Virus record (IMG/VR): IMGVR_UViG_3300008448_000593
Location: 1 to 24,873 of that record
Source of the DNA: a virus
DNA length: 24,873 bases
Reading direction: 5' to 3' (one strand)
The notes beneath the pieces were generated by a model, which did not search any database, had not been told where the DNA came from, and saw only the letters and a program-made list of their open reading frames with translations. A program made the position numbers and the translations under genes. Of the stretch, positions 1-24,873 are shown one piece after another; positions within the stretch are counted from its first letter, which is position 1, and each line of letters starts with the position of its first letter.

Positions 1-2
1 CT

Positions 3-809
3 GCTGGAACTGGATCATCTGGAAAAACAATCGTCACTCCAGCACCATCCTCTGGAGGAAAACCACCAACAGGTTCTTCTGGATCTTCTTCTGCTGCTAC
101 CAAGGAAGCAGAAAAAGCGGTCACTAAAACAGCAACAAGAAGTGTAGGAAAAGGTATTCTTAAGGGAATTGGAAAAATTGCAGGTCCTGCTTCTGCCGCT
201 CTTGATGTTGCCGATGAAAGATCAAAAGGATCTGGATGGGCAAGATCGTTGGCAAAAGGTGCTGTAGTCGCTGCTGGTGGTGCTCTTGGCGGAACTGCTG
301 GAAGTGTTGCTGGCCCAGTTGGATCAATTGGTGGTGCTGTAGGGGGATCTATGGCAGCATCTAAGGCATTTGATGTTGCCGCTGGTGCAAATGCGAAAGA
401 AAGAAAAGCAATTGCAACTGCTAATCGCCAAAGTCAGTCGGGTGGAGCAATTAAAGGTATTGGTGGCAAGACTACTTTTGATACCAAAAAGAATACCATT
501 ACGACTGGTACGGGAGCACAAAGAAAAACCGCTCAGTTGGGTAAAACTTCTGTTGTTACTGGCCCTGGTGGTAAGCAAGATGTTGGATACCTTGCATATA
601 AAGGTGGTAAGGCAGTTTATAAGAGAGCAGATACCAAGAGTCTCGCGCAGACTTCTTCAAATCCATTAGAAAGAATCGGTAGATCTTTATTTGCTGGTGC
701 TTATAAGAAATCTGATGCTGCGAATACTGCTAAGAAACTTGCTGCGGCAAGACAATCTGATGTTGCTCGTAATAAGGCACTTGGAGTAAAGGCACTTCCT
801 GGCAAATAA
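3..809 (+). CDS. Gly/Ala-rich phage protein, 3' part (5' end outside window)
   Basis: The reading frame is open from the first base of the window to a TAA at 807-809, so the gene enters from upstream and an in-frame TTG at 249 is not its start. The visible 268 residues begin with a Ser/Gly/Pro-rich linker (about residues 1-40), then an Ala/Lys-rich segment. A glycine-zipper stretch (about bases 255-355, Gly every 3-5 residues among Ala, Val and Ser) follows, and the C-terminus is basic and Ala/Lys-rich. Glycine zippers pack transmembrane or amphipathic helices, so a virion or membrane-interacting role is possible, but that is inference. I do not recognise a family. Its 3' end abuts the NtcA-like palindrome of the next unit, with no T-rich terminator between them. 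Confidence 0.7.
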   Translation, partial: AGTGSSGKTIVTPAPSSGGKPPTGSSGSSSAATKEAEKAVTKTATRSVGKGILKGIGKIAGPASAALDVADERSKGSGWARSLAKGAVVAAGGALGGTAGSVAGPVGSIGGAVGGSMAASKAFDVAAGANAKERKAIATANRQSQSGGAIKGIGGKTTFDTKKNTITTGTGAQRKTAQLGKTSVVTGPGGKQDVGYLAYKGGKAVYKRADTKSLAQTSSNPLERIGRSLFAGAYKKSDAANTAKKLAAARQSDVARNKALGVKALPGK

Positions 810-812
810 AAC

Positions 813-828
813 TGTAACATTTGTTACA
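813..828. promoter_or_regulatory. Predicted NtcA-binding palindrome
   Basis: TGTAACATTTGTTACA is a perfect 6-bp inverted repeat around four bases. It contains GTA (814-816), N8, TAC (825-827), flanked by T and A, which is the extended consensus for NtcA, the 2-oxoglutarate-responsive nitrogen regulator of cyanobacteria. The centre lies about 50 bases upstream of the predicted start of transcription near 871. That is roughly one helical turn further than the classic -41.5 position. The promoter also has a good -35 box, so class I-like activation or another mode is possible. The palindrome could form a weak hairpin, but no T-tract follows, so it is a poor terminator. Confidence 0.6.
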
Positions 829-835
829 AAATTAT

Positions 836-864
836 TTGACTAAATATCCGAGATGAGGTATAGT
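836..864 (+). promoter_or_regulatory. Sigma70-type promoter of the glutamine-riboswitch unit
   Basis: TTGACT (836-841) and TATAGT (859-864) are separated by exactly 17 bases. Each matches five of six consensus positions. The predicted start, near 871, coincides with the first base of the riboswitch. A late-type CTAAATA (840-846) overlaps the -35 element and might allow late transcription, though this short motif could occur by chance. Confidence 0.75.
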
Positions 865-870
865 ACCTCT

Positions 871-964
871 ACGTTCATCTGGTTATCCAGACGGAAGTAA
901 GCCGACGCGGAACGGATCGTTCATCCTATTAAGGACGCAAACGCCGACTGAAGGAACGCTCTTT
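871..964 (+). promoter_or_regulatory. Tandem glutamine riboswitch (glnA / downstream-peptide RNA type)
   Basis: Conserved blocks of the glutamine aptamers are visible: CGTTCATC (872-879), GACGGAAGTA (890-899) and GAAGGAACGC (950-959). The element is a tandem of two related modules. Module 1 (872-914) and module 2 (918-958) each run CGTTCATC, small hairpin, GACG or GACGC, GCCGAC, GGAACG. P2-like hairpins are CTGG/CCAG (879-882 with 887-890) and TCCT/AGGA (924-927 with 932-935). In each module CGTTC can close with GAACG. Module 1 keeps the canonical GACGGAAGTA, and module 2 keeps the canonical GAAGGAACGC end. CTCTTT (959-964) can pair with the Shine-Dalgarno AAGGAG (978-983) and is a candidate expression platform. 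The downstream-peptide class is known from cyanobacteria and their phages and binds L-glutamine; which module binds here is inference. Confidence 0.88.
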
Positions 965-991
965 AACCTAAACAACTAAGGAGAAAACCTA

Positions 992-1126
992 ATGTCACAA
1001 GTAGTTTATCGTGGTGTCCCTTACGACACCGAAGTGCGTAAGCAAGAGCAAGCGCAGCAACAACCTCAACAATACGATGCCCAATATCGTGGAGTAAAGT
1101 TTGTTAAGGAGGTTGAGAACAAATGA
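992..1126 (+). CDS. PirA-like / DUF4278 riboswitch-controlled peptide (44 aa)
   Basis: This short ORF encodes 44 residues with the signature YRGVPYD near the N-terminus (residues 6-12) and a second YRGVKF near residues 32-37, separated by a Gln-rich linker. The start is set by AAGGAG at 978-983, eight bases upstream of the ATG. The N-terminal YRG-x-x-Y-D pattern is that of DUF4278 small proteins found behind downstream-peptide RNAs. Cyanobacterial PirA belongs to this group; it binds the PII signalling protein and lowers PII activation of N-acetylglutamate kinase, the key step of arginine synthesis. The position directly behind a glutamine aptamer supports the assignment. PII binding by this phage version is inferred. 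Its stop overlaps the next ATG (ATGA at 1123-1126). Confidence 0.8.
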   Translation: MSQVVYRGVPYDTEVRKQEQAQQQPQQYDAQYRGVKFVKEVENK

Positions 1127-1218
1127 AAAATAATAACTGGCAACTTGTTCTGATCAAACAACAAAAAGAAAAAGAGCAACGTAAACACCAAGCAAAACTA
1201 GCAATGGCAATGCGCTGA
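1123..1218 (+). CDS. Small basic protein of the riboswitch operon (31 aa)
   Basis: The ATG overlaps the stop of the PirA-like gene (ATGA) and is preceded ten bases upstream by a perfect Shine-Dalgarno AAGGAGG (1106-1112), which lies inside the 3' end of the upstream gene. The product is 31 residues, rich in Lys and Gln, and probably one amphipathic helix (a hydrophobic QLVLI start followed by a Lys/Gln/Glu-rich stretch). It ends just before the intrinsic terminator, so it is the last gene of the unit and would share nitrogen control. I know no family for it. The strong ribosome-binding site and translational coupling are the main reasons to regard it as real. Confidence 0.6.
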   Translation: MKNNNWQLVLIKQQKEKEQRKHQAKLAMAMR

Positions 1219-1224
1219 TATTTG

Positions 1225-1251
1225 GAGGGGACTTGATCCCCTCTTTTTTTT
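1225..1251 (+). terminator. Rho-independent terminator of the riboswitch operon
   Basis: GAGGGGA (1225-1231) pairs perfectly with TCCCCTC (1237-1243) across a five-base loop and is followed by eight T residues (1244-1251). It closes the 836-1251 unit seven bases after the stop of the 31-codon gene. Confidence 0.92.
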
Positions 1252-1261
1252 ATGCTAGAAT
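1233..1261 (+). promoter_or_regulatory. Candidate sigma70 promoter nested in the terminator
   Basis: TTGATC (1233-1238) lies in the terminator loop and right arm. TAGAAT (1256-1261) follows after exactly 17 bases. A start near 1268 would give a short leader to the ATG at 1283 and restart transcription of the thyX block directly after termination. The -10 matches five of six positions and the -35 four of six. Confidence 0.45.
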
Positions 1262-1282
1262 AAGTTGAAAGAATTATATCCT

Positions 1283-1456
1283 ATGGACAAAGACAAACTG
1301 AAACTGATTGTTCGAAATATGGAACTTCTTGTTGATTCTTTGAAAGCAGAAATTTATTCTGATGTTTCTGCTTATACTCCTATGAAACCGATGGGAAAAA
1401 AACCAATTTTAGATTACGACGAAATTTTTGAGGGTGATGATGGGTATGCCGACTGA
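1283..1456 (+). CDS. Hypothetical small acidic protein (57 aa)
   Basis: The first ATG at 1283 is preferred over an in-frame TTG at 1265, because the predicted promoter would start transcription near 1268. The product starts with a Lys-rich amphipathic helix (residues 1-25), then a Pro/Met segment, and ends in an acidic tail rich in Asp, Glu and Tyr. There is no recognised domain. It overlaps the next small gene (start 1440) by 17 bases, an arrangement typical of compact phage early operons. Function unknown. Confidence 0.6.
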   Translation: MDKDKLKLIVRNMELLVDSLKAEIYSDVSAYTPMKPMGKKPILDYDEIFEGDDGYAD

Positions 1457-1613
1457 CAGAGCAAGAAAAATGATGAAATTGCTCCGTAGATTAATCAAAC
1501 AGGAGCATTTGTATAGTTCTGAGCAGTTGATTGAAATGAAATCACAACTTAGAATTTTGGAAAAAGAACTCGCACAAATTGAAGTACAGACATCAAAAGG
1601 ATTTGGAAAATGA
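1440..1613 (+). CDS. Hypothetical small helical protein (57 aa)
   Basis: The ORF overlaps the preceding gene and ends in ATGA overlap with thyX (thyX ATG at 1610, stop TGA at 1611-1613). Three ATGs are possible (1437, 1440, 1446). I choose 1440 because GAGGG (1430-1434) lies about five bases upstream. The product is almost wholly helical: a basic N-terminus, then a Leu/Ile/Glu heptad-like stretch that predicts a coiled coil. Its small size and tight coupling suggest a phage early accessory protein. No family is recognised. Confidence 0.6.
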   Translation: MGMPTDRARKMMKLLRRLIKQEHLYSSEQLIEMKSQLRILEKELAQIEVQTSKGFGK

Positions 1614-2245
1614 CAGTAAAACTTATCAGCGTGACTCCCGATGCAGAAAAAACAATGGCATTTATTGCACGAGTTTCTAATCCTGCGAATCAAGACAACG
1701 AAAACTATTCCAAGTTGCTTGCTTATTGTATTAAGCATAATCATTGGTCTGTGTTTGAGCAGTCTTCTATGACCCTTGAGATTGAAACGAATCGTGGCAT
1801 TGCAGCTCAAATTTTGCGACACAGGAGTTTCACATTTCAGGAATTTTCGCAGCGTTATGCTGACACAAATTTGATTTCTGAGGAGATTCCTCTACCAGAA
1901 CTTCGTAGGCAAGATACAAAGAACCGTCAGAACTCCACAGATGACCTTCCAGTGGATCTTAAGATTGAATTGTATGCGAAGATCCAAGATCACTTTGATG
2001 CCGCTCAGGATCTCTACAAAGAACTCCTGGAGGCAGATGTGGCAAAAGAGTGTGCTAGATTTGTATTGCCCCTGGCAGTTCCTACAAAAATCTATATGAC
2101 TGGCTCTTGCAGGTCGTGGATTCATTATATCAATCTGCGTTCTGCTCATGGAACTCAGAAAGAACACATGATAATTGCAGAGGAATGTAAGAAGGTATTT
2201 ACCGAACAGTTTCCATCAGTCTCGCAAGCCCTTGAGTGGGTCTAA
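1610..2245 (+). CDS. thyX: Flavin-dependent thymidylate synthase ThyX
   Basis: The 211-residue product carries the ThyX signature: R70-H71-R72 followed after seven residues by S80 (RHRSFTFQEFSQR), which binds FAD and dUMP. ThyX converts dUMP to dTMP using methylenetetrahydrofolate, with FAD and NADPH as hydride carriers. It supplies thymidylate for phage DNA replication and is a common cyanophage auxiliary gene. The length matches single-domain ThyX. The ATG at 1610 has AAGGA (1597-1601) eight bases upstream and is translationally coupled to the preceding small gene. The stop codon lies inside a late-promoter-like CTAAATA (2242-2248) that serves the next gene. Confidence 0.96.
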   Translation: MTVKLISVTPDAEKTMAFIARVSNPANQDNENYSKLLAYCIKHNHWSVFEQSSMTLEIETNRGIAAQILRHRSFTFQEFSQRYADTNLISEEIPLPELRRQDTKNRQNSTDDLPVDLKIELYAKIQDHFDAAQDLYKELLEADVAKECARFVLPLAVPTKIYMTGSCRSWIHYINLRSAHGTQKEHMIIAEECKKVFTEQFPSVSQALEWV

Positions 2246-2248
2246 ATA
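2242..2248 (+). promoter_or_regulatory. Candidate T4-type late promoter motif
   Basis: CTAAATA overlaps the thyX stop codon and lies 22 bases upstream of the ATG at 2271. It resembles the T4 late box TATAAATA recognised by gp55-containing RNA polymerase with gp33 and the sliding clamp. Support comes from the recurrence of the motif at other gene junctions in this window. Confidence 0.45.
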
Positions 2249-2270
2249 ACGATACACATTATTAAAACTT

Positions 2271-2513
2271 ATGGCAATATATCCAATTATTCACAAAGAA
2301 ACTGGTGAAACAAAAGTGATTGAAATGAGTGTCCATGACATCACACAGTGGTACACGGATAATCCCGAATGGCAAAGGGATTGGTCACAAGGATGTGCTA
2401 CACCAGGAGAGGTTGGTGAGTGGAAAGATAAACTCATCAGTCGTAATCCTGGATGGAACGATGTCCTTTCTAAAGCAAGCAAGGCTCCTGGTTCAAGAGT
2501 AAAGAAAATCTAA
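2271..2513 (+). CDS. FmdB-like small phage protein (80 aa)
   Basis: The 80-residue product has the layout of small FmdB-type proteins seen in cyanophages: a short N-terminal beta segment (M-x-I-Y), a K-E-T-G-E turn, a helix, an E-N-P or D-N-P motif, and a C-terminal helix with F/W-x-D-V-L followed by a basic tail. Classical FmdB proteins have a four-Cys zinc ribbon; this one has a single Cys, so the metal site is gone. Function is unknown and the family link comes from pattern recognition. No clear Shine-Dalgarno is present. A late-type motif lies just upstream, and phoH starts ten bases after the stop. Confidence 0.6.
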   Translation: MAIYPIIHKETGETKVIEMSVHDITQWYTDNPEWQRDWSQGCATPGEVGEWKDKLISRNPGWNDVLSKASKAPGSRVKKI

Positions 2514-2522
2514 ATTACTAAT

Positions 2523-3281
2523 ATGGCAAGAAGAAAAAGAACGACGAATGATCAACCAATCGGTGTTGGTCTTACAACCCGTCAGATGAAAAGAAAGAAG
2601 GCACTTGGAAGTGAATATCTATTAGATATTGACCCACTTACAGACAATCAAAGAAAACTTTTTGATGCATATGCCGAAGGAAAGCATCTTGTCGCTTATG
2701 GATGTGCAGGAACTGGTAAGACTTTCATCACTCTTTATAATGCTCTTCGTGAAGTTCTGGATGAAAGAACTCCCTATGAGAAAATCTATCTGGTTCGTTC
2801 TTTAGTTGCCACAAGGGAGATTGGTTTCCTTCCTGGTTCCTATGAGGATAAGTCGGACATCTACCAGATTCCTTATAAGAATATGGTTAAGTATATGTTT
2901 CAGATGCCTTCCGATGCTGAGTTTGAGATGCTCTATGGCAATCTTAAGTCACAAGAAACAATTAAGTTTTGGAGCACCTCATTCTTAAGAGGAACTACGC
3001 TTGATAATTCAATTGTGATTGTAGATGAATTCCAAAACTGTACAGCACATGAACTGGATTCAATCATTACTCGTGTTGGTGAGAACTCTAAGATTATGTT
3101 TTGTGGAGATGCTACTCAGTCCGATCTACAAAAGACTAATGACCGTAATGGAATTGTTGATTTTATGAGCATCTTGCGTAAAATGCCATCTATTGATATA
3201 GTAGAATTTGGTGTCGATGATATTGTCCGTTCTGGACTTGTCAAGGAATATATTATTGCAAAACTAGAAGCAGGTTTTTAA
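2523..3281 (+). CDS. phoH: PhoH-like P-loop ATPase
   Basis: The 252-residue product shows a Walker A motif GCAGTGKT (residues 60-67) and a Walker B-type VDEFQN (D168, E169). A conserved arginine-containing R-S-L-V-A-T segment and a helicase-like G-D-A-T-Q motif follow, the set typical of the PhoH family. PhoH proteins are predicted RNA/DNA-associated ATPases. They belong to the Pho regulon in some bacteria and are very frequent in marine phages, although their role in infection is unresolved. The extra N-terminal 40 basic residues are typical of phage forms. The stop overlaps the next start by one base (TAATG at 3279-3283), suggesting translational coupling with the nuclease gene. Confidence 0.93.
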   Translation: MARRKRTTNDQPIGVGLTTRQMKRKKALGSEYLLDIDPLTDNQRKLFDAYAEGKHLVAYGCAGTGKTFITLYNALREVLDERTPYEKIYLVRSLVATREIGFLPGSYEDKSDIYQIPYKNMVKYMFQMPSDAEFEMLYGNLKSQETIKFWSTSFLRGTTLDNSIVIVDEFQNCTAHELDSIITRVGENSKIMFCGDATQSDLQKTNDRNGIVDFMSILRKMPSIDIVEFGVDDIVRSGLVKEYIIAKLEAGF

Positions 3282-3964
3282 TGTTCAATCATGTTGATTT
3301 GATTCTTCCGAAACTTGAACGGGAGACTATAGATGGTATTCGATATTATAAAGTTCCTGATGAAGATGAGATTCTAAGACTCTTTTCTATTACATCAGTT
3401 ACAAGTCATTTCAACAAAGACATCTTTGTAAAATGGCGTAAGAAAGTTGGAGATGAAGAAGCAGACCGTATCACAAAACTTGCAACAAGTCGTGGTACGG
3501 ATATGCATACTCTTACAGAGTATTTTCTGAAAAATCAAGATCTTCCTACGGATATTCTTCCAATCTCAGAGTTTCTGTTCAACATTTCTAAGTCAACTCT
3601 TAAGAATATAAATAATATTCACGCTCTTGAAGGTTCCCTATATAGTAAGCAATTAGGTATTGCGGGAACCGTCGATTGTATTGCAGAATACAATGGTGAA
3701 TTAGCAATTATCGACTTTAAGACTTCGAAGAAACCAAAACCACGCGAGTGGATTGAACACTATTTTGTTCAATGTATGGCATATGGTTGTATGTTATACG
3801 AAATTACTGGTATAATGGTAAAGAAATTAGTCATTATTATGGCTTGTGAAAATGGAGAATGTGTTGTTTATGAAGAATATGACAAAGGAAAGTACATCAA
3901 ATTGCTCTCCGAATATATTAGAACATTTGTTAGAGATAAATTGGAACTCTATGGAACCAAGTAA
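3281..3964 (+). CDS. PD-(D/E)XK (RecB/MGME1-like) exonuclease
   Basis: The 227-residue product contains the core of the RecB-type nuclease fold: G-T-V-D (D132), then I-x-D-F-K-T (D145, K147), followed by a helix with Gln and Tyr (HYFVQCMAYG), like motif IV of that family. These acidic and lysine residues would bind metal and cut DNA. The enzyme is probably cytoplasmic and acts in phage replication, recombination or host DNA breakdown; the genes around it (gp33, gp59, gp32) favour DNA metabolism. The N-terminal R-G-T-x-x-H segment is also typical. The ATG at 3281 overlaps the phoH stop. The 3' end overlaps gp33 by 14 bases and contains a candidate internal promoter. Confidence 0.82.
   Translation: MFNHVDLILPKLERETIDGIRYYKVPDEDEILRLFSITSVTSHFNKDIFVKWRKKVGDEEADRITKLATSRGTDMHTLTEYFLKNQDLPTDILPISEFLFNISKSTLKNINNIHALEGSLYSKQLGIAGTVDCIAEYNGELAIIDFKTSKKPKPREWIEHYFVQCMAYGCMLYEITGIMVKKLVIIMACENGECVVYEEYDKGKYIKLLSEYIRTFVRDKLELYGTK
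3787..3816 (+). promoter_or_regulatory. Candidate internal extended -10 promoter for gp33
   Basis: TATAAT (3811-3816) is preceded by TG (3808-3809), giving an extended -10. A weak TTGTAT (3787-3792) lies 18 bases upstream. The site is inside the nuclease gene, about 135 bases before the gp33 ATG. It could give separate middle-phase expression of the late co-activator. Confidence 0.3.
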
Positions 3965-4211
3965 AGAACTAGAACAAGCAATAGAGGACAAGTTTCTAAC
4001 TCCTTCCAAGTTTGCACTGGAAGTAGAGAAGATTGTTGCAGAAGAAAAGTGCAATTATATTGATGCAATTGTTCATTATTGTGAGGTGAATAATATTGAA
4101 GTGGATTCAATTACTAAATTGATTTCTAAACCACTTAAAGAAAGATTGAAGTATGATGCCATCAATCTTAATTTTATGAAAAAAACTTCGAGAGCAAAAC
4201 TTCCCCTATGA
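3951..4211 (+). CDS. 33: Late promoter co-activator, gp33-like
   Basis: The 86-residue product matches the compact gp33 of cyanophages in layout. It has a T-P-S-x-F helix, an E-K-x-x-Y-I-D-A-I-V-x-x-C-E segment, a central L-I-x-x-x-L-K-E-R-L-K-Y-D-A helix, and the C-terminal K-L-P-L tail. In T4, gp33 bridges the RNA polymerase beta flap and the gp45 clamp through its C-terminus to activate late transcription with gp55. The start at 3951 is preferred over the longer frame from 3846, because only this part shows the family pattern and the overlap with the nuclease gene is then only 14 bases. T4 gp33 is longer (112 residues). The stop overlaps the gp59 start (ATGA at 4208-4211). Confidence 0.82.
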   Translation: MEPSKELEQAIEDKFLTPSKFALEVEKIVAEEKCNYIDAIVHYCEVNNIEVDSITKLISKPLKERLKYDAINLNFMKKTSRAKLPL

Positions 4212-4798
4212 GTCCTTTTGAGACATATCAACATTATCTTTCACTCAAAAGTCATTTCACAAATCCAAAATATGATTTCTTTAAGTATGGTGGGAAGTCC
4301 AGAGCAACTCTAACTTCCTTCAACAAACGCAAAGACAAATATTTCTTTGAGAAATCTTCAAGGAAATATTCCGATAAGGAAATTGTAGATTTTCTTGTAT
4401 CGAATTTTATTGCTACGGACAACCCACAAAACATATGGATTGGAGAAATTATAAATTCTGGAGAAAGAACATACACAGAGTGGATGAAACGACAGCAGAG
4501 TTTAACCTACTTGTTCAAAGAACAATCGGAAGAATTACTCTCGGAAATCAAATTAGAAGATGCTTTCAATTGTTCGAAAGGTCATCCACCAGTACTAAAA
4601 AAATTCCTAGGCGGGAAGATTGCCCCCGAAGTTTTAGTGATTTATGATATAATCTTCCAGTTCGGGAATGTGTTTGATAAAAAACTTATGGACCCAGTGT
4701 GGGAAACCGTAAGTTTAAAAATCAAGAAGTACAAACCATTTCTAAATATTGATAAGTTTCAGTACAAAAAACTTTTACGGGAAATTGTAAATGAGTAA
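4208..4798 (+). CDS. 59: DNA helicase loader gp59
   Basis: The 196-residue product begins with the gp59 signature Y-x-x-Y-L-x-x-K-x-H-F-T-N-P-K-Y-D-F-F-K-Y and continues as a basic, helical two-domain protein, close to the 217 residues of T4 gp59. gp59 loads the gp41 replicative helicase on gp32-coated forked DNA and helps couple recombination to replication. It is encoded here three genes upstream of its partner gp32 (gp59, DUF1825, gp32), matching its biology. It is coupled to gp33 by an ATGA overlap and to the DUF1825 gene by an 8-base overlap, so all three probably share one transcript. Confidence 0.88.
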   Translation: MSPFETYQHYLSLKSHFTNPKYDFFKYGGKSRATLTSFNKRKDKYFFEKSSRKYSDKEIVDFLVSNFIATDNPQNIWIGEIINSGERTYTEWMKRQQSLTYLFKEQSEELLSEIKLEDAFNCSKGHPPVLKKFLGGKIAPEVLVIYDIIFQFGNVFDKKLMDPVWETVSLKIKKYKPFLNIDKFQYKKLLREIVNE

Positions 4799-5123
4799 AT
4801 TCTTTGATTCTGAATTGATTCAGGAAGAACTAGAAGAAATTAATGAACTTCAAAAGTTCATTTATGGAAGTATTCTTACCTTTGGTTCAATGTCCCGTGA
4901 AAATAAACTGGAACATATTGAAAAAATGACTCAGTTGTTAGAAAAACAACGCATTATGTACACAAGGCTTTCTCTTTCTGATGATCCACAAGCGATTGAG
5001 ATGAAAGAGAATCTTCGCAAATCAGTTGCTCTGATGGGTTTTCCACCAGATACTGATATGAATTTACTTTTTAATAGCATGAACAAAACTATCGAGTCTC
5101 TCAAGCAATTCATTGACAAGTGA
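4791..5123 (+). CDS. DUF1825 family protein
   Basis: The 110-residue product starts with F-F-D-S-E-L-I-Q-E-E, the DUF1825 hallmark of a family shared by cyanobacteria and their phages. The rest is helical, with an R-L-S-L-S-D-D-P-Q segment and a C-terminal M-G-F-P-P-D-T-D-M-N motif common in cyanophage versions. No function is established. Its persistent position between gp59 and gp32 in cyanophages suggests a link to replication. The start overlaps the end of gp59 by eight bases. The perfect -35 box of the gp32 promoter lies within its last codons. Confidence 0.85.
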   Translation: MSKFFDSELIQEELEEINELQKFIYGSILTFGSMSRENKLEHIEKMTQLLEKQRIMYTRLSLSDDPQAIEMKENLRKSVALMGFPPDTDMNLLFNSMNKTIESLKQFIDK

Positions 5124-5141
5124 GACCATTCTTGTTATAAT
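5113..5141 (+). promoter_or_regulatory. Perfect consensus sigma70 promoter of gene 32
   Basis: TTGACA (5113-5118), exactly 17 bases, then TATAAT (5136-5141): both hexamers and the spacer match the ideal sigma70 consensus. The start of transcription would be near 5148, about 37 bases before the gp32 ATG. The -35 lies in the 3' end of the DUF1825 gene. Such strength fits the very high demand for ssDNA-binding protein and use of host polymerase. Confidence 0.92.
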
Positions 5142-5184
5142 ATCCAAGTAAATCCAAAACATCCAATTTACACAACGAATCCAA
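5142..5184 (+). promoter_or_regulatory. gp32 leader with four ATCCAA repeats (candidate autoregulatory operator)
   Basis: ATCCAA occurs at 5142-5147, 5152-5157, 5161-5166 and 5179-5184, the last touching the start codon. Starts are 10, 9 and 18 bases apart. The leader has only two G residues in 43 bases, so the RNA should be unstructured, and no Shine-Dalgarno is present. T4 gp32 represses its own translation by cooperative binding to an unstructured leader; the periodic repeats here suggest a similar operator. That link is inference. Confidence 0.5.
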
Positions 5185-6102
5185 ATGTCTTTTTCTGATC
5201 TTAAAAAACAATCCAAACTTGGTTCCCTGACTGCTAAACTGGTCAAGGAAGTCGAAAAAATGAATAATACGGCATCATCGGGTGATGATCGCGTGTGGAA
5301 ACTCGAATGCGATAAGAGTGGTAACGGTTATGCCGTCATTCGTTTTCTTCCTGCTCCTAACGGTGAAGATCTGCCGTTTGTGAAACTCTATTCTCATGCC
5401 TTCCAAGGTCCTGGCGGTTGGTATATTGAGAACTCCCTGACCACTCTCAATCAAAAGGATCCTGTGTCGGAACTAAACTCTGAACTCTGGAACAACGGCA
5501 CCGATGCTGGAAAAGAAATTGCTCGTAAGCAGAAGCGCAAATTGACTTATGTGAGCAACATTTATGTGGTCAAAGATCCTGCAAATCCTGCTAATGAAGG
5601 TAAAGTATTCCTTTATAAGTTTGGTAAGAAAATCTTTGATAAGATTACTGCTGCAATGCAACCAGAATTTGAGGATGAGACTCCCATTGATCCGTTTGAC
5701 TTTTGGCAGGGTGCTAATTTCAAATTGAAGGCAAAAAACGTTGCTGGTTATCGCAATTATGATTCCAGTGAGTTTGCCGCACAAGGTTCTCTGCTGGATG
5801 ATGATGATGCAATGGAAGCAATCTGGAAGAAGCAATATTCTCTTGCCGAACTCGTTGCTGCTGACCAGTTCAAGTCTTATGATGAACTGAAGAAGCGTCT
5901 TGATTATGTTCTTGGTAACAAAGGTGCTCGTCGCCAAGATCCTGAAGTTGCTGATGAAGAAGAGACTTCTCGTGGTCCAGTTCGTGACCTTGATGAAGAT
6001 CTTCGCACCGAACTTAGGAATCTGACTCCTACTAAGTCTTCTTCTTTTGATGAAGAAGATGAAGATGATACCTTGTCGTATTTTGCAAAACTTGCTGAGT
6101 GA
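5185..6102 (+). CDS. 32: Single-stranded DNA-binding protein gp32
   Basis: The 305-residue product has the T4 gp32 layout. A basic N-terminal cooperativity region (K-K-Q-S-K-L near residues 7-12) comes first. The OB-fold core follows, with the family motifs IRFLPA, WYIE, VVKDP-N-P-A-N-E-G-K-V-F-x-Y-x-F-G-K-K-I, and W-x-G-A-N-F. The C-terminal tail is strongly acidic (S-F-D-E-E-D-E-D-D) and in T4 recruits partner proteins. The zinc site is missing: only one Cys (C42) exists, and the three T4 zinc cysteines correspond to Ser, Asp and Ser. It coats ssDNA and organises helicase, polymerase and recombination proteins. It has its own consensus promoter, and its TGA overlaps the next GTG start (GTGA at 6099-6102). 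Confidence 0.96.
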   Translation: MSFSDLKKQSKLGSLTAKLVKEVEKMNNTASSGDDRVWKLECDKSGNGYAVIRFLPAPNGEDLPFVKLYSHAFQGPGGWYIENSLTTLNQKDPVSELNSELWNNGTDAGKEIARKQKRKLTYVSNIYVVKDPANPANEGKVFLYKFGKKIFDKITAAMQPEFEDETPIDPFDFWQGANFKLKAKNVAGYRNYDSSEFAAQGSLLDDDDAMEAIWKKQYSLAELVAADQFKSYDELKKRLDYVLGNKGARRQDPEVADEEETSRGPVRDLDEDLRTELRNLTPTKSSSFDEEDEDDTLSYFAKLAE

Positions 6103-6716
6103 AATCAGATTACACTATTGAACGTGTAAGTAAATCCGAAGCCGCAGAGTTACTTCTGCGGTTTCATTATCTTAAGGACTTTTCAAAGGGATTTAAGTCT
6201 GGGTATAATTACGGTCTTTATAAGAATAATGATTTTTGCCCATTGAATATTGGTGGTATTCAGGGAGTCTGTGTGTTCACTGGACTCCCTGTTCCAGAAA
6301 TTGCCCAAGGTGCTTTTGGATTGGAACGTAATGAACAGCAAGGATTATTTGAACTTTCGCGCCTCTGCATCCACCCAGACACACAATCTGTGGAGCATAA
6401 TATCACTTCTTGGTTTGTTTCAAGATCGATTAGACAGTTACGGAAGGATACTGAAGTTAAAGCAATCATCTCTTACGCTGATAGTGATTTCCATAATGGC
6501 ACAATCTATCGCGCTTGTAATTTTAAATATTGCGGACTCACAGACCCAAAGAAGGATTTCTACTTTGCAGATGGAACTAAACACTCTAGAGGCAAAATTA
6601 AAGGTGCTGCAGGAGAATGGAAAGACCGCTCCCGCAAGCACCGATATGTGATGGTGTTTGATAAGAGTCTAGAACTCTTATGGCATAGTGACCCTAGTAT
6701 TCTCAGTACGAATTAA
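6099..6716 (+). CDS. Mom-like DNA-modification acyltransferase
   Basis: The 205-residue product resembles the phage Mu Mom family, a GNAT-fold group that modifies adenine in DNA. Shared features are an N-terminal H-Y-L segment, a central G-x-x-x-F-T-G beta region, F-E-L-S-R-L-C-I, a helix S-W-F-V-S-R-S-I-R-x-L, then I-S-Y-A-D (about residues 125-131), and N-G-T-I-Y-R-A-C-N-F-x-Y-C-G-L-T. Mu Mom (about 230 residues) converts adenine to a carbamoylmethyl form and protects DNA from restriction; the exact chemistry here is unknown. The start is a GTG overlapping the gp32 stop, so it is translated with gp32 from a strong promoter. Its last 39 bases overlap the convergent gp53 gene. A general GNAT enzyme is the alternative. 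Confidence 0.78.
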   Translation: MKSDYTIERVSKSEAAELLLRFHYLKDFSKGFKSGYNYGLYKNNDFCPLNIGGIQGVCVFTGLPVPEIAQGAFGLERNEQQGLFELSRLCIHPDTQSVEHNITSWFVSRSIRQLRKDTEVKAIISYADSDFHNGTIYRACNFKYCGLTDPKKDFYFADGTKHSRGKIKGAAGEWKDRSRKHRYVMVFDKSLELLWHSDPSILSTN

Positions 6717-7331
6717 AGTTTTATCGATATATTGCGAAGATTTATCATAATACATAATCTTTCTCATATCATTTAGATATTGTTGAAGATAATTTGCTTT
6801 TAAAATATAAATGGTCCTTTTTTCATTATTTTTTCTAACCTCATACTCATAATTACTAATTCCAATAACTGGTGCAGGAGTAATATTTTGAGTTGGAATG
6901 TATGGATCTGGAATTGTGAAATTATAATCTACAACTTTACCCGCAGGAAGAATTAAACGACCCTGTGAGTCCTTAACTTCTTTAGTTTCATAATGATGTA
7001 AAGCATTTAATTGAGTTCCATAAATTTCTTCAGCATAATTATAAACATCTTTATCAGATAAAGGCCATTCATTTCTAATATTCACAATTCCGGCAGTTAA
7101 AATTACAACCCAATCTAAATCTGGTTTACCATAAAGTTCTTCTGCTACAGTATCGGGACGAGCACCATCTTGAATTTGATACTTATTAAAGAGAGTAAAA
7201 ACATTTTGAAGATCATCACGAAGTTTAACTCTGCGAAATAAATTCTTTGCACGAACATAAGCATCCGAAGATATTCTATCAACAAAAGGTGATTGATATT
7301 CTAAATCTGGTAGTTCTCTGAAATATCCCAT
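6678..7331 (-). CDS. 53: Baseplate wedge protein gp53
   Basis: The 217-residue product starts M-G-Y-F-R-E-L-P-D-L-E-Y, the gp53 N-terminal pattern, and includes the conserved core N-K-Y-x-I-x-D-G-A-R-P-D-T-V-A-E-E-x-Y-G-x-P-x-L-D-W-V-V-I-L. That region in T4 gp53 shares a LysM-like fold and clamps neighbouring wedges. T4 gp53 has 196 residues. It is the last gene of a four-gene minus-strand cluster. Its ATG (7331-7329) overlaps the gp48 stop by one base. Its stop lies inside the convergent Mom-like gene, giving a 39-base tail-to-tail overlap. Confidence 0.92.
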   Translation of the reverse strand: MGYFRELPDLEYQSPFVDRISSDAYVRAKNLFRRVKLRDDLQNVFTLFNKYQIQDGARPDTVAEELYGKPDLDWVVILTAGIVNIRNEWPLSDKDVYNYAEEIYGTQLNALHHYETKEVKDSQGRLILPAGKVVDYNFTIPDPYIPTQNITPAPVIGISNYEYEVRKNNEKRTIYILKANYLQQYLNDMRKIMYYDKSSQYIDKTLIRTENTRVTMP

Positions 7332-8215
7332 TAGTATCCAACTCCATCTGTTAAAGGAATTTTATTATAATCTTCAAAGTAAATTGGATTCAGTTCTTGG
7401 AATGAAAGTGTAAGTTTCATATGAACTGGAGTTGCATCTTCATAAGTTGCATAAACCCCAGATCCAGTATAATCTACTATCATGTTTACCAATGCACATG
7501 GTTTAAATGAATGAAGGAATGGGTGTTTTTTATTCCCCGATTTATAAGTTAATTGGAATATTTCTGGAGAACTAATAAAAAGACCAGCACCAGTTCCACT
7601 TGAGGTTTTAGCTGCCATTGATGCTTTGAAGGTTCTTATAATATTTTTAACTGCCGTTGCTTCTTTTTCTTCTCTTGGTGCAAGATTGAATGAAAAATTA
7701 AAAGATCTTAATTGAACTCCTTGAAATAAAAGTTCCATATTTGGGTTAAGAACCTGACCAGAAGTTCTTGCGAGAACTCCTTCTGCACTCACATTTCCAC
7801 CAAGAGTTCCAACTGCTTTTGCTGACATATAACTAGTAACTAAATCTTGCCCATTTCCATTTGTAAGAGCGGATTTGAAAGCACCTGCCATTTGTGAAAC
7901 TTTAGTTAATGGATTTTCTCCTTGCATTACACCTTGCGCTAAACCAACTCCCGCAGCTTCTAAAGGATTTATGGTATCTTCTCCCCATTTAACCATATTA
8001 GTATCAGAAATTCCCTGTGGCATGGGAAGCAAAATTTGATACAATGGATTTTTTAAACTTTGAGATTCTAATGCTTCTGTGGAAGTTCTTTGAAGTAGAC
8101 TAGAACCTGATAAATCTACACCTGGAGGAACATAATCGACGACAAGAATCTCAAGATAATCATCTAATTTGTCTAATTTTTTTAATGGATATCTATAAGA
8201 CCCTTTAAGTGCCAT
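7331..8215 (-). CDS. 48: Baseplate tail-tube cap protein gp48
   Basis: The 294-residue product fits gp48, which sits on the hub with gp54 and nucleates the tail tube. The N-terminus has R-Y-P-L and D-Y-L-E-I-x-V-V-D-Y segments, and the middle is Gly/Ala-rich. The C-terminal half shows the tube-like motif M-E-L-L-F-Q-G-V-x-L-R-S-F-N-F-S-F-N-L-A-P-R-x-x-x-E, also seen in tail-tube relatives, then I-I-R-T-F-K. T4 gp48 is somewhat longer (364 residues). A late-type CTAAATA on the minus strand (8236-8230) precedes the ATG by about 15 bases. Confidence 0.88.
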   Translation of the reverse strand: MALKGSYRYPLKKLDKLDDYLEILVVDYVPPGVDLSGSSLLQRTSTEALESQSLKNPLYQILLPMPQGISDTNMVKWGEDTINPLEAAGVGLAQGVMQGENPLTKVSQMAGAFKSALTNGNGQDLVTSYMSAKAVGTLGGNVSAEGVLARTSGQVLNPNMELLFQGVQLRSFNFSFNLAPREEKEATAVKNIIRTFKASMAAKTSSGTGAGLFISSPEIFQLTYKSGNKKHPFLHSFKPCALVNMIVDYTGSGVYATYEDATPVHMKLTLSFQELNPIYFEDYNKIPLTDGVGY

Positions 8216-8229
8216 TTATCTTTTCTAAC

Positions 8230-8236
8230 TATTTAG
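8230..8236 (-). promoter_or_regulatory. Candidate late promoter for gp48-gp53
   Basis: The minus strand reads CTAAATA from 8236 to 8230, in the 22-base gap between the upstream gene's stop (8238) and the gp48 ATG (8215). The leader would be only a few bases long, so it may instead act with minimal leader, or be fortuitous. Confidence 0.4.
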
Positions 8237-8237
8237 A

Positions 8238-8738
8238 CTAGGTTGACAGTATTTTCCTATATGGAACATCATGAAGATAATCAAATTCTTCACCTTTTTG
8301 AACTCTATGAAAAACTCCAGTGACATTTTCCCAGAGATAATTTCTGTGATCCGGCCAATGAACATTAAATCCTTTAAAACCAGAAAGATTGACTGATTCG
8401 ACCATTAATAATGGATGTTGATCATAAAAAATTCTTGGAGTGATTGCTGTATAAATGAAGGTATATATATTTCCTGGTCTTGGATATGGTTCAGTATCAT
8501 CAAATATTCTTTGAATAATTGCCATAAGTTCATCTGGACTATCAGTTGCTTGAGAAATTGCTTCATCTAGCATTTGAACTCTACTTAACTTTTTAGTAGG
8601 TACTTCTATTCTTTGTAAGTCTTCTAAAGTTTCTTCTTGTTGTATCGCACTTTTTTGTTGCTCAGAAAGTTTTTCTCTTTGACTTGTAAGAAGAGATTTA
8701 ATTTTTCCTTTTGGAATTTTACTTACTTTTCTTGCCAT
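8238..8738 (-). CDS. Conserved cyanophage protein of unknown function (166 aa)
   Basis: The ATG at 8738-8736 overlaps the gp4 stop (TGATG), which fixes the start; an in-frame TTG one codon earlier is less likely. The N-terminal half is charged and helical (Lys/Gln/Glu-rich, probable coiled coil to about residue 60). The C-terminal half is a compact beta-rich domain with Y-T-F-I-Y-T-A-x-T-P-R-I-F-Y-D-x-H-P-L, then G-F-x-G-F-N-V-H-W and R-N-Y-L-W-E-N-V. I have the impression of this domain in other large myoviruses but cannot name it. Its place between gp4 (head completion) and gp48 (tail) points to virion assembly. A role like T4 gp2, which neighbours gene 4 in T4, is speculative. Confidence 0.75.
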   Translation of the reverse strand: MARKVSKIPKGKIKSLLTSQREKLSEQQKSAIQQEETLEDLQRIEVPTKKLSRVQMLDEAISQATDSPDELMAIIQRIFDDTEPYPRPGNIYTFIYTAITPRIFYDQHPLLMVESVNLSGFKGFNVHWPDHRNYLWENVTGVFHRVQKGEEFDYLHDVPYRKILST

Positions 8739-9175
8739 CAATTAATACCTAATTCGTTTTCGGTAAGAACTTTAAATTCCAATCCACGATCCGCACAAAA
8801 TTCTCTAGCAGCTTTCCATTTTGCTTGATTCTTTGCGTATTCTACAACTTCAAAAATATATCCTTTTGTTTTTCTTTTTTGTGGTGTTGGTTCTATTGTT
8901 TGTTTTTTTGGTTTAATCTCAATAATATATTTTTTAACTTGCCCATTACTTTCTTTTACTTTGATATAAAAATCTGGATAATATCTATGAATCTTATTAT
9001 CTACAGGAGATCTATATGGTAATGCAATTTCTTCACTTCCCCATTCTAAAATATTTTCATTAAGGTCACAATATTTCATGAAACGACGCTCCCACAAAGA
9101 CCTATAAATGATATTACTATAATCTCCTCGGTATTTCTGTGGGTTGGTTGGTTGATATTTTCCTTTATACGACAT
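8738..9175 (-). CDS. 4: Head completion protein gp4
   Basis: The 145-residue product matches gp4 of T4-like phages (150 residues in T4). It has an N-terminal Y-K-G-K-Y-x-P-x-N-P-x-K-Y-x-G-D, then I-x-Y-R-S-x-W-E-R-R-F-M-K-Y-C-D, N-I-L-x-W-x-S-E-E, and Y-x-P-D-F-Y-I followed by I-I-E-I-K-P-K. The last parts (E of WE, D of PDF, E-x-K) form a TnsA/PD-(D/E)XK-like nuclease core, seen also in T4 gp4, which is needed to complete filled heads before tail joining. It is the first gene of the minus-strand cluster. Overlapping opposed late motifs lie just upstream. Confidence 0.9.
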   Translation of the reverse strand: MSYKGKYQPTNPQKYRGDYSNIIYRSLWERRFMKYCDLNENILEWGSEEIALPYRSPVDNKIHRYYPDFYIKVKESNGQVKKYIIEIKPKKQTIEPTPQKRKTKGYIFEVVEYAKNQAKWKAAREFCADRGLEFKVLTENELGIN

Positions 9176-9182
9176 CTAAATA
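9176..9182 (+). promoter_or_regulatory. Candidate late promoter for the gp54-gp26 block
   Basis: CTAAATA on the plus strand lies 27 bases upstream of the GTG at 9210. AAGAG (9197-9201), eight bases before the GTG, is a plausible ribosome site within the predicted leader. Confidence 0.55.
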
Positions 9183-9201
9183 TAGTATAAGACCTTAAGA
9201 G

Positions 9202-9208
9202 TATTTAG
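9202..9208 (-). promoter_or_regulatory. Candidate late promoter for the gp4-gp53 cluster
   Basis: The minus strand reads CTAAATA from 9208 to 9202, 26 bases upstream of the gp4 ATG. It faces the plus-strand motif at 9176-9182, so both polymerases would fire across the same 20 bases. Confidence 0.55.
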
Positions 9209-9209
9209 A

Positions 9210-10079
9210 GTGTCTACTGCCCGCCCTCGCAAGATATCACAAATTAAACCAATTTTCGGTAATCTTGCACAAACTTCTCATTATCATGTTTCTTTTGGAG
9301 CATTATCACGCCCTCTTCAAAATCACTTAAGTTTAAGAGGTGTTGATTGGGCATTTGTTGCCGAAAATGCGGGATTATTGTGCTCTTCTGCATCATTACC
9401 AGGTAGTAGTATAGGAACGTCAGATATTGTTGGTGATGTTAGTGGAGTGGCTGAAAAAATGGCCAATAGCAGAGTATTTACTGCATTAGATCTAACATTT
9501 TATGTCGATAAAGAATATAAAATGATTAAATTTTTAGAGCATTGGATAGAATTTATTGCTAGTGGATCTGGAGCAAATTTAATAGATGAGGGATATTTTT
9601 TCAGAATGAAATATCCAAAGGATTATAAATCAGATACTGTTAAAATTTTAAAATTTGATAGAGATTATAATAATGAAATTGAGTATAACTTTTTTAAATT
9701 ATTTCCAACCACAATGTATTCTCCGACAGTTGCATATAATGAGACTCAAATATTAACTGTAACTGCATCATTTAATTATGAAAGATATGTTTGTGGATCT
9801 ACTAGAAGTATAGATATTTCTTATTTAAGAAGTAATAATTTAATACCTCAAAATGTAACTGCATCAACATCATCATCAACATCTACACCCAAAAATAATT
9901 CTAATAGACTTGCAACTGGAAGAGAAGAAATGATTTGGAGAAATCTTAATCAAGGTACTGGAAGATTGGATGATCCAAGACCAAGAGGAATTGGTGGGCC
10001 TATTAATCCTAGTCCAGATGCAAAAGCAGTTTCTAATAGTTCTAGTCCAAATAATTCTAGTTGGTTTAGAACACTATAA
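9210..10079 (+). CDS. 54: Baseplate tail-tube initiator gp54
   Basis: The 289-residue product has the tail-tube-type fold signature: Y-H-V-S-F-G near the N-terminus, a L-P-G-S-S-I-G-T-S-D-I loop, A-L-D-L-T-F-Y-V-D, and L-x-V-T-A-S-F-N-Y-E-R-Y. A Ser/Thr/Asn-rich tail follows (from about residue 215). In T4, gp54 (320 residues) sits on gp48 and starts polymerisation of the gp19 tube. At 289 residues and within the baseplate cluster it is more likely gp54 than the roughly 200-residue gp19 tube protein. The GTG start is supported by AAGAG upstream, and the TAA lies within a TATAAATA late box. Confidence 0.75.
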   Translation: MSTARPRKISQIKPIFGNLAQTSHYHVSFGALSRPLQNHLSLRGVDWAFVAENAGLLCSSASLPGSSIGTSDIVGDVSGVAEKMANSRVFTALDLTFYVDKEYKMIKFLEHWIEFIASGSGANLIDEGYFFRMKYPKDYKSDTVKILKFDRDYNNEIEYNFFKLFPTTMYSPTVAYNETQILTVTASFNYERYVCGSTRSIDISYLRSNNLIPQNVTASTSSSTSTPKNNSNRLATGREEMIWRNLNQGTGRLDDPRPRGIGGPINPSPDAKAVSNSSSPNNSSWFRTL

Positions 10080-10082
10080 ATA
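10075..10082 (+). promoter_or_regulatory. T4 consensus late promoter TATAAATA upstream of gp26
   Basis: An exact T4 late box overlaps the gp54 stop (TAA 10077-10079), 26 bases before the gp26 ATG. AGGA (10101-10104) follows as a ribosome site. Confidence 0.65.
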
Positions 10083-10108
10083 ACAGCATCTGAATTCTAT
10101 AGGACATT

Positions 10109-10828
10109 ATGCCTTTACCAAAGATTGCGACTCCAATTTATGAGTTGGAAATTCCATCATTAAAAAAGAAAATTAGATATCGTCCATTTTTAGTTAAAGA
10201 AGAAAAGATCCTCATTATTGCAATGGAGAGTGAGGATAGTAAGCAAATTGCAAATGCAGTCAAGACTGTAATTTCTAACTGTATTTTGAGTAAAGGAATT
10301 AAGATTGATGATCTTTCAACATTTGATATTGAATATTTGTTCTTAAATATTCGTGGTAAATCTGTTGGTGAGACTGTCGATGTATTAATTACGTGTCCAG
10401 ATGATGGAGTAACAAAAGTTCCTGTCAGTATCAATTTAGATGAGATTTTAGTACAGGAGCAAGAAGGACATACTAGAGATATTAAATTAGATGATACTTT
10501 AACCATGAGAATGAAGTATCCTTCCATGGCAGAATTTATTAAAAATAATTTTAATAGTGGAGAAGGAATTGGTGTTAATGAATCCTTCGATCTAATTTGT
10601 TCATGTATTGATCAGGTATATTCTGAAGAAGAGTCATGGATTGGAAGCGAATGTTCAAAGAAAGAACTTTCGGAATTTGTTGAACAATTGAGTTCAAAGC
10701 AATTCAAAGAAATTGAGAAGTTTTTTGAAACAATGCCAAAACTTTCTCATAATATTAAAATTAAAAATCCAAATACTGATGTTGAAAGTGAAGTTGTACT
10801 GGAGGGACTTCCTGCTTTTTTCGTGTAA
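10109..10828 (+). CDS. 26: gp26-type baseplate/tail assembly protein (frameshift donor)
   Basis: The 239-residue product fits the T4 gp26 baseplate family. An N-terminal Y-E-L-x-I-P-S-x-K-K-x-I-x-Y-R-P-F-L-V-K-E-E-K segment is followed by a helical middle (I-x-N-C-I-L near residue 60), a beta region with C-P-D-D-G, and a helical C-terminus rich in Phe and Glu. T4 gp26 has 208 residues and is required for hub assembly. The last codons contain a T TTT TTC slippery heptamer (10816-10822) and a stem-loop after the stop, predicting a -1 frameshift. A minor 297-residue product would run through the next 56 codons, as in lambda G/GT tail chaperones. This suggests gp26 acts as a tape-measure chaperone, which is inference. 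Confidence 0.85.
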   Translation: MPLPKIATPIYELEIPSLKKKIRYRPFLVKEEKILIIAMESEDSKQIANAVKTVISNCILSKGIKIDDLSTFDIEYLFLNIRGKSVGETVDVLITCPDDGVTKVPVSINLDEILVQEQEGHTRDIKLDDTLTMRMKYPSMAEFIKNNFNSGEGIGVNESFDLICSCIDQVYSEEESWIGSECSKKELSEFVEQLSSKQFKEIEKFFETMPKLSHNIKIKNPNTDVESEVVLEGLPAFFV

Positions 10829-10857
10829 GTATGGCGCATAATGATCTTGCGTCATAC
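10816..10857 (+). promoter_or_regulatory. Predicted -1 programmed frameshift signal
   Basis: The in-frame heptamer T TTT TTC (10816-10822) has the X XXY YYZ form. A 6-base spacer (10823-10828) carries the stop codon. A stem GTATGGCGCA (10829-10838) then pairs with TGCGTCATAC (10848-10857): ten consecutive pairs including one G-U, with a 9-base loop. The -1 frame is open through R-V-S into the 56-codon ORF, ending at 11001. The stem also hides that ORF's ATG (10831-10833), and no Shine-Dalgarno lies nearby, which favours frameshifting over independent initiation. Confidence 0.75.
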
Positions 10858-11001
10858 TTCCGAACTAATTTTTCCTTGATGCAACACCATAAATATTCAT
10901 TAACAGAGCTTGAAAATATGATTCCTTGGGAAAAGGAAATTTACATTACACTTTTACAACAATATATTGAAGAAGAAAATCTTAAAAATCAACAATCCTA
11001 A
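10831..11001 (+). CDS. 56-codon -1 frame extension of gp26 (GT-like T domain)
   Basis: This frame runs from an ATG at 10831 to a TAA at 10999-11001 that overlaps the next start (TAATG). It encodes 56 residues with a helical first half and a C-terminal I-P-W-E-K-E-I-Y-I-T-L-L-Q-Q-Y-I-E-E-E segment. Short domains with a W-E-x-x-x-Y/L-x-x-L-L pattern are typical of the second half of tail assembly chaperones. It lacks a usable ribosome-binding site, and its ATG is paired in a stem. I therefore expect it to be made mainly as the C-terminus of a gp26 fusion (238 gp26 residues, three linker residues, 56 residues). Independent translation cannot be excluded. Confidence 0.72.
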   Translation: MAHNDLASYFRTNFSLMQHHKYSLTELENMIPWEKEIYITLLQQYIEEENLKNQQS

Positions 11002-12656
11002 TGGCAGTTCTACCATCGCCACTTTCCAATTCCATTCAGGGTATTAATGAAAGTACCGTATCGGGAAGTGTTTTTGGTGGTAATAGGCAGGATCCCGAAA
11101 CAAAATCTACACTTCAATCACTTTCATCTTCAGTAGTATCACTACAAAATCAAGTTAATCAATTAAATAATAATAATATCACCAATGTTAAAGTTTTTTC
11201 AAATTTTCAACAGTCTTTTTCCACTCAAATTGATAGCGTAAGACTTCAATTAAATAAAGTTAATGAAACTCTAGAATCAGTTGCAACAATAACTGCAAGT
11301 GAAAGTGCTCTTGAAAAGCAAAAAGATCTTTATGAGCAAGAAAAAGAAAAAAGATTGGCAGAAGCAGGAGCAAGAGGAGGAAAAGAAAATCTTCTAGAAA
11401 CTAAAATTCAAAGTGCTTTATCGGAACCAGTAAATCGTATTGGAAATAAAGTTTCATTTGGATTCCAAAATTTAATGTCGTTTATAATGACATTACTTGG
11501 AGGATGGTTAACTCTTGAAGGAATCAAGGCGATCAAAGCTTATCAAGATGGTGATAAGAAACAACTAGATGATATTAAAAATTCAGTAATTAAAACTCTT
11601 GCAATTGCTGGTGGTATATTTGGTGTTATTAATTTTGGTATAGGTAGAGTTATTGGAACTATTACTGGACTTGTAGCAAAAATTGGAAAATTTATAGTTG
11701 GTGGATTAATAATCAAACCATTCCAGACAGTTGCGACTGGATTGAGGAATGTTCTACCTGGAAGAACTGTTGCACCGCCCAAACCTCCAGGACCTAAAGG
11801 ACCTGTTAAAGGTCCAAATTTTCTTGGAGGAGCACTCAATTTATATACAGCATTAAGAAATTATGGTAATGGTGAAATTACTGATACTGTTATGCAGGGA
11901 GTGCTTGGAGCATTATTACTTACTCCTGCCGGAAGATTGGTGAGTGCTGTTAGAACTCTTCTTGGTGTTGCAGTTACTGCAGATGAAATTGCAGAAGTTT
12001 TTGGTTCTAATATATTTGGGGAAAATCCAGATACTTTAAAGAAAGCAAAGCAAGTAAAGGAACTAGCAGAAAAAGAGGCACAAGATAACAAAAAAAATAA
12101 ACTTACAGCATCTCCACTTAAAAAACCAGAAGCACCAAAACCAGAAGATGCTAAACCTGCTCCAACAACTACTATGGTTCCTCCTGCAAGTAATTTGCAG
12201 ATTAATCCGCCAACATCAACACCATCATCAACTTCTGCGACTACACCACCATCTACACCAACACCATCATCAACTTCTGCGACTACAACACCAACATCTA
12301 TACCATCAACACCAGTAGCAACCTCTACACCAACATCAGCAGAAAGTTCTAAACCTGCACCAGTACCAAGTTCTACATTACCGCTAGTTCCAGCACCAGC
12401 AGAAACTTCATCTAAACCTTCTATTCCAATAATAACACCTGCAGAAACATCAAAAGTTCCAACTTTACCATTTAATGTTGGACCAGAACCTGAACCAAAA
12501 CCAAATATTATATACACATCTTCTGGTTCTCCTACTCCACCACCACAGCAACCATTGAAGAGTGGACCTGCAAGTGATGTTCCTGCCATTCCTTCATCTA
12601 ATCCTGATAATTTCTATACATTATATTCTCAAATTAATTATAATGTGGTAATATAA
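11001..12656 (+). CDS. Tape-measure-like tail protein (551 aa)
   Basis: The N-terminal 130 residues are Gln/Asn/Ser-rich and heptad-like, then strongly charged, predicting a coiled coil. Two hydrophobic stretches follow (about residues 150-175, F-I-M-T-L-L-G-G-W-L-T-L, and about 195-240, Ile/Gly-rich). A Pro/Gly segment and an Ala/Leu-rich helical region come next. From about residue 370 to 535 there is a long Pro/Thr/Ser linker with internal repeats. Coiled coil plus membrane-seeking helices, placed directly after a frameshifted chaperone-like gene, are hallmarks of tape measure proteins; length fixing is inferred, not shown. T4 gp29 is similar in length (590). The ATG at 11001 overlaps the preceding stop. 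The companion gene at 12658 has a related architecture. Confidence 0.6.
   Translation: MAVLPSPLSNSIQGINESTVSGSVFGGNRQDPETKSTLQSLSSSVVSLQNQVNQLNNNNITNVKVFSNFQQSFSTQIDSVRLQLNKVNETLESVATITASESALEKQKDLYEQEKEKRLAEAGARGGKENLLETKIQSALSEPVNRIGNKVSFGFQNLMSFIMTLLGGWLTLEGIKAIKAYQDGDKKQLDDIKNSVIKTLAIAGGIFGVINFGIGRVIGTITGLVAKIGKFIVGGLIIKPFQTVATGLRNVLPGRTVAPPKPPGPKGPVKGPNFLGGALNLYTALRNYGNGEITDTVMQGVLGALLLTPAGRLVSAVRTLLGVAVTADEIAEVFGSNIFGENPDTLKKAKQVKELAEKEAQDNKKNKLTASPLKKPEAPKPEDAKPAPTTTMVPPASNLQINPPTSTPSSTSATTPPSTPTPSSTSATTTPTSIPSTPVATSTPTSAESSKPAPVPSSTLPLVPAPAETSSKPSIPIITPAETSKVPTLPFNVGPEPEPKPNIIYTSSGSPTPPPQQPLKSGPASDVPAIPSSNPDNFYTLYSQINYNVVI
12217..12287 (+). repeat. 29-base direct repeat in the Pro/Thr/Ser linker
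   Basis: Identical 29-base copies at 12217-12245 and 12259-12287 are spaced 42 bases apart, so each preserves the frame of 14 codons. They encode repeated T-P-S-S-T-S-A-T-T units. The repeat is likely a slippage or recombination product that changes linker length. Confidence 0.85.
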
Positions 12657-12657
12657 T

Positions 12658-14454
12658 ATGGCAATTGCATCTTCAATTAATTTAGATAAAGTATCAAGCG
12701 GAATTAAATCCCTTAATACTGGAATGGGACAATTGAAAAAATCCGCAGATACTGTAAAAACTGTTACTCTCAATAGAACAACAATAAAAAAAGAATCTAT
12801 TGCTAGGAATAGAATGCTCAGTACTATGAGAGAAGAATCAGTTAGAAGAAAAGATCAAGAAAGTGTTATTGAAGCTTCTGGTATCGGTGGAGCATTTAAA
12901 AGAGCAGGATCAGTAATTGCCGATAGTACAAAAGGATTTCTTGGTAGATTATTAGATTTTGCATCTAGTCTTTTACTTGGTTGGTTGCTTTATAATTTAC
13001 CAACAATTATGACAGCAATTGAAGATTTGATTATTAGAATTAGATCTTTATATGGTATATTAACTGAGTTTATGACAAATATTAAATATACATTTCAAAG
13101 TTTTGGACAACTTCTTTCTGCAGTATATCAAGATATTATACACTTTGATTTTACTGATCAATCAAAAAGAGTTCAGAATGCAATGAATGATTTGAATGTA
13201 AATCTTGAAACAATGCAAGATCAATTCATGCAAGGATTTGATTTACTTAAAACTCCTCTTGGAGAAGGACCAGGAGAAGAACCACCCGCACCATTGAATA
13301 CTGATTATACTCAACCTGGTCCTACTACTGGCGGTGGACAAGATCTTTACACACTTGCAACAATAGTAAATTTAGAAAGTGGATCCTCACAAGGACAAGC
13401 AGATGTTGCTCAGTCAATTTATAATAGAATGAAAAAAAGTGGAAAAGGTGTTGTTGATGTAACTACATCTCCTGGTCAATATGAACCTTTTTTTGGAAAG
13501 GGTGGAGGTATCGATCCAGCATCAAAAAACATTAAAACTTTTGATGATGCTGTAAGATATAGAATGAAAAAAACTGGAGAAAATAGAGCAACAGCAGAAA
13601 GATCAATTCTTGCTACAATTTCCGCAATTCAAGATCCAAATAAGCAAGCATCTGCTAGGCAGTTTATTGGGACAAGAACAAGTTTTAGAGGAAGTCCACA
13701 AAATACCGGAATTACTTTAGGGAATGTTTCTTGGAGAGGAAGTAGACTTGATAATCAGTTTTTAAATGAAGAGGTTGTTAGTGGTACACCTGGAGCTATA
13801 CCATCTTTTGTAAGTTTTCCCACAAAAACAACTCAAATATCGCAACCTCCTTCGGGAAAAGGTGGTAAAGTCATCGAATATCTTACTGGAGATAGAACAC
13901 ATAAGAGGTATAGAGCAGATCATGGTGCAGGAAATTATCATGATCATGTTGCATTTGATAGTCAAGCGACAAGAGATGCTGCGATAAAATGGTTAAGAGG
14001 TAAAGGATGGGTAGTTGGATCAATAAACACTGGTAGACATGCTGAGGGTTCTTTTCACTACTCAAATCAAGCATTTGATATTCCATTTTATCCCAACCAA
14101 TCTAAAAAAGGTGTTACTGATGATGCAAAAGGTGAAACTATCTTAAGTTCTAGATTTAGAGCAGACTTAATTGCTGGTGGATTTGGTGGGCCTCAACTTG
14201 GCGGTTCTTCAATAGCACCGTCACCACCAGCACCAGCAAAAGTATCACCAAAAAATCAACCAGGACAAAATGTTCCTTCAGTTTCTCAAAATAGAAGAGG
14301 TCAACAAATTCTGGTTGTAGATGATCGCCAACCACCTATACCACAACAAGTTTCTGCAGGTAGTGGTAGATCTCAACCACAACCAATCCCCGCTGAAGAT
14401 TCGTTAAATAGTCTTATTAAGAATCAAATACTTCTAGAGTTAGCGTATACCTAA
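12658..14454 (+). CDS. Tail protein with membrane helix and two predicted wall-hydrolase domains (598 aa)
   Basis: The N-terminal 80 residues are a charged coiled coil. A hydrophobic segment follows (about residues 95-120, L-L-L-G-W-L-L-Y), like one in the preceding protein, then a helical region to about 200. Residues 229-355 resemble the SleB-type cell-wall hydrolase: L-A-T-I-V-N-L-E-S-G with E240 as likely catalytic Glu, G-Q-A-D-V-A-Q-S-I-Y-N-R-M, and P-G-Q-Y-E-P-F. Residues 400-500 carry H461 and the S-F-H-Y-S-N-Q-A-F-D-I pattern (H467, D474) of M15-like peptidases. A Pro/Gln tail ends it. It may cut peptidoglycan during DNA entry, replacing the lysozyme of T4 gp5. The domain assignments are by motif only. 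It starts two bases after the previous stop. Confidence 0.7.
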   Translation: MAIASSINLDKVSSGIKSLNTGMGQLKKSADTVKTVTLNRTTIKKESIARNRMLSTMREESVRRKDQESVIEASGIGGAFKRAGSVIADSTKGFLGRLLDFASSLLLGWLLYNLPTIMTAIEDLIIRIRSLYGILTEFMTNIKYTFQSFGQLLSAVYQDIIHFDFTDQSKRVQNAMNDLNVNLETMQDQFMQGFDLLKTPLGEGPGEEPPAPLNTDYTQPGPTTGGGQDLYTLATIVNLESGSSQGQADVAQSIYNRMKKSGKGVVDVTTSPGQYEPFFGKGGGIDPASKNIKTFDDAVRYRMKKTGENRATAERSILATISAIQDPNKQASARQFIGTRTSFRGSPQNTGITLGNVSWRGSRLDNQFLNEEVVSGTPGAIPSFVSFPTKTTQISQPPSGKGGKVIEYLTGDRTHKRYRADHGAGNYHDHVAFDSQATRDAAIKWLRGKGWVVGSINTGRHAEGSFHYSNQAFDIPFYPNQSKKGVTDDAKGETILSSRFRADLIAGGFGGPQLGGSSIAPSPPAPAKVSPKNQPGQNVPSVSQNRRGQQILVVDDRQPPIPQQVSAGSGRSQPQPIPAEDSLNSLIKNQILLELAYT

Positions 14455-15803
14455 TGGCAGCAATTAATAAGTCAATTTATGAAGAATTGACAATAGAATC
14501 AAACGATCAAAAAAGAACCGCTGATATTAGACTGGGTGCTGTATCTGTTGATTACTATGAGGACATTTTTTCTCCAACAATTACGGCAAAAATTAGAATA
14601 GTTAATACTGGAGATGCTATTCAGGCACCTGACAAAGAAGGAAATCCTGATGGAGAAAAGCAATCAATTTATAATGGTCTTCCTCTTCGTGGTGGTGAAA
14701 GAGTTTCATTAAAGATTAAAGGAAATTCTCCCAAAAATCCAGGATTAGATTTTGCAACAAATGAAAAGGATTACTTATATGTTTCAAGTATTACTGATAT
14801 TGTAACAGAATCTCAGAGAGAAACATTTCTTTTGAATTTAACCTCCAGAGAAGCAATTACAAATGAAACTTCTAGAGTTGGGAAAAAATACAAAACAAGT
14901 TCAACTATTGATGCATCAGTAACAGATATTCTTAAAAATTATCTAAAGACAGAAAAAATTGGAACTATTGATAAAACGCAAAACAAATATGGATTCATTG
15001 GAAATCTTAGAAAACCATTTACAATTTTAGTATGGTTAGCATCTAAAGGAGTTCCTGCAGAAATTTCTGGAGATGCTACAGCAGGATTTGTATTCTATCA
15101 AACAAAGGAAGGATTTCAATTTAGATCTATTGACAGTTTAATTTCACAGAAACCAGATAAAATTCCATCATATACTTACACACAGGTCAATCAATCTGGA
15201 ATTGAAAGAGATAATGATTTCAATATTCTCAACTATAAAACAGAAAGAAATCAAAATTTACTTGAAAAATTAAGATTAGGTTCTTATGCAAGTTATCGTA
15301 TTTTTTATAACCCACTAACATTTGAATTCACTGATCCACAAAAAGGTACATTTACAACTGATGATTATGTAAGTGGCGTAAAAAATCTTGGACAAAAACT
15401 TGAATTGCCAAAAATTTCAAATAGTTCTAATGTTGATCTTGGGCACATACCAACCAGATTTTTAACGCAAGTTCTGGATATTGGAACAATGGAAAAGGAT
15501 GTATCCACTGATGTGAACTCAGATCCTTTCAAATATCAATCTCAAGCGATCATGAGATATAATATGCTTTTTACTCAAACTTTAAGTATAGTTGTACCAT
15601 CAAATACAAATTTAAAAGCAGGAGATATTATTGAATGTAAATTTCCAAAAATTTCAAGAGGAAATAAAGAAGAATATGATAAAGACCAAAGTGGTCTATA
15701 TATGATAAAAGAACTATGTCATCATTTTGATACTGATGCATCATATACCTCAATGAAGTTGATTAGAGATACATTCGGAGCACATGGAACGAACGATAAA
15801 TGA
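14454..15803 (+). CDS. 27: Baseplate hub protein, gp27-like
   Basis: The 449-residue product has features of the gp27 hub ring. The N-terminus carries V-S-V-D-Y-Y-E-D-I-F-S-P-T-I-T-A-K-I-R-I, and a beta domain has L-P-L-R-G-G-E-R-V. An F-L-L-N-L-T-S-R-E-A motif follows. The C-terminus has L-K-A-G-D-I-I-E-C-K-F-P and S-G-L-Y-M-I-K-E-L-C-H-H-F-D, then K-L-I-R-D-T-F-G. This is the tube-like fold shared by hub proteins of contractile tails. T4 gp27 has 391 residues. It would form the trimeric hub between tube and spike. The gene overlaps its upstream neighbour by one base (TAATG) and the gp5-like gene by four (ATGA), which fits equimolar gp27-gp5 assembly. Confidence 0.8.
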   Translation: MAAINKSIYEELTIESNDQKRTADIRLGAVSVDYYEDIFSPTITAKIRIVNTGDAIQAPDKEGNPDGEKQSIYNGLPLRGGERVSLKIKGNSPKNPGLDFATNEKDYLYVSSITDIVTESQRETFLLNLTSREAITNETSRVGKKYKTSSTIDASVTDILKNYLKTEKIGTIDKTQNKYGFIGNLRKPFTILVWLASKGVPAEISGDATAGFVFYQTKEGFQFRSIDSLISQKPDKIPSYTYTQVNQSGIERDNDFNILNYKTERNQNLLEKLRLGSYASYRIFYNPLTFEFTDPQKGTFTTDDYVSGVKNLGQKLELPKISNSSNVDLGHIPTRFLTQVLDIGTMEKDVSTDVNSDPFKYQSQAIMRYNMLFTQTLSIVVPSNTNLKAGDIIECKFPKISRGNKEEYDKDQSGLYMIKELCHHFDTDASYTSMKLIRDTFGAHGTNDK

Positions 15804-18100
15804 TACAAGAATCTTTACTAAAGACTAATTTTCTAGGAAGAGACGGATTTCGCTGGTGGATTGGACAAGTTCCACCAGAAAGTGCTCATGGTGGGCAAAT
15901 TAACGGAGCAGGATGGGGAAATAGATTCAAAGTTCGTATCATGGGATATCATCCTTATGATCTTACCGAACTTCCGGATGAAGATTTACCTTGGGCACAA
16001 TGCTTACTTCCAACAACTTCTGGAACAGGTGCTGGAAATAATGCAACTAGTATAAAGATTTCTCCAGGAGATGTTGTTTTTGGATTCTTTTTAGATACTG
16101 ATAATGCTCAGACTCCCGTAATTATGGGATGTTTTGGAAGAACTTCTCAGGTACTTACTTCTAATACTCCAGGAGCATTTCAACCATTCACTGGATATAC
16201 TAGTAAAGTTAAAAAACCAAATGGTACACTGAAACCTGATCAATCAAACGAACAAAATGCAGAGTCTCAAAAATCTCCGAGACATGTATCTCCAGAACAA
16301 GCAAAGAATATTGCAGATGATGAGATTTCATATTTCAGTGCAATCGGTGATAAGATTCAACTTGCAAATACTGTAAATAATACAACAGTCAATAAAATTT
16401 CAACAGAGGTTGGGAATTTACTGAACAAAATTAAAGCACCTGCAATCTTCACAAATATTAAAAATGAAATTAATCGCGTAACTGATAAAATTCAGGCGAT
16501 TACTAATGGATTGGTGGGTAATATGGTGAATAAATTATTCAAAAAACTTGCACCATTACTCAATCAAGGATTAAAATTATTATATCAGCAAGTCTACAAT
16601 TTAGTTCTTCTTGCAACACAAAATCCTGCAATTGCACATGCAGCTGGAGTAGCAGCACAAAATGTAATGGTTCCTCCAGTAAAAGCATTGCAAGAATCAA
16701 TTGTTTGTGTTTCTGGTTCTATTATTAGTGGATTGGGAAATGTTGTTAAAGAACTTCTTAATTCTATGGTTGATAATGTTCAAAATTTTGTAAGTTGTGC
16801 AGCTAATCAATTTACCGGAGCACTTGTCAACGATATCATTTCAAAAATATCAAGTGGATTAAGTTCTGCAATTGGAGGAGTTCAAAAGATTCTTCAATTT
16901 TTTCCTTCTTTTGGTGTTGATAATTTCTTAAGAACAAGTTCTGATTCAATTAAAGGCCTTGTTGGATTATTTGATTGTAATCAAAGTAAAGGAAAGGCAA
17001 ACGGAATCGTTGATCAGTGGATAATTGGTCAAGGACCTTCAAATGTACCAGCACCAGATTTTAAAAAAATTCTTGAAAATGCAAATGTTGCTAAAGGAAT
17101 TGGTCAAATACCTAATATTGAAAAAATCGCCTCAAATGATCAAATAGTTTTAGATAATTTCTTATCTAGTGTCATTACTCTATCTCCAATTAGTGCCACT
17201 ACAAATACTATAACACTACCTAATCTTACCGGAATAACAACAGGAGGATTTATAACTTCTGGAACTGGCGAAATAATGCAAATTAATAGTTTTGATTCAA
17301 ATACAAATGAAGTTTCAGTAACAAGAGCATATTCTGGAGTTGCTACAGATTATATAAGTGGATCATCATTTAACATTATTAATAATATACCTCAAGAATC
17401 TCTAACAAAATCAGTTACACCTTCAACATTCAATCAAAAATATGGAGTGTTTGATATTTTTAGTTCTGTAACAAGAAACTCATCTGCTAATGGTTGCTAT
17501 ACGGGAACACCTGCATCATGCAATCCTCCAGTGATTAATATTTTTGGTGGAGGTGGATCTGGATGTACTGCAATTCCATTACTAGGAGCAATTGTTGAAG
17601 GAACTGCAAGTATTATTGGAGCAAAAGTGACTAATGGTGGATCTGGATATAGATTCCCACCATTTGTAGAAATAGTTGATAATTGCAATCAAGGATATGG
17701 TGCTGTAGCAAGAGCAACAATTAACGATGCTGGAGAAGTAGACTCTATTTACATTGTATCTGAAGGGGAAAGTTATCCAATTGATACAATTCAAAATTAT
17801 GTTGTAACTAATGTACTAATTGAAAATCCTGGAGAAAACTATACTCCAACTGATACTGTAACTGATAATTTTGGAAACAATTATCCAATCCAAGTATCTA
17901 ATGGAATGATTGTTAAGGTAACTCCAAGCACTGATTCTACAACCCAAATAAATACCTTTATTGTGAATGATCTACCTATCCTTATAGTAAATTCTAAAAC
18001 AGGATCTGGTGCTGTACTTAGACCAATACTTGATATAAGTAGCGTATCTCCTGCAGAATTCCAAGGTGAAGTTAAACAAAGTATCGATTGTGTAACATAA
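15800..18100 (+). CDS. 5: gp5-like baseplate hub protein with OB-fold, no lysozyme domain (766 aa)
   Basis: Residues 15-115 match the N-terminal OB-fold of gp5: F-R-W-W-I-G-Q-V, N-R-F-K-V-R-I-M-G-Y-H-P, L-P-W-A-Q-C-L-L-P, I-S-P-G-D-V-V-F-G-F-F-L-D, and P-V-I-M-G-C-F-G-R. No lysozyme E-8-D/C-T signature follows. Instead there is a long amphipathic helical region (about 185-400) and a C-terminal beta region with the G-S-G-Y-x-x-P-P and G-S-G-Y/G-E-S-Y-type repeats common in cyanophage structural proteins. In T4, gp5 joins gp27 to form the spike with a central lysozyme and a C-terminal beta-helix. Here the beta-helix appears to be the separate next gene. The name gp5 rests on the OB-fold and position. 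Confidence 0.72.
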   Translation: MIQESLLKTNFLGRDGFRWWIGQVPPESAHGGQINGAGWGNRFKVRIMGYHPYDLTELPDEDLPWAQCLLPTTSGTGAGNNATSIKISPGDVVFGFFLDTDNAQTPVIMGCFGRTSQVLTSNTPGAFQPFTGYTSKVKKPNGTLKPDQSNEQNAESQKSPRHVSPEQAKNIADDEISYFSAIGDKIQLANTVNNTTVNKISTEVGNLLNKIKAPAIFTNIKNEINRVTDKIQAITNGLVGNMVNKLFKKLAPLLNQGLKLLYQQVYNLVLLATQNPAIAHAAGVAAQNVMVPPVKALQESIVCVSGSIISGLGNVVKELLNSMVDNVQNFVSCAANQFTGALVNDIISKISSGLSSAIGGVQKILQFFPSFGVDNFLRTSSDSIKGLVGLFDCNQSKGKANGIVDQWIIGQGPSNVPAPDFKKILENANVAKGIGQIPNIEKIASNDQIVLDNFLSSVITLSPISATTNTITLPNLTGITTGGFITSGTGEIMQINSFDSNTNEVSVTRAYSGVATDYISGSSFNIINNIPQESLTKSVTPSTFNQKYGVFDIFSSVTRNSSANGCYTGTPASCNPPVINIFGGGGSGCTAIPLLGAIVEGTASIIGAKVTNGGSGYRFPPFVEIVDNCNQGYGAVARATINDAGEVDSIYIVSEGESYPIDTIQNYVVTNVLIENPGENYTPTDTVTDNFGNNYPIQVSNGMIVKVTPSTDSTTQINTFIVNDLPILIVNSKTGSGAVLRPILDISSVSPAEFQGEVKQSIDCVT

Positions 18101-18101
18101 A

Positions 18102-18668
18102 ATGGCAGAAAGACCTTTAGATAAACAAAACTGGCAAGGAAGAAGTATAACCAGTTTTGGTCCAAAATTTAGATTGGATATGAATAATCCTACGATGGGA
18201 TTGAATGGTACTGATGTTTATAGTCTTTATGCAGTAACAGATAGTAAAGATGTTTGTATTAATGGGTTAAGTGAAGGTGGAACTTATAAAATTTATAATG
18301 ATCATTCAATAGAGTTGATCGCAGGACAGAAAAGTCAATCAAATGGTGTAGATATTATAATTAGTGGAAGAAATGGTGATGTTTGTATCACAGCAGAAAA
18401 GAATGGAAGAGTGAGAATCCGTGCTCAAAATATTATGATTGATGCGGATGAAGATGTAGATATTAAGGCAGGAAGAAATATTATATTAGATTCTGGATCA
18501 GGAAGACTTTTGATTAAAGCAAATAAAGCAGATTGTGATGCATTGGATGGAAATCTTGCACCAAAAGGATCTAGTTTTGGAGAAATTGTTTTTGCCGGAA
18601 CTTATGTTGGTGCGGATATTGTTACTAAAACATTTAGTGGTGGTGTAACTTCAATTATAGGACTCTAA
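18102..18668 (+). CDS. Beta-helical spike-like protein (gp5 C-terminal domain type)
   Basis: The 188-residue product has a central run (about residues 85-145) of short alternating repeats such as G-D-V-C-I-T-A, G-R-V-R-I-R-A, E-D-V-D-I-K-A, R-N-I-I-L-D-S and G-R-L-L-I-K-A. Hydrophobic residues alternate with charged ones every 7-8 positions, as in the triple-stranded beta-helix needle of T4 gp5 and VgrG. It follows the OB-fold gp5-like gene by one base (TAA, A, ATG). I infer that the membrane-piercing needle is encoded separately here. No tip-protein (PAAR) motif is seen. Low-complexity structural protein is the alternative. Confidence 0.65.
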   Translation: MAERPLDKQNWQGRSITSFGPKFRLDMNNPTMGLNGTDVYSLYAVTDSKDVCINGLSEGGTYKIYNDHSIELIAGQKSQSNGVDIIISGRNGDVCITAEKNGRVRIRAQNIMIDADEDVDIKAGRNIILDSGSGRLLIKANKADCDALDGNLAPKGSSFGEIVFAGTYVGADIVTKTFSGGVTSIIGL

Positions 18669-18669
18669 A

Positions 18670-21600
18670 ATGGCAGATATTTTAGTTACAGGTCAAGAAG
18701 CATATTTTAATGAAGACGCTAAATTCTTTAAAGATGTTTATGTGTATGGTAATTTATATGCTTTAGGTCAAGGCGGGGTTGGTGGAGTTGGGGGTGGAAA
18801 TTTTAGTGGATCTGTAGTAATACCTGAAAATCTTTTTGTCGGAGGAATTTCTACATTTGTTGGAAAGGCTAATTTTCTATCTGATGTTAATATTGAAAAT
18901 TTACAAGTTGGTATATTAACAGTAACTAAAAAATTTGATGTTGGAGTTGGTGGGACAGTATTAACTGCATCTATTGCTACTGGAAACATTGGAATTGGAA
19001 CTTCTATTCCCAGAGAAAAAGTTGATATTATTGGAACAACATTAATTAGTGATAAATTAGGGATTGGCAATAATTCACCACAACAAGCTCTTGATGTTAC
19101 TGGAACAGCATTAATTAGTAGCAGATTAGGAATTGGTAATAATTCACCACAAGAATCTCTTGATGTTAGTGGATCGGCATTAATTAGCAGTAGATTGGGA
19201 ATTGGCAATAATTCACCACAACAAGCTCTTGATGTTACTGGAATAGCATTAATTAGTAGCAGATTAGGAATTGGTAATAATTCACCCCAATATCCTCTTG
19301 ATGTCACTGGTGATGCAAGAATTTCAAGTCAATTATATGATTCAACAAATAGTTCTGGAGTCATTGGAGCATTTTTAACAAAAGATGCTCAAGGAATTAA
19401 ATGGACTCCATTTGAACCTTCTTTTGTTGAGGGTATTTTTGTTTATAATGAGGATGTTTTAGTTAGTGTTTCATCTTTTAGAGGTTTAAACTTAAAAAAA
19501 GGGAGAGGGTCTGGAATTACTACAGATCCAATTCAAGGATTTGTAAATCCAACTAGTCCATCAATTGCTGATGTTTATGTCTATGATTATTGGGATAATG
19601 TTGAAGGAACTACTACTATTTACAGAAATTCTTATGTTGGAATCGGAGGTTCAACTCCAAAATTTGATTTAGATGTTTTTGGATCTGTAGGTATATCTTC
19701 ACTTTTAATCGTTGGTGGTGCTACTTCTCTTTCTAGCACTTTAGATGTAACTGGTATCACTACATTAAGAAGTCAATTGATTGTTAAAGGTCCTACAAAT
19801 CTTGAGAAGACCTTAGATGTAACTGGTATCACTACATTGAGAAGTCAATTGATTGTTAAAGGTCCTACAAATCTTGAACAAACTTTAGATGTAACTGGTA
19901 TCACTACATTAAGAAGTCAATTGATTGTTAAAGGTCCTACAAATCTTGAGAAGACTTTAGATGTAACTGGAATTACGACTTTAAGAGACCAATTAATCGT
20001 TGGTGGCGCTACAAGTCTTGCTAGTACTTTAGATGTAACTGGAATTACGACTTTAAGAGACCAATTAATCGTTGGTGGCGCTACAAGTCTTGCTAGTACT
20101 TTAGATGTAACTGGAATTACAAATCTAAAGGATCAATTGATCGTTGGTGGTGCTACTTCTCTTTCTAGTACTTTAGATGTAACTGGAATTACGACTTTAA
20201 GAGACCAATTAATCGTTGGTGGTGCTACTTCTCTTGCTAGTACTTTAGATGTAACTGGAATTACGAATCTAAAGGATCAATTAATCGTTGGTGGTGCTAC
20301 AAGTCTTGCTAGTACTTTAGATGTAACTGGTATCACTACATTAAGAAATCAATTAATCGTTAAAGGTCCTACAATTCTTGAACAAACTTTAGATGTAACT
20401 GGAATTACGACTTTAAGAGACCAATTAATCGTTAAAGGTCCTACAATTCTTGAACAAACTTTAGATGTAACTGGAATTACGACTTTAAGAGACCAATTAA
20501 TCGTTGGTGGCGCTACAAGTCTTGCTAGTACTTTAGATGTAACTGGAATTACAAATCTAAAGGATCAATTAATCGTTGGTGGTGCTACAAGTCTTGCTAG
20601 TACTTTAGATGTAACTGGAATTACAACTCTAAGGAATCAATTGATTGTTAAAGGTACTACAAATCTTGAACAAACTTTAGACGTAATTGGTATCACTAAT
20701 CTAAAGGATCAATTGATCGTTGGTGGTGCTACTTCTCTTGCTAGTACTTTAGATGTAACTGGTATTACTACATTAAGAAACCAATTAATCGTTGATGGAG
20801 CGACATCTTTAAATTCAACTCTTCAAGTTGGAGTTGGGGGAACAGTTATTACAACTACTGGAATTGGTTCTGTTGGTATAGGAACCTATAATCCAGAATT
20901 TGATATTGATTTGGCAAATAGTGTCAAATTCAGAAAAGCGATAATTGATAAAAATAATAAGGTTGGATATGATACTAATTTCTATCAAACTCCAAGATCA
21001 GTACTAACACAAGTTGGCATAGATACTGCCGGAGAAATCATTGGAGGTAGATTTTTTGATGCTGCAAATATGATTCGTTTGAATCTTGATTATATTGCAT
21101 CAGAGGCAGTTGGATATATTACAAGTACGGACTATAAAAATCCAGCATTTACATTAAATTCTGGAGATTATACTTCTTGTAAAGATGATATTAAAGATAT
21201 TCTAAAAGCAATTACGATTGACATTACAAAAGGTGGAAATGTTCAGTCCGTAGGTGCTGGTCGTGCATATCATGATGGAAATACTTTATTTTCTATTGGA
21301 ATTACTACTACAATTGCTACAATTGGTGCCGCTGCAACTGTTACAAAATATGTAATTAATAATGTCTCACCACCAAAATCATATCAAAGTGGTGTGGGTA
21401 GTATTCGTCAGGTAAGAGATTTAACTTTACAAGAAGATAATGGAAGTAATACAAATTCAACTGGATGTTCAAATGTAGTATCTGCAATTTATACATGTGC
21501 TGGTATTGTAACCACAATTATTGGAAATGGTCCAAATGCAGTACCGATTAATAATCCTGATGGAAAGGTAATTTGGGCACCAGCAGGAGCAGACTCTAGA

Positions 21601-23178
21601 AATCTAATTTGGGTTTCTAAGTATGGTAATGATGATAATGGTGGAAAGACTGAGGGTGATGCAAAACTCACAATTGGTGCTGCTTGTGAGATTGCTGAAC
21701 CAGGTGATACTGTTATGGTTCGTTCTGGTGTGTATTATGAAAATAATCCAATTGGATTAAGAACAGATGTATCTGTAAGTGGACAAGATTTAAGACTTGT
21801 TACTGTTGTCCCTAAAAATTTGGGTAAAGATGTTTTCCATGTAAGAAGAGGATGTCTGATTGAAAATATGAACTTTGCATGTGAAACTGGAGAATCGAAT
21901 ATTGGAGGAGGAGCACTAGCATTCCCACCAACAACTATTGATATTTTGGCAGGAAAATCTTATGGTGCAGTAACTGGATATACTGCACCTGGACCTGCAA
22001 ATGAAGGACCAAGTGGAAGATGGAGATCTCCATATGTAAGAAACTGTACTAACTTTATGCCGTTTAGTATTGGTATGAAAATTGATGGAGATCATTCAGT
22101 TTCTTCTACAATTGGTGCAGATCTTAAATGTATGGTGTGCGATTCGTTCACACAATACAATGAAGCAGGTATTGGTGTTTCAATTACCAATAATGGATAC
22201 GCACAGTTAGTCTCTATTTTCACAATTAACTGTGATAAGGCAATCTATGTTGATACTGGTGGACAATGTGATCTTACAAACTCCAACTCATCTTTTGGTA
22301 ATTATGGTCTTTATGCGGTTGGTTTAGGTAGAACAGAATTTACTGCAAAAGTAAATACATCTACATCTGCAGAAGAAGATACAATCGTCTTTAAAGAGGT
22401 AACTGACGGAACTCAAGTAAGAAGACCTTATGATGGGCAGGCATTATGGTTTAAGATTAATCTTGCAAATTATAATACTGGTCAGACTGGAATTATTACT
22501 GCACCACTACAACAATTAAATAAAATTAATATAATTAATACTATTCCTGGATATAGTCCAAGTGCTCCACCAGATGTTACCATTTATGATTATAATACCA
22601 ATAGTGAAAATCCATTAGGCCCAGAGGGCATTATTGCAGAATTGTCTCCAACAATTAGTGACGCTGGAGAACTTATTGCCGTTGATGTTATTGGTAGTGG
22701 AAGAAATTATCTCCCTTCTCAAGATATGAGAGTTAGAATTAATGGAGTTCCTACAAATAATTTGGTTGCGGTAATGGAACCAATTTATTATACTGTTTCT
22801 GAGGCGACACCTCCAACTAATTCTGGTATCACAACTGTTACTCTAAATGAATTTGTTCCATATCTTGTTTATGCTGAAGATGCAATTGATATGAGAAGAA
22901 TTAGTCGCATTTTGACAAGTTCTCACTCTTTCGAATATATCGGTACTGGCACAGATATAAATACTTCAACTCCTTTGAAGGGTGCTGTGCCCATCAAAGA
23001 GAACGAAATTGTTGCTCTTGATGGCGCTCAAATACCTTACACAAGTACTGACCAAAAAGGTAATTTTAATATTGGTGAAGGTATTCAAGTAGATCAAACA
23101 ACCGCAACAATTCGTGGAAGAGACTTTAGTAAAGCAATTCAAGCACAAGTAACACCTTTAATTCTTGCATTGAGATAA
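18670..23178 (+). CDS. Large fibre/baseplate-associated protein with LDVTG repeats and beta-helix domain (1502 aa)
   Basis: The N-terminal 110 residues have a Gly-rich segment and I-G-I-G turns. Four 23-residue I-G-N-N-S-P-Q/L-D-V-T-G repeats follow (bases 19057-19332). After a unique spacer come fifteen 24-residue T-L-D-V-T-G-I-T repeats (bases 19738-20817). From about residue 970, W-V-S-K-Y-G-N-D-D-N-G-G, A-E-P-G-D-T-V and G-V-Y-Y-E-N-N-P-I-G begin a right-handed beta-helix (pectin-lyase-like) domain to about 1250. The C-terminus has D-Q-K-G-N-F-N-I-G-E-G, common in cyanophage structural proteins. Such repeats form elongated trimeric fibres, and the beta-helix may bind or cut surface glycans. 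Receptor binding is inferred from architecture and position. No S74 chaperone domain is seen. Confidence 0.8.
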   Translation: MADILVTGQEAYFNEDAKFFKDVYVYGNLYALGQGGVGGVGGGNFSGSVVIPENLFVGGISTFVGKANFLSDVNIENLQVGILTVTKKFDVGVGGTVLTASIATGNIGIGTSIPREKVDIIGTTLISDKLGIGNNSPQQALDVTGTALISSRLGIGNNSPQESLDVSGSALISSRLGIGNNSPQQALDVTGIALISSRLGIGNNSPQYPLDVTGDARISSQLYDSTNSSGVIGAFLTKDAQGIKWTPFEPSFVEGIFVYNEDVLVSVSSFRGLNLKKGRGSGITTDPIQGFVNPTSPSIADVYVYDYWDNVEGTTTIYRNSYVGIGGSTPKFDLDVFGSVGISSLLIVGGATSLSSTLDVTGITTLRSQLIVKGPTNLEKTLDVTGITTLRSQLIVKGPTNLEQTLDVTGITTLRSQLIVKGPTNLEKTLDVTGITTLRDQLIVGGATSLASTLDVTGITTLRDQLIVGGATSLASTLDVTGITNLKDQLIVGGATSLSSTLDVTGITTLRDQLIVGGATSLASTLDVTGITNLKDQLIVGGATSLASTLDVTGITTLRNQLIVKGPTILEQTLDVTGITTLRDQLIVKGPTILEQTLDVTGITTLRDQLIVGGATSLASTLDVTGITNLKDQLIVGGATSLASTLDVTGITTLRNQLIVKGTTNLEQTLDVIGITNLKDQLIVGGATSLASTLDVTGITTLRNQLIVDGATSLNSTLQVGVGGTVITTTGIGSVGIGTYNPEFDIDLANSVKFRKAIIDKNNKVGYDTNFYQTPRSVLTQVGIDTAGEIIGGRFFDAANMIRLNLDYIASEAVGYITSTDYKNPAFTLNSGDYTSCKDDIKDILKAITIDITKGGNVQSVGAGRAYHDGNTLFSIGITTTIATIGAAATVTKYVINNVSPPKSYQSGVGSIRQVRDLTLQEDNGSNTNSTGCSNVVSAIYTCAGIVTTIIGNGPNAVPINNPDGKVIWAPAGADSRNLIWVSKYGNDDNGGKTEGDAKLTIGAACEIAEPGDTVMVRSGVYYENNPIGLRTDVSVSGQDLRLVTVVPKNLGKDVFHVRRGCLIENMNFACETGESNIGGGALAFPPTTIDILAGKSYGAVTGYTAPGPANEGPSGRWRSPYVRNCTNFMPFSIGMKIDGDHSVSSTIGADLKCMVCDSFTQYNEAGIGVSITNNGYAQLVSIFTINCDKAIYVDTGGQCDLTNSNSSFGNYGLYAVGLGRTEFTAKVNTSTSAEEDTIVFKEVTDGTQVRRPYDGQALWFKINLANYNTGQTGIITAPLQQLNKINIINTIPGYSPSAPPDVTIYDYNTNSENPLGPEGIIAELSPTISDAGELIAVDVIGSGRNYLPSQDMRVRINGVPTNNLVAVMEPIYYTVSEATPPTNSGITTVTLNEFVPYLVYAEDAIDMRRISRILTSSHSFEYIGTGTDINTSTPLKGAVPIKENEIVALDGAQIPYTSTDQKGNFNIGEGIQVDQTTATIRGRDFSKAIQAQVTPLILALR
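19057..19332 (+). repeat. Four 69-base coding repeats (23 aa each)
   Basis: Four units of L-G-I-G-N-N-S-P-Q-x-x-L-D-V-x-G-x-A-x-I-S-S-x lie head to tail, each 69 bases. A diverged fifth unit precedes them (I-G-I-G-T-S-I-P-R-E-K-V-D-I-I-G). The reading frame is kept throughout. Confidence 0.9.
19738..20817 (+). repeat. Fifteen 72-base coding repeats (24 aa each)
   Basis: Fifteen exact-length units begin T-L-D-V-T-G-I-T. Two sub-types alternate: those ending G-G-A-T-S-L-A-S and those ending K-G-P-T-N-L-E-Q or a close variant. Several adjacent units are almost identical at the DNA level, pointing to recent duplication or gene conversion. Confidence 0.95.
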
Positions 23179-23181
23179 AAA

Positions 23182-23835
23182 ATGGCAGTCGCACCAGTTA
23201 ATAGATTTTTAACATTTTCAGTTCCTGTTGCTCCTGGAGAACAGGTAATTTATTCAACTCCTGTAGGCGTATCTGCAATTCTTTTGTATGCTCAAGTTTC
23301 AAATGTTGGATTGAATACATATCCTACAATTACATTTACACATAGAAGAAAAACTAATAGAACTGGAAATATAAGAAATACTAAAATTGTTAAAAATGCA
23401 GAAATTCCACCAGAAGATGCGTTAGTAATTATAGATGGTAGATATGTTTTGGAAAGAACAGCACTTATTTCAGATTCTATTGTGATTCAAGGATCTCAAG
23501 CAGGTATTGTTTCAGTTTATGATTGTACATATAATAATATAACAGGAGTAACTACTGTTACTACTTATGAAAATCATAATTTTTCTGTAGGCGATGAAAT
23601 TACGATGGCGGGTTTAGCGTTCACATGCAGTTCAAGTCCCACTATTGGAATTACTACTACAATATTTCCATCCCCACAATCTTCTTTTACAGTAACTAAT
23701 GTAGGAACTTCAACAGTATTTACAACGAATACTGGAGTCATTGCTGGTATTGCTCATACATATGTTAGTGGAGGAAAAGTGGGACCATTACAAATGGAGT
23801 TTACTTGCAGTATTCTTGAAAATAGTAATGTATAA
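23182..23835 (+). CDS. Putative virion structural protein (217 aa)
   Basis: The gene starts three bases after the fibre gene's stop and ends three bases before the collagen-like gene. The product is beta-rich: an N-terminal R-F-L-T-F-S-V-P-V-A-P-G-E-Q-V-I-Y-S-T-P segment, a T-F-T-H-R-R-K-T-N strand with basic residues, then a Thr/Val-rich C-terminal domain with a T-V-T-T-Y-E-N-H-N-F-S-V-G-D-E-I motif. This last motif is a small phage beta-barrel pattern repeated in many cyanophage structural proteins. No enzymatic motif is visible. Position between two fibre proteins suggests an adaptor or fibre-associated role, which is inference. Confidence 0.7.
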   Translation: MAVAPVNRFLTFSVPVAPGEQVIYSTPVGVSAILLYAQVSNVGLNTYPTITFTHRRKTNRTGNIRNTKIVKNAEIPPEDALVIIDGRYVLERTALISDSIVIQGSQAGIVSVYDCTYNNITGVTTVTTYENHNFSVGDEITMAGLAFTCSSSPTIGITTTIFPSPQSSFTVTNVGTSTVFTTNTGVIAGIAHTYVSGGKVGPLQMEFTCSILENSNV

Positions 23836-23838
23836 AAG

Positions 23839-24873
23839 ATGACAAGATATATAAGTGGAAAAAAGAGGGTAACTCCTTTTTTAGGACTGAGTACAAACCG
23901 AAACAGATATCTTGGATTAGAACAAGCAGAACCTAATCTTGGATATCCTGGAGAAAAGATAGTACCTGGATCGTCAGTATATTATTCTTTAGTAACAATT
24001 AATAATGGAACAGTATACGACAGATATTGGATAGAACCTGGAATATATGTTCAAGATGAAAATAATCTTATAGGTGTAGGTAATACTTTTTCTAAATTAA
24101 ATTTTGTTGGAGCTGCTGTTACTGTAACTGGTGAAGGAAGTACGGCAAAAATTACTATTTTTGCTCCAGGAGATGAAAAGCAAGTTATTTTTAACAATTC
24201 TGGGGAATTTGCTGGAGCATCTCAATTATATTATGATAACTCAACAAATAAAGTTGGGATAGGTACTTCAATACCAACTGAAAGTTTACATATTCAAGGT
24301 TCATTTAGAATTACTGGAGAATTTAGAGATTCTCTGAACCAAGTAGGTGCGGCTAAATCAGTTTTATTATCTACAGGATATGGCGTTATTTGGTCAGATT
24401 ATGTTCAAGGTGTGCAGGGTACTCAAGGAACTCAAGGTACTCAAGGTACTCAAGGTACTCAAGGTACTCAAGGTACTCAGGGCAATCAAGGTATTCAAGG
24501 ACTTCAAGGTACTCAGGGCAATCAAGGTAATCAAGGTATTCAAGGACCACAAGGAACTCAAGGACTTCAAGGTACTCAGGGTCTTCAGGGAACTCAAGGT
24601 CTTCAGGGAACTCAAGGTACTCAGGGTACTCAGGGTAATCAAGGTATTCAAGGACCTCAAGGACTTCAAGGTACTCAGGGTAATCAAGGACTTCAAGGTA
24701 CTCAAGGTATTCAAGGTATTCAAGGACCTCAAGGTACTCAGGGACTTCAAGGTAATCAAGGAATTCAAGGAGAACAAGGTATTCAAGGAACACAAGGACC
24801 ACAAGGTCTTCAAGGTACTCAAGGTCTTCAAGGTAGTGGAGGACAAGGACCACAGGGTTCTCAAGGACTAAGT
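23839..24873 (+). CDS. Collagen-like tail fibre protein, 5' part (continues past window)
   Basis: The frame opens at ATG 23839, three bases after the previous stop, and stays open for 345 codons to the window end. Residues 1-110 are a beta-rich domain (Y-W-I-E-P-G-I-Y-V, F-A-P-G-D-E-K-Q-V). Then comes N-K-V-G-I-G-T-S-I-P-T-E-S-L-H-I-Q-G, a turn found in many phage fibres. From about residue 190 (base 24406) to the end it is almost pure Gly-X-Gln triplets, a collagen-type triple helix. The X position is mostly Thr, Leu, Ile, Asn or Pro. It is probably a trimeric fibre whose C-terminal tip, outside the window, binds the host. Confidence 0.85.
   Translation, partial: MTRYISGKKRVTPFLGLSTNRNRYLGLEQAEPNLGYPGEKIVPGSSVYYSLVTINNGTVYDRYWIEPGIYVQDENNLIGVGNTFSKLNFVGAAVTVTGEGSTAKITIFAPGDEKQVIFNNSGEFAGASQLYYDNSTNKVGIGTSIPTESLHIQGSFRITGEFRDSLNQVGAAKSVLLSTGYGVIWSDYVQGVQGTQGTQGTQGTQGTQGTQGTQGNQGIQGLQGTQGNQGNQGIQGPQGTQGLQGTQGLQGTQGLQGTQGTQGTQGNQGIQGPQGLQGTQGNQGLQGTQGIQGIQGPQGTQGLQGNQGIQGEQGIQGTQGPQGLQGTQGLQGSGGQGPQGSQGLS
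24406..24873 (+). repeat. Collagen-like (Gly-X-Gln)n coding repeat
   Basis: About 50 consecutive triplets follow the 9-base pattern CAA/CAG-GGT/GGA-NNN, interrupted once near 24834-24846 by a Gly/Ser segment. All other reading frames in the region are by-products of this periodicity. Confidence 0.93.

What the first reader, a model, noticed from the sequence alone, without database searches (positions are those of the whole stretch)
813..1251. Phage nitrogen-control cassette: NtcA box, tandem glutamine riboswitch, PirA-like peptide and terminator in one unit
Within 440 bases there is a perfect TGTAAC/GTTACA palindrome of NtcA type (GTA-N8-TAC), a sigma70 promoter with ideal 17-base spacing, two glutamine-aptamer-like modules starting at the predicted transcription start, a YRGVPYD peptide of the DUF4278/PirA kind, a coupled 31-codon gene and a strong terminator. 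NtcA reports 2-oxoglutarate and the aptamer reports glutamine, so the phage would read both sides of the host C/N balance before making a PII-interacting-type protein. Known: downstream-peptide RNAs occur in cyanophages, and PirA curbs PII activation of arginine synthesis. Inferred: that this copy does so, and that NtcA acts at the palindrome.
Basis: partly seen in the sequence, partly recalled or inferred. Interest (0 to 1): 0.9.

Follow-up and report, generated by a model that had tools for sequence, protein, structure and literature searches.

The report
Strand-swapped double glutamine riboswitch in cyanophages
A virus of photosynthetic bacteria carries an RNA switch that looks like two glutamine sensors in a row but appears to be two sensors that have exchanged halves, placed before tiny nitrogen-linked proteins; in relatives a whole gene sits inside the switch.

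Summary
The sequence features in the finding are real. The reading changes in three ways. (1) The "tandem aptamer" is not two independent glutamine-I aptamers: module 1 keeps only the 5' core, module 2 only the 3' core. Covariation supports a strand-swapped double aptamer. A shared helix P3* joins the modules (terminal pair G-C 42, U-A 32, A-U 1 of 75), and the base capping the pocket pairs across modules (91 G-C, 85 C-G of 176), where a plain tandem would mostly give G·G and C·C. In 400 genomes of the likely host family a wide pattern matched once, among phage genes. (2) The GTA-N8-TAC box is conserved (73 of 80 upstreams, two narrow ranges) and sits near -31 and -50 to predicted starts, like the NtcA sites of Synechocystis pirA, which suggests repression; it is less general (45 of 83) in relatives with an embedded gene. 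(3) The peptide resembles DUF4278, the N-terminal part of the glutamine-synthetase inhibitor IF17; PirA kinship is unsupported. In 114 of 115 contigs found by a pattern allowing for an insert, a gene lies inside the switch, its stop codon in the aptamer core. Ligand binding, NtcA binding and protein function are inferred.

The parts
814..827 (.). NtcA-type box GTA-N8-TAC (inside the perfect palindrome 813-828)
   Evidence: same box in 73 of 80 unique upstreams in two narrow ranges
836..864 (+). sigma70-like promoter TTGACT-17-TATAGT; early start predicted about 871
   Evidence: TTG-N3-N16..18-TAnnnT in 57 of 80 upstreams
840..846 (+). CTAAATA, possible T4-type late promoter element, overlapping the -35; late start predicted about 852
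   Evidence: not enriched in the window as a whole; TAnnTA exactly 13 nt after the box in 48 of 55 and 16 of 18; late motif NATAAATA in PMC2984593 (passages)
855..869 (+). dyad GAGGTA-TAG-TACCTC around the -10; possible 5' hairpin of a late transcript
   Evidence: stem of 5 or more pairs in 35 of 37 unique class A leaders, shuffles mean 11.3, largest 18
872..876 (+). outer P1, 5' strand (module 1)
   Evidence: RNAalifold on 78 sequences pairs it with 954-958
878..891 (+). P2a hairpin
   Evidence: covariation
894..894 (+). N1, capping ('linchpin') base of pocket A, proposed partner 959
900..907 (+). P3* 5' strand
910..914 (+). inner P1', strand from module 1; M1 is base 915
918..922 (+). inner P1', strand from module 2
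924..935 (+). P2b hairpin (holds a whole gene in many relatives); N2 is base 938
942..949 (+). P3* 3' strand
954..958 (+). outer P1, 3' strand (module 2)
   Evidence: Rfam's own alignment pairs it inside module 2
959..983 (+). anti-SD CUCUUUA 959-965 (its first base is M2) and SD UAAGGAG 977-983
   Evidence: 72 of 78 RNAs carry both sequences, predicted mean pair probability 0.97
992..1126 (+). 44-aa YRG peptide, DUF4278-like, PHROG 5049
1123..1218 (+). 31-aa basic, helix-like peptide; start overlaps the previous stop by 4 bases
   Evidence: fused to YRG in some relatives
1224..1251 (+). intrinsic-terminator-like stem and T run

Best explanation
A nitrogen-plenty expression unit of a T4-like cyanophage. 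SUPPORTED BY COMPARISON: the leader RNA is a strand-swapped double glutamine-I aptamer. Module 1's 5' half (P1 strand, P2a, GGAAGUA) joins module 2's 3' half (GAAGGAACG) to make pocket A; module 2's 5' half joins module 1's 3' half to make pocket B; both sit on one shared helix P3*. INFERRED: glutamine stabilises pocket A and pulls base 959 out of the anti-SD stem into the cap pair with 894; this frees the SD, so translation of the YRG peptide and of the coupled helix peptide is switched ON. NtcA with 2-oxoglutarate represses the promoter under nitrogen starvation by steric hindrance. The two inputs make an AND gate for nitrogen plenty. The proteins most likely act like a reduced or split IF17-type factor on host nitrogen assimilation (glutamine synthetase or its regulation); this last step is the least certain.
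For: P3* terminal pair: 42 G-C, 32 U-A, 1 A-U, 0 exceptions among 75 RNAs of regular length; 19 changes of each side on a tree of flanking DNA, the 8 well-supported independent pairs all concordant. Short P3* version AGUCG/CGACU in 63 of 114 readable embedded-gene RNAs. N1:M2 91 G-C and 85 C-G of 176; within the 98 where the search pattern fixed neither base, 14 and 84, with 5 changes of each and 4 of 4 supported pairs concordant. Rows dropped from that count were looked at afterwards: 15 of 17 keep CG before N1 and a readable M2, and pair as 14 C-G and 1 G-C. Of 24 named-phage loci 13 were readable by my pattern and all 13 pair. N2:M1 pairs in 71 of 78. Control: 108 unique canonical doubles pair inside each module (106 and 108 G-C). 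RNAalifold, given no structure, returns the outer P1 and the inner P1'; the swapped structure has lower energy than the tandem structure in 78 of 78. Contact bases of the glutamine pocket (C1:G59, G2:C58, G22) from PMC6698751 (passages) are present for both pockets. ON behaviour of both glutamine riboswitch types, and DUF4278 as the N-terminal part of IF17: PMC6316151 (passages). YRG alignment against host DUF4278 proteins: hhalign probability 93, E 2.6e-7. NtcA box; pirA positions.
Against: No wet experiment. RNAalifold does not return P3*; it pairs the 5' core locally instead (columns 33-35 with 43-45). With the SD region included, the energy model gives the inner P1' 0.72 but the outer P1 0.04 and P3* 0.00, so the full swapped fold would have to be stabilised by ligand or tertiary contacts; the free minimum-energy folds shown differ from the swapped fold in 8 of the 9 printed examples. 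P3* holds C.A in 74 and A.C in 73 of 75 at two positions. P1 strands do not vary in the set, partly because the search patterns fixed them; N1 was fixed in the patterns that gave the 78, so two-sided evidence comes from the 98, the dropped rows and the named phages. 7 of 78 lack the inner cap pair. That the cap bases are G23:C60 in glutamine-I is inferred from position. Strict NtcA box in only 45 of 83 of the embedded-gene set. The helix peptide shows no homology to the IF17 C-terminus (probability 0.2). Start sites and switching are predicted.
Confidence: 0.68

Rival explanations
1. [quoted passage not shown]
Against: Module 1 lacks GAAGG and module 2 lacks GGAAGUA; inside a module the capping bases would be G.G in 66 of 78 and C.C in 73 of 78; the P3 strands pair across modules; local P1a and P1b probabilities 0.06 and 0.00.
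Confidence: 0.06
2. Unswapped P1 helices with P3* as a kissing (pseudoknot) contact between the modules, a topology like glutamine-II.
For: Module 2's 5' half scores 20 bits against glutamine-II, and glutamine-II is a pseudoknot (PMC6698751).
Against: The cross-module capping pairs N1:M2 and N2:M1 call for swapped P1; between the two half-sites of P1' there are never fewer than 3 bases in the unique RNAs listed, as a hairpin loop requires.
Confidence: 0.07
3. The fold is strand-swapped, but only pocket A binds glutamine; the inner half is a structural remnant that caps P3.
For: Pocket B lacks the E-loop sequences (GAAGUA/GAAGG); 7 of 78 lost its cap pair.
Against: 71 of 78 keep the inner cap pair, 4 of them as G-C in place of C-G (the four share one linker and may be one event); contact bases of B are conserved (in part fixed by the pattern).
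Confidence: 0.4
4. The palindrome is an activating NtcA site or the site of another regulator.
For: PMC3037559 proposes NtcA sites as promoters of cyanophage genes (passages); many relatives with an embedded gene lack the strict box.
Against: Activated NtcA promoters have the site near -41.5 (PMC8092223); here about -31.5 and -50.5 to the predicted starts.
Confidence: 0.25
5. The peptide is a PirA-like PII binder that lowers arginine synthesis.
For: pirA has NtcA sites at similar positions; small proteins.
Against: DUF4278 is tied to IF17, not to PirA, in the texts seen; no sequence link was tested.
Confidence: 0.12

Closest known systems
Glutamine-I riboswitch (glnA RNA, RF01739)
   Same: CGUUCA, P2, GACGGAAGUA and GAAGGAACG cores, capping G-C pair, found before DUF4278 genes in hosts
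   Different: Here the two halves of each pocket come from different modules; one shared P3; one of the two pockets lacks the E-loop
Glutamine-II riboswitch (Downstream-peptide, RF01704)
   Same: C-G capping pair (N2:M1 here, N1:M2 in many relatives), CGUUCAYCC-hairpin-GGRCGCA half, small DUF4278 proteins downstream
   Different: Glutamine-II is a single pseudoknotted aptamer; no pseudoknot is needed here. It crystallised as a domain-swapped dimer that a review presumes does not occur in vivo (PMC7357161, passages)
gifB / IF17 unit of Synechocystis
   Same: NtcA repression plus glutamine riboswitch plus DUF4278 protein (PMC6316151)
   Different: IF17 has an IF7-like C-terminal part; the phage version is split, or fused in either order, and its helix part is not detectably homologous
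pirA promoter of Synechocystis
   Same: NtcA-type boxes at about -33 and -48
   Different: pirA has two boxes at one start; the phage has one box and two predicted starts
Canonical double glnA RNAs of bacteria and some phages
   Same: Two modules in a row
   Different: Each module complete, with in-module capping pairs

Membership tests
Glutamine-I riboswitch (RF01739) | Covariance-model score over the curated cut-off | tested here: met
   916-962: 37.9 bits, cut-off 35; module 1 alone 27.3, below
Glutamine-I riboswitch (RF01739) | P1 closing a three-way junction with local P2 and P3 | tested here: not met
   Within either module the P3 strands do not pair locally but across modules. Met only if pocket A is assembled from both modules
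Glutamine-I riboswitch (RF01739) | Pocket contacts C1:G59, G2:C58, G22 and a capping pair | tested here: met
   Present across modules; capping pair without exception in 176 RNAs; contacts from PMC6698751. The identity of the glutamine-I capping pair is inferred from position
Glutamine-I riboswitch (RF01739) | Binds L-glutamine and switches expression | not testable with these tools
   Needs in-line probing, ITC, reporter
Glutamine-II riboswitch (RF01704) | Covariance-model score over cut-off | tested here: not met
   20.0 bits, cut-off 33; one relative, P-RSM6, reaches 33.1
DUF4278 (PF14105) | Score over Pfam gathering score | tested here: not met
   22.6 against 25.3, E 1.4e-4
DUF4278 (PF14105) | Homology to host DUF4278 domains | tested here: met
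   12 phage YRG proteins against 7 host proteins: hhalign probability 93.4, E 2.6e-7 over 39 columns, both YRG motifs aligned
GS inactivating factor (IF7/IF17) | C-terminal basic region homologous to IF7 | tested here: not met
   Phage helix alignment against host C-termini: probability 0.2; control alignment 0.7
PirA | Sequence homology to Ssr0692 and PII binding | not tested
   I did not have the PirA sequence
NtcA-regulated promoter | GTA-N8-TAC at a conserved distance from the promoter | tested here: met
   73 of 80 unique upstreams; anchored on the -35 without using the box, 50 of 54 hold it within 34 nt; but 39 of 73 in the embedded-gene set
NtcA-regulated promoter | NtcA binding | not testable with these tools
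   Gel shift needed

The most novel reading that the evidence does not exclude
Cyanophages use a naturally strand-swapped, two-headed glutamine sensor in which both heads bind glutamine and cooperate through the shared P3*. In many lineages a whole gene (PHROG 504) sits inside the P2b arm of the sensor, its start codon in or next to the arm and its last codons and stop forming P3* and the E-loop, so that translation of the inner gene and formation of the ligand-bound switch exclude each other. The unit would then be a metabolite-gated choice between two phage genes.
Probability: 0.4. Interest if true: 0.9.

Novelty: new variant of a known kind. Interest (0 to 1): 0.8.

Why it matters
A review presumes that the domain-swapped dimer seen in glutamine-II crystals does not occur in vivo (PMC7357161); this would be a natural, intramolecular case kept across many phages, with a clean compensatory-mutation test (894/959 and 907/942). 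It also gives a testable view of how a phage may read host nitrogen on both sides (2-oxoglutarate and glutamine), points to two uncharacterised phage protein groups as its outputs (PHROG 5049/545 and 504), and shows a gene inserted into a riboswitch arm with the aptamer core used as its last codons.

Tried and rejected
Plain tandem and kissing-pseudoknot topologies: contradicted by the capping-base counts. PirA identity: dropped for lack of a link in the texts seen; not tested by sequence. Helix peptide as an IF7/IF17 C-terminus: suggested by eye, not supported by profile comparison. The GTA-N8-TAC count in the window as evidence: dropped, since 10 of 20 matches are one repeated motif. CTAAATA as enriched in the window: not enriched overall (6 found, 6.9 expected). 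Searching 194 host genomes with the YRG profile: empty and without a positive control, so uninformative. PDB search with a fused YRG-helix protein: no match. Pfam on four embedded-gene proteins: one match, far below its cut-off.

Rows dropped before counts: L059 (a canonical double that my pattern read as composite); L146 and, in some counts, the window (copies of one sequence). In one search, upstreams without a found P1 start or with too short a flank (83 of 115 kept). In one search, 17 of 115 embedded-gene rows without ACG before N1 or without a readable M2; one search shows that 15 of them pair as well, one (L346) has no readable M2 and one (L390) has TG in place of CG before N1 but also C and G. 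In one search my script did not locate the P1 5' strand in 27 of 115. The control segment (-110 to -88) also lay somewhat above its shuffles (18 of 52, mean 11.1, largest 18).

Full report
WHAT IS IN THE WINDOW. The window is a 24.9-kb virus record with ThyX and PhoH genes near the site and, by my reading of the ORFs, T4-type tail and baseplate genes. Taken one by one the promoter-like and terminator-like sites are not above chance; the aptamer is, and the unit as a whole recurs in many phages.

RELATIVES. Blastn found 48 phage records with parts of the unit. Two IMG/VR pattern scans gave 31 and 119 stretches (the second stopped at its limit). Among these and two named phages 113 double-aptamer hits remain after removing the two copies of the window: 102 are of the window's kind and 11 are canonical doubles, counting L059, which my pattern first misread. 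In the window's kind, module 1 has the 5' core (GACGGAAGUA) but not GAAGG before its GGAACG, while module 2 has mostly GACGCAAA in place of GGAAGUA but keeps GAAGGAACG. After removing duplicates 78 RNAs remained.

A SHARED HELIX. The stretch after GUA in module 1 (AGCCGACX) pairs with the stretch before GAAGG in module 2 (YGCCGACU). X:Y is G-C in 42, U-A in 32 and A-U in 1 of 75 RNAs of regular length, with no exception. The three irregular ones fit in their own way: L002 has other sequences on both strands that pair except for the terminal U.C, L050 has the same three-base deletion on both strands, L117 a bulge. On alignment A1 the helix has 39 cells changed on both sides against 14.6 in shuffles and at most 4 when slid. 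On a tree of the flanking downstream DNA X and Y each change 19 times; the 8 well-supported independent pairs all agree. Two oppositions inside P3* are C.A in 74 and A.C in 73 of 75; on the alignment each is a standard pair in 3 of 78.

WHICH P1? P1 strands are invariant in the set, in part because the search pattern fixed them, so P1 itself shows no covariation. The published structures give another test. In glutamine-II the base after G18 (C19) pairs with the base after the second P1-equivalent strand (G41), and glutamine-I ends its P1 in an equivalent long-range pair (PMC6698751, passages; glutamine-I construct sequence in PMC5393176, passages); that this is G23:C60 I infer from position. 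I call these bases N (after ACG in a 5' half) and M (after GAACG in a 3' half). In 108 unique canonical doubles N and M pair inside each module (106 and 108 G-C). In the window's kind N1 pairs with M2: 91 G-C and 85 C-G of 176 pooled, no exception. Within the 98 RNAs in which neither base was fixed by the search the counts are 14 and 84, with 5 changes of each on a tree and 4 of 4 supported pairs concordant. Of 17 rows left out of that count, 15 keep CG before N1 and pair too (14 C-G, 1 G-C). Of 24 named-phage loci 13 were readable by the pattern and all 13 pair. N2 pairs with M1 in 71 of 78 (67 C-G, 4 G-C), 7 do not. The in-module alternatives would give G.G in 66 and C.C in 73 of 78. So each pocket appears to be built from the 5' half of one module and the 3' half of the other. 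RNAalifold without any hint gives the same outer and inner P1, though not P3*, in whose place it pairs the 5' core locally. The swapped structure is lower in energy than the tandem in 78 of 78, while the free minimum is usually lower still. With the SD region added the energy model leaves the outer P1 at 0.04 and P3* at 0.00, with the inner P1' at 0.72: the complete fold would need glutamine or tertiary contacts.

HOW IT WOULD SWITCH. Right after the outer P1 comes CUCUUUA, complementary to UAAGGAG; both are present in 72 of 78 RNAs and the stem is predicted at 0.97. Its first base, 959, is M2. When glutamine fixes the cap pair 894:959, the closing pair of the anti-SD stem is lost, which fits an ON switch. 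ON behaviour is reported for both glutamine riboswitch types (PMC6316151, passages). This step is inferred.

PROMOTER. Of 80 unique upstreams (the window among them), 55 have the box 56-70 nt and 18 have it 37-43 nt before the RNA; 7 have it elsewhere or not at all. TAnnTA lies exactly 13 nt after the box in 48 of 55 and 16 of 18. TTG-N3-N16..18-TAnnnT occurs in 57 of 80. Anchored on that -35 instead of on the box, 50 of 54 hold the box within 34 nt. A review reports NATAAATA as the late motif of S-PM2 and overlapping early and late promoters on middle genes (PMC2984593, passages). In the window CTAAATA lies at 840-846. The box centre (820.5) is then about -31.5 to a late and -50.5 to an early start. 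Synechocystis pirA has NtcA sites at -33.5 and -48.5, read as repressive, while activating sites lie near -41.5 (PMC8092223, passages). Repression under nitrogen starvation is therefore the better guess. In the embedded-gene set only 45 of 83 upstreams have the strict box, 39 of 73 when anchored on the -35.

PROTEINS. Of 87 downstream regions, 78 start with a YRG protein, 5 with a protein without YRG, 2 were cut off and 2 not readable. A basic helix-like peptide often follows in overlap, or the two are fused, in the order YRG-helix (for example S-CREM1 and L117) or helix-YRG (many of the embedded-gene set; PHROG 545 matches both parts). In L002, L012, L063, L066 and L091 the first gene is a helix protein without YRG. 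YRG proteins match the DUF4278 part of host proteins. In hosts 11 of 27 listed proteins have a glutamine-aptamer-like leader, by a loose pattern; a twelfth flagged row is not a DUF4278 protein. The helix does not match the C-terminus of the IF17-like ones.

DISTRIBUTION. The double-aptamer pattern was found in 1 of 386 genomes of the phylum, and that match is a single aptamer with a long P3 (genomes unnamed, the phylum also has non-photosynthetic members), and in 0 of 400 of the family of a genome that carries glutamine-II (presumably the picocyanobacteria). That pattern misses forms with N1 = C or with an embedded gene. A wider one for module 1 matched 1 of the same 400 genomes. This match (L450) is the window's kind and lies among genes that match phage families, one of them the same family as the window's ORF at 1283, so it is most likely phage DNA in the assembly. 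Exact patterns miss divergent forms.

A GENE INSIDE THE SWITCH. In S-SSM7, P-SSM7, S-SM2, S-T4, P-RSM6, DSL-LC02, S-SRM01 and L019 the P2b arm holds an ORF. A scan for this form reached its limit at 120 stretches, 115 unique. In 114 of 115 an ATG within the first 8 bases after CGTTCA opens a frame of 49-58 codons; it ends at the UGA (77) or UAA (36) of GAC-UGA-AGGAACG, and one contig ended before the stop. So the last codons are P3* and the core. P2b pairs across the gene: position 3 is C-G 82, U-A 25, U-G 7 and pairs in 114 of 114, position 4 pairs in 113, position 5 in 111. Of five such proteins scanned, three match PHROG 504 (unknown function) strongly and two weakly (E 0.02 and 0.09). The window has a short P2b and no inner gene.

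KNOWN OR NEW. glnA RNAs in tandem (PMC2864571, passages) and glutamine riboswitches in cyanophages (PMC9964418, PMC9602691, passages) and a marine methylophage (PMC9004378, passages) are in print. The S-CREM1 paper lists a 99-nt glnA element of 44.0 bits that covers the whole composite, although Rfam 15 at its cut-off gives none there. Glutamine-II crystallised as a domain-swapped dimer presumed not to occur in vivo (PMC7357161, passages). I saw no report of a strand-swapped double glutamine aptamer or of a gene in its arm in the listings of searches; the library lacks most subscription papers and three key papers. Rfam at its cut-off sees a glutamine aptamer in 4 of 14 named loci.

VERDICT. 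Observation confirmed, interpretation partly right. The unusual part is the RNA architecture. Confidence: strand-swapped fold about 0.88, ON switch 0.65, NtcA repression 0.55, IF17-like action 0.3.

Noticed in passing
loci (L330 onward), e.g. L320 (S-SSM7) 466-700: A small gene (PHROG 504 where recognised) is embedded in the P2b arm of the riboswitch, start codon in or next to the arm, stop codon in the aptamer core; P2b covaries across the gene.
   Followed up: yes
L450 1516-1746 (minus strand): In phage-like DNA of a host-family assembly a 76-aa ORF (PHROG 6471) runs into module 1 and stops at AAG-UAA of its core, so the P2a arm may hold a gene in the same way.
   Followed up: partly
window 855-869; class A leaders of L001-L145: Inverted repeat around the -10 hexamer, sequence changing and G-U pairs allowed, in 35 of 37 unique leaders; class B shows none above shuffles (7 of 18, mean 7.7). 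Hairpin of a late transcript, insulator or DNA operator is open.
   Followed up: partly
window 836-864: Late-type CTAAATA overlaps the -35 of the sigma70-like promoter, so one NtcA-type box could serve two starts.
   Followed up: partly
L005, L027, L044, L061, L071, L083, L094, L097, L103, L134: Other phage contigs carry canonical double glutamine aptamers before other small ORFs.
   Followed up: no
window 19963-20768: Motif GTAACTGG(A/T)ATTAC, 10 times at steps of 72 or 144 bases in a large repeat-rich ORF (18670-23178); it imitates the NtcA consensus.
   Followed up: no
G001:C280:256-313 (L272): A cyanobacterial glutamine-I-like aptamer with a long P3 directly upstream of a 94-aa DUF4278 protein with a basic C-terminus.
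   Followed up: no
L321 (P-RSM6) 729-914: manA RNA motif (188 bits) between the glutamine switch and a transaldolase gene.
   Followed up: no
L034 (P-TIM68), L032 (S-SRM01), L311 (Bellamy), L317 (P-SSM2), window: In these five the unit lies a few ORFs upstream of a thymidylate synthase gene.
   Followed up: no

Follow-up and report, generated by a model that had tools for sequence, protein, structure and literature searches.

The pair that closes the glutamine-binding helix of glutamine riboswitches is referred to as the linchpin. In the solved glutamine-I (RF01739) and glutamine-II (RF01704) aptamers it is a long-range pair, C19-G41 in glutamine-II and, by our own numbering of the published sequence, G23-C60 in glutamine-I (PMC6698751, PMC5393176). 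Glutamine-II is described as a pseudoknot that builds nearly the same pocket without the P3 helix of glutamine-I (PMC6698751), and a strand-swapped glutamine-II dimer has been seen in crystals, although according to that study it presumably does not form in vivo (PMC7357161). The occurrence of glnA RNAs in tandem was pointed out in 2010 (PMC2864571), and in 2022 a count of 157 glutamine doublets and 4 triplets was reported, which were read as pseudo-cooperative separate aptamers (PMC9481103). Since glutamine riboswitches in cyanophages and marine phages have also been published (PMC9964418, PMC10665884, PMC9004378), a duplicated cyanophage aptamer is in itself ordinary. The element found in cyanophage S-CREM1 is the same composite as the one described below; it is annotated as a single 99-nt glnA riboswitch, and the accessible text of that paper makes no mention of a tandem, a swap or a mechanism (PMC9964418).

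The window analysed here is a 24,873-base virus fragment that carries T4-like genes (ThyX, PhoH, gp32 and gp5), and its phage matches are cyanophages. Its leader (836-991) consists of a sigma-70-like promoter, followed almost directly by two glutamine-riboswitch modules and then by ORF2 (Table 1). A consensus scan found three promoter-like sites in the scanned region, with 0.6 expected, and the predicted transcription start of the leader promoter would adjoin box B1. The sequence CTAAATA at 840-847, a cyanophage late-promoter motif, overlaps this promoter, and the leader might thus be transcribed at two times. ORF2 is the probable target of riboswitch control and bears a weak likeness to DUF4278; a link to the PII regulator PirA, which presumably has a DUF4278 domain, is conceivable on this basis. 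For ORF3, no protein family was found with an E value under 0.1 in Pfam and PHROG searches. Counterparts of ORF2 and ORF3 appear as a single fused ORF in S-CREM1 and in reversed order in Bellamy. Elsewhere in the window, a block of minus-strand genes lies at 6678-9175, between gp32 and the tail genes, and the single gene examined in it (7334-8215) had no Pfam match; the structural gene region contains a very long ORF of 1502 aa (18670-23178).

Table 1. Features of the leader and the adjoining small operon, with pairing partners as in the composite topology.
Feature	Position	Strand	Basis or remark
Sigma-70-like promoter, TTGACT-17-TATAGT	836-864	+	Consensus scan, 10/12 matches
Box B1 CGTTC, 5' strand of outer P1, partner B4 (954-958)	872-876	+	Sequence; composite topology
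Outer P2 hairpin, 878-882 with 887-891	878-891	+	5/5 pairs with both-sided changes; arm houses ORF0 gene in other phages
CGGAAGUA: G893 ligand-triple base, G894 linchpin (with C959), AGUA 5' side of E-loop	892-899	+	Homology to glutamine-I as described in PMC6698751, PMC5393176
P3 5' strand AGCCGACG, partner 942-949 of module 2; two mismatches, C-A and A-C	900-907	+	
Box B2 GAACG, inner P1 hairpin with B3	910-914	+	
Loop GAT of inner P1; G915 inner linchpin partner of C938	915-917	+	
Box B3 CGTTC, partner B2	918-922	+	
Inner P2' hairpin, 924-927 with 932-935	924-935	+	Arm houses ORF1 gene in most relatives
CGCAAA: G937 inner ligand-triple base, C938 inner linchpin (with G915)	936-941	+	
P3 3' strand CGCCGACT	942-949	+	
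GAAG, 3' side of E-loop of outer aptamer	950-953	+	Rfam consensus
Box B4 GAACG, 3' strand of outer P1	954-958	+	
CTCTTTA: C959 outer linchpin and first base of anti-Shine-Dalgarno	959-965	+	
TAAGGAG, Shine-Dalgarno of ORF2, complement of 959-965	977-983	+	
ORF2, 44 aa, DUF4278-like (MSQVVYRGVPYDTEV...)	992-1126	+	Pfam PF14105 E 1.4e-4, under its cut-off; phrog_5049 E 7.6e-14
ORF3, 31 aa	1123-1218	+	Start overlaps ORF2 stop (ATGA)
Intrinsic terminator-like hairpin and T-run, closing the transcription unit	1224-1251	+	Sequence scan

The four boxes at 872-958 make up two glutamine-I (glnA) riboswitch modules. All the elements from which the first-pass annotation had argued (boxes at 872-876, 910-914, 918-922 and 954-958, and CTCTTT at 959-964) are present when read directly in the sequence, as are GACGGAAGTA at 890-899 and GAAGGAACGC at 950-959. 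Its proposal that each module alone departs from consensus while the composite is complete also agrees with the present reading: module 1 has no GAAG between its P3 half and GAACG, and module 2 has no GUA between CGCAA and its P3 half. A three-way junction of P1, P2 and P3 with an E-loop (AGUA/GAAG) is found in the outer composite aptamer and in neither module alone. In a 481-base search, RF01739 matched 916-962 with 37.9 bits (E 9.2e-7), above the gathering score of 35, and 872-914 with 27.3 bits (E 7.9e-4), below that score; a second Rfam search placed both matches at the same positions, a further one recovered the match at 916-962, and the matches on both modules far exceed chance. The glutamine-II model RF01704 gave 20.0 bits at 915-946, below its gathering score of 33, and the element is not assigned to that class. 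A single contiguous canonical match, or poor conservation of module 2 among related phages, had been named as evidence against a duplicated aptamer; the covariance-model search reported two matches, and module 2 is not poorly conserved. The Rfam model pairs strands inside each module, however, and this pairing is contradicted by the comparative data that follow.

A DNA search with positions 820-1240 matched 131 phage records out of 50,697, whose names start with Synechococcus, Prochlorococcus, Cyanophage or Marine, and 16 of these were examined in detail; the composite element is present in many cultured cyanophages, including P-SSM2, P-SSM4, P-HM1 and S-SM2. The matches listed by four pattern scans of viral contigs enlarged the set to 428 sequences including the window, of which the parser kept at least 321 non-duplicate composite-type sites with both ends, again among the matches listed; these are the basis of all counts out of 321. 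The scan patterns fixed boxes 2 and 3, CGG or CGC in module 1, part of the 5' strand of P3 (P3a) and, in a single scan, also the base that follows box 2. No letters were fixed in the 3' strand of P3 (P3b), in module 2 past its first box or downstream of the last box, and the covariations were therefore not built in by the search. Parsing dropped 27 duplicates and 64 matches without a recognised 3' part within 480 nt. These 64 comprised 17 cut by contig ends, one duplicate and 46 whose 3' part was missed by the pattern; by eye, the latter were six canonical doublets and 40 composites, mostly with variant junctions such as CGCAC, and the 40 were left out of the counts out of 321. Other viral contigs have canonical, non-swapped glutamine doublets upstream of small unrelated ORFs (MTKYQ..., for instance), and these doublets served as controls. 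In bacterial genomes, a too-loose 15-letter composite pattern listed 118 stretches from unrelated phyla with no cyanobacterium among their origins, which is uninformative on hosts, and a plasmid search for the composite gave one irrelevant match.

The two halves of P3 lie in different modules, are complementary and change together across the 321 listed sites. The innermost pair is U-A at 163 sites, G-C at 125 and A-U at 30, which is Watson-Crick pairing at 318 of 321 sites with identical letters at one, and this pattern is not mere repeat homology. Variants that change in step include AGCCGACU/AGCCGACU, AGCCGACG/CGCCGACU, AGCCGACA/UGCCGACU and AGUCA/UGACU, and among those that match over the whole helix are AGUCG/CGACU, GGACGG/CCGCCC and AGACAACU/AGUUGACU. 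The commonest form of P3 retains two mismatch positions, C-A and A-C, which counts against the composite.

The linchpins point the same way. In the window, the relevant letters are G894 and G915 around module 1 and C938 and C959 around module 2, so that no linchpin is possible within either module (G-G and C-C), and both swapped linchpins form, G894-C959 in the outer aptamer and C938-G915 in the inner one. Among the listed sites, the outer swapped pair fits at 321/321, in keeping with the glutamine-I linchpin, and the inner at 315/321, whereas within-module linchpins fit at 230/321 for module 1 and 230/321 for module 2. The inner pair is reversed (G with C) at three of the 321 sites. Failure of the inner linchpin at 6 of the 321 counts against the composite, and the inner linchpin position is A in 3 of the 40 composites recognised by eye. 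Twelve of 13 canonical doublets from the same viral data have both linchpins inside the modules, and the linchpin test thus separates the swapped kind from the ordinary one.

The topology was also assessed as a whole. On 61 gene-free sites, the composite gave 92.7% paired cells with both-sided changes in 16 of 29 pairs, and P3 and the linchpins alone had double changes in 8 of 10 pairs; the two within-module linchpins alone were 65.6% paired. The covariation score of the composite on these sites was 0.286, against a mean of 0.082 for shuffles, which ignore the kinship of the sequences, and at most 0.066 with slid partners. Independent contrasts on the supported branches of a weak tree numbered only two for the linchpin and four for P3, in the direction predicted, and seven and 13, respectively, when all branches of this weakly supported tree were used. 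With the alignment as its sole input, RNAalifold predicted B1xB4, P2, the B2xB3 hairpin and P2', but not P3. Folding energies in the window were -16.8 kcal/mol for the composite and -12.4 for two aptamers, and the composite was lower at 61/61 gene-free sites, where only energy differences count because both structures contain 2-nt loops, which are impossible, in some rows. At the 321 listed sites, B2 and B3 are always separated by a loop of 3-6 nt and never by a shorter one. Among the matches listed, boxes B2 and B3 are exact in 373/376 (the other three being evidently spurious), B4 in 283/283 and B1 in 310/311. Owing to this invariance, outer P1 has no covariation support of its own, and covariation of the boxes cannot serve as a test. 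The first-pass annotation had allowed the boxes to pair either as two separate aptamers or as one composite; of these, the composite is favoured by the covariation of P3 between modules, the swapped linchpins, RNAalifold and energy, and the separate aptamers are not.

The best explanation, which we regard as highly probable, is that the 5' leader of this small cyanophage operon folds at 872-959 into a single composite RNA, a double glutamine-I aptamer with swapped strands and probably two glutamine sites. The base pairing of the composite is shown by the comparative data. The outer aptamer would be canonical in its order of B1, P2, CGGAAGUA, P3, GAAG and B4, and it shares with glutamine-I (RF01739) P1 (CGUUC/GAACG), P2, the CGGAAGUA and GAAG halves of the E-loop, P3 and the linchpin. 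Unlike that of RF01739, its P3 would have no terminal loop and would open into an inner, circularly permuted aptamer (B2, a 3-nt loop, B3, P2', CGCAA and back into P3), with the strands of the two Rfam matches split between pockets. Both pockets retain the glutamine-contact bases of the solved structures as published (PMC6698751, PMC5393176), and the idea of a two-ligand switch appears to fit the composite for this reason. Up to two glutamines might be bound, and because the predicted sites share P3, their binding may be coupled. The lack of an E-loop in the inner aptamer counts against this model.

Several other accounts of the same sequences were weighed. That GCCGAC is a conserved repeat without RNA pairing, kept through the shared ancestry of the modules or as protein code in gene-bearing relatives, is scarcely credible, even though P3a and P3b are identical repeats in the commonest form and ORF1 commonly ends GAC GCA AAA GCC GAC TGA. 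The P3 changes are complementary rather than parallel, the motif is also kept at gene-free sites, including the window, and the overlap with ORF1 uses GAC and GCA without exception, whereas the rest of those genes often has GAT or other Ala codons (see below). A direct-repeat or coding origin was rejected on these grounds and is largely refuted. Two independent tandem aptamers (B1xB2 and B3xB4), pseudo-cooperative like many glutamine doublets, would be in keeping with the known tandem glnA RNAs, the two separate Rfam matches, the complementarity of the boxes and the 13 canonical doublets present among these viral sequences. However, the P3 strands would then have to stay unpaired or form a pseudoknot, the within-module linchpins are impossible in the window and often do not fit elsewhere, each module lacks its half of the E-loop (GAAG in module 1, GUA in module 2), and the structure is higher in energy at 61/61 gene-free sites and not the choice of RNAalifold. 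This arrangement is very improbable, and an ordinary doublet, with P1, P3 and the linchpin each formed inside a single module, was rejected given the P3 partners in different modules and the linchpin data.

In a strand-exchange switch, B1xB2 would form first during transcription and give way to the composite after synthesis of module 2, or the two forms would interconvert under the influence of glutamine. Such a switch could exploit boxes that are fully interchangeable and invariant, a B1-P2-B2 unit that is complete before module 2 is transcribed, and a P1 that is probably a weak, ligand-stabilised helix in the glutamine class; but outside the boxes no base is conserved that requires the B1xB2 form, the informative covariations favour the composite, and ligand contact also accounts for the invariance of the boxes. 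We consider exchange improbable. It is somewhat less doubtful, but still unlikely, that glutamine is bound by the outer aptamer only, the inner permuted module being a structural cap that stiffens P3. The missing GUA/GAA E-loop of the inner module and the six sites at which its linchpin fails suit a cap, whereas in other respects the inner boxes, the G937 equivalent and the letters of the linchpin partners are conserved and covary, including the three G-C reversals, and the pocket of glutamine-II, as described, manages without a glutamine-I P3 (PMC6698751).

The pairing of CTCTTT with the Shine-Dalgarno that had been suggested earlier is real, but it is conserved in one lineage only. In the window, CTCTTTA (959-965) is complementary to TAAGGAG (977-983). 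The fold of lowest energy predicted for 868-992 has this anti-Shine-Dalgarno hairpin and does not form outer P1, which counts against the composite. Among the 300 listed sites with a recognised Shine-Dalgarno, a complement of at least 7 bp is present at 84 of 93 with C after the last box (C-type) and at 4 of 207 with G (G-type). In the marine lineage it is almost absent (4/207), and that lineage must use another readout. C959 is claimed by both the outer linchpin and the CUCUUUA helix. In the lineage of the window, glutamine binding would thus compete with this helix for C959, and a glutamine-bound fold that takes it up would allow more translation of ORF2 and ORF3 at high glutamine levels. 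That binding acts in the ON direction is inferred by analogy with a glutamine-II switch, for which ON behaviour has been reported (PMC6698751).

The element represents a variant within an established class of riboswitch, and its gene-housing extension in relatives was unexpected. The tandem doublets already reported likewise place two consecutive glutamine modules upstream of a single gene, but are described as separate aptamers (PMC9481103), whereas the cyanophage modules are interlocked. Glutamine-II resembles the inner module in its CGC...GAACGG linchpin and nearly identical pocket, and differs in its published pseudoknot fold without P3 (PMC6698751). The glutamine-II crystal dimer shares with the composite the exchange of strands between two copies (PMC7357161); in the cyanophages both copies belong to a single chain, and sequence evolution supports the swap. 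If the composite is correct, a domain-swapped dimer that was seen in crystals and thought absent in vivo has been fixed by evolution in one chain, and provides a ready-made RNA with two pockets on a shared helix in which cooperativity is directly testable. Current covariance models read the composite as two separate aptamers and miss gene-bearing second modules. The model would also bear on the sensing of host nitrogen by cyanophages, and the occurrence of the element in many cultured cyanophages makes experiments feasible.

The window belongs to the gene-free class, with both P2 arms short. Across the 321 listed sites, a conserved small gene occupies the second arm (P2') at 231 and the first arm (P2) at 95. 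By class (first/second arm), 151 sites are short/gene, 70 gene/gene, 63 short/short and 23 gene/short; the others are unresolved/gene (10), gene/long without an ORF of 45 aa (2), short/long without such an ORF (1) and unresolved/short (1). Both arms are filled by genes in the named phages P-HM1 and P-SSM4 (L130:158-361 and 391-567; L132:150-350 and 390-563). The second-arm ORF (ORF1) is mostly 49-67 aa long with two cysteines, and runs from an ATG in the arm's 5' strand to a stop codon in the core. The second-arm protein of P-SSM7 matches phrog_504 with an E value of 1.8e-19, while freshwater second-arm proteins gave only 0.0076 and 0.017. In 226 of 230 unique second-arm ORFs the reading frame agrees with that of the junction, and over the overlap of ORF and core all 226 have the same codons, GAC and GCA. 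Elsewhere in the same genes, Asp is encoded by GAT in 418/556 codons and Ala by GCA in only 358/741, and fixation against the usage of the genes themselves suggests an RNA constraint beyond the protein. The ends of the second arm pair across the gene, with a mean of 5.82 contiguous pairs in 159 unique end pairs against 4.12 (sd 0.10) for shuffled partners; for the first arm, the mean is 5.31 in 67 unique pairs, from sites preselected for a stem of at least 3, against 3.88 (sd 0.18).

More tentatively, and with somewhat less than even confidence, we propose that these RNAs are a natural riboswitch class in which an intramolecular strand-swapped dimer houses genes, such that glutamine binding and translation of the housed genes are mutually exclusive on one RNA. 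Housed genes start in the 5' strand of an arm and stop in or beside the ligand-binding core. Their start codons would be buried when the aptamer is folded, and the aptamer would in turn be opened by a ribosome. The glutamine-bound fold would then have the housed genes off and the downstream gene on, and the ribosome-occupied RNA the reverse. In the open-access literature, which does not cover closed papers, no description of genes inside aptamer arms was found. If the proposal holds, these would be, as far as the literature was searched, the first aptamers with whole genes inside their arms, in which ligand binding is set against translation on the same RNA. Group I introns carry whole genes in the peripheral loops of a structured RNA, but they are ribozymes with homing genes, whereas the cyanophage elements are ligand-binding aptamers. 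The marine first- and second-arm proteins, which were aligned by hhalign with a probability of 96.5%, look like distantly related families. A recurring palindromic hairpin cap (like GCTATTCGCAAATAGC) was observed in 32 arms, 17 of them P2 and 15 P2'; elsewhere it gave 10 loose matches in 3,189 kb, a chance-like number.

Follow-up and report, generated by a model that had tools for sequence, protein, structure and literature searches.

The question raised by this locus is whether the short reading frame found immediately downstream of a gp26 homologue, annotated in cyanophages as an independent gene (gp51), is translated on its own or is joined to gp26 by recoding. The window, which is the whole stretch of 24,873 nucleotides of viral DNA analysed here, suggests the second answer. 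We propose that programmed -1 frameshifting near the end of gp26 yields two tail assembly chaperones, a short TAC-N and a long TAC-NC, and from comparative sequence evidence we put the probability of this reading at about 93%. The cassette comprises the following features:

10109..10828, + strand: gp26 homologue, short form, TAC-N, 239 aa (Pfam PF12322, PHROG 150)
10801..10806, + strand: Shine-Dalgarno-like GGAGGG, putative upstream stimulator, 9 nt 5' of the heptamer
10816..10822, + strand: slippery heptamer T TTT TTC, in X XXY YYZ phase with gp26
10822..11001, + strand: -1 extension, 59 aa plus stop, predicted C domain of TAC-NC and the "gp51" of cyanophage annotations (PHROG 634, PHROG 150 C-terminus)
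10826..10828, + strand: zero-frame stop TAA ending the short form (read from the sequence)
10827..10838, + strand: 5' arm of the hairpin, putative stimulator (fold z-score, covariation)
10848..10859, + strand: 3' arm of the hairpin, closing a 9-nt loop (10839-10847)

The gp26 gene ends in a slippery heptamer followed by an open -1 frame

The product of the gp26 homologue matched nearly the whole PF12322 profile (positions 2-218 of 219; E = 4.5e-73; 246 bits against a cut-off of 24.5), as well as PHROG 150 (E = 6e-82). The 3' end of the gene reads CTG GAG GGA CTT CCT GCT TTT TTC GTG TAA. The initial annotation had placed T TTT TTC at 10816-10822 in the correct register, with the zero-frame stop right after it, and both the coordinates and the phase were confirmed, the stop being the TAA at 10826-10828. 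Note that T TTT TT(C/T) occurs in phase only 3 times in the ~7,550 codons of the window genes, and that only at gp26 is it located at the gene end. The presence of a frameshift cassette at the end of gp26 is a correct observation, far beyond chance.

As also claimed initially, the -1 frame is open for 59 codons from 10822, and its stop (TAA, 10999-11001) shares position 11001 with the start codon (ATG) of the following ORF. The predicted long product, join(10109..10822, 10822..11001), has 297 aa and a predicted junction reading ...GLPAFFRVSMAHND...; past the heptamer, the -1 frame translates as RVSMAHNDLASYFRTNFSLMQHHKYSLTELENMIPWEKEIYITLLQQYIEEENLKNQQS followed by the stop codon, and includes the conserved stretch ...YSLTELENMIPWERE.... 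The extension matched PHROG 634, "baseplate hub assembly catalyst" (E = 1e-27), and the C-terminus of PHROG 150. In Pfam, its only match was a sub-threshold one to Stealth, which we judged to be due to chance.

In the proposed mechanism, the majority of ribosomes would end at 10826-10828 and produce gp26 (TAC-N, 239 aa). A minority would pause, with the internal GGAGGG pairing with 16S rRNA behind and the 12-bp hairpin standing ahead; both Phe-tRNAs would then shift by one base in the 5' direction over T TTT TTC, and the addition of 59 more codons in the -1 frame would generate the 297-aa TAC-NC. By analogy with the lambda G/GT proteins, we expect the N part to coat the tape measure protein and the C extension to bring in tail tube subunits, with neither chaperone form present in the virion. 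We infer the slippage itself, its rate and the chaperone roles.

The heptamer is conserved at the nucleotide level

We gathered gp26 loci from IMG/VR and from phage records, 188 of them with a readable end. T TTT TT(C/T) was in phase in 185, almost always ending one codon short of the stop; of the remaining three, two come from distant phages and the third is an in-frame fusion. The frameshift reading survived when we checked whether close relatives had lost the heptamer and whether there was an independent ribosome site. The heptamer was present in S-CREM2, S-N03, S-H34 and S-CRM01, in Stenotrophomonas Moby, Aeromonas PX29, Vibrio CZ01, Agrobacterium OLIVR5 and Aeromonas ZPAH1, and, as TTTTTTT, in Sinorhizobium phiM7 and Methylophilales Melnitz-2, so that several phage families carry it in all. 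It was absent from Vibrio K357, Pseudomonas Cygsa01 and the four Ackermannviridae examined.

From the heptamer-bearing loci we picked 96 cyanophage-type representatives with less than 85% DNA identity. Since merely 3 loci were excluded for the absence of the heptamer, this choice does not drive the result. The representatives are mutually related, and nominal p-values calculated from them therefore overstate significance. A T precedes the two Phe codons in 96/96, when codon usage predicts 58. The codon that supplies it can be AGT, TCT, GCT, GAT, AAT or GGT, and the residue varies among Ser, Ala, Asp, Asn and Gly. The Phe codons themselves are TTT TTC in 92 representatives and TTT TTT in the other 4. 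On a 56-row tree made without the codons of the heptamer region, the residue before Phe-Phe changed at least 8 times, with the T retained throughout. In support of selection on the nucleotides, synonymous conservation along gp26 had one maximum at the start of the gene and another over codons 234-239; among the last codons, it was highest at GAG 232 and at 236-238.

Another possibility could be that this conservation reflects a Phe-Phe C-terminus combined with local constraints on the DNA or RNA that have nothing to do with frameshifting. Phe-Phe is indeed conserved at the protein level, and is also found at the end of T4 gp26 (EFFELL). However, the synonymous choices, with TTT always first and a T before it whichever of the five residues is encoded, are left unexplained, as is the -1 domain, which remains open and conserved, and we find this explanation scarcely credible. 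Slippage by RNA polymerase along the run of T, producing transcripts in the fused frame, deserves slightly more weight and is still highly improbable. The run is there, and transcriptional slippage in bacteria likewise gives fused products. Nevertheless, it consists of only six T and then a C in 92/96 representatives, whereas the usual bacterial slippage runs are longer than six T, and neither the codon phase nor the Shine-Dalgarno-like element nor the RNA hairpin is predicted by such a process.

Putative stimulators flank the heptamer

The GGAGGG upstream of the heptamer had been missed by the initial annotation. The Glu codon of this Shine-Dalgarno-like element is GAG in 79/92 representatives, compared to 33% over the remainder of gp26 (nominal binomial p ~1e-25, obtained from related representatives). 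Downstream, a stem had been rightly recognised, but with ten pairs; it comprises 12 bp, one of them G-U, formed by 10827-10838 with 10848-10859. Its predicted energy is -16.9 kcal/mol (z = -5.12), and 0/200 shuffles were equally stable.

By sequence comparison, the hairpin is covarying inside the window's clade. Thus, column pair 21/35 is U-A in 26 sequences, G-C in 25, A-U in 2 and unpaired in 3, with at least 9 and at least 10 changes on its two sides along the tree. In the hairpin register 85% of the cells were paired, compared to 29-44% when the register was slid. In the well-supported independent pairs, the two sides of this column pair had always changed jointly (4/4), a number with which a sign test cannot reach 0.05. 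In other clades, the same place carries different or weak stems, or no simple stem, and the hairpin is therefore not universally required. As regards the initial suggestion that other cyanophages be checked for conservation despite codon drift, the heptamer and the Shine-Dalgarno-like element are kept, but the hairpin is kept within the window's clade and not elsewhere. We infer that both elements would stimulate slippage.

The extension as a separate gene

The main alternative is that the extension is a small gene of its own, "gp51", expressed by reinitiation at the ATG at 10831 after the gp26 stop. This is how GenBank records (P-SSM2 and others) annotate it, from an ATG after the stop. An ATG just past the gp26 stop is kept in most cyanophages, and some separate synthesis by reinitiation is therefore possible. 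In the window, however, this ATG is buried in the 12-bp stem and lacks a properly spaced Shine-Dalgarno, just as was first noticed, the GGAGGG ending 24 nt upstream. Moreover, an ATG is missing from the first codons of the -1 frame in 15 of 101 homologues, Leu often replacing Met. An independent gene also leaves unexplained both the near-invariant in-phase heptamer and the third-base T preceding it.

Some distant phages without the heptamer also speak for independent translation. In most of the Ackermannviridae examined and in Cygsa01, the gp26 stop overlaps a start codon as TAATG: among the five such phages (L203, L205, L206, L208 and L090), this overlap begins the extension in four, suggesting reinitiation there. 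The exception is Menlow (L206), where the sequence is TAATT and the extension is not preceded by any ATG. For the window, we regard a separate gene as very unlikely, even if it is the least improbable of the alternatives considered. Programmed frameshifting of the lambda G/GT type making a long tail chaperone, as originally proposed, fits all the comparative evidence, including the many relatives with no start codon for the extension.

Records such as those of ZPAH1 (L207, 3699-3863) and Menlow (L206, 3744-3896) have an extension in the -1 frame without any annotated ORF. For annotation, the small cyanophage "gp51" ORF should be described as a join with gp26. The natural variants with and without the hairpin, the ATG and the Shine-Dalgarno-like element constitute a testable set for the evolution of recoding strength.

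The in-frame fusion mentioned above is carried by contig L056 (1501-2391), where gp26 and the extension are encoded in one frame. The fused protein has 297 aa, the length of the predicted frameshift product. The fusion results from a 2-nt deletion in the heptamer, relative to the close relative L047, and the 236-kb contig has a single PF12322 gene. This deletion may be natural or may be a homopolymer sequencing error.

Predicted structure of the fused protein

The model of the L056 fused protein had a mean pLDDT of 86, with values mostly above 90 in the N domain and a helical extension of low-to-moderate confidence. A fold search of the PDB gave nothing at E <= 0.001, and among the 50 matches listed only HK97 TAC 2ob9 and 3fgx superposed closely, both weakly at E ~2.8 (2ob9_B, 2.6 Å over 62 columns, probability 0.47; 3fgx_A, 1.9 Å over 52 columns, probability 0.51). 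In BFVD, the matches of the model were mostly gp26-family proteins. Sequence searches against solved structures gave nothing useful.

The cassette lies between a tail-tube-fold gene and tape-measure candidates

The gp26 cassette is flanked by the following genes, the first one upstream and the other two downstream:

9210..10079, + strand: tail-tube-fold gene, tube or tube-initiator protein (PHROG 45 tail tube, E = 1e-36; Pfam Phage_TTP_2, E = 7e-14)
11001..12656, + strand: 551-aa ORF, tape-measure candidate (position in the tape-measure slot; length comparison)
12658..14454, + strand: 598-aa ORF, second tape-measure candidate (length comparison)

We compared the two post-chaperone ORFs of S-CREM2 (L197, 4484-13555), which are annotated as endolysin, with those of L198, L200 and the window (11001-14454). 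In S-CREM2, whose tail measures 418 nm, the slot of the 551-aa ORF encodes 1565 aa, compared to 933-936 aa in relatives with tails of 129-138 nm. Similarly, the slot of the 598-aa ORF encodes 1456 aa in S-CREM2 and 722-735 aa in the shorter-tailed relatives. The summed excess in S-CREM2, ~1,350 aa, would correspond to ~200 nm at 1.5 Å per residue, the observed tail difference being 280-290 nm. This comparison of tail lengths is suggestive only, and makes one or both ORFs candidates for the tape measure.

Further downstream, the ORF at 18670-23178 (1502 aa) contains many near-identical repeats of ~28 residues (LDVTGITTLR.QLIVKGPT/GGATSL), and is probably a tail fibre or baseplate appendage. The ORF at 23839-24873, which runs off the end of the window, contains long collagen-like GTQG/GPQG/GLQG repeats.

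T4 encodes the short and long forms as two genes

T4 gp26 (short) and gp51 (long) are homologous to the window proteins. T4 gp51 matched PF12322 over the whole profile length (E = 4e-52), PHROG 150 through the extension and PHROG 634 at its C-terminus; it carries the same C-terminal extension, which is missing from T4 gp26. The PHROG profiles were used here because a MAFFT alignment of the extension with T4 gp26 and gp51 misplaced it. With gp51 made up of a gp26-like domain plus the extension, and gp26 ending without it, T4 has a separate gene for each form, on opposite strands, whereas the window phage would use one gene and a frameshift. The cassette, selection at the nucleotide level, the homology of the extension to the T4 gp51 C-terminus and the gp26/gp51 relationship are all supported by sequence comparison. 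Sullivan et al. 2010 (PMC3037559) described cyanophage gp51 as ~20% of the length of T4 gp51, without the first 200 residues, precisely the part that a frameshift from gp26 would provide.

We lean slightly towards a scenario in which the frameshifted gp26 is ancestral in T4-type phages, T4 gp51 having originated when gp26 was duplicated and the fused form became fixed, with the frameshift lost elsewhere. The frameshift would have been kept in cyanophages, Emdodecavirus, Heverleevirus, Menderavirus and the Aeromonas and Vibrio relatives of T4, and the TAATG overlap of most Ackermannviridae examined and the in-frame fusion of L056 would represent losses. If true, this would explain T4's long-standing exception among long-tailed phages.

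Comparison with known systems

According to the review of Atkins et al. 2016 (PMC5009743), G-T frameshifting is a widely conserved trait of long-tailed phages, with T4 listed as the exception. Vladimirov, Gautam and Davidson (Virology 566:9-15, 2022) identified T4-like TAC genes, as cited in PMC12846349 and PMC10885494. Where the PRFect paper (PMC10885494) draws on that work, some T4-like phages are said to have a short gene and a longer fused gene, with no frameshift; where the paper on Pseudomonas phage Adele (PMC12846349) cites it, the subject is poly-T frameshift signals in T4-like TAC-N genes. Since chaperone genes of T4-like phages, gp26 and gp51, were thus already published in 2022, the recasting of gp26 as a chaperone, initially presented as new, is not. 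As for the other part of that claim, a literature search, in which the 2022 article was represented by the papers citing it, found no description of the detailed cyanophage cassette or of its breadth. The significance of the cassette is that a strong frameshift signal is present on T4's own chaperone family in nearly all marine relatives, and the T4 exception therefore looks like a gene-fusion alternative to recoding.

The Adele-type TAC of Vandenendeviridae/Andersonviridae also has a poly-T slippery site ending TAC-N and a downstream ORF open in -1, often annotated separately, as here. It differs in belonging to other phage families and in its GTTTTT motif, and the section of PMC12846349 devoted to it mentions neither a Shine-Dalgarno-like element nor a hairpin.

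As in lambda gpG/gpGT and P2 gpE/E', the slip predicted in the window is a -1 slip near the 3' end of a tail-module gene placed before the tape-measure slot, and gives short and long forms with a common N part. The lambda slippery heptamer is G GGA AAG. By comparison, the window has T TTT TTC, a Shine-Dalgarno-like element and, in its clade, a strong hairpin; sequence kinship with the lambda proteins is not expected. The E. coli dnaX gene combines an upstream Shine-Dalgarno-like element, the slippery heptamer A AAA AAG and a downstream hairpin, and slippage there truncates the product. The window cassette has the same three-part layout, but its predicted slip would lengthen the protein, whereas that of dnaX shortens it.
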